DNA of 45,235 nt, from contig DASYUQ010000216.1 in NCBI GenBank assembly GCA_036001065.1, positions 1-45,235 on the forward strand. Reading direction: 5' to 3'. This DNA is from Candidatus Methylomirabilota bacterium (GTDB lineage Bacteria; Methylomirabilota; Methylomirabilia; Rokubacteriales; CSP1-6). A model generated the notes under the pieces. That model was not told where the DNA came from. It searched no databases and saw only the letters and a program-made list of their open reading frames with translations. This document shows, piece by piece, positions 1 through 45,235 of this stretch (its first letter is position 1; every line of letters begins with the position of its first letter). A program made the position numbers and the translations under genes.

Positions 1-18
1 TAGTTGGAACGGCACTAG
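1..18. repeat. Right end of the 90-bp CTAG inverted-repeat element (cut by window edge)
   Basis: These 18 bases match the right end of the complete copies at 38946-39035 and 42389-42478: the 17-bp terminal repeat AGTTGGAACGGCACTAG plus one base. The terminal CTAG at 15-18 holds the stop codon of the cupin gene. The rest of the copy lies outside the window. Confidence 0.85.
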
Positions 19-503
19 TCGTCGGCGCCGGCCTTTTGCGTCGTCGAGCCGCCCGGAGTGCCGATCAGCAGCAGGAGATACCTCACCGGCTTCTGACCCG
101 CGTTCGAGTGGTTGTGCCAGACGCCGAGCGCGTCCATGTACGACTGGCCCTCGCTGTGGTACTGGGCGCCGGCGACGCCCACCGGTCCGCCTTCGCTGTT
201 CGTGGTCAGCGTGCCCTCGAGCACGTAGATGTACGACGGCACCAGGTGGCGCTGCCGACCGGTCTGCCCGCCGGGCTCGATCTCGACGATCTGACCGGTG
301 AGGACGACAGGCACGTTGGCCGTCCCCCGGAAGCCGCCCAGCGACGTGACGAGGTTTCTGGCCTTCACGCCCTTCTCGAGCGCCGGCTTGCCGGTTTGGG
401 CCTGGGCGGGAGCCGTCCCGCCGCCCCCGTAGTACTGCGCCTGCGCGCCGCCCACGAACACCACCAGTGCCGCGATTACTGCGACGAAGCCCCTGAGTCT
501 CAT
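15..503 (-). CDS. Exported single-domain cupin protein
   Basis: 162 residues. A signal peptide of about 22 residues ends in GAQAQ and is followed by a Gly-rich linker. The beta-barrel shows cupin motif 1 (GGQTGRQRHLVPSYIYVLEG) and a degenerate motif 2 around HNHSNAGQKPVRYLLL; histidines are present, so metal binding is likely. The ATG at 503 has a GGGGAGGG ribosome site, so longer readings in this frame are antisense or shadow sequence. It follows the ABC permease by 38 bases and probably shares its transcript. The substrate is unknown. Its TAG stop is supplied by the end of the repeat element at 1-18. Confidence 0.8.
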   Translation of the reverse strand: MRLRGFVAVIAALVVFVGGAQAQYYGGGGTAPAQAQTGKPALEKGVKARNLVTSLGGFRGTANVPVVLTGQIVEIEPGGQTGRQRHLVPSYIYVLEGTLTTNSEGGPVGVAGAQYHSEGQSYMDALGVWHNHSNAGQKPVRYLLLLIGTPGGSTTQKAGADD

Positions 504-541
504 CGCTGCCCTCCCCGAAAAACGCGATGCGCTAGAGACAC

Positions 542-1414
542 CTACTTGATGGCCGCCCCTGTGATGCCGGAGATGAACTTGTCGAGAAACAGGTTGTACA
601 CGATGGCCACCGGCACGCCTACCAGCAGCGCGCCCGCCATGAGCGAGCCCCAGAAATAGACGTCGCCCCGGATCAGCTCGGTAGCGACCCCCAGCGGCAC
701 CGGCTTCTGCTCGGAGATCGAGACGAACGCCAGCGAGTAGAGGAAGTCCTGCATGGAGAGCGTGAAGGAGAAGATCACCGAGGTGATCACCCCCGGCCAG
801 CTCACCGGCAGGACGACCCGGAGCAGCGCGCCCAGCTGGCCGCAGCCGTCGATCATCGCCGCTTCCTCGATCTCGAAGGGCACCGTCTTGAAGAATCCCA
901 TGAGCAGCCAGGTACAGAAGGGGATCGTGAAGGTCGGGTACACGACGACCAGCGACCACCATGAATCCTGTAATTCGAGCAAGCTCACCACGCGCGCGAG
1001 CGGAATGAAGAGGATGATAGCCGGTACCAGGTAGGTCATGAAGATTCCGATGCCGAGGTTCTCGGCGAACGGCAGGCGCAGGCGGGCCAGCGCATAACCG
1101 GCCGGCACCGCGGTGAGCAGCGTGATGGCCGAGACCCAGAAGGAGATCGACATGGTGTTGACGATCCAATCCGCGTAGAAGGTGCGCTGGAAGAGAAAGT
1201 CGAAGTTCTTCCAGGTGGGTGGCAGGTGGAACCAGAACGGCACCGCGTCCATCCGGTACAGATCCGCCTCCTGCTTGAGCGCGGTGATGGCCATCCAGAA
1301 GATCGGAAACACGGCGATGACGAGGAACGGGACCAGCCCCAGATAGATCAGTAGGTGCCGCCGCATCTCCTTGGAGCGCCGGCTCTGGGGCGGCCCATCT
1401 CCGCGCGCCGCCAT
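542..1414 (-). CDS. Carbohydrate ABC transporter permease, MalG/LacG type
   Basis: 290 residues with about six membrane spans. The inner-membrane permease signature lies near residues 177-205 (EIEEAAMIDGCGQLGALLRV, then LPVSWPG), the EAA loop that docks the ATPase. It pairs with the permease at 1590 and the binding protein at 2574 in a CUT1-type importer. The first ATG (1414) overlaps the stop of a 58-codon open frame; the ATG at 1366 (MRRHLL) is a possible alternative start. No ATP-binding subunit is present in the window. Confidence 0.88.
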   Translation of the reverse strand: MAARGDGPPQSRRSKEMRRHLLIYLGLVPFLVIAVFPIFWMAITALKQEADLYRMDAVPFWFHLPPTWKNFDFLFQRTFYADWIVNTMSISFWVSAITLLTAVPAGYALARLRLPFAENLGIGIFMTYLVPAIILFIPLARVVSLLELQDSWWSLVVVYPTFTIPFCTWLLMGFFKTVPFEIEEAAMIDGCGQLGALLRVVLPVSWPGVITSVIFSFTLSMQDFLYSLAFVSISEQKPVPLGVATELIRGDVYFWGSLMAGALLVGVPVAIVYNLFLDKFISGITGAAIK

Positions 1415-1590
1415 CAGCGCGCCTCCAGGTCGCGAGCATCGCGAGGCCCGAGCGAGGAGCCGACCGGAGCGTACGCTGTTGTCCGTGAGGATCGGCGTGG
1501 GGGTGCGAAGCCGCAGCGCGCTCCGCGCGCGAGGCGAGCCTGCGTGAATCCGAGAACGAAGCGAGGCGACGCGAGACGGAGGCGCGCCAT
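1414..1590 (-). other. 58-codon open frame bridging the two permease genes
   Basis: This frame starts at an ATG sharing its A with the TGA of the upstream permease and ends at a TGA sharing its A with the ATG of the downstream permease, so TGATG occurs at both joints. The product is Arg- and Ser-rich with no recognisable domain. The DNA contains the palindrome AGCGTACGCT and the hairpin GCGCGC-TCC-GCGCGC and looks like a structured spacer repeat. It may be a translated spacer that keeps ribosomes coupled rather than a functional gene. Confidence 0.3.
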
Positions 1591-2570
1591 CAGTACTGCC
1601 TCCGGCGGAGCGTGCGGAGCAGCAAGATCATCAACGGCAGGAGGACCGGAAACAGGAAGAGGGAGATGGCCGCCCCGCGGCCGAGGGCGCCGGCCCGGAT
1701 GCCCGTGTTGTACGCGAGCGTGGGCAGGATCTCGGTCGCCCCGTCCGGGCCGCCGTTGGTGAGCAGGTACACGATGCTGAGGTCCGAGAGCGTGAAGACC
1801 GTGTCGAAGGCGGCGCCGATGAAGAGGATCGGCGCGATCATCGGCACGATCACCTTCTGGAAGCGCTGCAGGAAATTGGCGCCGTCCACCTTGGCCGCCT
1901 CGAGGATGTCGGGCGGCACCGAGGTCATGCCCGCCAGCAGCACGATCGCGCTGAACGGGAAGCCGCGCCACACGTTGACGAACATCACGGAGAAGAGGGC
2001 CAGGTTCGGCTGGCCGAGCCAGACCGGCCAGTCGGCCGAGCCATAGCCGCCGATGACCCCGAGCCGGCTCAGCGCCCAGTTGACGACACTGAACTGCGAG
2101 TCGAACATCCACTTCCATCCCAGCACGCTGACGGCGATGGGCAGCGTGAAGGGGATGACGACCAGCGCGCGGATCACGCGCCGCCCGGTGAAGGGCTGGA
2201 CGAGCAGGAAGGCCAGCGTCGTCCCCAGCAGGCCCTTCATGATGCCGGCGCCGATAGTGAACACGAAGGTGTTCCTGACGGCCGTCCAGAAGACCGAGTT
2301 CTCGAGCGCCGCCGTGAAGTTCGCCGTGCCGACGAACCTGGCCAGGGGATCGCCGACGGTGGCGTCGCTCAGCGAGAGATAAAGCGAGAAGACGAAAGGG
2401 ACGCCGACCAGCAGCCCGACGTACAGCACGGCCGGCGCCAGCAGCGTGTAGCCGAAGACATAACGGCGGGCGGTCGGGGTGCGCCACCACGACAGCACCC
2501 GGGCCCGCCCGCCGACGGCGACGGCCAGCGAAGTTCCGGGCGAGGAGCTTCCGCCCGTCGTCTCAGCCAT
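1590..2570 (-). CDS. Carbohydrate ABC transporter permease, MalF/UgpA type
   Basis: 326 residues with an N-terminal cytoplasmic segment, then about six membrane spans beginning near residue 38. The EAA loop is visible around residues 219-247 (PPDILEAAKVDGANF, then VIVPMIAP), as in CUT1 permeases. The ATG at 2570 lies three bases after the binding-protein stop, so translation is coupled. It forms the heterodimeric channel with the permease at 542. Confidence 0.88.
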   Translation of the reverse strand: MAETTGGSSSPGTSLAVAVGGRARVLSWWRTPTARRYVFGYTLLAPAVLYVGLLVGVPFVFSLYLSLSDATVGDPLARFVGTANFTAALENSVFWTAVRNTFVFTIGAGIMKGLLGTTLAFLLVQPFTGRRVIRALVVIPFTLPIAVSVLGWKWMFDSQFSVVNWALSRLGVIGGYGSADWPVWLGQPNLALFSVMFVNVWRGFPFSAIVLLAGMTSVPPDILEAAKVDGANFLQRFQKVIVPMIAPILFIGAAFDTVFTLSDLSIVYLLTNGGPDGATEILPTLAYNTGIRAGALGRGAAISLFLFPVLLPLMILLLRTLRRRQY

Positions 2571-2573
2571 CCG

Positions 2574-3905
2574 CTACGAGGCTTTGTGCTTAGCGTAGAT
2601 GCGCCGGATCTCTCCGACACCCCACTTCATCGCGTCCTCGATGGCGGCACCGCGCGCCACCCGCGTGAACATGTCGGGGATGATGAAGGTGGTGAGCACC
2701 TCCTGGGCCGGCGGCGACATCGGCCCCGGGTGACCGAAGAACGCCGTGATCTTGTGCTGCTCCTGAAGCACGGCCAGCTTCGGGTCGTTGCCGAGTCCCG
2801 GCATGTTCTTCGAGTAATGGCCGCTGAGGAACGGCATGTTGTAGCCGCGGCTGGCCAGCATGGCGTCCTTCTGGGCGTCCACCATGGCCGTGACGAACTC
2901 CTTGGCGCCCTGGGTGTTCTTGGAGAACTTCCACGCGGCCCAGATGATCGGCTCGCCGACGTTCCACTTCTGCCCCCCGGGGCCCGCCGCCTCGGGCACG
3001 CAGTAGGTATGCTCGAACACCTTGGGGTTGGTGTCTTGGGTGGTCCGGAACGCCGAGATGGCGTCGTGGATCCAGGAGCCGACGCCGGAGGCGAGGAACC
3101 GGTTGTCGGAGGCGTCGTCCCACGAGAAGACCTCCGGCGTCATGCCCTCGTCGTACATCGCCTTGGCGAAGCGGAGCGCCTCCCGCGTCTCCTTGGAGTC
3201 GAGCGTGAGGTTGTCGCCGGAGGGATCGGTCTCCTTGGCGCCGAAGCAGTAGAGGAGCGCCCGCCAGTTGTGGTTGGCGTCGTTGCAGTGTGAGAACTGC
3301 ATCCCGGTGGGATGCCCTTTGGGCTTGAGCAGGCGCGCCGCCGTTCTCAGATCGTCCCACGTCTTGGGCTCGGGGCGGCCCACCGAGTCGAAAAGATCCT
3401 TCCGCCACAGCACCGGGATGGCGATGAAGTAGTCGGGAATGGCGTACCACGCGCCCTTGACCTGGGCCGCGCTCTTGGAGCTCTCCATCCACTTGCCGTA
3501 CTTCTTCTCGAGCGCGGTGGCGACGTCGCCGAAGTCCACCAGGTGCCGGTAGTACTGTCCGGTGAAGATCTGCCCGTTGAACTGCATGAGGTCGTGCCCG
3601 GTGCCCGCCGCGAACTCGGCGGCGAAGCGCGCCGGCATCTCGAGGTGCGGGATGTGGTCGACCCGCACCCGGACCCCGTTCTTCTCACCCCAGTTCTTGG
3701 CGAAGTCGTCGAGCCAGGCGTCGTACGCCGGGACGAAGTGGCTCCATGTCAGCACGCGCAGGCTCGTGCCCCGGAGCTGGGCCGGCGCCTGGCGGGCCTC
3801 GAGCATCGTGAGCAGTGACGCCCCCGCGACCCCGGCGCCCGTAACTCGAATGAAGTCGCGGCGGTTGACGGTCGCGTCGCTCGGAACGGGTCGGGGGTCG
3901 CTCAT
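2574..3905 (-). CDS. ABC transporter family 1 substrate-binding protein, Tat-exported
   Basis: 443 residues. The N-terminus has a twin-arginine motif (NRRDFIRVTG, residues 14-23) and a hydrophobic stretch ending near APAQ, so it is probably exported folded. The remainder is a family 1 extracellular solute-binding protein (SBP_bac_1), which delivers a sugar, polyol or phosphoester to the permeases; the ligand cannot be read from sequence. The start is well supported by AAGGAGGTT, the strongest ribosome site of the operon, in keeping with a binding protein made in excess. It is the first gene of the operon. Confidence 0.88.
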   Translation of the reverse strand: MSDPRPVPSDATVNRRDFIRVTGAGVAGASLLTMLEARQAPAQLRGTSLRVLTWSHFVPAYDAWLDDFAKNWGEKNGVRVRVDHIPHLEMPARFAAEFAAGTGHDLMQFNGQIFTGQYYRHLVDFGDVATALEKKYGKWMESSKSAAQVKGAWYAIPDYFIAIPVLWRKDLFDSVGRPEPKTWDDLRTAARLLKPKGHPTGMQFSHCNDANHNWRALLYCFGAKETDPSGDNLTLDSKETREALRFAKAMYDEGMTPEVFSWDDASDNRFLASGVGSWIHDAISAFRTTQDTNPKVFEHTYCVPEAAGPGGQKWNVGEPIIWAAWKFSKNTQGAKEFVTAMVDAQKDAMLASRGYNMPFLSGHYSKNMPGLGNDPKLAVLQEQHKITAFFGHPGPMSPPAQEVLTTFIIPDMFTRVARGAAIEDAMKWGVGEIRRIYAKHKAS

Positions 3906-3944
3906 CGGTGAACCTCCTTGGGCCTCTGGGGCCGAGGATTCAGT

Positions 3945-3974
3945 GATTTAGGCTTGGACGACGGGCCTTGTCAA
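3945..3974 (-). promoter_or_regulatory. Candidate sigma-70-type promoter of the ABC operon
   Basis: On the minus strand TTGACA (3969-3974) is separated by 18 bases from TAAATC (3945-3950), about 40 bases before the binding-protein ATG. The -35 is perfect and the -10 weak. The repeat element begins four bases beyond the -35 box, so its insertion left the promoter core intact. Confidence 0.5.
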
Positions 3975-3978
3975 GGGG

Positions 3979-4068
3979 CTAGTGCCGTTCCAACTATTCG
4001 CGCCTAGGAAGGCACCGTGTACGTCGTTCGTGGACAGATTTAGTATCAACAAGTTGGAACGGCACTAG
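3979..4068 (+). repeat. 90-bp CTAG inverted-repeat element, complete copy (MITE-like)
   Basis: Both ends carry the 17-bp inverted repeat CTAGTGCCGTTCCAACT, with an internal CCTAGG and a 56-base centre with no coding capacity. It is the reverse complement of the copies at 38946 and 42389, with one base difference from the 38946 copy at about 4038. It lies between the end of the TRAP locus and the promoter of the ABC operon. No transposase is encoded in the element or the window. Confidence 0.85.
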
Positions 4069-4109
4069 TGGGACGGCCGCCCGCCGGAGCGCGCCCCCGG
4101 GGCCCCGCG

Positions 4110-4145
4110 CTATTCGCCGAAGAGCCAGTTCGGGAACCAGAGCGC
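4110..4145 (-). pseudogene. Vestige of a fourth DctM: last 11 codons and stop
   Basis: Read on the minus strand, the last codons give ALWFPNWLFGE then TAG. This closely matches the C-termini of the three intact TRAP large permeases (ALWFPHWLYGA, ALWLPNRLFP, ALWLPNLLYK). It lies in a different frame 17 bases after the stop of the first intact dctM. The simplest reading is that a fourth QM pair once lay here and was lost by recombination between paralogues, leaving only the tail. Confidence 0.65.
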
Positions 4146-4162
4146 GCATCGGCCGGCCCGCC

Positions 4163-5482
4163 TCACGCCCCGTACAGCCAATGCGGGAACCACAGGGCGA
4201 TCCCGGGGAACAACATCAGCAGCAGCAACCCGATGACCTGGAGCACCATGAACTCCGCCATCCCCCGGTAGATGTCGGTGAGCTTCCAGTCCGGCGCCAC
4301 CGCCTTGAGGTAATAGGCCGCCATCGCCACCGGCGGTGACAGGAACGCGGTCTGGAGGTTCACGGCGATCAGGATCGCGAACCACAGCGGGTCGAAGTTG
4401 AGGGCCATGATGGCCGGCTGGAGCAGCGGCACGAAGACGAAGACGATCGCCGGCCACTCGAAGGGCCACCCGAGCAGGAAGATGAGGAACATGACCACCA
4501 GCAATGTGCCCATGGGTGGCAGGGGCAGCCCGACGAGGGTCTCGGTCATCAGCGTGGCCGACCCGAGGCGCGTGAAGATCGCACCGAAGATGTTGGAGGC
4601 GACGGCGAGGAACAGCATCATGCTCGACTGCTGGGCAGTCAGGATCATCGCCTGCTTGAGCCGCGCCCAGGAGAGCGTCCGGTAGGCGGCGGCCATGACG
4701 ATCGTGCCCAGGACACCCACCGCGGCCGCCTCGGTGGGCGTGGCCATGCCGGCCAGGATCGGCCCCAGCGTCACCACGGTCAGGACGACGTGGGGAAGCA
4801 TCCCGAGCGTCAACTCGACCGCGAGCGTGCGGAGCGAGGCCGCGCGCTGGTCGGGCGGCAGCGGCGGCCCGAGGCGCGGATTGATCAGACAGCGGATGAG
4901 CGTCCAGGCGATGAAGATCCCCGCCAGGAGGAAGCCCGGGCCGAACGAGGCCGCGTAGAGGTCGGCCACCGGGACGCCCATCACCGGCCCCATCACGACC
5001 AGCATCACGCTCGGTGCGATCAGGATGCCGAGGCTGCCGCCGGCGGTGATGGACCCGGCCGAGAGCCGCGGGCTGTATCCCGCCCTGACCATGGTCGACG
5101 CCGCCATGATGCCGACGACCGCCACCGTCGCCCCGACGGTGCCGGAGGCGATCCCGAAGATGGTGGCGGTGAGGAGCACCGCGACGTAGAGCGAGCCGGG
5201 CACCGGCCCCAGCAGCAGCTGGACGGCGCGGAAGAGCCGCTCCATGAGGCCGCCCTCCTCCAGGAGGTAGCCCATGAAGATGAACAGGGGCACCGCGGCC
5301 AGGACCTCCTCCTTCATGAGCCCGATGGTCTGCAGCACGGTCAGGTAGAAGACCATGTCGCCGAGCGCGAAGTAGCCGAAGGTGAGGGACAGGCAGATCA
5401 GGGTGAAGGCGACGGGGAACCCGATGAAGATGGCGAAGAAGAAGACGCCGAGCAGGACGAAGCCGACCAGCTCGTGGCTCAC
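4163..5482 (-). CDS. dctM: TRAP transporter large permease (DctM), copy 1
   Basis: 439 residues, normal for DctM, with about 12 hydrophobic segments. Family landmarks include LAAVPLFIFMGYLLE, SAGSITAGGSLGILIAPSV, MATPTEAAAVG and LSPPVAMAAYYLKAV. DctM is the channel subunit of sodium-driven TRAP importers of carboxylates. The chosen start is the GTG at 5482, whose GTGA overlaps the stop of its dctQ. In SITAGGSLGILIAPSV it has Ala where copies 2 and 3 have Pro (IPPS), a possible specificity difference. Confidence 0.9.
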   Translation of the reverse strand: MSHELVGFVLLGVFFFAIFIGFPVAFTLICLSLTFGYFALGDMVFYLTVLQTIGLMKEEVLAAVPLFIFMGYLLEEGGLMERLFRAVQLLLGPVPGSLYVAVLLTATIFGIASGTVGATVAVVGIMAASTMVRAGYSPRLSAGSITAGGSLGILIAPSVMLVVMGPVMGVPVADLYAASFGPGFLLAGIFIAWTLIRCLINPRLGPPLPPDQRAASLRTLAVELTLGMLPHVVLTVVTLGPILAGMATPTEAAAVGVLGTIVMAAAYRTLSWARLKQAMILTAQQSSMMLFLAVASNIFGAIFTRLGSATLMTETLVGLPLPPMGTLLVVMFLIFLLGWPFEWPAIVFVFVPLLQPAIMALNFDPLWFAILIAVNLQTAFLSPPVAMAAYYLKAVAPDWKLTDIYRGMAEFMVLQVIGLLLLMLFPGIALWFPHWLYGA

Positions 5483-6036
5483 CGGGGGCGCCCCCGGATC
5501 ACGCGCACGCACTTGACCAGCTCTGAGACGCCCTGGAGTACCAGGAGGAGCGCGGTCAGCGGGATCACCGCCTTGAACGGGTAGAGTGGCCACGCGTTCT
5601 GGCCGATCTTCATCCCTGAACGCTCGCCGATCTCCCAGGCCTGCCACGCCTCCACCGTCCCCGCGTACAGGACGAAGAGCATGCCGGGGAAGAAGAAGAA
5701 CACGTAGGAGACCGCGTCGATGGTCGCCCGGGTCCTCGGCGACCACCGCTCGTAGAACACGTCGGTCCGGATGTGCCCGCCCTTGAGCAGGGTGTAGGCC
5801 GCCGCCAGCATGAACTGGGCGCCGTAGAGCATGTAGGTAGTGTCGTAGGCCCAGCGGGTCGGGGCGTTGAAGGCGTAGCGGGCGGCCACCTCGTACGCCA
5901 CGGCGAGGGTCATCGGCACGATCAGCCAGCCGGCGAGCCAGCCCGTGGCCGTGCTCACGGCGTCGATGGCCCTGACCACCCGGTCCACCGCGCCAGGCGC
6001 CGGGGGCGGCGTCGACGCGCCGAGGGGTGAGCTCAC
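5479..6036 (-). CDS. dctQ: TRAP transporter small permease (DctQ), copy 1
   Basis: 185 residues with four hydrophobic segments and the DctQ pattern VAYEVAARYAFNAPTRWAYD followed by LKGGHIRTDVFYERW. It partners the dctM that overlaps it by four bases. The start is a GTG preceded by GGAGGTGA. The 108 bases to the next QM pair contain no gene. Confidence 0.88.
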   Translation of the reverse strand: MSSPLGASTPPPAPGAVDRVVRAIDAVSTATGWLAGWLIVPMTLAVAYEVAARYAFNAPTRWAYDTTYMLYGAQFMLAAAYTLLKGGHIRTDVFYERWSPRTRATIDAVSYVFFFFPGMLFVLYAGTVEAWQAWEIGERSGMKIGQNAWPLYPFKAVIPLTALLLVLQGVSELVKCVRVIRGRPR

Positions 6037-6144
6037 GCGGTCACCTCCATCGGAACAGTCCTTCTCCCAGGCGATCCGGGTCTCGATCGGGACGCGCGGC
6101 CCCGACGATTCACGCGCACGAGAGGGGGTTCGGGAGTCACGCGT

Positions 6145-7461
6145 CTAAGGGAAGAGGCGGTTCGGCAACCAGAGGGCGATCGGGGGGTACAGCATGACCA
6201 CGAGCAGGGCGATCACCTGGAGGACCAGGAAGGCCATCATCCCGCGCATGATGTCGCCCAACTCCCACTGGGGCACGACCGCCTTCAGGTAGTAGGCGGC
6301 CATCGCCACCGGCGGCGAGAGAAAGGTCGTCTGGAGGTTCACCGCGATCAGGGTCGCGAACCAGACCGGGTCGTATTTCATCGCGTGCACGATCGGGAGC
6401 AGGATCGGCAGGAAGACCAGGACGATGGTCGGCCACTCGAACGGCCAGCCGAGGACGAAGAAGATCGCGTTCAGCACGAGCAGCATCAAGAAGGGCGGGA
6501 CCTGGAGTTCCAGCAGCGCGTCGGTCACGACGGTCGCGGTCCCCAGCCGCGCGAAGACGGCGCCGAACATGTTCGAGGTCAGGGCGAGGAACACGATCAT
6601 GCTGGTGGTCTCCAGCGTCTTGATCATCGCGTCGCGGAGACGCCCCCACGTCAGCTGGCGGTAGCCGACGGCGAGCACGATCGAGCCGAACGCGCCGGTG
6701 GCCGCGGCCTCGGTCGGGGTGGCGAGCCCGGCGAGGATGCTGCCCAGCGTCGCAGAGATCAGGATTGCCAGCGGGACCAGGCCGGTCACCAGCCGGCGGA
6801 CCAGCACGGTGACGGAGGGCGCGCGCGCCTCGGGCGGCAGCGGCGGCCCCAGGGCCGGCGTGAGATAGCTGCGGACCATCGCGTAGGTGATATAGAGCGC
6901 GGACAGGAGGAAGCCGGGGCCGAACGCCGCGGCGTAGAGCTTCGCCACCGAGACACCCATCACGGGGCCCATGACGAGGAGCATCACGCTCGGCGGGATG
7001 AGGATGCCGAGCGTGCCGCCGGCGGTGATCACCCCCGCCGAGAGGCGCGTGTCGTAGCCCGCCCTGATCATCGTGCCCCCCGCCATGATGCCGAGCACGG
7101 TGACCGCCGCCCCCACGATCCCGGTGGCCATGGCGAAGACCGTCGCGGTGAGGATGACGGCCAGGTAGAGCGAGCCGCGGATGGGCGCCAGCGCGAGCTG
7201 GAACGCCAGGAACAGGCGCTCCATCAGGCCGGCCTGCTCGGTCATGTAGCCCATGAAGATGAAGAGGGGAACGGCGGCCAGCACCTCCTCCTTGGCGAGC
7301 CCGATGGTCTGAAGCGCGATCAGGTCGAAGACCATCGGGCCGAGGCCGATGTACCCGAACACCACCGTGATCACCACGAGGGTGAAGGCGATCGGGAAGC
7401 CGGCGCAGATGCCGGCGATGAGCGCCGCCATCATCACCGCACCCAGAAGCTCGGGGCTCAT
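6145..7461 (-). CDS. dctM: TRAP transporter large permease (DctM), copy 2
   Basis: 438 residues, paralogous along its whole length to copies 1 and 3, with SAGVITAGGTLGILIPPSV, LATPTEAAATG and LSPPVAMAAYYLKAV. The ATG at 7461 (MSPELLGAVMM) overlaps the stop of its dctQ by ATGA. It ends ALWLPNRLFP. Ligand unknown. Confidence 0.9.
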   Translation of the reverse strand: MSPELLGAVMMAALIAGICAGFPIAFTLVVITVVFGYIGLGPMVFDLIALQTIGLAKEEVLAAVPLFIFMGYMTEQAGLMERLFLAFQLALAPIRGSLYLAVILTATVFAMATGIVGAAVTVLGIMAGGTMIRAGYDTRLSAGVITAGGTLGILIPPSVMLLVMGPVMGVSVAKLYAAAFGPGFLLSALYITYAMVRSYLTPALGPPLPPEARAPSVTVLVRRLVTGLVPLAILISATLGSILAGLATPTEAAATGAFGSIVLAVGYRQLTWGRLRDAMIKTLETTSMIVFLALTSNMFGAVFARLGTATVVTDALLELQVPPFLMLLVLNAIFFVLGWPFEWPTIVLVFLPILLPIVHAMKYDPVWFATLIAVNLQTTFLSPPVAMAAYYLKAVVPQWELGDIMRGMMAFLVLQVIALLVVMLYPPIALWLPNRLFP

Positions 7462-7991
7462 TCCGAGCGGGGCCGCCGAAGCGCGGCGAGCGTGCGGAGG
7501 AATTCGACGACGCTCTGGAGCAGGAGCAGCACCATCGCGACCACCATCATCCACTTGAAGGGGTAGAGCGGCGGACGCCAGGCGCTCTCGACCGACTTCT
7601 CGCCGATCATCCAGGAGTGCTGGGCCTGCGATCCGAGGGCGAGCAGGTAGAAGAGCAGCGCGGGCAGGAACAGGACGTAGCCCACCGCATCCGCCACCGC
7701 CTTCCTTCGATCGGACCAGCCGTTATAGAGGAAGTCGGTGCGGACGTGGGCGCCGTGCCGCAGCGCGTAGGCGGCACCGAGCATGAAGATGCTCGCGTAC
7801 AGCATGTAGGCGAGGTCGTAGGCCCAGACCGTCGGCGCGTTCAGGGCGTAACGCGCGAAGACCTCGTACGTCACCCCGAGGATCAGCGGCATGACGAGCC
7901 AGGAGCTGGCTCGGCCCGAGAGCTCGCTCACACGGTCGACGAGCGCGAACCAGCGGCTCAGGCGGCGCAGACGATCCGGGGTCTCGGGCAC
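7458..7991 (-). CDS. dctQ: TRAP transporter small permease (DctQ), copy 2
   Basis: 177 residues with four membrane segments and the DctQ pattern TYEVFARYALNAPTVWAYD then RHGAHVRTDFLYNGW. The GTG start at 7991 has no clear ribosome site, which is weaker than for the other two copies. It is coupled to its dctM by a four-base overlap. Confidence 0.85.
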   Translation of the reverse strand: MPETPDRLRRLSRWFALVDRVSELSGRASSWLVMPLILGVTYEVFARYALNAPTVWAYDLAYMLYASIFMLGAAYALRHGAHVRTDFLYNGWSDRRKAVADAVGYVLFLPALLFYLLALGSQAQHSWMIGEKSVESAWRPPLYPFKWMMVVAMVLLLLQSVVEFLRTLAALRRPRSE

Positions 7992-8047
7992 GGTGCCAGG
8001 GGGGATATTAGGTTTGGCGGAGGCGCCCGATTGAGCGAGGCGTCCGG

Positions 8048-8076
8048 AGCCGGGCGGCTGGCATCACCGCCCGGCT
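8048..8076. terminator. Stem-loop after DctM copy 3
   Basis: The perfect 10-bp inverted repeat AGCCGGGCGG / CCGCCCGGCT with a 9-base loop overlaps the dctM stop codon. There is no T-run. It could partly end transcription or protect the 3' end of the upstream message, which would step expression down along the locus. Confidence 0.5.
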
Positions 8077-9391
8077 ACTTGTAGAGGAGGTTCGGGAGCC
8101 ACAGCGCGATCTGGGGGAAGAAGAAGAGGACCGCCAGGCCGATCACCTGGAGCACCATGAAGTCGAACATCCCCCGATAGATGTCGCGCAGCTCCCACTG
8201 GGGCACGACCGCCTTGAGATAGTAGGCGGCCATGGCCACCGGCGGCGACAGGAACGCCGTCTGGAGGTTCACCGCCACCAGTGCGCTGAACCACACCAGA
8301 TCGAACTTCAGCGCCTGCACCACCGGGACGAAGATCGGCAGGAAGATGAAGATGATCGCCGGCCACTCCAGGGGCCATCCCAGCAGGAAGATGATGAACA
8401 TCAGGAGAGCCAGCATGACCAGCGGGGGGACCGGAAGCGCGACCAACGTGTTGGCGATCATGGTGCTGGTGCCCAGGCGGGTGAACACGGCGCCGTAGAC
8501 GTTGGAGGCGACGGCGAGGAACAGGACCAGGCTCGAGGTCTGGAGCGTCTTGATGGCGGCGTCCCGCATCATCGCGTAGTTCAGCCGCCCGTAAAAGATG
8601 GTCAGCATGACGGCCCCGAAGGCCCCCATGGCGGCCGCCTCGGTCGGCGTGGCCAGGCCCGCGATGATGCTGCCGAGCGCGGCGAAGATGATGACCGCGA
8701 GCGGGATGACGCCGGCGAAGAACTCCCGCACGATCTGACCGTAGGACGTGGCGCGCTCCGCCTTGGGCAGCGGAGGGCCCAGATCCGGGTTGATGAAGCT
8801 CCGGATCATCACGTACACGATGTAGAGGCCAGACAGGAGCAGGCCGGGGACGATGGCAGCGGCGAAGAGCACGACGATGGAGACGCCGACGATCGGGCCC
8901 ATGACGACCAGCATCACGCTCGGCGGGATCAGGATCCCCAGGGTCCCCCCGGCGGTGATGGTCCCGGCCGAGAGCTTGGGGTCGTAGCGGGCCTTGATCA
9001 TGGCCGGCCCGGCCATCAGCCCCATCACCGTCACCGAGGCGCCGATGATCCCGGTGGCCGTTGCGAAGATGGTGGACGTGAAGAGGACCCCGAGGTAGAG
9101 CGAGCCGCGCACCGGGGCCAGGATGAGGCGGAAGGCATTGAACAGTCGCTCCATGAGCCCGGCCTGCTCCAGGACGTGCCCCATGAAGATGAAGAGCGGC
9201 ACGGCGGCCAGGGTCTCCTCCTTCATGAGCCCGATGGTCTGGAAGACCATCAGGTAGAAGACGGTGTCGCCGAACCCGATGTAGCCGAACACGAGGCTGA
9301 GGATGATGAGCGTGAAGGCGATGGGGAAGCCGACGAAGATGCCCGTCAGGAGCGCCGCCAGGAGGACGAGGCCGAGGTATTCGGGGCTCAC
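8075..9391 (-). CDS. dctM: TRAP transporter large permease (DctM), copy 3
   Basis: 438 residues with the standard DctM signatures (LAAVPLFIFMGHVLE, SAGTITAGGTLGILIPPSV, LSPPVAMAAYYLKAV). The chosen start is the GTG at 9391, overlapping the dctQ stop by GTGA. As the QM pair nearest dctP it is the best candidate partner for that binding protein. Confidence 0.9.
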   Translation of the reverse strand: MSPEYLGLVLLAALLTGIFVGFPIAFTLIILSLVFGYIGFGDTVFYLMVFQTIGLMKEETLAAVPLFIFMGHVLEQAGLMERLFNAFRLILAPVRGSLYLGVLFTSTIFATATGIIGASVTVMGLMAGPAMIKARYDPKLSAGTITAGGTLGILIPPSVMLVVMGPIVGVSIVVLFAAAIVPGLLLSGLYIVYVMIRSFINPDLGPPLPKAERATSYGQIVREFFAGVIPLAVIIFAALGSIIAGLATPTEAAAMGAFGAVMLTIFYGRLNYAMMRDAAIKTLQTSSLVLFLAVASNVYGAVFTRLGTSTMIANTLVALPVPPLVMLALLMFIIFLLGWPLEWPAIIFIFLPIFVPVVQALKFDLVWFSALVAVNLQTAFLSPPVAMAAYYLKAVVPQWELRDIYRGMFDFMVLQVIGLAVLFFFPQIALWLPNLLYK

Positions 9392-9945
9392 AGCGGCCGT
9401 CCCCTGAGTGCCAAGTGGGCGCTCTTGATGAACTCGGAGACGCCCTGGACGAGAATGAGCAGGGCCGTGACCGGGATGACGAGCTTCAACGGATAGACGA
9501 TCGGGCGCCAGGGGCTGGCGTCCGAGCGCTCGCCGATCTGCAAGGAGTGCCAGCCCTCCTGGCCCCCCATCCAGAAGAAGAAGATCATCCCGGGGAAGAA
9601 GAGGAGGACGTAGAGCAGGGCGTCGACCAGCCCCTTGGTGCGGGGCGACCATTTCTCGTAGAAGATGTCGGTGCGGATGTGGCCACCCTTGAGGAGGGTG
9701 TAGGCCGCGCCCAGCATGAAGTGGCTGCCGTACAGCATGTAACTGAGGTCGTAGGCCCAGATGGTGGGCGCGTTGAACACGTAGCGGGCGAACACCTCGT
9801 ACGTGGTCCCGACCATCAGCGGGATGATCAGCCAGGCGAAGATCCGGCCCGACCACTCCGAGATGGTGTCGATCACCCGCACTATCCGCACCAGCGCCGG
9901 TGGGGGTCCGTCCGCCCTCGCCTCACCGCGAGCAGGGGTCGCCAA
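9388..9945 (-). CDS. dctQ: TRAP transporter small permease (DctQ), copy 3
   Basis: 185 residues from a TTG start at 9945, chosen because AGGAGG lies eight bases before it and the length then equals copy 1. A longer frame to 10074 would add 43 unrelated residues and run into the stem-loop at 10038. The protein has four membrane segments and the DctQ pattern TYEVFARYVFNAPTIWAYD then LKGGHIRTDIFYEKW. Confidence 0.85.
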   Translation of the reverse strand: MATPARGEARADGPPPALVRIVRVIDTISEWSGRIFAWLIIPLMVGTTYEVFARYVFNAPTIWAYDLSYMLYGSHFMLGAAYTLLKGGHIRTDIFYEKWSPRTKGLVDALLYVLLFFPGMIFFFWMGGQEGWHSLQIGERSDASPWRPIVYPLKLVIPVTALLILVQGVSEFIKSAHLALRGRPL

Positions 9946-10037
9946 GGCGTTCTCCTCCTGTGTCTCGGGACCGAGGCCCGAGCGGGCGTAGCACATACGT
10001 CCGAACTGCTGGCGGGACGCGCGCCGATGATGCCCGA

Positions 10038-10078
10038 GCGCGTGAAGGGGCCGGCGGTGCGCCGGCCCCATCACGCGC
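10038..10078. terminator. Very strong stem-loop between dctP and dctQ
   Basis: The arms GCGCGTGA-A-GGGGCCGGCG and CGCCGGCCCC-A-TCACGCGC form 18 base pairs with one A-A mismatch and a GTG loop. No T-run follows on the minus strand. Hairpins here are a known way to keep binding-protein mRNA more abundant than permease mRNA, by partial termination or by blocking 3' decay. Confidence 0.7.
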
Positions 10079-10102
10079 GATGCCTTCAGACCGCCGAGGC
10101 CG

Positions 10103-11236
10103 CTACTTCAGCCAGATCTTCTCTTTCCAGTAGTGCTCGCCGATGAAGTTGTAAGGCGGCCAGTAGGAGAGCCGGTAGGGGACGATCAGGCCGGCGTACT
10201 TCGTCTGGGAATCCACCACCTTCTTGTAGAAGGGGTCCTTGGACGCGTACCCGTTCTGGATCTCGTCGTACGTCTTGAGGAACCGGTTGTTGAGCTCGTC
10301 GGTGGTCTTGATGATCTTGATGCCCTGAGCGATCAACTCCCGGCACGCCTTCGCCGTCTTCTCCTGGAACCGGACGAAGTGGACCCAGTACGCGGCCTGG
10401 ACGGAGGTCTTGATGATCTCCTTCAGGTCCGCCGGCAGCGCATCCCACTTCGTCTTGTTGATGATGAACTCCCCGACCGTCACCGGCTCGTGCATCCCCG
10501 GGGCGTAGTGGAACTTGGCCACCTTGTCGAGGCCCAGGATCTTGTCGTCGTAGCAGTTGATCCACTCGGCGCCATCGATCACTCCCCGCTCCAGGGCCGG
10601 GACGATCTCGCCCCCGGGGATGGTCACGGCGCTGATGCCCAGCTTGCCGTAGGTCTCAGCCCCGATGCCATAGATGCGGTATTTCAGCCCCTTGATGTCC
10701 GCGAACGTGCGGATCTCCTTCTTGAACCACCCCATCGCCTGAGGGCCTTCCGGGTGGACCTGGAAGCTGACCACGTTCATCTTCAAGTTCTTCTGGTACG
10801 CCTCGTTGAGCAGCTCGTGTCCTCCCCCCTCCCAGTACCAGCCGAAGTAATCGATGAAGTCCATCCCGTAGAGGGGGCCGTGGGTCAGGGGGATGAAGGC
10901 CTGCAGCTTCCCGATGATGTAGCCGGGGGTGGTGTGGCCCGCGTCCAGCACGCCCCGGTTCACGGCGTCCTGGATCTCGAAGGCCGGGACGATGGCGCCC
11001 GCGGGCAGCAGCTCCAGCTTGAGCCGCCCGCCCGACGTCTTCTCGATCGTCTCCACCAGCAGCTTCGCGGCGTCCTGGACGATCGAGGTCGGGGGCCAGG
11101 CGCTCTGCACCTTCCACCGGATCGGGGCCTGGGCCGTGGCCGGGGTGGGCGCGCTGTACGAGCCCGCGAGGAAGGCGAGGAAGGCGAGGGCGAGGGCGAG
11201 GGCGATCGCGGATCTCAAGGGGATCAGTCTACGCAT
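10103..11236 (-). CDS. dctP: TRAP transporter substrate-binding protein (DctP family)
   Basis: 377 residues. A signal peptide ends near TPATAQA, so the protein is periplasmic. The mature chain is a TRAP binding protein (IRWKVQSAWPPTSIVQDAAKL at the N-terminus; LKYRIYGIGAETYGKLG around the conserved Arg that grips the ligand carboxylate; GVIDGAEWINCYDD). It resembles the branch annotated for mannitol, chloroaromatic or 2-oxo acid ligands, but the ligand is not predictable. The ATG has a GGGAGGG site. It is the only dctP for three QM pairs. Confidence 0.88.
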   Translation of the reverse strand: MRRLIPLRSAIALALALAFLAFLAGSYSAPTPATAQAPIRWKVQSAWPPTSIVQDAAKLLVETIEKTSGGRLKLELLPAGAIVPAFEIQDAVNRGVLDAGHTTPGYIIGKLQAFIPLTHGPLYGMDFIDYFGWYWEGGGHELLNEAYQKNLKMNVVSFQVHPEGPQAMGWFKKEIRTFADIKGLKYRIYGIGAETYGKLGISAVTIPGGEIVPALERGVIDGAEWINCYDDKILGLDKVAKFHYAPGMHEPVTVGEFIINKTKWDALPADLKEIIKTSVQAAYWVHFVRFQEKTAKACRELIAQGIKIIKTTDELNNRFLKTYDEIQNGYASKDPFYKKVVDSQTKYAGLIVPYRLSYWPPYNFIGEHYWKEKIWLK

Positions 11237-11292
11237 ATGCGTCCCTCCCGGGAGACGGGTGATAGGAGCTTCTCGGCTCTGAAAGTGGCGTG

Positions 11293-11321
11293 AGTCTAGA
11301 CAGCAGTGCTCAACCTGTCAA
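11293..11321 (-). promoter_or_regulatory. Promoter of the TRAP locus
   Basis: On the minus strand TTGACA (11316-11321) is spaced 17 bases from TAGACT (11293-11298), giving a leader of about 50 bases before dctP. The -35 is perfect and the -10 matches four of six. Confidence 0.65.
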
Positions 11322-11443
11322 GACGCCGCATCGACTCAAAAGAAGTGTTACCGACGCCCGGCTTCGGTCACACCTACCTCTGAGGCACCACGCGGCCTCC
11401 CGGCCGTCCAAATGCCGCGATCCGCCGTGCTAATCTCACCGCG

Positions 11444-12262
11444 ATGCGCAGAGGCCGGCCCGTTATCGCGCTCGTGGTCGCGCTGGGCGTGATCGGTGCC
11501 TTCGCCGGCGGGCTCGCCGGGCTGCTCGACATCCCGAAGCCTCCTCCCGGGGCGTCGCGGGCCGCGCGCCTCTACTACGGCTTCTGCGCAGAGTGCCACG
11601 GCGCCGACGGTCGCGGCTCCTGGCGGGCCATGCTCTTCCTGATCCGTCCCGGCGACCTCACCGACCGCGCCCGCATGAGCCAGCACTCCGACCGCTACCT
11701 CTTCGACATCATCAAGCACGGCGGGGCGCCCCTGGGACGGCCCGGGATGCCGGGCTTCGCCTTCCACCTGAGCGACGCCGACATCGAGGCCCTGGTGCAG
11801 TACGTGCGGGGGCTCGGCGCGCAGAGCGCCGCTGCGCGCTCAGCGGACGGTGTCGATCCGGATGAGGGCGAGCTGGTCGTCCACCGGCCGGACTGCGAGC
11901 CTGACGCGGTCGCCCGGCCGGGCCCCGCTCGCGTCGAGGAGCGCGGGGTCAGCGTAGACCGCCATCAGCTCCATCGCCCCCATGCCGAGGGCGGCGATAG
12001 CGTCGTGGCGGACGAGGATCATGTTGGACGCGGGGCGGGCGACGATTTCTCCTCTCACCTCGTAGGCGGGCGGCCTGACGAGGGTGCCCCAGATGCCGGC
12101 GGCGAAGGCCGCCAGCAGGGCGGCGAAGAGCACGGCCAGAAGCCAGCGAGTGCGGCGGCGCGAGACGCTCAGGCTGCCTTTAGTCGACCACCCGCGACTG
12201 GGACCCCTCGGGCCGGATGTCGTCGCCGCGCACGATCCACCTCTGGCCGCATCCTTCCCTGA
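11444..12262 (+). CDS. Membrane-anchored c-type cytochrome; C-terminal end uncertain
   Basis: The first 130 or so residues are convincing: an N-terminal membrane anchor, then a class I cytochrome c domain with the haem site FCAECHG (CXXCH near residues 48-52) and a likely Met ligand in PGMPGF. From about residue 135 the frame stays open to 12262 only because it runs antisense to the genes at 11840 and 12180; that tail is highly charged and resembles no cytochrome. The real protein probably ends near 11840-11865, which would require a lost stop or a frameshift. It diverges from dctP. Confidence 0.6.
   Translation: MRRGRPVIALVVALGVIGAFAGGLAGLLDIPKPPPGASRAARLYYGFCAECHGADGRGSWRAMLFLIRPGDLTDRARMSQHSDRYLFDIIKHGGAPLGRPGMPGFAFHLSDADIEALVQYVRGLGAQSAAARSADGVDPDEGELVVHRPDCEPDAVARPGPARVEERGVSVDRHQLHRPHAEGGDSVVADEDHVGRGAGDDFSSHLVGGRPDEGAPDAGGEGRQQGGEEHGQKPASAAARDAQAAFSRPPATGTPRAGCRRRARSTSGRILP
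11817..11839. terminator. Hairpin between convergent cytochrome and CusF-like genes
   Basis: The perfect 8-bp inverted repeat GCGCGCAG / CTGCGCGC with a 7-base loop abuts the minus-strand stop at 11840. It sits where the cytochrome domain ends, so it may serve as a two-way terminator. Confidence 0.4.
11840..12133 (-). CDS. Membrane-anchored CusF-like (copper-binding type) protein
   Basis: 97 residues from the GTG at 12133; the frame is open further upstream (RRRTRWLLAV), so the true start may be an earlier non-ATG codon that completes the anchor. The soluble part (YEVRGEIVARPASNMILVRH, then DAIAALGMGAMELM and GDRVRLAV) aligns by eye with the CusF fold: an OB-like barrel with His, and Met at the W44 and M47 positions, but Leu at M49. 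It is 46 bases after the Pro/Gln-rich gene and convergent with a cytochrome c, which suggests copper supply to a respiratory protein. Family assignment is moderate. Confidence 0.6.
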   Translation of the reverse strand: MLFAALLAAFAAGIWGTLVRPPAYEVRGEIVARPASNMILVRHDAIAALGMGAMELMAVYADPALLDASGARPGDRVRLAVRPVDDQLALIRIDTVR

Positions 12263-12827
12263 TGATCGCCACCGAGGCCCGGTCGGCGCTCCCGAAGGTG
12301 ATCACCAGGAGCGTCAGCCCCAGGGGGACGCTGAGGGCGCAGATACCGGCCTTGAACGGCAGGCCGATCACGGTGATTACCGCAGCACCCGCGTCGTACA
12401 CGAAGCCGCCGCGCGTCCTTCGCACCTCGGACCGGAGCGCTACCCTCTGGCGGGCCTGCGCGGGCGCCGGCGGCGGAGGGGTTTGCACCCGCGGTGCCGG
12501 CGGCGGCGGTGGCGGCGTCTGGGCCTCGGGCTGTGGCGCCGGCACCGGCGGCTGCGTCACCGGCTGCGGCTCGGGCGGCATGGCCGGCGGTGCCGGGGGC
12601 GCCGGCTGCGCCTGCGTTTCCGGCGGTGGTTGCGTCGCTGGCTGGTCCTGCGTTGCCGGTTGCGCCGGCGTTTCCGTCGGCGGCGCCGGTTGGGTCTGCG
12701 TCTCCGGTGGGGTCTGCATCTCCGGCTGTGCCTGTCCGGCCTGCTGCGCCACGGCCAGGGGCTGTAACGGACCGGCGACCGCCAGCGCCACCACGACCCA
12801 TACCGCGACCAGTCGAGCGCCCATCAT
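12180..12827 (-). CDS. Exported Pro/Gln/Thr-rich repeat protein with C-terminal membrane segment
   Basis: 215 residues, not recognised. A signal peptide ends near PLAVAQQ. Residues of about 30-125 are a low-complexity tract of PETQAQPAP-like repeats, likely an extended periplasmic spacer. The C-terminus is ordered: VYDAGAAVITVIGLPFKAG and then ALSVPLGLTLLVITFG form one or two hydrophobic segments before a short basic tail with a Cys. The start has AAGGAGG, well spaced. It may tether something across the envelope. Confidence 0.65.
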   Translation of the reverse strand: MMGARLVAVWVVVALAVAGPLQPLAVAQQAGQAQPEMQTPPETQTQPAPPTETPAQPATQDQPATQPPPETQAQPAPPAPPAMPPEPQPVTQPPVPAPQPEAQTPPPPPPAPRVQTPPPPAPAQARQRVALRSEVRRTRGGFVYDAGAAVITVIGLPFKAGICALSVPLGLTLLVITFGSADRASVAIIREGCGQRWIVRGDDIRPEGSQSRVVD

Positions 12828-12979
12828 TCTCGTCCTCCTTGTTCCGTCGCCCGCGCGCCGACGTCACCGGATCCCGGCGCTCCGACGGCCAGGCCATCCC
12901 GGCCCGGGGGCTCGAGGGAGACGAATATGTCATTATCCGCCTCGACCGCCCAGCCCACCCACGGAAATCCACGGGGCGC

Positions 12980-12985
12980 TATAAT
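12980..12985 (+). promoter_or_regulatory. -10 box upstream of the FAH-family gene
   Basis: A perfect TATAAT lies 32 bases before the ATG at 13018. The -35 position has no good match, so an activator may be needed. Confidence 0.5.
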
Positions 12986-13017
12986 CCCCCCACATCCCTT
13001 TCTTGGAGGGCACTTCG

Positions 13018-13920
13018 ATGAAACTCGTCCGCTTCTCCCTCAATGGCCAAGCCCCGCGCCTCGGTGCGCTCCAGAACGACCGCATCGCCGACCTGCAGGC
13101 GAGCCTGGCCGCCACCCTGGCCCGGCGGGGAGTGATGCGGGCCCAGGAGATCGCCGCCGCGCTCGCGCCGCAGAGCACACGCGAGTTCCTCGAAGGCGGC
13201 GGGGCCACGCAGGACGCGGTAGGCGCGATCACGGAGTGGGTAACGGTGGCCCGCGCCTCCGCCCGGCTGCACGCGCCGATCGCCGATCCCGGCAAGTTCA
13301 TCTGCATCGGCCTCAACTATAAGGACCACGCCGAAGAGACGAAGAATCCGATCCCCAAGGAGCCGCCGATCTTTCCCAAGTGGGCGAACGCGATCCTCGA
13401 TCCCGGCGAGCCCATTCTAAGACCGCGCGGCTCGACCCAGCTGGACTGGGAGGTCGAGCTGGGCGTCGTCATCGGACGGACCGCCCGCTACGTCACGAAG
13501 GAGGCGGCCCTCGACTACGTCTGGGGCTACACGATCATCAACGACGCCAGCGCCCGCGATTTTCAGTTCATCACGAGCCAGTGGGCGGCCGGCAAGATCC
13601 CCGACACCTTCGCGCCGGTCGGCCCCTACATCGCCGACCGCAGCGAGATCCGGGATCCGCACGTCCTCGAGCTCAAGACCTGGGTGAACGGGAATCTCAT
13701 GCAGAACGGCACCACACGGAACTTCATCTTCGACGTCCGCTACATCGTGAGCTACCTCTCCGGGCTCATGACGCTCTCGCCCGGCGATCTCATCGCGACC
13801 GGCACGCCGGCCGGCGTCGGGCTCGGGCGCAAGCCGCCGGTCTGGATGCAGCCCGGCGACACGTGCCGCATGGAGATCACCGGTCTCGGGACCCTCGAGA
13901 ACCCCATCAAGGATGCGTAA
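13018..13920 (+). CDS. Fumarylacetoacetate hydrolase family protein
   Basis: 300 residues. The catalytic FAH domain starts near residue 88: GLNYKDHAEE (98-107), DWEVELG with metal ligands Glu145 and Glu147, INDASARD with Asp176, and GTPAGVG near the end. These enzymes hydrolyse or isomerise 2-oxo diacids and acylpyruvates in aromatic or sugar-acid breakdown, for example 2-hydroxyhepta-2,4-diene-1,7-dioate isomerase; the exact substrate is not predictable. The ATG at 13018 is chosen over the TTG at 13003 because GGAGGG sits seven bases before it. Transcribed alone, with a terminator after it. Confidence 0.88.
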   Translation: MKLVRFSLNGQAPRLGALQNDRIADLQASLAATLARRGVMRAQEIAAALAPQSTREFLEGGGATQDAVGAITEWVTVARASARLHAPIADPGKFICIGLNYKDHAEETKNPIPKEPPIFPKWANAILDPGEPILRPRGSTQLDWEVELGVVIGRTARYVTKEAALDYVWGYTIINDASARDFQFITSQWAAGKIPDTFAPVGPYIADRSEIRDPHVLELKTWVNGNLMQNGTTRNFIFDVRYIVSYLSGLMTLSPGDLIATGTPAGVGLGRKPPVWMQPGDTCRMEITGLGTLENPIKDA

Positions 13921-13930
13921 GGGGCGGGAT

Positions 13931-13983
13931 CGGCTGGCCCCTCCTCGACCACGAAACCCCACGGGTCTCGCAGGGGCCAGCCG
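13931..13983 (+). terminator. Hairpin after the FAH-family gene
   Basis: The perfect 12-bp inverted repeat CGGCTGGCCCCT / AGGGGCCAGCCG lies 10 bases after the stop, with a 29-base loop that can fold further. No T-run is seen. Confidence 0.55.
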
Positions 13984-14022
13984 GTGCCCGCTTCTTGCCA
14001 GTTTCTCAGGTACACTGGGCTC

Positions 14023-15222
14023 GTGCTGGACCTGATCACCTCGCTCGTGGTGACGAGTGACTCGAAGATCGTCCTGCTCTCGCTCGACGGCCTGGGGGGG
14101 CTGCCTCACCTCCAGACCGGCAAGTCGGAACTGGAGACGGCGCGGCTGCCGCACCTGAACGCGCTCGCCGCGCGCGCGGCCTGCGGGCTCATCCGCCACG
14201 TCGCCCCCGGCATCACGCCCGGCAGCGGTCCCGGCCACCTTGGGCTCTTCGGCTACGATCCACTCACCTACCCCGTCGGCCGCGGTGTGCTGGAGGCGCT
14301 GGGCATCGAGTTCGACCTCCGTCCCGGCGACGTCGCCGCTCGAGGCAACTTCTGCACGGTGGATGCGCACGGGCTCATCTCGGACCGGCGCGCGGGGCGG
14401 ATCACCACCGAGACCTGCATGCGCCTCACCGATCGTCTGCGCGGTATCCGCCTGCCCGGCGTCGACGTCTTCGTCGAGCCCGTGAAGGAGCACCGCTTCG
14501 CGCTGGTGCTCCGCGGCGGGGAGCTCGGCGGGCGCCTGTCCGAGACCGACCCCCAGGCCCTGGGGAAGGCGCCCCTGTCCGTGCACGGGCTCGACCCGGG
14601 GTCCGAGCGCACCGCCGCGCTCGTCAATACGTTCGTCGAGGAGGCGCGCGGGCGACTGGCCGACGCGGCCCCCGCGAACATGGTGCTGCTGCGCGGCTTC
14701 GATCGGCTGCCGCAATTGCCACGCTTCCCCGACGTCTTCCGCCTGCGCGCCGCCGCCATCGCCGCCTACCCCATGTACCGCGGGCTGGCGAGGCTCGTCG
14801 GCATGGAGGTGCTGAAGACGGGCACCTCGTTCGCCGACGAGATCGCGACGCTGCGCCAGCACTGGGAGGCCTACGACTTCTTCTTCGTCCACTACAAGGA
14901 CACCGACAAGGCGGGCGAGGACGGGGACTTCGACGCCAAGGTGGACGCGCTCGAGCGTTTCGACGCCTTCGTCCCCGAGATCCAGGCCCTGGGCCCCGAC
15001 GTGCTCCTCGTCACCGGCGACCACGCCAGCCCCGCCGTCCTGGCCGGACACGGCTGGCAGCCGGTGCCTGTGGTCCTCTGGAGCCGCTACTGCGGGGCCG
15101 ACCCTGTCTCCACGTTCACCGAGCGCGCCTGCGCGGCGGGCAGCCTGGGCGTGCTGGCCGCCCAACATCTGATGCCGCTGGCGATGGCCAACGCGCTCCG
15201 CCTCACGAAGTTCGGCGCGTGA
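14023..15222 (+). CDS. apgM: 2,3-bisphosphoglycerate-independent phosphoglycerate mutase, archaeal type
   Basis: 399 residues from the GTG at 14023, the usual family length; an upstream GTG at 13984 would add 13 atypical residues. It interconverts 3- and 2-phosphoglycerate in glycolysis and gluconeogenesis. It belongs to the alkaline-phosphatase superfamily: metal Asp in VLLSLDGLGGLP (residue 22), nucleophile Ser in TPGSGPGHLGLFGYDP, HYKDTDKAGEDG, and the metal motif TGDHASP near the C-terminus. The ribosome site is weak. Confidence 0.88.
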   Translation: MLDLITSLVVTSDSKIVLLSLDGLGGLPHLQTGKSELETARLPHLNALAARAACGLIRHVAPGITPGSGPGHLGLFGYDPLTYPVGRGVLEALGIEFDLRPGDVAARGNFCTVDAHGLISDRRAGRITTETCMRLTDRLRGIRLPGVDVFVEPVKEHRFALVLRGGELGGRLSETDPQALGKAPLSVHGLDPGSERTAALVNTFVEEARGRLADAAPANMVLLRGFDRLPQLPRFPDVFRLRAAAIAAYPMYRGLARLVGMEVLKTGTSFADEIATLRQHWEAYDFFFVHYKDTDKAGEDGDFDAKVDALERFDAFVPEIQALGPDVLLVTGDHASPAVLAGHGWQPVPVVLWSRYCGADPVSTFTERACAAGSLGVLAAQHLMPLAMANALRLTKFGA

Positions 15223-15273
15223 TGGGGTGAGCGGGCGCCTCCGGCCCATCGGCCCCGGACGGCGGATCGATCC

Positions 15274-17511
15274 ATGCGGCTCCTGCTGAGGCTCCTCGGC
15301 GGTATCTGGCTGGCGGCGCTCCTCGTCACCGGAGGCTTCGCCTATCTCGAGGTCCAGGAGGAGCGCGTGCGCCTCGTCCAGGACCTGGGGCGCCGCGCGG
15401 CGCTGGCGGCGGACGCCGTGCGCGAAACGGCCGAGCCCCTGGCGGCCCGGCAGGCGCGCACCGGGTACGATCGCGTCCTCAAGCGCTTCGGCCGCCCGGA
15501 TCGCGGCATCGCCATCTACGACGAGTTCGGCAGCGTGATCGAGGCGACGCCGGACGTGAAGCCCTTCGTGGGACCGGTGTCCCCGCTCATCTCGGAGACG
15601 ATCCGGACGGGCACGCCCTCCCGCGCGTTTCACGAGGTGGGCGGACGCATGCGCTGGGTGCACGTGGTGCGGCTGGAGCGCGACGACCGCGCGGTCGGGG
15701 CGGCCGCGGTCTTCCTCGACGCCCAGTTCCTCGACACCCAGGAGTGGCATCTCTGGCGCCGCACGGCCGTGCGCCTGGGCGTGCTCATCCTCATCCTGAC
15801 GGGCATCACGTGGATTCTGGTCCGGACGACCGTCACCCGGCCCATCGCGCGCATCGCCGAGTGGACGAAGCAGCTGAAGGCCGGGCAGCCGGTGGCGCCC
15901 CCGCCTGAGGCCGACGCCAGCCTCTTCGGGACCCTCGCCGGCGAGGTCACCGGGCTGGCGCGCACCCTGGCGCGGACCCGGGCCATCGCCGAGCAGGAGG
16001 CGCGCCTGCGGCTGAGTGGCGAGAGCGTGTGGACCGAGGAGCGCCTCAAGCAGTTCGTCCAGATGCGGTTCGGCGCGCAGCCCGTCTACGTCGTCTCCAA
16101 CCGGGAGCCGGTGAGCCACGTCCGCGACGGCACGACGATCCGCGAGCTCCAGCCCGCCAGCGGCCTCGTCACGGCGCTGGAGCCGATCATGCTGGCATGC
16201 GGCGGCGTCTGGGTCGCGCACGGCAGCGGCGATGCCGACCGCGTCCTCGGCGAGCGGATCGGGCTGCCCTCCCTCGACCCGACCTATACGCTGCGCCGCG
16301 TCTGGCTCGAGCCCGAGGAGGAGACGGGCTACTACTACGGCTTCGCCAACGAGGGCCTCTGGCCGCTGTGCCACATCGTTCACGAGCGGCCGCAGTTCCG
16401 CGCCGGCGACTGGGAGCAGTACCGCGCCGTCAACCAGAAGTTCGCCAACGCGCTGCTGGAGGAGATGGAGAAGGCGGACGCGCCCATCGTCCTGGTCCAG
16501 GACTACCACTTCGCGCTGTTGCCGCGGATGATCAAGCAGGCCCGCCCCGACGCGCGCGTGGCGCTCTTCTGGCACATCCCCTGGCCCAACTTCGAGGCGT
16601 TCGGAATCTGTCCCTGGCAGGAGGAGATTCTGCTGGGCATGCTGGGGGCCGACCTCATCGGCTTCCACACCCAGTTCCACTGCAACAACTTCCTCGAGAC
16701 CGTGGAGCGCACGATCGAAGGACGCGTCGAATGGGACCACTTCACGGTCATCCGCGGTCAGCACACCACCCACGTGCTGCCGTTCCCGATCAGCGTGGCC
16801 ACGGACGCGCTGATCGACGATCCGCCCGTCGACCGGGCCACCCTGATGGCCAGCCTGGAGGTTTCCGCAGAGTTCCTGGGCGTCGGCGTCGAGCGGATCG
16901 ACTACACCAAGGGGCTGCCCGAGCGCTTCCGGGCGATCCGCCGGTTCTTCGAGCGCTGGCCGCAGTACCGGCGGCGCGTGGTCTTCGCCCAGATCGCGTC
17001 CCCCAGCCGGAGCCGGATCCCCCGGTACCAGCAGCTCCAGCAGGAGATCCACGAGATCGTGCGACGCATCAACGAGGACATCGGTGACCGCGGCTGGCGC
17101 CCGATCGTCTACCGCGAGCGCCACCACGACCATCGGGAGATCCGCGCCTTCTACCGCTGCGCCGACTTCTGCACGGTCACCTCCCTGCACGACGGCATGA
17201 ACCTCGTGGCCAAGGAGTTCATCGCGGCGCGCGAGGACGACGGCGGCGTGCTGATCCTGAGCCGGTTCACGGGCGCCTCGCGCGAGCTCACCGATGCCCT
17301 CATGGTCAACCCCTACGACGTCGAGGACATGGCGGAGGCGATCCACCGCGCCATCGTCATGCCGCCGGAGGAGCGGCGCGATCGGATGACGCGCATGCGC
17401 GCCCTCGTGCGGGAGCAGAACATCTACCGGTGGGCAGCCATGCTCCTCGCGGAGCTGGCGCGCATCCCGCGACCCGTCCTGGACCGCCAGGCGGCCTCCG
17501 GACCCCTGTAA
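15274..17511 (+). CDS. otsA: Membrane sensor/HAMP-fused trehalose-6-phosphate synthase (GT20)
   Basis: 745 residues; plain OtsA is near 470. Residues 8-24 are a membrane segment, 25-165 a periplasmic sensor-like domain ([16 protein letters not shown]), 166-184 a second membrane segment, about 185-245 a HAMP-like linker ([19 protein letters not shown]), and 268-735 a GT20 synthase with [37 protein letters not shown] and [12 protein letters not shown]. It would make trehalose-6-phosphate from UDP-glucose and glucose-6-phosphate at the membrane, perhaps gated by an outside signal. No otsB phosphatase is adjacent. Confidence 0.85.
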
Positions 17512-17531
17512 TTATTGCTCGTGTAATAATT
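17510..17531. other. AT-rich hairpin with a direct repeat after the trehalose synthase gene
   Basis: AATTATT and AATAATT form a perfect 7-bp inverted repeat around GCTCGTGT, overlapping the TAA stop. ATTGCTCG is also directly repeated. It is an AT island in GC-rich DNA; it could be a weak terminator or an RNase/binding site. Confidence 0.35.
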
Positions 17532-17657
17532 GCTCGCCCCCACCCGCCTAGCACTCAAGTCCCAGAAAATCCGAGTTTCCCTCCGTGGCATCGGCCTTGC
17601 TGAGACCGTTCGCATCTGAGACACCGGCTGACAGGCCGGGAGGGGGTGCATCGAGTC

Positions 17658-17885
17658 ATGGACGATCGGAACGTCACCGACATCGACATGAAGGGCGCTC
17701 CGGTATGCGGCCGGTGCTTCATGCTGGTCGCGCGCTACGCGCCACAGGTGGTCGCCACGACGGGGACCTATCATCGCGAGTGCTACGAGGCCTGGTACTT
17801 CGGTCGCTACGGCAAGCGGCCGCGGCTGCTCCAGGGGACGAACGGGGACAGGCACCGCTACCAGATCCGCGACATGGCCGCGTAG
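17658..17885 (+). CDS. Small zinc-ribbon/LIM-like protein
   Basis: 75 residues, unrecognised family. One motif stands out: CGRC, then 17-18 residues, then HRECY, a plausible single zinc-binding site. The rest is basic (YFGRYGKRPRLL). The ATG is chosen with GGAGGGGG upstream; a GTG at 17646 is possible but too close to that site. Twelve bases separate it from the lyase gene, so the two are probably co-transcribed. Confidence 0.6.
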   Translation: MDDRNVTDIDMKGAPVCGRCFMLVARYAPQVVATTGTYHRECYEAWYFGRYGKRPRLLQGTNGDRHRYQIRDMAA

Positions 17886-17897
17886 TTCTCCCCGGCG

Positions 17898-19349
17898 ATG
17901 CGCCGAGAGCGTGACGCCCTCGGCGCCAAGGCGGTTCCCAGGCGCGCGCTCTACGGGGCCTTCACGCAGCGCGCGCGCGAGACGTTCGACCTCAGCGGTC
18001 GGCCGCCCCATCCGGCGCTGATCCGCGCGTACGCCCGCATCAAGAAGGCCGCGGCCCGGGCCAATGCCCGACTCGGCCTGCTTCCCCTCTCCTGGGCCCG
18101 GGCAATCGCCGGGGCCGCCGATCGGGTCGCCGCCGGCCGCGTGCCCGATACCGCGGTGCTCGACAGTCTGCAGGCGGGGGCGGGGACGCCCACCCACATG
18201 AACGTCAACGAGGTGATCGCCAACCTCGCCAACGAGCGGTTGGGCGGGCGGCGTGGGCGCTACCAGCCCATCCACCCGAACAACCACGTCAACCTCGGCC
18301 AGTCCTCCAACGACGTCACCCCTACCGCGATCCGGCTGATGGCGCTGGAGCTGCTCGGGCCGTTGCGCGAGGAGTCGGCCGGGCTGGAGGGCGCCTTCCG
18401 GAAGCTGGCGGGGCGCGAGCGCGACGTGGTGAAGCCCGGCCGGACTCACCTTCAAGACGCCGTCCCGATCACGTACGGCCAGGTCTTCACGGGATACGCC
18501 CAGAGCCTGAACGAGGCGACCCGGTCCCTCGCCGCGACCGCCAGAGAGCTGCGAGTGATCGGCCTCGGGGGCACGGCCGTGGGCACGGGGATCACGTCGC
18601 ATCCGCGCTTCCGCGCGATGGTCGCGCGCGAGCTGTCCCGCGAGGTCGGGCAGCGCCTGATCCCGGCGCGCAGCGCCGTGACGGCGACGTGGAGCCTCCG
18701 GCCCCTGCTGGCCTGCTCGGCCGCCCTCCGCGGACTTGCAGTGGACCTCGCGAAGATCTGCTTCGACCTGCGCCTGCTCGCCTCCGGCCCCCACACGGGG
18801 CTCGGCGAGCTCAGGCTCCCCGAGGTCGAGCCGGGATCGTCCATCATGCCCGGTAAGGTCAATCCGTCCGTGCCCGAGGCGGTCGAGATGGCCTGCGTCC
18901 AGGCGTGCGGCCACGATTCCGCCATCGCGCTGGCAGCGGCGCGCGGCGAGCTGGAGCTGAACGTCATGACGCCCCTGGTCGCCCTCAATCTCGGACAGAG
19001 CTTCGACCTCCTCACACGGGCGGTGCGCCTCCTGCGCGCGCGGTGCGTCGAGGGGATCACGGTCAACCGGGCGCGGGTCGCGGCGCTGGTCTCCCGGAGC
19101 CTCGTCGAGGCCACGGCGCTCTCGCCGTACCTCGGCTACGAGGTCACCGCGGAGCTGGTGAAGGAGGCGCTGGCCACCGGCCGGCCGCTGCGTGAGGTCG
19201 TGAGCGGGCAGGGCCTGGTCGACTCCCGGCCGCTCGCGCGCCTGCTCCGGCCGAGCGCGGTCACGCGCCCGCAGCGGCTGGACCTCGCCCTCCGCCGTCG
19301 GCTGCAGGCGAGCCCCGCCTACCGTCGCTATCGCGCCCGGCTGTCGTAG
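17898..19349 (+). CDS. Aspartate ammonia-lyase / class II fumarase family protein
   Basis: 483 residues. The N-terminus is typical for the family (MRRERDALGAKAVPRRALYG). Further landmarks are QAGAGTPTHMNVNEVIAN, SSNDVTPTAIRL, the catalytic-His region KPGRTHLQDAVP, and the signature GSSIMPGKVNPSVPE near residue 313. Family members add or remove ammonia or water across fumarate. Aspartase is favoured over fumarase by NPSVPE (fumarases usually have NPTQCE), but this is not decisive. Confidence 0.82.
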   Translation: MRRERDALGAKAVPRRALYGAFTQRARETFDLSGRPPHPALIRAYARIKKAAARANARLGLLPLSWARAIAGAADRVAAGRVPDTAVLDSLQAGAGTPTHMNVNEVIANLANERLGGRRGRYQPIHPNNHVNLGQSSNDVTPTAIRLMALELLGPLREESAGLEGAFRKLAGRERDVVKPGRTHLQDAVPITYGQVFTGYAQSLNEATRSLAATARELRVIGLGGTAVGTGITSHPRFRAMVARELSREVGQRLIPARSAVTATWSLRPLLACSAALRGLAVDLAKICFDLRLLASGPHTGLGELRLPEVEPGSSIMPGKVNPSVPEAVEMACVQACGHDSAIALAAARGELELNVMTPLVALNLGQSFDLLTRAVRLLRARCVEGITVNRARVAALVSRSLVEATALSPYLGYEVTAELVKEALATGRPLREVVSGQGLVDSRPLARLLRPSAVTRPQRLDLALRRRLQASPAYRRYRARLS

Positions 19350-19468
19350 CGCGCCGAGCCGGGCGGGGCCGCGTCCCGAAGCCGGCGGCGCTGCCCCGGC
19401 CGGGCACCCCCTGCGACCAACAAAACACTTGTGCGCCGCGCTCGCCGGTCCATACTTCGAAGTGAGCT

Positions 19469-20815
19469 ATGAGCGAGACGGACCGCCTCATCGAATCGGT
19501 CAAGGAGCTGCTCAGCGGGGGCCGGGACGAGCGGCTGGCGGCACTTCTCGAGGATGCTCACGCCGCCGACGTGGCCTCGATCATCCGGGAGCTGCCGCCG
19601 CTCGACCAGATCCACGTCTTCCGGCTGCTCTCGGCGGAGCACGCCGGCGCCGTGCTCGCCGAGCTGGACGACTCGACCGCCCACGAGCTCCTCCAGACGC
19701 TCGACGAGAGCGAGGTCACGCGCGTCCTCGGGCGCATGCCCGCCGAGGGCGTCGTCGAGATCCTGGAGGAGCTGCCCAAGGAGGAGTCCGAAAAGATCCT
19801 CGAGCTCATGCAGGAGGAGAAGTCCGAGGAGGTCCAGGAGCTCCTCGCGTATGGCAAGGGCACCGCCGGTCGCCTCATGTCACCCGACTTCGTCGCCGTG
19901 CACGAGGCGGCGAGCGTCGGTGAGGCCATCGAGCACATCCGGAAATCCACATCGGGCGACCGCGCCTTCTACCTCTACGTGGTCGACGGCCACGACCATC
20001 TGGTCGGGCTGGTGCCCCTGCACCGCCTGCTCACCGCCGATCCCACCACGCCGATCCACGAAATCCGCACCGACGAGGTGCCGAGCGTGACCGTGGATAC
20101 CGACCAGGAGGAGGTCGCGCGGCTGGTGCAGCGCTACGACCTGATTCAGGTCCCGGTCGTCGACGCCAACCGGCGCCTGCTGGGCTCGATCAGCGTCGAC
20201 GACGTCATCGACGTCATCCAGAAGGAGGCGACCGAGGACATCCAGCGGCTGGCGGGCGTCGCCGGCGACGAGACGGTGCTGGACCCGCCGCGGGCGGCCT
20301 TTCCCAAGCGCCTCGTCTGGCGTCTGATCAACCTCGGCACCGCCGTCCTGGCGGCCTCCGTCATCGGGCTCTTCGAGTCGTCGATCCGGGAGTTGGCGAT
20401 GCTGGCCATCTTCATGCCGATCGTGGCCTCGATGGGGGGCATCGGAACCACCCAGACGGCCACGGTGGTCGTGCGCGGCATCGCGCTCGGTGAACTGACC
20501 CGGAGCGTGCTCGGGCGTGTGCTCTGGAAGGAGCTCTGGCTGGGATTGACGACGGGGGCGGCCAACGGCCTGGTGATTGCAGCCATCGCCTACGTGTGGA
20601 AAGGCCATCTGTTGGTGTCGCTCATCCTGGGGGTCGCGCTCGTTTTCAACATGCTCGTGGCCGCTGTGGTCGGCACCCTGATCCCGGTCGCGCTCAAGGC
20701 CTTCCGGATCGATCCGGCCATCGCGTCCAGCGTCATCATCACGACGTTCACGGATGTATTTGGATTCTTTTCATTTCTGGGGCTGGCCACCCTGCTCATG
20801 AAGTTCCTGCTCTGA
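19469..20815 (+). CDS. mgtE: Magnesium transporter MgtE
   Basis: 448 residues in the standard order: an acidic helical MgtE_N domain (1-130), two CBS domains (about 131-255), a linker helix, and five membrane segments from about 285. The pore motif region reads PIVASMGGIGTTQTATVVVRG; most MgtE have GGNAGTQ, so the Asn is replaced here. It imports Mg2+, gated by cytoplasmic Mg2+ binding to the N and CBS domains. No M-box-like leader is seen in the 119-base upstream gap. The ribosome site is weak. Confidence 0.9.
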   Translation: MSETDRLIESVKELLSGGRDERLAALLEDAHAADVASIIRELPPLDQIHVFRLLSAEHAGAVLAELDDSTAHELLQTLDESEVTRVLGRMPAEGVVEILEELPKEESEKILELMQEEKSEEVQELLAYGKGTAGRLMSPDFVAVHEAASVGEAIEHIRKSTSGDRAFYLYVVDGHDHLVGLVPLHRLLTADPTTPIHEIRTDEVPSVTVDTDQEEVARLVQRYDLIQVPVVDANRRLLGSISVDDVIDVIQKEATEDIQRLAGVAGDETVLDPPRAAFPKRLVWRLINLGTAVLAASVIGLFESSIRELAMLAIFMPIVASMGGIGTTQTATVVVRGIALGELTRSVLGRVLWKELWLGLTTGAANGLVIAAIAYVWKGHLLVSLILGVALVFNMLVAAVVGTLIPVALKAFRIDPAIASSVIITTFTDVFGFFSFLGLATLLMKFLL

Positions 20816-20832
20816 CCCCCACAAAGTCTCTC

Positions 20833-20862
20833 TTGGCAACTTGCCCCGTCGACGGGTAAGAT
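20833..20862 (+). promoter_or_regulatory. Candidate promoter of the methyltransferase-hydrolase pair
   Basis: TTGGCA (20833-20838), an 18-base spacer and TAAGAT (20857-20862) lie about 60 bases before the GTG start. Confidence 0.45.
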
Positions 20863-20924
20863 GCTCGCGATTTGACATTTCACCCCGGGGCCGGCCTCGA
20901 ATCCGTGACGCTGGAGGACCCCAC

Positions 20925-21557
20925 GTGGACGATGTAGTCCTGGAAAAGAGGCAGGTCCAGCGGGCGTACGAGCTGTACGCGCCGATCTACGACTACATCT
21001 TCGACTGGATCTTCGCTCCCGGTCGGGCGACCGCCGTCAAGCAGCTCAAGCTGGAGCCCAACGATCGCGTCCTCGAAGTGGGCATCGGGACCGGGCTCAA
21101 CCTGCCCCTCTACCCGCCCGCGGTGCGGCTGACGGGAATCGACCTCTCCCAGGAGATGCTGGACAAGGCCGTCGAGCGGGTGCAGACGCTGACGATGCCG
21201 AACGTCACCCTCAAGGTCATGGACGCCACGTCCATGGACTTCGCCGACAACGAGTTCGACAAGGCGCTGGCGACCTACACGATCTCGGCGGTCCCCGACC
21301 CGGTGGCCGTGCTCCGCGAGATGCGGCGGGTGGTGAGACCGAACGGGACGATCGTCATCCTGAACCACTTCCGGAGCGAGCGGGGGCTGATGGGGCGCCT
21401 CGAAGATTTCGTCGCGCCGGTGTGCACGCGACTGGGCTGGAAGTCGAACCTCGCGCTCCGGCCGCTGCTCGCGCAGGTCGGCTTCAAGCCTGAGCTGATC
21501 GTGAAGGTGAACATGTTCAACGGGTGGCGCCTCGTGAAGTGCGTCAACCGAAAGTAG
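20925..21557 (+). CDS. SAM-dependent methyltransferase, PmtA/UbiE-like
   Basis: 210 residues from a GTG with GGAGG seven bases upstream. Class I methyltransferase fold: motif I VLEVGIGTGLNLPLYP, acidic loop TGIDLSQEMLDKA, motif VMDATSMDFADNEFDKALATY and post-motif VVRPNGTIVILNHF. It most resembles phospholipid N-methyltransferases (PE to phosphatidylcholine), though ubiquinone-type substrates cannot be excluded. It overlaps the start of the hydrolase gene. Confidence 0.78.
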   Translation: MDDVVLEKRQVQRAYELYAPIYDYIFDWIFAPGRATAVKQLKLEPNDRVLEVGIGTGLNLPLYPPAVRLTGIDLSQEMLDKAVERVQTLTMPNVTLKVMDATSMDFADNEFDKALATYTISAVPDPVAVLREMRRVVRPNGTIVILNHFRSERGLMGRLEDFVAPVCTRLGWKSNLALRPLLAQVGFKPELIVKVNMFNGWRLVKCVNRK

Positions 21558-22555
21558 CGCCGCTCCTCCCGCTCCTCCTCGCCCTCGCCTTCTTCCTTCC
21601 CGTCGCCCTCGCGGGGCGGACTCTGCTCGTGGCCGGGGCCTTCCTCGTGGAGTTCCTGACCGACGGCCGCCCGGCCCTCCTGACGCACGTCACCCGCCAG
21701 CCCCGGCGCGAGCCGCTGCCGGTGGCCGGCGTCTCCGCCGATCGCTACGCGGCTCCGGCGCTGCGGGCGGGCGTCCCGCTCGTGCTCGTCCACGGCTTCA
21801 CGCCGGAGGGCAAAGACGACCCGCGCGCCGGGCAGGCCGCGCGCCTGCTCGCGCGCGCGGGATTCGAGGTGGCCGTCCCCAGCCTTCCGGGCCTCATGCG
21901 TGGTCGGCTCCGCCCGAAGGACGTGGAGCCGGTGGTCGCGACCATCGCCGCCGCCAGCGCTCGGAGCGCCCGCAGCGTGGTCGTGATGGGCGTCAGCGTG
22001 GGCGCCGGTCCGGCGCTGCTCGCCGCGGCCGATCCGCGGGTCCGCGACCGCGTCGCCACCGTGGTGAGCCTGGGCGGTTACGCGTCGGCCCTGGAGCTGC
22101 TCCGCTTCTTCCTCACCGGCGGCTACGCCTATGACGACGTGCGGGGCCACGTCGTCCACGACCCCGAGGTAGTGCGGGCCTTCATCGCGGCCAACGCCGA
22201 CCTCATCGACGAGCCGACCCGGCGCGCGCTGAGCGCGCGCGATCCCGCCAGGACCGCCGCCTTCCTGCGGCACCCGCCGCCCGATCTCCGCGGCCTGCTC
22301 GATGCGCTTTCCCCCGAGCGTGTCGCCAGCGACATCCGCGCGCGCCTGCTCCTGGTGCACGGGCGCGAGGATCGGGCGGTGCCCTACACCGAAACCCTGC
22401 GCCTGGCCGCCGCGCGGCCCCTGCGGACGCGCGTGCTGCTGCTCGGGATCGTGGACCACGTGGAAGGGCCCGGGAGCAGGCTCGGGTGGCGCCAGCTCGG
22501 TGATCTGCTGGCCCTCTGGACGGCAGTGTATGGACTACAGATGACGCGTGATTGA
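21539..22555 (+). CDS. Exported or membrane-anchored alpha/beta hydrolase
   Basis: 338 residues from the GTG at 21539, which begins a clean signal/anchor sequence (RQPKVAPLLPLLLALAFFLP); a GTG at 21524 is an alternative. Catalytic triad: nucleophile Ser in GVSVGAG, Asp in LLVHGREDRAVP, His in GIVDHVEG; the oxyanion loop is VLVHGFTPEG. Substrate unknown, probably an ester or lipid in view of the overlapping methyltransferase. Confidence 0.75.
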   Translation: MRQPKVAPLLPLLLALAFFLPVALAGRTLLVAGAFLVEFLTDGRPALLTHVTRQPRREPLPVAGVSADRYAAPALRAGVPLVLVHGFTPEGKDDPRAGQAARLLARAGFEVAVPSLPGLMRGRLRPKDVEPVVATIAAASARSARSVVVMGVSVGAGPALLAAADPRVRDRVATVVSLGGYASALELLRFFLTGGYAYDDVRGHVVHDPEVVRAFIAANADLIDEPTRRALSARDPARTAAFLRHPPPDLRGLLDALSPERVASDIRARLLLVHGREDRAVPYTETLRLAAARPLRTRVLLLGIVDHVEGPGSRLGWRQLGDLLALWTAVYGLQMTRD

Positions 22556-22568
22556 CGCCTGGAAAACA

Positions 22569-22601
22569 CCACGAGCGCCGAGGGTGACTCGGCGCCCGTG
22601 G
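22569..22601. terminator. Two-way terminator between convergent genes
   Basis: CCACGAGCGCCGAG and CTCGGCGCCCGTGG form a 14-bp stem with one mismatch and a GGTGA loop, preceded on the plus strand by AAAA. It separates the hydrolase from the GYD gene on the other strand. Confidence 0.75.
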
Positions 22602-22628
22602 CACGGCGTTCCGGCCCTGGGTGTCGGC

Positions 22629-22949
22629 CTAGTGCCCCGGCGGGCGATAGTTGATCATCTTTTTCGTCGCCTGGTCCATTTCCTCGGGCGTCATCAGCAC
22701 GGTCAGCGTGACCTGGACCGCCCCGCTGGCACTGACAGCCAACGAGACGGCCGCGGCGCTGGCGTTGTCCGGCACGTCAGCGACGGCGAACACGTCGGTC
22801 TCGCCGAAGGCGAAGTAGAACGATTCCAGCCTTCCACCCACCCCCTTCAGGGCGGCTTCCGCCGCCGAACGCCGTTGAGAGCCTCCGTCTTTCATGAGCC
22901 CCCTGACGCCCTCCGCGGTGTACGACGCTTGGATCAGATACTTTGGCAT
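22629..22949 (-). CDS. GYD-domain protein
   Basis: 106 residues from the ATG at 22949, which has GGGAGGTG upstream. It begins MPKYLIQASYTAEGVRGLMK and contains FYFAFGETDVFAVADVPDN, the pattern of the GYD family (PF08734): small ferredoxin-like-fold proteins of unknown function. No neighbour indicates its role. The 228 bases upstream (22950-23177) hold nothing I can identify. Confidence 0.8.
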   Translation of the reverse strand: MPKYLIQASYTAEGVRGLMKDGGSQRRSAAEAALKGVGGRLESFYFAFGETDVFAVADVPDNASAAAVSLAVSASGAVQVTLTVLMTPEEMDQATKKMINYRPPGH

Positions 22950-23177
22950 ACAGCACCTCCCAACGAAGAGCACTGGCGCACTGTTCCCGAGACTCGATCC
23001 GCAGGCACGGCTACCTCCCCAGGGCCGGACGGTCGATGCGTGGCGCGACTCTGCGCTGATGCACGAGGGCTGTCAAGCGGCGTCGACGGCCATCCGCGCG
23101 ACGGCCTACCGACGATCCCTCGACGGGGCGACGCACCGCGCCTCGCGCGTCTGGCCGGCGTCAACGAGCCAACCGCG

Positions 23178-24194
23178 CTACCAGGCGGGCGCCTGGCCGT
23201 CAGGTCCCAAGAGCTTCGCGCCCTCCTCGTGGAACACGAGATCTTCGGGGCGCGCGAGCAGGGCGCCGTTGGCGCCAACGAATTCGCCGAGGTTGCGTGG
23301 CGTCGCTGCCGTCGCCCCTTGTTCGATGAATTCGTCGATCAAGTAGCAGGTGTCGCGCTTCTTCACGAGGTAGGACTTGAAGCTGCCCGTGAGCATCTTG
23401 GCCTTCCGGTTGACGGCCCACGCGCAGAGCCGGCGGAAGAGCTTCGGCATGAGCACGGCTCCCGAGTCGTCCGCCCCGTCCTCCGGCACGCTCTTCCGGT
23501 AACGAAGGTCGAAGTCCAACTTTCCGACGACCTCCGCGAGCTCCGGCCAGATCCCCCGGCCCTTTGTTCGGGCCTCGTCGGCGAGCTCCAGGAGCGTCCT
23601 GATCTCCTCCGCCGACATGGAGTTATAGAACGCCGGAACGGTCCAGCCCGCCGCGGTCAGCCACTGGTTGATGTTCTGGTCCTGGCCTTCGAGGCCGACC
23701 AGGATGTCGCCGACCAGGCGCCCGTAGGTGTCGATGGCGTCGTCGGGCTGTTCGACGGCGGTCCAGACGACGCAGGGCAGATGCGATACCCCTTCCTTCT
23801 CGAGGAGGCTCTTCAGGGCGGCCGTCGCCGACTCTGCGAAGTGCTGGCGGTACTTATGGTTCCACTCGAGATACAGTCGGTGTTGCTCCGCCGTCTGTTC
23901 CGCCTTGCGCTTTGCCGCCGGCGGCGTGTAGTGAAGTTCCGGCGCGTCGACCCCCTGCAGTCGGATGGTGATCCGGCCCTTGGGGTCGATGATCTCCTTG
24001 CTGACCCGACCTCTCACGCGGGCCTTGTCGAAGGCATGGGTCACGCGAAACTCGGCGCCGGGATGCTCTCGGAATCTGAACGCTTCGTCACCGACTTCGA
24101 TCTTCACCTTGGTGGTGTCGGCGTCCGACTCACCCTCGGGCCAGAACTGCTCGAGCGGGATCTGTCCCTGGACCTCTAGGAACCCCTGAGTCAT
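23178..24194 (-). CDS. Staphylococcal-nuclease-like (thermonuclease family) protein
   Basis: 338 residues; classic SNase is near 150. The SNase-like core spans about residues 60-225: ITIRLQGVDAPELHY carries the Asp and Glu of the active site, DTYGRLVGDILV the Arg of the second motif, and NINQWLTAAGWTVPAFYNSM follows. Residues 230-338 are a C-terminal extension unfamiliar to me. No signal peptide is seen, so it may act inside the cell. It is the last gene of a four-gene operon; its ATG overlaps the stop of the 95-residue gene by ATGA. Confidence 0.72.
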   Translation of the reverse strand: MTQGFLEVQGQIPLEQFWPEGESDADTTKVKIEVGDEAFRFREHPGAEFRVTHAFDKARVRGRVSKEIIDPKGRITIRLQGVDAPELHYTPPAAKRKAEQTAEQHRLYLEWNHKYRQHFAESATAALKSLLEKEGVSHLPCVVWTAVEQPDDAIDTYGRLVGDILVGLEGQDQNINQWLTAAGWTVPAFYNSMSAEEIRTLLELADEARTKGRGIWPELAEVVGKLDFDLRYRKSVPEDGADDSGAVLMPKLFRRLCAWAVNRKAKMLTGSFKSYLVKKRDTCYLIDEFIEQGATAATPRNLGEFVGANGALLARPEDLVFHEEGAKLLGPDGQAPAW

Positions 24195-24478
24195 TGCAGT
24201 ACCCTCCCCTCGGCAAGGGACGTAGCAGACTGCGCAGCCTCACCGCGCGGTCGCAGGACGATGGCCCATCCAAGCCTGTCCAGGGATGAACTCACGTCGT
24301 GCTGGCGTCGGTCACGCGTAAACACGGGTTGTCCATCGGGCGAGCGCCGTCTGGCCACGCGGCGGTCGAGGACGACCCCGACACGTTCGTTTTCCGCGAA
24401 GACCTGGGTGAGATGGACGCACACCAGGGGTTCTTCCCGCGACACGATGATGAGCAGCTGGCTCCCCGGGGTGCTCAT
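24191..24478 (-). CDS. Small Arg-rich conserved-looking hypothetical protein
   Basis: 95 residues. The N-terminus resembles a beta-strand start (SQLLIIVSREEPLVCVHLTQVF), followed by VGVVLDRRVARRRS and TRDRRQHDVSSSLDRLGWAIV. The DRR...RRR...DRRQ arrangement is one I associate with small unknown proteins of GC-rich environmental bacteria; no function is known to me. It starts three bases after the preceding gene and overlaps the nuclease by ATGA. Confidence 0.65.
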   Translation of the reverse strand: MSTPGSQLLIIVSREEPLVCVHLTQVFAENERVGVVLDRRVARRRSPDGQPVFTRDRRQHDVSSSLDRLGWAIVLRPRGEAAQSATSLAEGRVLQ

Positions 24479-24481
24479 CGC

Positions 24482-24667
24482 TCAGGGGGCGCCGACCACC
24501 AGTCGGGCGCAGTCGGCCGTCGTCATCCCCGCACAGATGATTTCCACGTCCGCACTCGTCGCGGCGAGTACGGAAAGCGTGTGTACGACCGACCAGCCGA
24601 ACACCGCCAGCCCGACGAGGGTTGCCGCCAGCACCGCACAATCCTCTTTTGCCATCGCCGTCCTCAC
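24482..24667 (-). CDS. Small single-span membrane protein
   Basis: 61 residues from a GTG that overlaps the preceding stop by GTGA; an ATG at 24655 is the alternative. One hydrophobic span (AVLAATLVGLAVFGWSVVHT) is followed by a short outer segment with two Cys (IICAGMTTADCARL) that could form a disulfide. Unknown family; a candidate membrane partner for the nuclease operon. Confidence 0.55.
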   Translation of the reverse strand: MRTAMAKEDCAVLAATLVGLAVFGWSVVHTLSVLAATSADVEIICAGMTTADCARLVVGAP

Positions 24668-24828
24668 GCGACCTCCGCTTTCGGGCGGCCGGCCATCGCC
24701 TGTTCAGCTTCCTGTCGGCCATCGTCCCTGGCCGCGACCGGCAGCATCTCCCCGGGCCGCACCACGGACACGCTGTCCTTAGACTCGAACAGTTCTCGAA
24801 GACGTAGCTCGTAGAGGACATCGAACAT
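24664..24828 (-). CDS. Short acidic/basic protein, first gene of the sigma-54 nuclease operon
   Basis: 54 residues, beginning MFDVLYELRLRELFESKD and ending GRPKAEVA. GGAGGAGGTG gives it the best ribosome site in the operon. It is probably helical and matches nothing I know. The reading is supported by the sigma-54 promoter 45 bases upstream and the GTGA overlap with the next gene. Confidence 0.55.
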   Translation of the reverse strand: MFDVLYELRLRELFESKDSVSVVRPGEMLPVAARDDGRQEAEQAMAGRPKAEVA

Positions 24829-24872
24829 TGCCAGCACCTCCTCCGCCTCGCCCGCGTCGACCGTCTACCAAC

Positions 24873-24888
24873 GGCAGGGAGCGTGCCA
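24873..24888 (-). promoter_or_regulatory. Sigma-54 (-24/-12) promoter of the nuclease operon
   Basis: On the minus strand TGGCACGCTCCCTGCC has GG and GC exactly 10 bases apart and matches TGGCACG-N4-TTGC except for one T to C. The predicted start near 24862 gives a 34-base leader before the ATG at 24828. Confidence 0.75.
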
Positions 24889-24936
24889 TGTATGGAAAGC
24901 TCGTCGGTTCACGGGGTTACGGGGGCCGCCCATACC

Positions 24937-24953
24937 GCATTCGGGCAGAATGC
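24937..24953. promoter_or_regulatory. Candidate enhancer (upstream activator) dyad
   Basis: GCATTC-GGGCA-GAATGC is a perfect 6-5-6 dyad centred about 83 bases upstream of the predicted sigma-54 transcription start, the usual distance and geometry for an NtrC-type activator site. The activator at 25557 is the obvious candidate. Confidence 0.55.
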
Positions 24954-25059
24954 CCTACGTGGATTGAGGCGTCGTGCCCGGCTTCGCCCGCGTCACACCG
25001 CTGGTGACCCAACGCGGGCCTCGAAAAGGAGCTGATTCGCGAGCCCGGGGCCGTTATAG

Positions 25060-25137
25060 CGAAGCGCTCCGGCCCTCCGGAGTGCCGGACGTACTGGCGC
25101 TCGAACCGCTCGCAGGCTTCCCGCAGCGGCAGCCCGG
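25060..25137 (-). pseudogene. Truncated duplicate of the 3' end of the NtrC-type regulator
   Basis: Bases 25060-25088 match the regulator's last codons (25562-25590), and 25087-25137 match 25700-25750, including GCTTCCCGCAGCGGCAGCCC, with only a few differences. About 110 bases between the two blocks are missing. It is a remnant of a tandem duplication, no longer coding. Confidence 0.7.
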
Positions 25138-25177
25138 ATGGCGCTCGCGTAGAGGGGGTGGGAGAGCGCAGTGACCT

Positions 25178-25405
25178 CTACTCGCTCCCCTCGACCTTCA
25201 CCAGTTTGTTGTAGAGGCCCATGATGAGGAGGGTGGGTACCCACTGACCGATGAAGTTCGCCACGTTGCGGCGTCCCATGACCATCATCATCAGTGACAA
25301 CGCCATCGAACCGAGCGCCAAGGTCAAGTAGACCCCGGACGGGATCTCTGAGGTGTAGGACTCGCGATTCCTGTGCCGATTCCCTCGCGTGGGACTCTGC
25401 AGGTA
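25178..25405 (-). CDS. Small two-span membrane protein, start codon unclear
   Basis: The open frame encodes ESYTSEIPSGVYLTLALGSM, ALSLMMMVMGRRNVANFIGQ, then WVPTLLIMGLYNKLVKVEGSE: two hydrophobic spans around a short basic loop. The C-terminal part resembles small membrane proteins I have seen in related genomes. No ATG or GTG with a ribosome site precedes the first span (a TTG at 25327 and an ATG at 25306 exist), so the 5' end may be damaged. It lies between the regulator and its truncated duplicate, in disturbed DNA. Nothing identifiable in 25406-25556. Confidence 0.5.
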   Translation of the reverse strand, partial: YLQSPTRGNRHRNRESYTSEIPSGVYLTLALGSMALSLMMMVMGRRNVANFIGQWVPTLLIMGLYNKLVKVEGSE

Positions 25406-25556
25406 TTACAGCGACGAGCCCTTGACGCCTCCACGCCTTTCCGCGTCCAGCGCCCCGGTGATCCTGCGAGCGCACGAGAAAGTGAAACGTGGCCCGTCGT
25501 CGATCCTGACTTCAAGGGGAGCGGCGCTCAACCTGACCTGAGACGCCGGGTGGCCG

Positions 25557-26995
<1,439 letters not shown>

Positions 26996-26999
<4 letters not shown>

Positions 27000-28417
27000 C
27001 GCGCGCTCGGGCGCTCCAGGACGAGATACTCCTTGTGCCCACCGCCGCCCGCGGGGCGATGCACGTAGAGCGGAGCCGACTGGCCGGGCTTGAGCGCGCC
27101 GAGCTCGCGGTAGAGGCCTTGGACGTCGGTGACCGGGCGCCCCTTGACGTCGAGGATCACGTCGCCGCGGCGAAGGCCGGCCTTGTCGGCGGGGCTGCCC
27201 GGCACCACGTCGGTGACGACCACGCCCCGCGCGAAGGGCAGGTCCAGGCGCCGCGCCGGATCGCTGGCCAGCGGCTCGACCGCGAGGCCCCAGCTCTCGT
27301 CCCCCTCCGCCGCCGCCACCGGCTCATCGGTCGGCATCTCGCCGACGGTCACCTTGACCGACGCCCGTCCCTGGTCGCGGACAACCGTCAGCGCCACCGT
27401 CTGCCCGGGCATCGCGCCGGCGGCCTGGCGCTGGAGATCGGGCACTTCCTTCACCCGGGCCCCCCCGAACTCGACGATCACGTCCCCGGGCCGGAGCCCG
27501 GCCGCCTCCGCCGGGCCGCCCTTCATCACGTCGGCGACGAGGACGCCCTCGCGCTCGCGCACGCCGAAGCTTCCCGCCAGCTCGTCCGTGACGTCCTGGA
27601 TGACGATACCGAGCCAGCCCCGCACCACCCGGCCCCGCGCGATGAGCTGGCGCATGACGTCCTTGGCCATGTTGATCGGGATCGAAAAGCCGATGCCCTG
27701 CCCGGCGGCCACGATGGCGGTGTTGACCCCGATCACCTTGCCGTCCAGGTTCAGCAGCGGCCCGCCCGAGTTGCCGGGGTTGATCGAGGCGTCGGTCTGG
27801 ATGAAGCTCTCGTACGTCGCCACGCCCACGCGGGTGCGCGCCGTGGCGGAGATGATGCCGACGGTCACCGTGCGGTCCAGACCGAAGGGGTTGCCGATCG
27901 CGATGGCCCACTGGCCCACCCGCAGGCGGTCGGAATCGCCCAGCTCGGCGACCGGCAGCGGCCTCGGCGCGTCGACCTTGAGCACGGCCAGGTCGGTCTT
28001 CGGATCGCGACCGACGAGCCGCGCGGTAAATTTCCGGGAGTCCGAGAGACGGACGACGATCTCGGCAGCGTTCTCGATGACGTGATTGTTCGTCAAGATG
28101 TATCCATTCGGATCCACGATGACGCCGGAGCCGGTGGCGCGCACCTCCTCCCGCCGCCGCCGGAAGTACCGCTCGTAGAACTCCTCGCCGAAAAACTCCC
28201 GGAAGCGCTCCAGGTCTTCGGGCGGCCCCGCCGCCCCTTTCTGAGGGACGGTGCTGACGTTGACGACGGCCGGCGTCGCCCGGTCCGCGACCGCGCTGAA
28301 CGCCTCTTCCATCGCCCGGAGGAGGGCCCTGGGATCGGTGGCGGGTTCGCCGCGCCGCTCGGCCCACGCCGGCGGCGCCAGGGCGAAGAGACACACAAGA
28401 AGGGCGAGGCATTTCAT
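26996..28417 (-). CDS. degQ: Periplasmic serine protease HtrA/DegQ, two PDZ domains
   Basis: 473 residues. A signal peptide ends near PPAWAE. The trypsin-like domain has the triad His112 (TNNHVIE), Asp142 (DPKTDLAVLK) and Ser217 (NPGNSGGPL); two PDZ domains follow (about 265-355 and 375-465; GLRPGDVIVEFGG and GLRRGDVILDVKG). It degrades or refolds damaged envelope proteins. It is 31 bases downstream of tilS and overlaps the NtrC-type regulator, an arrangement suggesting that envelope stress and that regulator share control. Confidence 0.92.
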
Positions 28418-28448
28418 GGGTGTCCCCGCATTCTACCGGGCGCGGTCG

Positions 28449-29819
28449 CTAGTTGGCCAGGGGCTTCAGGCTGAGCTCGAGGACGCGGCGGGAGCCGGAC
28501 GTCAGCGGGGCCCGAGCGCCGCGGCGCAGCCCGGCGACCCATACGATCTCGCCCTTCGCCTCGACGATGGGCAGGCGCTCGCGCTCCCAGCGGGGAATCT
28601 TCGCGTCGATCAGGAATGTCTTGAGGCGCCGCGCCCCGGCGCCGAACGGCCGGAATCGATCGCCCGGCTGCCGAGCCCGGACCACCCAAGCACCCGGCAA
28701 CTCGTCGGCGTCGAACGCGACACGGTCGGGCTCGCGGGGCACGGCATAGCCGTCGGCGGGCAGCAGGCGCGTCTCCAGCCGCAGGCCGACCTCGGGCAGC
28801 GCCACGCTGCCGGGGATCGGCACCGGCCGTGCGATCAGAGCCGGCGCAACCCCGCGGGCCAGCCGCACGAGCCGGCCGCTCACCTCGACGGTGAGGCCGC
28901 CGAGCCTGAACGGTCGCCGCGGCGGGGGCGTGGCCAGGAGCCGCTCGAGGCCCCGATGGGCCCACGCCCGGAGGGGGGCGCGGCTGCCCAGGCGCGCCGC
29001 CGCCAGGCGGAGCACCTCGGCCGCCAGCGGCCGCGGCAGCGCCGAGAGCGCGTCCCCCGGCAGGATCAGCCCCTCGCCTTCCGTTCGCGCCATGCGATCC
29101 AGCTCGACGCTGGCGACCCGCTCGAGGGCCTCGAGCGCCGTGCGCGCGTGGCCGGCGACGCGATTGAGCGCGACGACGACGTCGGCCGCGTACGACGCGG
29201 CCAGGAGCGGCAGCAACTCGTGCCGGACACGGTTCCTGAAAAACTTGGGATCCCGGTTGCTGGGGTCCTCGATCCAGGCGAGCCCCACGCGCTCGAGCCG
29301 AACCATCAGATCGCGACGCCGGACGTCCAGCAGCGGCCGGATGATCCGCCCCCGGACCGCGGGGATCCCGGCCAGCCCCCGCACACCGGCGCCCTCCAGC
29401 AGCCGCATGAGGACGGTCTCCGCTTGATCGTCGGCGGTGTGGCCCAGCGCGATGCGGTGGGCCCCGATGCGGTCGGCCTCGGCCTCCAGCGCGATATAGC
29501 GCGCCTGCCGGGCGGCCTCCTCGAGGGAGGCCCGCGCGGCCACCTCGACCGTGGCGACCTCCACGGGAACGCTCAGGCGTCGTCCCAGCGCCCGCACGAA
29601 GTCGGCGTCACCGGCCGAGCCGGCGCGGAGCTGGTGATCGACGTGGAGCACGTGAAGTCGGAGGCGCCACTCGGCGGCCAGCCCGCCGAGCACGTGGAGC
29701 AGCGCCGTCGAGTCCGCGCCGCCCGAGACGGCGACCAGGACAGTTTCGCCGCCCGCGAGCATCGCGTGGCGGCGAATGGTGTCGCGCACGACGTCGAGGA
29801 CGTCGGCCTGCACCGTCAC
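28449..29819 (-). CDS. tilS: tRNA(Ile)-lysidine synthetase
   Basis: 456 residues from the GTG at 29819, whose G is the last base of the preceding TAG stop. The PP-loop ATPase motif SGGADS is at residues 32-37; HVDHQLR, LGHTADDQAETVLMRLLEG and the C-terminal RQPGDRFRPFG and KTFLIDAKIP segments are all TilS landmarks. It converts C34 of tRNA-Ile(CAU) to lysidine so that it reads AUA; essential in most bacteria. Confidence 0.92.
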   Translation of the reverse strand: MTVQADVLDVVRDTIRRHAMLAGGETVLVAVSGGADSTALLHVLGGLAAEWRLRLHVLHVDHQLRAGSAGDADFVRALGRRLSVPVEVATVEVAARASLEEAARQARYIALEAEADRIGAHRIALGHTADDQAETVLMRLLEGAGVRGLAGIPAVRGRIIRPLLDVRRRDLMVRLERVGLAWIEDPSNRDPKFFRNRVRHELLPLLAASYAADVVVALNRVAGHARTALEALERVASVELDRMARTEGEGLILPGDALSALPRPLAAEVLRLAAARLGSRAPLRAWAHRGLERLLATPPPRRPFRLGGLTVEVSGRLVRLARGVAPALIARPVPIPGSVALPEVGLRLETRLLPADGYAVPREPDRVAFDADELPGAWVVRARQPGDRFRPFGAGARRLKTFLIDAKIPRWERERLPIVEAKGEIVWVAGLRRGARAPLTSGSRRVLELSLKPLAN

Positions 29820-30565
29820 TAGCCTCCCTGCGGGCCCACCCAGACCTCTCCGTCCTCGAAGTGCTCCTTCTTCCACACCGGCACCGAGCGCTTCAGGGTG
29901 TCGATGGCGTACCGGCACGCCTCGAACGCCTCCTGCCGGTGCGCGGCCGAGACGGCGATGAGCACGCTCGGCTCGCCGATCTCCAGCCGCCCGATGCGGT
30001 GCAGCATCGCCACGCGCTTGACGCCGGGCCAGCGCGCGTGGAGGCCCTCGCCGATCTCGCGCATCTTGGCCTCCGCCATCGGCGCGTGCGCCTCGTACTC
30101 GAGGAACTTGACGGGCCGTCCACCGGTCTCGTTGCGCACGACGCCGGAGAAGATCACGATTCCGCCGGCGCCGGGATCGTCCACCGCGGCCGCGATCGCC
30201 TCCGGCGACAGGGGCGCGTCTACGACGCGGTAGGTGTCACCGTGTTTGAGCGCGGGCTTGGCCCGCGCCATCTCTGGGGGAGGCTCGGAGGGGGCCGTAA
30301 CGTCCGCCCCCTCCGATGAGCTCCCCCCGCTCACGGGTGGAAACAGGCTCAGCTCGTCGTCCGGCCGGAGGGGGTGCTCGGGCGCGACGTAGTCGTGGCC
30401 CACGGCGAAGAGCGTGTACGGCCGGTAGCGCCCCAACTCGGGGTGGCGGTCGACGACCGCCGACCACGCGGTCTCGACGGTACCGCCCTCGGGGAGCTCG
30501 AGCTCGAGCCGCTCGCGCCCGGCGGCTTCACGGTACCGGGCGAAGAGGCGGACCCGAATGCGCAC
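29819..30565 (-). CDS. moaX: MoaD-MoaE fusion (MoaX-like molybdopterin synthase)
   Basis: 248 residues. Residues 1-81 are a ubiquitin-fold MoaD (MRIRVRLFARYREAAGRE to SLFPPVSGG) and about 105-245 a MoaE (GGIVIFSGVVRNETGGRPV, LEYEAHAPMAEAKM, HRIGRLEIGEPSVLIAVSA, WKKEHFEDGEVWV). Together they put sulfur into precursor Z to form molybdopterin. The Gly80-Gly81 of MoaD must end a free C-terminus to carry thiocarboxylate, so cleavage before SSSEG is expected, as reported for mycobacterial MoaX. Confidence 0.88.
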   Translation of the reverse strand: MRIRVRLFARYREAAGRERLELELPEGGTVETAWSAVVDRHPELGRYRPYTLFAVGHDYVAPEHPLRPDDELSLFPPVSGGSSSEGADVTAPSEPPPEMARAKPALKHGDTYRVVDAPLSPEAIAAAVDDPGAGGIVIFSGVVRNETGGRPVKFLEYEAHAPMAEAKMREIGEGLHARWPGVKRVAMLHRIGRLEIGEPSVLIAVSAAHRQEAFEACRYAIDTLKRSVPVWKKEHFEDGEVWVGPQGG

Positions 30566-30584
30566 GGCAGGATAGGGGGGAGAG

Positions 30585-30911
30585 CTAGAAGCGGTGAGAC
30601 TGGCCGCAGCCGCAGCTCGACTTCACGTTGGGATTCTTGATCGCGAAGCCGGCGCCCAGCATGTTGTTGTCGACGAAGTCGATCTCGCTGCCCTGGACGT
30701 AGGACGCGCTGTGCTGATCGATGTACACCTTGACGCCGTGCAGCTCGACCACCGTGTCGCCCGGCGCCGCCTCATCCTCCCACCCGAGCTCGTACGACAT
30801 CCCGGAGCAGCCGCCGCCCACCAGGCGAACGCGGAGCCCCCACTCGGGCTTGCCTTCCTCCAGGCGGAGGTCGGCGATCTTCTTGGCGGCCGTTTCCGTC
30901 AGCGTGACCAT
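30585..30911 (-). CDS. Iron-sulfur cluster carrier, IscA/ErpA/HesB family
   Basis: 108 residues from the ATG at 30911 with GGGAGG upstream. The three family cysteines are present: Cys in GGGCSGMSY and the pair in SSCGCGQS at the C-terminus. It carries Fe-S clusters to apo-proteins. The branch (ErpA or IscA) is not resolved. It is 19 bases upstream of moaX, a pathway that needs Fe-S enzymes. Confidence 0.88.
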   Translation of the reverse strand: MVTLTETAAKKIADLRLEEGKPEWGLRVRLVGGGCSGMSYELGWEDEAAPGDTVVELHGVKVYIDQHSASYVQGSEIDFVDNNMLGAGFAIKNPNVKSSCGCGQSHRF

Positions 30912-30973
30912 GCGATTCCTCCCGTGCGCAAACGTCGCAATCGTGGCTTCGAACGACGACCAACTCGATCGTA

Positions 30974-31693
30974 TCACAGGATGCCACCCGCCGGCAGCAG
31001 GGTCAGCGCCTCCAGCGCGGCGCCGGGCGGGAGCGTGACCATCAGCAGCGCCGCGCGCGCCACGTCGTCGGGGGTCAGCATGCGGCTCCGCTCGGGCGCG
31101 TTGGGAATCGTGTCCCACAGCGGCGTGGCCACGGCACCCGGCAGCAGCACGCCCACGCGCACCCCTTCGCCCCGGAGCTCCTCGGCCAGGACGCGGCTGA
31201 AGCCCACCACGCCGGCCTTGGTGGCGGAGTAGGCCGCCGCGCCCGGCATGGCCCGCGAGGCGGCCACCGAGGCGATATTCACGATCGTCCCCCGGCGCTG
31301 GCGCACCATCGGGGCCAGCGCCGCGCGGCAGCACACCATCACCGCGCGCAGATTCACGGCGAGCATCGGGTCCCAATCCGTCGGCTTGGCGCCCACCACC
31401 GGCCCGAACGAGGCGACGCCGGCGGCCGTGACCAGGATGTCGAGCCGTCCCAGCTCGCCCAGCGTCTGCTCGACGAGCGCCTCCACGGCAGCGTCCTGCG
31501 TCACGTCGGTTGGCAGGGCCAGCGCGCGGCCGCCGGCCTCCCGGATCTCGGCGGCCACCGCCGCCAGCTCGGCCCGCGTTCGCGCCGCCAGCGCCACCGC
31601 GGCCCCCTCGCGGGCCAACGCGCCCGCCACCGCCCGGCCGATGCCCCGGCCGGCGCCGGTGACGATCGCCACCTGCCCGCTCAGCGCGCTCAA
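30974..31693 (-). CDS. Short-chain dehydrogenase/reductase
   Basis: 239 residues from a TTG whose TTGA overlaps the folE stop. Cofactor motif [11 protein letters not shown]-like [10 protein letters not shown], catalytic Ser in [13 protein letters not shown], and YSATK (Tyr and Lys). Sequence alone would say FabG-like reductase of unknown substrate. Its position directly after folE and two PTPS genes makes a sepiapterin-reductase-like or other pterin side-chain reductase role plausible (inference). Confidence 0.82.
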
Positions 31694-33276
31694 ATCTGAA
31701 GCCCGCCGCGGGCCTTGATCAGCTCCATGAATTCGGCCCGGGTCTCCGGCCGGTCGCGGAACGCCCCCAGCATGGCTGAGGTCACGGCCTTGGAGTTCTG
31801 CTTCTCCACGCCTCGCATGACCATGCAGAGATGGACGGCCTCCATCACCACCGCGACCCCCCGGGGCTGGAGCACCTCGTTGAGGGTGGTGGCGATCTGC
31901 GTGGTGAGCCGCTCCTGCACCTGGAGCCGGCGGCCGTACATCTCCACCAGCCGGGGGATCTTGGACAGACCCACGATCTTCTTCCGCGGCATGTAGGCCA
32001 CATGGCACTTGCCGAAGAATGGGAGGAGGTGGTGCTCACAGTTGTGCGTGAGGTGACCGCCGACCAGGAAGGTGGGATACGGCTCACACTTGAAACTGTA
32101 GACGGTATGGGGCTTCTTCGCCCGCGCCAGACGCCGCACGTCGAGGACCGTTGTGTAGGTGCTATCGATGGGAACATAAAACTTGCTCTGTTGACGGAAC
32201 CCGTGCTTGCCGTACCAGCCGGCCTGAGCCCACCGGTCAGAAACATAGATTTTCCCGCAATCGGCAGTCCCGGTCCTCGCGACCGGCGTCTGGAGGTACC
32301 GGCCAAGAGCGCCCAAAAAATCCAGGTTTGCGCTGATGATGAACCGCCCCTGCTTTATGGCGTACCCGTCGCCGTCGCAGTAGCCGTCCAAGAACCCCTG
32401 CATCATCTCCCTGGACGACGTCACGACCCTGGGGAACTCGAACCGCGTCGTCTTGCTCCGCGACCCGTTCTCAGGCACTCCGAGCCACCGGCACAGCTTC
32501 TCGCCCATCGCGCGAGACACGGTACGCACACGACACATCGGAAGTTGCGTCTTGAGGAATCCGGACGGGACCTTTACTCGCTCAATGGCAGGCTTCAGCC
32601 CCGGAAGCGCCTCGGCCACCATTGCCGCGTACTTCTCGGCAAACTGCTCACTCTTCACGACGAGAGCGATCCGGCGCCCGTCCTGGATGCTACCATCCGC
32701 GGCGGTGGCGCCCAGGACGTATCCTGCGGCGTATCCGGGCTTCGGTTGAATGGGTCGTCGGCAGAGGGATCTCGGGTTGATCCATTCCACACGCGCCCCA
32801 GGCTTAAGATCCTGAGCCTCCCGCCAACCCGACTCCGTCATGACCGGGTGGTCGGGGGTGAGGCGGATCGCCCCGTGCTGGGTCCTGACCTCCACGATGT
32901 CCCGGGTCTTGTGCGAAGACACGTTCGCGACGATAGTCAGCTTCAAGAAGCCCTGGTGCAGCGTCCAGAGGCGGTCACCTGGGCGCACTCGGCGCGCCTG
33001 CTTCGCCCCGTCGACCGCATTCACAACCTGCTTGCTCGGCACGCACAAACTGAAGACGTCGATGTCCTTCACGACGACCATCTCGTCGTACTCCTCGACG
33101 AAGAGCGCGTCGTTGAGGATGTCCTCGACCTTCATGCGGTAGCCGCCCGTCAGATACCGCAGCGCCTTCTCCACGCGGTCGGGCGTGCGCTCCAGCCCCT
33201 CCCGGAAGGCGTCCTCCCCCAGCTCTTTCAGCAGCTGCTCGACCAGTCGCGCGATCGCACCTGGGGACTCGCTCAT
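31690..33276 (-). CDS. folE: GTP cyclohydrolase I interrupted by an intein
   Basis: 528 residues: N-extein 1-77 (to [11 protein letters not shown]), intein 78-412, C-extein 413-528 ([20 protein letters not shown] to the end). The spliced enzyme would be 193 residues, a normal FolE, with zinc ligands in CEHH and in HLCMVMRG intact. It converts GTP to 7,8-dihydroneopterin triphosphate, first step of folate and tetrahydropterin synthesis. The intein sits immediately before the zinc Cys, so unspliced protein should be inactive. ATGA overlap with the PTPS gene upstream and TTGA with the SDR downstream. Confidence 0.93.
32041..33045 (-). other. Intein with LAGLIDADG homing endonuclease, inserted in folE
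   Basis: 335 residues. Cys1 begins block A ([10 protein letters not shown]); block B has TPDH (63-66) within [16 protein letters not shown]; two LAGLIDADG-type motifs follow ([12 protein letters not shown] at 109-120, [14 protein letters not shown] at 217-230), each with its acidic residue; block F is [16 protein letters not shown] (315-330); it ends THN before Cys+1 of the extein. All splicing residues (C1, TxxH, H334-N335, C+1) are present. The DNA looks less GC-rich than the flanking folE, consistent with recent arrival. Confidence 0.92.
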
Positions 33277-33674
33277 AGATCCTCGCCCCGGTATTCGAAC
33301 CGGTTCTTCGCAGTTTCGACGACGGCGATCTGCCGGAGCGCTCCCGGCGCCAGCGTTCCGGCCAGGATCCGCCAGAAGGCGCGCGCGAGGCTCTCCCCCG
33401 TGGTGATGACGTCGACGAGTTCGGGCACGCCCTCGAGCGCCCGGTGATCGACGCGCTCGACCAGCGCGCGCCCGACGACCTCGTCCAAGCCTGCGACGTC
33501 GACCAGCATCCCGGTGGTCGGGTCCGGGGCGCCGGCCACCGTCACCTCCAGGTAGTAGTTGTGGCCGTGTTCCCGCGCACAGGGGCCGTACAGGCGCGCG
33601 TTCTCCTCCCGACCGAGTGCCGGGTTCTCCAGCCGGTGGCCCGCGCTGAAGTGATAGACCCGCGTCAGCTCCAT
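33273..33674 (-). CDS. 6-pyruvoyltetrahydropterin synthase / QueD family, copy 1 (catalytic Cys present)
   Basis: 133 residues from the ATG at 33674; a GTG at 33686 overlapping the upstream stop is an alternative. Zinc ligands His13 (HFSAGHR) and His36, His38 ([10 protein letters not shown]); catalytic Cys32 in [10 protein letters not shown]. The family uses dihydroneopterin triphosphate to make 6-pyruvoyltetrahydropterin or 6-carboxytetrahydropterin (queuosine route). No queC or queE is nearby, which favours a pterin rather than a queuosine role here. Confidence 0.85.
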
Positions 33675-33678
33675 CGGG

Positions 33679-34086
33679 CTAGTCACCGAAGTAGTCGACG
33701 TACAGCGTCGGATCCTCCCACACCCGCACCCGCCACAGCCGGTCAGGCCCGAGCTTGGGCGCCAGCAGCTCCCAGATCGCCACCGCGAGGTTCTCGGTGG
33801 TGGGAACGCGCCCGCGGAACAAGGCGTCGGCGTTCAGGTTGGCGTGATCGAAGCGCTCGACGACCGTCTCGCCGACGATGCGCTTGAGCTCGGAGAGGTC
33901 GATGACCATCCCCGTGCGCTCGTCGATCGGTCCCCGGATCGTCACCTCGGCGGTGTAGTTGTGGCCGTGGGGCACGGTGAGCCGCCCGAAGACGCGGTCG
34001 TTCTCCGCGTCCGACCAGCCCTCCACCCAGTAGCGGTGGCCGGCCGAGAACGTGAACCGCCGCGTGCTGTAGGCCGGTCCACTCAT
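33679..34086 (-). CDS. 6-pyruvoyltetrahydropterin synthase family, copy 2 (catalytic Cys replaced by Leu)
   Basis: 135 residues. Zinc ligands His17 (FSAGHRY) and His40, His42 (PHGHNYTAEV) are kept, but the Cys four residues before the HGH of copy 1 is Leu36 here (FGRLTVPHGH). So it either uses another residue, catalyses a Cys-independent aldolase-type step, or forms a heteromer with copy 1. The ATG overlaps the glycosyltransferase stop by ATGA. Confidence 0.82.
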   Translation of the reverse strand: MSGPAYSTRRFTFSAGHRYWVEGWSDAENDRVFGRLTVPHGHNYTAEVTIRGPIDERTGMVIDLSELKRIVGETVVERFDHANLNADALFRGRVPTTENLAVAIWELLAPKLGPDRLWRVRVWEDPTLYVDYFGD

Positions 34087-35141
34087 CGCGGGAGTTCTCC
34101 CACGAAGCGCGCCGCCACGCGCACCAGGTCGAACGCTTCCACGCGTCGCCTGCCCTCCTCGCCCAGATCCTTGCGCAACCCCTCGTTCGCCAGCAGCGTC
34201 TCCAGCGCCATCGCCAGCTCCTCGGGGCTCCGCGGGTTGACCAGCAGCCCGGTACGGCGATCGGCGACGACCTCCGGCACGGCCCCGGCGCGACACGCCA
34301 CCACCGGGAGCCCCGCCGCCATGGCTTCCGCGAAGACCAGACCGAACCCCTCCTGCACGCTGGGTAGGCAGAAGCAGTGCGCTCCCATATATTCTACGGC
34401 CAGGGCGTCGCGCGAAATCTCGCCGAGAAAAATCACGGCGTCGCCTAAACCCAGGCGCGCGTGGAGGTCGCGCAGCCGCGCGGACTCCGGCCCTTCTCCT
34501 ACGATGCGCACCTGGACCCGCGGGATTCGCTCGCGGAGAAGGACCGCCGCCTGGAGCAGATCGGAGAGTCGCTTGCGCGGGTACATGCGCGCCACCGCGA
34601 GCACCGTGGGGCGCGTCACCGGCCCGCGCCGGGACTCAGCGAAGCGTCCCCGCCACTCGGCGAGGTCGATCGGCTCGGGGACGACGGCGATCTTTTCCTG
34701 CGGGATGGCGTAGGCCTCGGCGGCCACGCCCGCCGAGTAGCGGCTGGGGACGACGACCCGATCGGCCCGGCGGCAATTGGCGCCCTCCCACCGTGCCTGG
34801 ACGCTGAGGAGCGCCCGGATCCAGCCTTGCTCGTTCCTAAGCTCGTCGGCGATCACGCCCTTGAGGGCGACCACGAATGGGGCGCGCCGCGCCCGGCGCG
34901 CCCAGAGAAACCCGTCCAGGTCCACGCCGACTACCACGTCGGCGGCCGGCGGCGCCAGGGCCACGGCGGCGTTGTACAGCCAGCGGTCCAGGGTGTGAAA
35001 GCGGGTGCGCAGGCGGAGGGAGCGGACGCCGACGTCGTGGCCCAGTCGGGCGAGCCCGCGGACGAGCCCGGCGAGCGCGACGAAGGTCCCGCTCCCCTCG
35101 GTCGGGCTCAAGGGGGTGGAGGTGAGGAAGGCGAAGCGCAC
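34083..35141 (-). CDS. Glycosyltransferase family 4 protein
   Basis: 352 residues from a GTG that shares its G with the crotonase TAG stop. GT-B fold: N-terminal FLTSTPLSPTEGSGTFVALA, LAVARMYPRKRLSDLLQA, RIVGEGPE, and the GT4 nucleotide-sugar site PSVQEGFGLVFAEAMAAGLP then GAVPEVV. Position beside two PTPS genes and folE suggests the acceptor may be a pterin, as for the GT4 enzyme that glucosylates tetrahydrobiopterin in cyanobacteria; this is inference from context. Confidence 0.82.
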   Translation of the reverse strand: MRFAFLTSTPLSPTEGSGTFVALAGLVRGLARLGHDVGVRSLRLRTRFHTLDRWLYNAAVALAPPAADVVVGVDLDGFLWARRARRAPFVVALKGVIADELRNEQGWIRALLSVQARWEGANCRRADRVVVPSRYSAGVAAEAYAIPQEKIAVVPEPIDLAEWRGRFAESRRGPVTRPTVLAVARMYPRKRLSDLLQAAVLLRERIPRVQVRIVGEGPESARLRDLHARLGLGDAVIFLGEISRDALAVEYMGAHCFCLPSVQEGFGLVFAEAMAAGLPVVACRAGAVPEVVADRRTGLLVNPRSPEELAMALETLLANEGLRKDLGEEGRRRVEAFDLVRVAARFVGELPR

Positions 35142-35932
35142 TACCGGCCCTGGAACCGGGGCGGGCGCTTTTCGAGGAACGCCCGCGTTCCCTCCCTGTA
35201 GTCCTCGCTCTCGAACGCCTCCAGCTGCAGCTCGCGCAGCCGCTGGCGGTGCACTTCGGTCATGCCGGCCAGATGCGCCTCCACGGTCATCTTCGCGCCC
35301 TGCACCGAGAGCGGCGCGTTGTCCGCCACCTGCCGCAGGTAGTCGTAGGTGTAGGACTCCAGCTCGGCCGCGGGCAGCAGCCGCTGGATCAAGCCCATCG
35401 CCAGGGCCTCACGATCGCTCACGGTTCGGGCCGAGTAGAGGATGTCCTTGGCGTAGGCCGGCCCCGCCAGGTCGATCAGCTGGCGCACGGCGTCGGCCCC
35501 GTAGAGGATGCTCAGGCGCGCCGCGGGAATGCCGAACTTCGCCCCCTGGGCGGCGAAGCGCAGGTCGCACGCCATCGCGATGCCCATCCCGCCGCCCATG
35601 CAGAAGCCGTGGATCATCGCCACGGTCGCCTGGGGGCACCCGCGGATCGCCGCGTAGGCGGCGCTGGTCTGGGCGTTGTAGCGAAGCGTCGACTCGGTGT
35701 CCTTGCGCTGCTCCTCGAACTCGGAGATGTCGGCGCCGGACGCGAACGCCTCCATCCCCGCCCCGCGATACACGATGGCGCGGATGGAATCGTCCTTGGC
35801 AATGCCGTCTGTCACGCGCGCGATCTCGGCCCACATGCCGAGGCTGATCGCGTTGCGGACCTTCGGCCGGTTGAACACCACCGTGGCGAGGGGGCCGTCG
35901 TGGCGCACGACGATGTCCGCGGTGTCGCTCAT
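35141..35932 (-). CDS. Enoyl-CoA hydratase/isomerase (crotonase) family protein
   Basis: 263 residues from the ATG at 35932 with GAGGGGGG upstream; the frame runs on to 36022 but the added residues are not family-like. Oxyanion-hole segments FASGADISEFEE and HGFCMGGGMGIAMACDLRFA are clear. The Glu expected after FG.P (Glu144 of rat hydratase) is Ala here (FGIPAARLS), so hydration of enoyl-CoA is doubtful; isomerase, decarboxylase or other crotonase chemistry is possible. First gene of the long minus-strand run. Confidence 0.8.
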   Translation of the reverse strand: MSDTADIVVRHDGPLATVVFNRPKVRNAISLGMWAEIARVTDGIAKDDSIRAIVYRGAGMEAFASGADISEFEEQRKDTESTLRYNAQTSAAYAAIRGCPQATVAMIHGFCMGGGMGIAMACDLRFAAQGAKFGIPAARLSILYGADAVRQLIDLAGPAYAKDILYSARTVSDREALAMGLIQRLLPAAELESYTYDYLRQVADNAPLSVQGAKMTVEAHLAGMTEVHRQRLRELQLEAFESEDYREGTRAFLEKRPPRFQGR

Positions 35933-36030
35933 TTCGCCCCCCTCGTTGACGCCCGCCCCGCCCAGGGCCTCGGCCTCGACCGGCCCGTTCCGGACCAGAG
36001 TGTCACCCCGGGCGCTGTTCACGGACGAAA

Positions 36031-36039
36031 AGTGTAGCA
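36031..36039 (-). promoter_or_regulatory. Extended -10 promoter of the crotonase-pterin run
   Basis: On the minus strand TGC-TACACT is an extended -10 element with no good -35. It lies about 100 bases before the crotonase ATG. Confidence 0.4.
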
Positions 36040-36058
36040 GAGATCGACGGCGCGCTCC

Positions 36059-36304
36059 TCAAGACGGAGGGGGCCCACCGGGGCGCGACATGGCCGCTCT
36101 CACCACCCGGCCGAGCTGCTCGTACGCAAAGGGCTTGGCGAGCAGGACCAGATCGGGTCGAGCCCGCCGCACGGCGGCGAGCGCCTCGGGGCCGTCGGCG
36201 GCGGTCTCCACCGCGTACCCCCGGACGGCGAGATACTCGCTCAGCGCCTCGGCCACCTCTCGCTCGTCATCGACGATCAGGATCCGCTTCGCTGAGGCTG
36301 CCAT
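36059..36304 (-). pseudogene. Response-regulator receiver with its core deleted
   Basis: 81 residues. The start is normal (KRILIVDDEREVAEALSEYL, then RRARPDLVLL) and the end is normal (AKPFAYEQLGRVVRAAM), but LVLL is joined directly to AKPF. The phospho-acceptor Asp, beta-4, the Thr and helix 4, about 45-50 residues, are missing in frame. It cannot accept phosphate as a normal receiver. Either a decaying gene or a deliberately minimal pseudo-receiver; it follows an intact receiver by 31 bases. Confidence 0.7.
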
Positions 36305-36335
36305 GTCGCTCAAGGGGCGGAGCCGCGCCTGGTCC

Positions 36336-36731
36336 TCATCGACCGGTCGACTGTGATCTCTCCAGCGCCATGGCGACGACGGGCTCGATCTGCCGGATGT
36401 CGAACGGCTTGGGGATGTAGCCGAAGGCGCCACTTCTCATGGCCTCCGAGAAGGCGGTGCGGTCCGCCATCCCGGTAATCATGATGACGGGAAGGCTTGG
36501 ATCAATCGAGCGGACCCGCCGGAGAACCTCCAAGCCGTTGATGTCCGGCAGGGCAACGTCGAGCAGAACGAGATCCGGACGCTCGGAGGCGATGGCCGCC
36601 AGCGCGTCAGAGCCGTTGGCGGCTCGGTCCACAATGTAGGTCTCCCAGGAGTCCCGCAGGATCGCCGTCAGGGTCTCCACGATCACCGGGTCGTCATCGA
36701 CGATGAGAATTTTCTTGGGTACGACGGCCAT
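36336..36731 (-). CDS. Single-domain response regulator
   Basis: 131 residues, receiver only: KILIVDDDPVIVETL, phospho-Asp in LVLLDVALPDINGLEVL, Thr in VIMITGMAD, Lys in YIPKPF. No output domain, so it works by protein contact like CheY or Spo0F. The ATG at 36731 is chosen; the frame upstream is not family-like. Its kinase is not in the window. Confidence 0.85.
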   Translation of the reverse strand: MAVVPKKILIVDDDPVIVETLTAILRDSWETYIVDRAANGSDALAAIASERPDLVLLDVALPDINGLEVLRRVRSIDPSLPVIMITGMADRTAFSEAMRSGAFGYIPKPFDIRQIEPVVAMALERSQSTGR

Positions 36732-36816
36732 GTTCAGTCGACCCGGCCGGCCTGCTGGGTCCTTCGTGGCATCTGCAGGCTCCTTTTCGCCGGTCTGGGC
36801 TCCCGGCAGCGCCGAA

Positions 36817-36844
36817 CGTATGTCGAGAGGGTTTGAGACGTCAA
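36817..36844 (-). promoter_or_regulatory. Weak candidate promoter of the receiver pair
   Basis: TTGACG (36839-36844), 16 bases, CATACG (36817-36822), about 85 bases before the receiver ATG. The 315-base gap 36732-37046 holds this site and the sigma-54 promoter at 36979, and no gene that I can see. Confidence 0.3.
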
Positions 36845-36978
36845 GGTCCTCTCCAGCCGCGCCCGGGCCTGCCTCGCTCGGGGCGAGCCGGTCAGCCGCG
36901 GCGAGGCCACCCAGTGTAACTCTTTCCTGGCGGTCGAATCTCGGCGAGAACGGCTCCCCGGCGCAACCCCGTTCGCCC

Positions 36979-36994
36979 TGGCACGCTACCTGCT
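36979..36994 (+). promoter_or_regulatory. Sigma-54 (-24/-12) promoter of the DUF1328-CsbD genes
   Basis: TGGCACGCTACCTGCT has GG and GC 10 bases apart and differs at only two positions from the element at 24873. The predicted start near 37005 gives a 42-base leader with AGGAGG at 37036 before the ATG at 37047. Confidence 0.7.
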
Positions 36995-37046
36995 GCTCCA
37001 AGCGTAGCGTCCACCAGAGCCGCAATCGTGTTTCCAGGAGGCTCAC

Positions 37047-37214
37047 ATGCTGTACTACGCGCTCGTGTTCTTGATCGTCGGCCTGATTGCCGGTGCCCTC
37101 GGGGTGGCCGGCGTGGCCGAGGTCGCGGGGCAGATCGCCTGGATCCTGTTCGTGGTCGGCATTGTGCTCGTCGTGGTGCACATGGTGCGAGGGCGTGTAC
37201 CGCCAGCCGCGTGA
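37047..37214 (+). CDS. DUF1328 (UPF0391) small membrane protein
   Basis: 55 residues: MLYYALVFLIVGLIAGALGV, a short AGVAEVAGQIA loop, then a second span ILFVVGIVLVVVHMV. This is the usual length and arrangement of the family, which is commonly stress-induced and found beside CsbD genes. AGGAGG lies six bases before the ATG. Confidence 0.85.
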   Translation: MLYYALVFLIVGLIAGALGVAGVAEVAGQIAWILFVVGIVLVVVHMVRGRVPPAA

Positions 37215-37256
37215 GTGGGGCGCGCCCGAGACCGTGGCGCCGGAAAGGAGTGAACC

Positions 37257-37472
37257 GTGAACCGAGACACCCTCAAGGGTCAATGGATGCAGCTCAAGGG
37301 AAAGGTCCGCACGCAGTGGGGCAAGCTCACCGATGACGATGTCGAGCAGGCCCAGGGCAACGTCGAGATGCTGATCGGGAAGATCCAGGAGCGGTATGGC
37401 CACAGCCGTGAAGAGGCTGAACGTGAATTGGACCGGTGGCTGGAGCAGCAACGAATGACCCAAGCCTCCTAG
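37257..37472 (+). CDS. CsbD family stress protein
   Basis: 71 residues from a GTG with AAAGGAG upstream. It reads NRDTLKGQWMQLKGKVRTQW then GKLTDDDVEQAQGN, the CsbD signature, with a charged helical C-terminus. General-stress protein of unknown mechanism. It follows the DUF1328 gene by 42 bases and likely shares the sigma-54 promoter. Confidence 0.88.
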   Translation: MNRDTLKGQWMQLKGKVRTQWGKLTDDDVEQAQGNVEMLIGKIQERYGHSREEAERELDRWLEQQRMTQAS

Positions 37473-37500
37473 GTCCAGCTGAACACCGGAATTCCGACGA

Positions 37501-37535
37501 GGGGCTCGGCCACCCAGGCCGGCCCCTTCGTTCTT
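37501..37535 (+). terminator. Rho-independent terminator after csbD
   Basis: GGGGC-T-CGGCC and GGCCG-GCCCC form a 10-bp stem with one bulged T and an ACCCA loop, followed by TTCGTTCTT. It also faces the 3' end of the tRNA gene on the other strand. Confidence 0.75.
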
Positions 37536-37549
37536 CGCCCGAAGGAAGT

Positions 37550-37624
37550 TGGTGGCGGTGGGAGGAATTGAACCTCCGACACGGGGCTTATGAGACCCCT
37601 GCTCTGCCGCTGAGCTACACCGCC
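37550..37624 (-). tRNA. tRNA with CAT anticodon (elongator tRNA-Met, or tRNA-Ile2)
   Basis: Cloverleaf on the minus strand: acceptor GGCGGTG/CACCGCC, D-arm GCTC...GAGC, anticodon arm GGGGT-CTCATAA-GCCCC (anticodon CAT), T-arm GGAGG-TTCAATT-CCTCC, discriminator A and an encoded CCA (37550-37552). The G1-C72 pair argues against initiator tRNA. A CAU tRNA could also be the TilS substrate tRNA-Ile2; the acceptor stem does not settle this for me. Confidence 0.93.
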
Positions 37625-37779
37625 GTGAGCAGGGCAACAACCAGCGTTGTGAGTGTACCGCAACTCCGACCGACGCGCCCGAAAACATCCCCGAACCGCC
37701 TCCACGGCCGACGCCGCTCGCCGCTGGCGGCGAGGCGGTCGTCGTCGGAAAGTAGCCGCCGTTTACGGGCGAAATGGAC

Positions 37780-37806
37780 TGGACAGGTGAGACGTTTTGC
37801 TATAAT
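37780..37806 (+). promoter_or_regulatory. Strong extended -10 promoter of the acidic-protein gene
   Basis: TGC-TATAAT (perfect -10 at 37801-37806 with an extended TGn). TGGACA at 37780 could be a -35 but is only 15 bases away. About 70 bases of leader precede the ATG at 37879. Confidence 0.65.
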
Positions 37807-37878
37807 CCGGGCTCGAGCATCCCAACGGTAGCGACTCAAGCTACAGGCAGGCCGGGCACGGCTCGGAGGAACCTTCAC

Positions 37879-38127
37879 ATGCAGTTCCGGACACACTCCT
37901 GGGATTCCGCCGCCGAACTCCATCAACCGAACCCGAACGGGGACGAAGAGGAGGAGGACGACGAGCTCGAGGAGGACGAGTTGGACGACGAGGACGAGTT
38001 CGACGAAGACTTCGAGGACGATGAGCTCGATGACGAAGACGAGCTCGAGGAGGACGAAGAAACCCTGATCGACGAGGAGATCGAGGACGAGGGAAAGGAC
38101 GAGGAAGAAGACCACCACGACCAGTAG
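37879..38127 (+). CDS. Extremely acidic Asp/Glu-tract protein
   Basis: 82 residues. The first 20 (MQFRTHSWDSAAELHQPNPN) look ordinary; nearly all of the rest is Asp and Glu with periodic Leu or Phe, ending DHHDQ. GGAGG is nine bases before the ATG, and the upstream promoter is among the best in the window, so it is a real and probably abundant product. Function unknown; such tails can bind cations or basic proteins. The serine-rich frame on the other strand is its shadow. Confidence 0.7.
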   Translation: MQFRTHSWDSAAELHQPNPNGDEEEEDDELEEDELDDEDEFDEDFEDDELDDEDELEEDEETLIDEEIEDEGKDEEEDHHDQ

Positions 38128-38155
38128 TCCACCACGCGGCTAGGGGGGCACGGAT

Positions 38156-38881
38156 ATGGCGCTGTTCAGTGGAGAAGGCTGGCTGTTCCTGCTCCGATGG
38201 TTTCACTTTCTCGCCGGAATCACCTGGATCGGGATGCTTTACTACTTCAACTTCGTCCAGACCCCGTTCTTCGCCACGGCGGAGGCGCCCGTCCGGACCG
38301 GCATGATCGCCGGCAGCCTCGTCGGCCGCGCGCTCTGGTGGTTCCGCTGGGGCGCGATGTTCACCTTCCTCACGGGGTGGTTGATCGTCCTGCACAAGAT
38401 GTTCGCCCAGTACGGCGGCGCGCGCGAGTTCTTCGCGAGCGCTTACGGGTGGAAGATCTTCTTCGGCGGTATCCTGGGCACCGCGATGTGGTTCAACGTG
38501 TGGTTCATCATCTGGCCCGCCCAGAAGGTGGTCATCGCCTCCGCGACGCAGGTCGCCAAGGGCGGGCAGGCCATCGCCGAAGCTGCCGCCCGGGGCCAGC
38601 GCTCGGGGTTCGCGTCGCGGACCAACACGTTGCTCTCGATCCCGATGCTCTTCTTCATGGGCGCCGCCGCCCATCTCGCGATGGCCGACCCGACCACGCG
38701 CGGGGCCAAGATCGGCGCCTTCATCCTGCTGGCCATCGTCGTCGCCGCCGCCGAGGTGAACGCCCTCGTCGGGACCACCGGCGCCGGCAAGAAGATGCTC
38801 AGTACCCTGAAGGGCACGTTCTGGAGCGGTTTCATCCTCACCGCGATCCTGTACTTCCTGCTGGCGGCGATGATGCGCTAG
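38156..38881 (+). CDS. Urate-oxidase N-terminal-type (PuuD-like) membrane protein
   Basis: 241 residues, about seven membrane segments, starting with LLRWFHFLAGITWIGMLYYFNFVQ and containing SLVGRALWWFRWGAMFTFLTGW and MWFNVWFIIWPAQKVV, which match the membrane domain of PuuD (Urate_ox_N, PF06181). PuuD normally carries a C-terminal cytochrome c; here the protein stops after the membrane domain, while a separate cytochrome c gene lies convergent at 39032. Substrate uncertain, since uric-acid genes are absent nearby. Confidence 0.72.
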   Translation: MALFSGEGWLFLLRWFHFLAGITWIGMLYYFNFVQTPFFATAEAPVRTGMIAGSLVGRALWWFRWGAMFTFLTGWLIVLHKMFAQYGGAREFFASAYGWKIFFGGILGTAMWFNVWFIIWPAQKVVIASATQVAKGGQAIAEAAARGQRSGFASRTNTLLSIPMLFFMGAAAHLAMADPTTRGAKIGAFILLAIVVAAAEVNALVGTTGAGKKMLSTLKGTFWSGFILTAILYFLLAAMMR

Positions 38882-38906
38882 GCGCGCGGCGCGCGCGCAA
38901 GGAACC

Positions 38907-38941
38907 GCCGATGGCCCGGTGACCATCGCCGGGCCATCGGC
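38907..38941 (+). terminator. Terminator after the PuuD-like gene
   Basis: A perfect 13-bp inverted repeat (GCCGATGGCCCGG / CCGGGCCATCGGC) with a 9-base loop. The repeat element starts four bases later. Confidence 0.7.
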
Positions 38942-38945
38942 GCTG

Positions 38946-39035
38946 CTAGTGCCGTTCCAACTTGTTGATACTAAACCTGTCCACGAACGACGTACACGGT
39001 GCCTTCCTAGGCGCGAATAGTTGGAACGGCACTAG
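38946..39035 (-). repeat. 90-bp CTAG inverted-repeat element, complete copy
   Basis: Same 90 bases as 42389-42478 with one internal difference; ends CTAGTGCCGTTCCAACT and its complement. Its right CTAG (39032-39035) contains the TAG stop of the cytochrome c gene. It fills the space between the PuuD-like terminator and that stop. Confidence 0.85.
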
Positions 39036-39364
39036 TCTTTCAAGTATTCGGCGAGGGCGGGGATGTCCGAGGCGACCGCCGGCTGCGGCGGCATGATCGA
39101 CGTCGAGCGTTTCGGCCGGTAGCCGGCCGGGTAGCTTCCCCTGAGGATCTTCGCCTCCAGCAGCTCGCGCGAGGCCCCCTTCAGGGATGGTCCCACGGGG
39201 CCGGCCTGCCCGGGATCGGTCGCGTGGCACTGCGTGCACTGAGCGAGGTAGACCTGCCGCCCGCGCTGGGCCAGCGGGTTCTTCGGCGCGGATTCCGTGC
39301 AGCCGACCGCGGCCAGCGCGAGGGCGAGCGCCGCCAGCAGGACCACCCCACCGGCGGACCTCAC
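39032..39364 (-). CDS. Cytochrome c lipoprotein
   Basis: 110 residues from a GTG overlapping the DUF3501 stop by GTGA. A lipobox (LAAVGC) gives a lipid-anchored periplasmic protein; haem site CTQCH; likely axial Met in STSIMPPQP. A small electron carrier, probably serving the GlpC-like protein of the same operon. The TAG stop is the end of the repeat element. Confidence 0.85.
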   Translation of the reverse strand: MRSAGGVVLLAALALALAAVGCTESAPKNPLAQRGRQVYLAQCTQCHATDPGQAGPVGPSLKGASRELLEAKILRGSYPAGYRPKRSTSIMPPQPAVASDIPALAEYLKD

Positions 39365-39942
39365 TCGAGGTCCCGGGCCAGGCTGCGCGTGGTCTCCTCG
39401 GAGAGGACCGTACGCGCGCGCTCCTTGGGGTGATCGACCACCAGCGCGACCTGGGCCTGGCCGAAGATGCGCCGGGCCTCGGGCGGGAGCGGGAAGCGGA
39501 CGAAGTGGACCGCGCTGATCTTGCCGCGCTCCTCGTCAGAGTGCCCGGCCTCGAAGACGCCCACGATCGTGTGGGGGCCTACCTCCATCCGCACGTAGTC
39601 ACGGGTGTCGATGCCCAGCAGCCTGTCGAGGATCGGTTTGATCTGCGGCGGCTCGGTGATCTCGATCATCATGGTCGCAGCCAGGTCCCCGGGTCCCGGC
39701 AGCAGTGCGTTGTAGACCCCGACCTCCTCGGCGATCCGGGCTTCGTCGACGATGCGCTCGGTCCGGCACATCTCCTGGATCTGGAAGGAGACCGTCTCCC
39801 GGTTCTCGAACACGAAGGAGAGGTACCGACCGACCGGGACGCGCCGCACCGCCTTCAGCGCGATGATGGCCCGCCGGTGCTCCTCGCGGACCTTCTCGTA
39901 CTCGTGGAGATTGAGGATGTCGGCGACCGTGAGCGGGTTCAT
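39361..39942 (-). CDS. DUF3501 family protein
   Basis: 193 residues. Starts MNPLTVADILNLHEYEKVRE and contains IIALKAVRRVPVGRYLSFVF, ENRETVSFQIQEMCRTERI and HFVRFPLPPEARRIFG, typical of DUF3501. Members are usually found with a GlpC-like Fe-S protein and rubrerythrin, exactly as here. Mechanism unknown. ATGA overlap with the gene upstream. Confidence 0.82.
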   Translation of the reverse strand: MNPLTVADILNLHEYEKVREEHRRAIIALKAVRRVPVGRYLSFVFENRETVSFQIQEMCRTERIVDEARIAEEVGVYNALLPGPGDLAATMMIEITEPPQIKPILDRLLGIDTRDYVRMEVGPHTIVGVFEAGHSDEERGKISAVHFVRFPLPPEARRIFGQAQVALVVDHPKERARTVLSEETTRSLARDLE

Positions 39943-41213
39943 GGCTCCGCGTCGATCCCGTAGGCCGCGGCCAGGATCTGGATCGGGTGTCGCGGCGTCC
40001 GGCCGGTGCCCTCGGCGATCTGCAGCGCGGCCAGCGGGCAGTCCGTGGCGCAGGTCGCGGCGCCGGTAACGGCGATGGCGTCGAAGAGCGGCCGGGCGAG
40101 CTTGAGCGACAGCTCGTAGTACTCCTTCTTGAGCCCCCACGTCCCGTCCACCGCCGAGCAGCGCTCGATGCACGTCACCTCGGTGCCGGGGATCCGGCGC
40201 AGCACGTCCGCCGACTTGGTGCCCATGTTCTGCGCCCGGAGGTGGCAAGGCACGTGGTAGGCGATCGGGCCGGCCGGCCGCTGGAAGCCGGTGTCCAGGT
40301 GGCCGGCCGCGGCGAGCTGGGCCAGGTACTCGAAGAGGTCGCGCGTGTGCGACGCGACGAGCTTCGCCTCCTCGGAGCCGTCGAGCCACGGGTACTCCTG
40401 CTTGAGCATGTAGCTGCAGGTCGGGCCCGGCACGACGATCTCGCGCCCCTCGCGCACGGCGGCGGCGAGCGTCCGCACGTTGTCGCGGATGAGCGCGCGT
40501 GCCTCATCCATCGCCCCGCCGTCGAGATAGGGCATGCCGCAGCAGCGCTGGTCGGGCAGGCTGACGTCGACTCGGTTGCGCTCGAGGACCTGGACCGCCG
40601 CGCGTCCCACCGCCGGGTCCTGGTATTCGACGGTGCACGTCGCGAAGAACGCCACCTTCAGCTCGCGCCCGCCGGCGCCCCCGGGGGGGCGGGACCGGAA
40701 CCAGCGGCTGAACGTCCGGCGGTGGAAGCGCGGGAGGCGGCGAGCCTTGTGGATCCCCGTGATGGCCTGCAGCAGAGCGCGGTGGGCGCTCCACTGGGCC
40801 ATCCAGTTGCTGAGCGGCGCCGTCAGGCTGCCGAGCCTGCCCACCAGGGCGGTGTTTCCCAGGATGCGGTCCTGGCGGGTGACGCCGCTCCGGCGCGCCT
40901 CGGCGGCGCGGGCCCGGAGCATGAGCCGCGGGAAATCCACCTCCCAGCGGTGCGGCGGCGTGTACGGACAGTGGTTGAAGCAGAGCTTGCACTGGTAGCA
41001 GAGGTCGACGACCTCCTTGAGGTCACGCTTCGGCAGCTTCTCGGCGTCGCCGTCCACCGCCTCCACGTCCAGGCGGTCGAAGAGGACCTTGAAGGACGGG
41101 CAGAGCGGCAGACACCGCCGGCAGCCGTTGCAGATGTCGGCGACCCGCCGGAACTCGCCCTCGACCTTCGAAAGATCCCAGAACTCCGCCGACCGGATAT
41201 CCAGCTTGCTCAT
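39939..41213 (-). CDS. GlpC/HdrD-like iron-sulfur protein (CCG domains)
   Basis: 424 residues. Two 4Fe-4S motifs near the N-terminus (CNGCRRCLPLCP and CYQCKLCFNHCP), then two cysteine-rich domains; the first keeps CCG (DQRCCGMPYLDGG) and the second has ERCSAVDGTWG, so the canonical second CCG is altered. It resembles the C subunit of anaerobic glycerol-3-phosphate dehydrogenase but has no GlpA or GlpB partner. With rubrerythrin, DUF3501 and cytochrome c it probably carries electrons in peroxide or redox defence. The 151 bases before it hold TTGACA (41287-41292) without a clear -10. Confidence 0.82.
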   Translation of the reverse strand: MSKLDIRSAEFWDLSKVEGEFRRVADICNGCRRCLPLCPSFKVLFDRLDVEAVDGDAEKLPKRDLKEVVDLCYQCKLCFNHCPYTPPHRWEVDFPRLMLRARAAEARRSGVTRQDRILGNTALVGRLGSLTAPLSNWMAQWSAHRALLQAITGIHKARRLPRFHRRTFSRWFRSRPPGGAGGRELKVAFFATCTVEYQDPAVGRAAVQVLERNRVDVSLPDQRCCGMPYLDGGAMDEARALIRDNVRTLAAAVREGREIVVPGPTCSYMLKQEYPWLDGSEEAKLVASHTRDLFEYLAQLAAAGHLDTGFQRPAGPIAYHVPCHLRAQNMGTKSADVLRRIPGTEVTCIERCSAVDGTWGLKKEYYELSLKLARPLFDAIAVTGAATCATDCPLAALQIAEGTGRTPRHPIQILAAAYGIDAEP

Positions 41214-41364
41214 GCTGAATAACGAGAGGCGACTGACGCGTGCGGGCGGCGGGCGGCCCTCGGAGACCCGTAGCTTCTGGGCACCGTGTCAACACCGCGC
41301 GGACAGCGCAGCGCGCGGGAGGTCGCCGGCGTGGTCGACGAGGGCCGCCCGGCGCCCGGACGCT

Positions 41365-41814
41365 TCAGATCGCCTCCGCGGGCTCCTTGCCGGCGACCTG
41401 CTTCAGCCCTTTGCTGAAACGCCCCGCGTGCGACTTCTCCGCCTTGGCGAGGGTCTCGAACCATTCCGCCACCTCGGGAAATCCCTCTTCGCGGGCGGTC
41501 TTGGCCATGCCCGGATACATCTGGGTGTACTCGTAGGTCTCGCCCTCGACGGCCGACTTCAGATTCAGCTCGGTCCTGCCGAACGGCACGCTGGTGACCG
41601 GGTCGCCCACCTGCCTGAGGAAGTCGAGGTGGCCGAAGGCGTGGCCGGTCTCCGCGTCGGCGGTGTCCTTGAAGAGGCCCGCGATGTCGGGGAACCCTTC
41701 GATGTCGGCGACCCGCGCGAAGTAGAGGTAGCGTCGGTTCGCCTGTGACTCGCCGGCGAACGCTTCCTTCAGGTTCTCGAGGCTCTTAGTCCCATTGAGG
41801 CCTTTGCCGGGCAT
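41365..41814 (-). CDS. rbr: Rubrerythrin (ferritin-like domain only)
   Basis: 149 residues from the ATG at 41814. Di-iron ligands are in [42 protein letters not shown] and [10 protein letters not shown]. The usual C-terminal rubredoxin domain (two CXXC) is absent, so it needs an outside electron donor. It reduces hydrogen peroxide. The gene overlaps the 3' end of fur by 29 bases. Confidence 0.9.
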
Positions 41815-42295
41815 ATGTCCTCCTTGTCGGTGATGGGTTTCCGGATGAGCCGCCGCCCGCGCGACAGCGGGCGCAGCGGCCGTAGAACTCGATGCGGTGA
41901 TCGAGCACCTCGAAGCCCGTGGTCGAGCGTAGAGCCCGGCGCACCCCGCCGCCCGCCCGCGGCGGCACGTCGTAGATGCGCCCGCAGACCACGCACGTGA
42001 AGTGATCGTGCGCCGCCGTCTTGCCATCGAACCGCATGCCCGCCACATCGGGCCGCTCCGTCAGCAGCCCCTGGGCGGCGAGCACCCTCAGATTCCGGTA
42101 GACGGTCGCCAGGCTCACCCCCGGCAGCCGGCGCCGCACGAGGCGATACACCAGGGCCGCCGACGGGTGGGCGTCGGTGGCTCGCACCACGTCGAGGATG
42201 ATCCGGCGGGGCTCGGTCAGACGCAGCCCCCGCGCGCGCAGAGTGTCCCGCGTCCGGACGGCAGCGTCGGCGGCGTGCGGTCGTATCGGCCTCAT
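41786..42295 (-). CDS. Fur/PerR family metalloregulator
   Basis: 169 residues from the ATG at 42295 (a TTG at 42319 lies inside the operator and is unlikely). Winged helix with LRLTEPRRIILDVVRATDAH and GVSLATVYRNLRVLAAQGLL; metal site HDHFTCVVCGRIYDV; second CXXC in GRCARC. With rubrerythrin directly behind it, a PerR-like peroxide sensor is favoured over iron-sensing Fur. The last 25 or so residues have no family counterpart and overlap rbr. Confidence 0.85.
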   Translation of the reverse strand: MRPIRPHAADAAVRTRDTLRARGLRLTEPRRIILDVVRATDAHPSAALVYRLVRRRLPGVSLATVYRNLRVLAAQGLLTERPDVAGMRFDGKTAAHDHFTCVVCGRIYDVPPRAGGGVRRALRSTTGFEVLDHRIEFYGRCARCRAGGGSSGNPSPTRRTYARQRPQWD

Positions 42296-42303
42296 CGTCT
42301 TTT

Positions 42304-42318
42304 TAGGAATGATTCTCA
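42304..42318. promoter_or_regulatory. Fur/PerR-box-like operator
   Basis: On the minus strand TGAGAATCATTCCTA has a perfect core dyad GAAT-C-ATTC and the 7-1-7 spacing of Fur-family boxes. It lies about 10-24 bases past the predicted transcription start, so bound regulator would block its own operon. Confidence 0.6.
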
Positions 42319-42333
42319 AAAACAGCAGACGGG

Positions 42334-42363
42334 ATTGTAGCCACGAGGGAAGGCGGCTGTCAA
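42334..42363 (-). promoter_or_regulatory. Promoter of the fur-rubrerythrin operon
   Basis: TTGACA (42358-42363), 18 bases, TACAAT (42334-42339): the best sigma-70-type match in the window. Confidence 0.75.
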
Positions 42364-42388
42364 CCGATGCGGACCGCGGTCGGAGGGA

Positions 42389-42478
42389 CTAGTGCCGTTC
42401 CAACTTGTTGATACTAAATCTGTCCACGAACGACGTACACGGTGCCTTCCTAGGCGCGAATAGTTGGAACGGCACTAG
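42389..42478 (-). repeat. 90-bp CTAG inverted-repeat element, complete copy
   Basis: Ends CTAGTGCCGTTCCAACT and its complement. It lies between the fur promoter and the end of the receiver gene, whose TAG stop (42475-42477) is inside the element's terminal CTAG. Confidence 0.85.
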
Positions 42479-42840
42479 GCGGTGGCCAGGTGCGCCGCCA
42501 CGACGTGCAGCACGTCGCCGACGCTGAACGGCTTGCGGATCACCGGCAGCGAACCGGCCGGGTCGTCCAGCTCGCCGGTCAGGAGGATGATGCGATTGGC
42601 CAGCCTCGGATGCCGGCGGGCGATCTCCCCGTTGAGCGTCGTGCCCGAGCACCCGGGCAGGCGCAGATCCGAGATCACCAGGTCGTAGGGGCAGCACGCC
42701 ACCGCATCCAGGGCGTCCTCGCCGGAGGCGACGGCATCGACGTCGTAGCCGACCCCGGTCAGCAGCTCGGCGACGACGTCCTGCACGTCGGCCTCGTCGT
42801 CGACGAGCAGAATCCGCGGGCGAGTGGTGGCGGCGGCCAC
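42475..42840 (-). CDS. Single-domain response regulator
   Basis: 121 residues, receiver only: RILLVDDEADVQDVV, phospho-Asp in LVISDLRLPGCSG, Thr in IILLTGELDD, Lys in VIRKPF. The loop between Thr and Lys is shorter than usual (DDPAGSLPV), a form seen in receivers attached to hybrid kinases. Last gene of the sigma-54-driven group 43544-42475, 18 bases after the gene before it. Confidence 0.85.
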   Translation of the reverse strand: MAAATTRPRILLVDDEADVQDVVAELLTGVGYDVDAVASGEDALDAVACCPYDLVISDLRLPGCSGTTLNGEIARRHPRLANRIILLTGELDDPAGSLPVIRKPFSVGDVLHVVAAHLATA

Positions 42841-42858
42841 TTCAGTGCCAGCCCCTCT

Positions 42859-43176
42859 TCAGTCCCTCGGCACCGGGCGCAGGCGGAGCCGCGCCGATTC
42901 GAAGTCGATGACCCGGGCCGGCCGAGCCCGGCGGGGCCGGGACGGCACGATCAGCTCCACCGCGTCCTCGAAGAGCGCCCCGTAATCGCCGGGGGCCAGG
43001 CGGTAGCGCGGGCGGCGGAGAATCCCTCGCACCTCCGCGACGGCCAGTCGCAGGCGCCACCACGCGGTCTGTAGGCGGCTCCAGAGGGTCGGCCACTCGG
43101 GCTCGACGGACGCCGGCGCTGGCGACTCCGGCCTGGGGAGATAGTAGACGTTCGAGTCGATCAGGATGCCGTTCAT
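42859..43176 (-). CDS. Hypothetical protein, 105 residues
   Basis: Not recognised. Begins MNGILIDSNVYYLPRPE, followed by a Trp-rich helix (WPTLWSRLQTAWWRLRLAVA) and a C-terminal half rich in Arg and Pro with DYGALFEDAVELIVP. No signal peptide. ATGA overlap with the gene upstream. Confidence 0.55.
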   Translation of the reverse strand: MNGILIDSNVYYLPRPESPAPASVEPEWPTLWSRLQTAWWRLRLAVAEVRGILRRPRYRLAPGDYGALFEDAVELIVPSRPRRARPARVIDFESARLRLRPVPRD

Positions 43177-43544
43177 CTGAGCCCCCGTTCCTCCATGAGC
43201 GCAGTCACTTGGCGCAGCGTCCCCCGCAAGACGTCGTCGAGCGCCGTCTTGACCCGGTAGGCCTCGATCATCGCTGCCACGCGCCCGCGATCGGAGTCCG
43301 CCTCCATCGCGCCGGCCTCCGTCGCCGCGGCCCGGGAGGTGAGGATCAGGCGCGCCTCGGCCAGCGAGGCCAGCGCCGACCCCGTCGCCTCGATCTGCGC
43401 CCTCACGGCCTCGGGACGGAGGGCCGGCTCGGCGATCAGGACGCGTGGGCGCCAGGCGCCGGGCGTCATCGTCTTGGCCAGGAGGATTTCCGGGCGCCAC
43501 AGCGTGATCCCGGAAGCCCGGGACTTGAGCGGCTGCTGCGGCAT
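43173..43544 (-). CDS. Hypothetical helical protein, 123 residues
   Basis: Not recognised. Rich in Ala, Arg and Leu, probably helical after residue 45 (RPEAVRAQIEATGSALASLA). The frame opens at 43583, but that ATG would leave a leader of only about five bases after the sigma-54 start, so the ATG at 43544 is preferred; an ATG at 43469 is also possible. First gene of the sigma-54-driven group. Confidence 0.5.
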   Translation of the reverse strand: MPQQPLKSRASGITLWRPEILLAKTMTPGAWRPRVLIAEPALRPEAVRAQIEATGSALASLAEARLILTSRAAATEAGAMEADSDRGRVAAMIEAYRVKTALDDVLRGTLRQVTALMEERGLR

Positions 43545-43598
43545 GTCGATCGCGGCTTTCGGGCGCGGCCTGATCACATCCATGATGCGGATGTCTTA

Positions 43599-43614
43599 GG
43601 CAACTCAGGTGCCA
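43599..43614 (-). promoter_or_regulatory. Sigma-54 (-24/-12) promoter after the second NtrC-type regulator
   Basis: On the minus strand TGGCACCTGAGTTGCC fits TGGCAC-N5-TTGC without mismatch. The predicted start is near 43589, reading into the genes at 43544, 42859 and 42475. Confidence 0.78.
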
Positions 43615-43698
43615 CAGCCGCGGACCCTCTAACGGCAGGATATTACAGGGATTGGGAAAGGGTGAAGTTCGCGCGGGTAGGAGAACGTCCCTGGCGCC

Positions 43699-43711
43699 GG
43701 GAGTTTCTCCC
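43699..43711. promoter_or_regulatory. Small dyad between the regulator and its sigma-54 promoter
   Basis: GGGAG-TTT-CTCCC, a perfect 5-3-5 dyad about 116 bases upstream of the predicted start. It could be an enhancer site or a short terminator for the regulator gene. Confidence 0.35.
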
Positions 43712-43719
43712 TGACGAAT

Positions 43720-45078
43720 TTAGGCGGAGCGGGTCAGCCCGAAATCGCGGATCTTCTTGTTCAGCGTCTTGATGTCGACGTCGAGCACGCGGGCGGCCTG
43801 CGCCTTGTTCCAGCCCGTCGCCTGCAGCACGCGCTCGACGTGACGGCGCTCCATATCCTGGAGCGATACGAGCGTCGCGTCGACCGGCTCGGCGGTCACG
43901 CGCGGGGCCGAGGCCAGCTCCGTCGGCAGGCCGCCCACCTGCACCTCGTCCCCCTCGTGGAGGATGAGCAGGCGCTCGATCAGATTGCGGAGCTCGCGGA
44001 TGTTGCCGGGCCAGTCGTACTGCATGAGCCGCTCCATGGCTCCCGCCGAGAACCGCAGCGTCTTGCCGCCCCGGGCCCCCGGCGCGGCGAAGTACTGGAC
44101 CAGCAGCGGGATGTCGGACCGGCGGCGGCGCAGCGGCGGCACCGGGACCGTGATCGTGCTCACGCGGTAGAAGAGATCCCAGCGGAACCGCCCCTCGGCG
44201 GCCTCGCGGCTGAGGTCCTTGTTGGTGGCGGCCACGATGCGCACGTCGACATGGAAGGCGCGCTCCTCCCCGACCCGGCGCACTTCGCCCGAGTCGAGCA
44301 CGCGCAGCAGCCGCACCTGCATGGCCGGCGACATCTCGCCGATCTCGTCCAGGAAAAGCGTTCCGCCGTCGGCCGCCTCGAACAGCCCCACCCGGGAGGC
44401 GACGGCGCCGGTGAACGCGCCGCGCTTGTGGCCGAACAGCTCCGTCTCCAGCAGTGTGTCCGGCAGCGCGCCGCAGTTGACCGAGACGAACGGCCGTCCG
44501 GCCCGCCGGCTCTTGAGGTGGATGGTGCGGGCCACCAATTCCTTGCCGGTGCCACTCTCGCCCTGGACGAGCACGGGGCTGTCGCTGGCCGCCACCCGCC
44601 CGATCATCGAGGCGAGCTCCTGCATCTCGGGCGTCTGGCCGATGACTTGGGGCATGCCGTCACGCCGGGTCATCACCTCTTTGAGGGCCGAGTTCTCGCG
44701 GCGCAGCGTCTTCTTCTCGGCGGCCTTGCCGATGATCTCGACCAGCTCGGCGTTGCGCCACGGCTTGGTGACGAAGTCGTAGGCGCCCAGGCGCATCGCC
44801 TCCACGGCGGTCTCTACGTCGGCGTTCCCGGTCAGCACGATGAACTCGGAGTCGACCTCGGACTCGCGCGCCCAGCGCAGAATGTCGAGTCCGGAGGCAT
44901 CGGGCAGCTTGATGTCGACCAGCGCGACGTCGAAGGCCTGGCGACCGAGCAGCGCCATCGCCTCGGCGCCGGAGGTCGCCTCGGCGGTGGTGAACCCGCT
45001 CTTGCCGAGCACCCGGTGGAGCAGGGAGCGGACCTCAGGATCGTCGTCAACCACCGCCACCTGAATGCGGTTGGCCAT
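43720..45078 (-). CDS. Sigma-54-dependent response regulator, NtrC family
   Basis: 452 residues: receiver (phospho-Asp55 in [10 protein letters not shown], Lys105 in VTKPW), AAA+ domain (about 145-375; Walker A GESGTGKE at 173-180, GAFTGA at 220-225, [12 protein letters not shown]), Fis-type HTH at the C-terminus ([20 protein letters not shown]). Activates sigma-54 promoters; the element at 43599 directly downstream is the likely target. Divergent from uvrA with 54 bases between. No cognate kinase in view. Confidence 0.92.
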
Positions 45079-45132
45079 GTGGCGCCATCATAGCACTTCC
45101 AGTAAGATATCGACCTCAGGAGGATTTCCCGG

Positions 45133-45235
45133 ATGCCGCGCCCCCTGGGACTCCTCATCGAAGGAGCCCGACAGAACAACCTCAAGAACATCTCGCTCGA
45201 GATTCCCCACGACCGTCTCACCGTCATCACCGGGG
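45133..45235 (+). CDS. uvrA: UvrA excinuclease subunit, N-terminal fragment (runs off the window)
   Basis: The first 34 codons read [19 protein letters not shown] and RLTVITG, the conserved UvrA start up to just before Walker A. It is the damage-recognising ATPase of nucleotide excision repair. AGGAGG lies upstream of the ATG. The gene continues past the window end. Confidence 0.85.

Follow-up and report, generated by a model that had tools for sequence, protein, structure and literature searches.

The DNA analysed here, referred to throughout as the window, is a stretch of 45,235 nucleotides from a soil bacterium of the Candidatus Rokuibacteriota, and the subject of this report is a series of four minus-strand genes within it, spanning positions 24828-23178. 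In order, these are an open reading frame for a 54-aa protein (24664-24828), one for a 61-aa protein with a single membrane span predicted from hydropathy (24482-24667), one for a 95-aa protein whose homologues place it in a family marked by DRR, RR and GWALVRR motifs (24191-24478), and one for a 338-aa protein containing a staphylococcal nuclease (SNase) domain (23178-24194). The first two genes overlap by GTGA, the second and third are separated by 3 nt and the last two overlap by ATGA. Shine–Dalgarno-like sequences (GGAGG or GGGGAGGG) precede the 54-, 61- and 338-aa genes, and none that is clear was found ahead of the 95-aa gene. A codon-usage model trained on clear genes within the window ranks the gene's own frame top of six for all four ORFs, with a weak signal for the 95-aa ORF (0.055, next frame 0.043). 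Coordinates, junctions, the three ribosome-binding sites and codon usage therefore agree, and the overlapping four-gene series described in an earlier reading of this DNA, made from the sequence only, is real.

Other features of the window lie further from these genes. A GTP cyclohydrolase I (FolE) gene at 31690-33276 is split by an intein (Pfam Intein_splicing, LAGLIDADG) whose insertion point directly precedes CEHHLLPF, at the active-site Cys, and a single ORF at 29819-30565 carries ThiS-like (MoaD-type) and MoaE domains and apparently encodes a fused molybdopterin synthase.

The 338-aa protein matches the Pfam SNase entry (PF00565) with an E-value of 1.6e-12 and 48.3 bits, against a gathering cut-off of 21. 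The assignment of the fold rests on this profile match because a single-sequence AlphaFold model failed (pLDDT 36), and a PDB sequence search with the protein gave no match. Staphylococcal nuclease is a small secreted enzyme in which Asp21 and Asp40 are calcium ligands. The roles of its residues Arg35, Glu43 and Arg87 have also been described (PMC8436206). In an alignment of the 338-aa protein with proteins from Methylobacterium, Nonomuraea, Embleya and Paracoccus, residues D24, D26, R78, D83, E86 and R159 are invariant across all five, so that the equivalents of Asp19/Asp21, Arg35, Asp40, Glu43 and Arg87 are all retained; this was a check set beforehand, and every catalytic residue aligned. 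A C-terminal PKLFRRL block is common to the 338-aa protein and three of the four aligned relatives, and hydropathy analysis revealed no hydrophobic N-terminal signal segment. Given the conserved catalytic residues and the missing signal peptide, the protein is probably an active, intracellular (cytoplasmic) Ca-dependent nuclease of the SNase type. Its relatives are only 24-29% identical. Of the 95 genomes of the phylum, 1 carries the gene, which was absent from all 56 other genomes of the family. Searches of GTDB contigs (with a single-protein query), phages and IMG/VR found no close relative of the protein, although IMG/VR did contain a relative of the Methylobacterium homologue, at 32% identity.

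A lineage-specific insert and its limits

The four genes lie within an insert specific to this lineage, which extends over approximately 2.9 kb (about 22602..25550) from the gene of an NtrC/AtoC-type response regulator to that of an alpha/beta-hydrolase. Homology with a locus of the same genus (L032) ends at window position 22601 and restarts at 25559, and in another relative (L036) the two flanking genes are 57 bp apart. Both flanking genes are conserved in all 17 relatives inspected, where the interval between them ranges from 57 bp to 4.3 kb and its content is never that of the window, including FecR-domain and TPR beta-barrel genes recognised by Pfam, together with pilin-like and peptidase-like genes recognised by eye. 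The GC content of the insert is below that of its flanks.

Besides the cassette, the insert holds gene fragments and one further gene. At 25042..25137 on the minus strand, about 0.5 kb downstream of the regulator gene itself, alignment revealed a degenerate copy of that gene's 3' end with an internal deletion; it matches the intact sequence at 94% identity across 54 nt and 85% across 40 nt. Next to it, at 25178..25327 on the same strand, is the remnant of a membrane protein gene without its 5' end (..FVGQWVPTLLIIGLYNKLVKLEGSE), related to loci L103 and L104; its intact form, of about 85-86 aa, occurs at other places in two genomes (G005 and G051). Downstream of the SNase gene lies a minus-strand gene for a GYD-domain protein (22629..22973; PF08734, 2.7e-28), for which the ATG at 22949, with GGGAGG ahead of it, is the likelier start. 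The analysis turned up no donor for the cassette.

The sequence-only reading had envisaged a conserved module, with the same four genes together in other genomes, and had itself named missing linkage of the small genes as evidence against its proposal. No conserved linkage of the cassette genes was found: the SNase gene is limited to the one genome in 95, the family of the 95-aa protein is widespread without it, and the single relative of the 61-aa protein stands alone. We infer that the insertion site is prone to recombination and that the operon is cargo within it. An accessory-gene cassette would thus have been inserted, in this lineage only, between the core regulator and alpha/beta-hydrolase genes, its main product being a cytoplasmic SNase-type nuclease. 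With some reservation, we favour the reading that the operon is acquired cargo at a hypervariable spot, encoding an intracellular Ca-dependent nuclease that is perhaps driven by sigma-54; the rarity of the SNase gene, the limits of the insert, the gene fragments and the lower GC content all support the cargo view.

The small proteins and a multicopy family

Three of the four products had been described as unknown, which fits two of them better than the third. The 54-aa protein has no homologue among the family libraries and loci searched. For the 61-aa protein, whose hydrophobic segment has a hydropathy of 2.19 over 19 residues, the only relative found is a weak one in genome G008, a small membrane protein of similar size and with a similar hydrophobic segment, encoded on its own. 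The 95-aa protein belongs to a large family of this lineage, present in 61/95 genomes of the phylum by single-sequence search, and in 67/95, including 59/60 of the order, by profile search; about 16 copies were counted in this genome and as many as about 39 in relatives. The family consensus is LLFIVSR.EP..Y.YL...FA....VEV.LDRR.GERR......ERR..DRR.RD....L...GWA.VRR. It has no match in Pfam, NCBIfam or the PDB (by sequence), and all ten of its confirmed GTDB matches are from Candidatus Rokuibacteriota. The copies most similar to the cassette protein (63-67% identity) are found elsewhere in the same genome (G000:C173) and in G052:C49, and in both cases the other cassette genes are absent. An AlphaFold model of the 95-aa protein, built with 24 relatives, shows a beta-alpha-beta, alpha-beta core with a pLDDT of about 90 in the first half, and a Foldseek search with it gave no significant PDB match.

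Copies of the family (loci L079, L080, L082, L083, L085, L088, L090, L091 and L093-L098) are often clustered, with five within 8 kb of L080, and some of the ORFs carry extra segments that appear by eye to be receiver-like (L090), ATPase-like (L093) or coiled-coil-like (L080). Because of the receiver-like and ATPase-like segments, the family may represent a signalling module characteristic of this major uncultured soil lineage, in which case this unnamed family could matter more than the operon itself.

These data also bear on the idea that the small ORFs are not genes and that only the SNase gene is real, which we regard as very unlikely. It would account for the near absence of homologues of the 54- and 61-aa ORFs and for the weak codon signal of the 95-aa ORF, but not for the many homologues of the latter, at up to 67% identity, nor for the relative of the 61-aa protein, the own-frame codon bias and the ribosome sites. 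On the cargo reading, the three small genes would be co-translated riders of the nuclease gene, one a member of a multicopy family, one encoding a single-span membrane peptide and one a unique protein. A more elaborate arrangement can be imagined, in which the membrane peptide and the 95-aa protein hold or inhibit the intracellular nuclease until a two-component sigma-54 signal releases it; were this true it would constitute a new kind of regulated module for the degradation of self or foreign nucleic acid, and we consider it a long shot.

A sigma-54-like site, upstream dyads and the neighbouring regulator

About 45 nt ahead of the first ATG, at 24888-24873 on the minus strand, stands a sigma-54-like -24/-12 site, TGGCACGCTCCCTGCC, from which transcription would start at about 24863. 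It reads TGGCACG-CTCC-CTGCC, an exact match to the GG-N10-GC pattern that is also of the TGGCACG-N4-TTGCW-like form. The sigma-54 consensus is given as TGGCACG-N4-TTGC(T/A), and a site of the form TGGCACG-N4-CTGCT has also been listed (PMC9765219). By pattern counts, on which the genome-wide promoter statistics are based, the 4.46-Mb genome contains 14 copies of TGGCACG-N4-YTGC and 22 of its reversed control, so that the pattern is not enriched and a match alone means little; some 9-10 of the 14 copies fall within genes as called automatically, and the density corresponds to about 2e-4 per 150-bp upstream region. The promoter proposed from the sequence is nevertheless plausible because its position and orientation fit, and we regard this correctly placed, intergenic match as notable but not decisive. 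A fortuitous match, with the cassette read from another promoter, transcribed by read-through out of the regulator operon, or little expressed, is a real possibility, though we think it on balance not the case. It accords with the genomic count, with a search of the interval from regulator to cassette that found no terminator-like site, and with the gene fragments in the upstream 0.5 kb, but it leaves to chance an exact site on the right strand and at the right distance, and a search for a sigma-70-like site serving the cassette found none. Transcription probably starts from the 24888-24873 site, and an enhancer-binding protein would then be needed.

Two dyads lie upstream of the site. The perfect GCATTC-N5-GAATGC dyad at 24937-24953, earlier taken as the enhancer, is not repeated exactly anywhere else in the genome. 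Perfect 6-bp dyads separated by 3-10 nt, however, turn up 1.27 times per 200 bp across the window (0.22 for N5), a chance level at which it provides no evidence of an enhancer. A second dyad, GTCAC-N7-GTGAC, which had been missed, lies at 24992-25008, 104-120 bp upstream of the TGG. It recurs in nine places in the genome, mostly within genes, against two for the control, and of these copies the one in the window alone is followed by a near-consensus sigma-54 site. It is also found upstream of a sigma-54/FecR promoter in one relative (L039), that is, in one of seven relatives' promoters, and apart from this no binding motif common to the cassette promoter and the relatives' FecR promoters was found. 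We treat it as a weak candidate for an activator site.

The regulator gene itself (25557..26999, minus strand) encodes REC, sigma-54 activation and Fis-type HTH domains and is a core gene, with strong homologues in 57/57 genomes of the family (1/57 for the SNase gene) and 93% identity within the genus. It occurs at the same locus in 17/17 relatives inspected, none of which has the SNase gene. Since its partner genes differ among genomes, the regulator is not dedicated to the nuclease, as the phrase "dedicated activator next door" had implied. In five relatives (L035, L037, L038, L039 and L040) the gene at the same spot encodes a FecR-domain protein and has a sigma-54-like site close to its start, which makes it reasonable that the regulator serves sigma-54 promoters at this spot and makes it the candidate activator of the cassette; the FecR genes are possibly its conserved sigma-54 target set. 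These secreted FecR-domain genes have sites of the form TGGCAY-N5-TTGC, and some have adjoining TPR beta-barrel genes. A AAATCTCG-like element recurs 20-35 bp upstream of some of the sites; it was considered as the regulator's site and rejected, being strong in only three of seven FecR promoters and not clear in the window.

The fullest functional proposal is that of a sigma-54-controlled nuclease module, in which the regulator binds one or both dyads and drives a response to stress or foreign DNA together with the small partners. The correctly placed -24/-12 site, the overlapping genes, the adjacent regulator and the GTCAC dyad shared with one relative all speak for it, but the regulator is found without the cassette in all relatives, the linkage is not conserved and the GCATTC dyad is no more than chance would give. 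None of the four products matched a PADLOC defence family, and nothing positive emerged for the earlier suggestion of a stress or self/foreign DNA-processing module. We consider this proposal unlikely. On the cargo reading that we prefer, the operon chiefly illustrates how accessory cargo can come to lie beside an enhancer-binding regulator and possibly gain sigma-54 control.

Comparison with known systems

Among described enzymes, staphylococcal (micrococcal) nuclease shares the active-site equivalents given above, and the 338-aa protein differs from it in its length, its insertions, its additional C-terminal region and the lack of a signal peptide. The thermonuclease family protein of Methylobacterium oryzae plasmid pMOC1 (WP_172685370.1, PF00565) has the SNase domain, the same catalytic residues and the PKLFRRL block and, like the 338-aa protein, no apparent signal peptide. 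Thermonuclease family proteins of this kind are, however, only 24-29% identical to the 338-aa protein and have other neighbours, with no operon of small genes.

Within other Rokuibacteriota the nearest parallel is provided by the FecR genes, which occupy the same spot as the cassette and likewise have a sigma-54-like site near the gene start, but differ from it in their unrelated products, in their transcription toward the regulator and in the TTGC of their -12 element. Sigma-54 control of nucleic-acid enzymes is already known from the rtcBA RNA-repair operon, with its adjacent activator RtcR (PMC7790460). RtcR, however, is a CARF-domain protein whose gene is divergent from the operon, whereas the neighbour of the cassette is a core REC-type regulator that lies upstream on the same strand.
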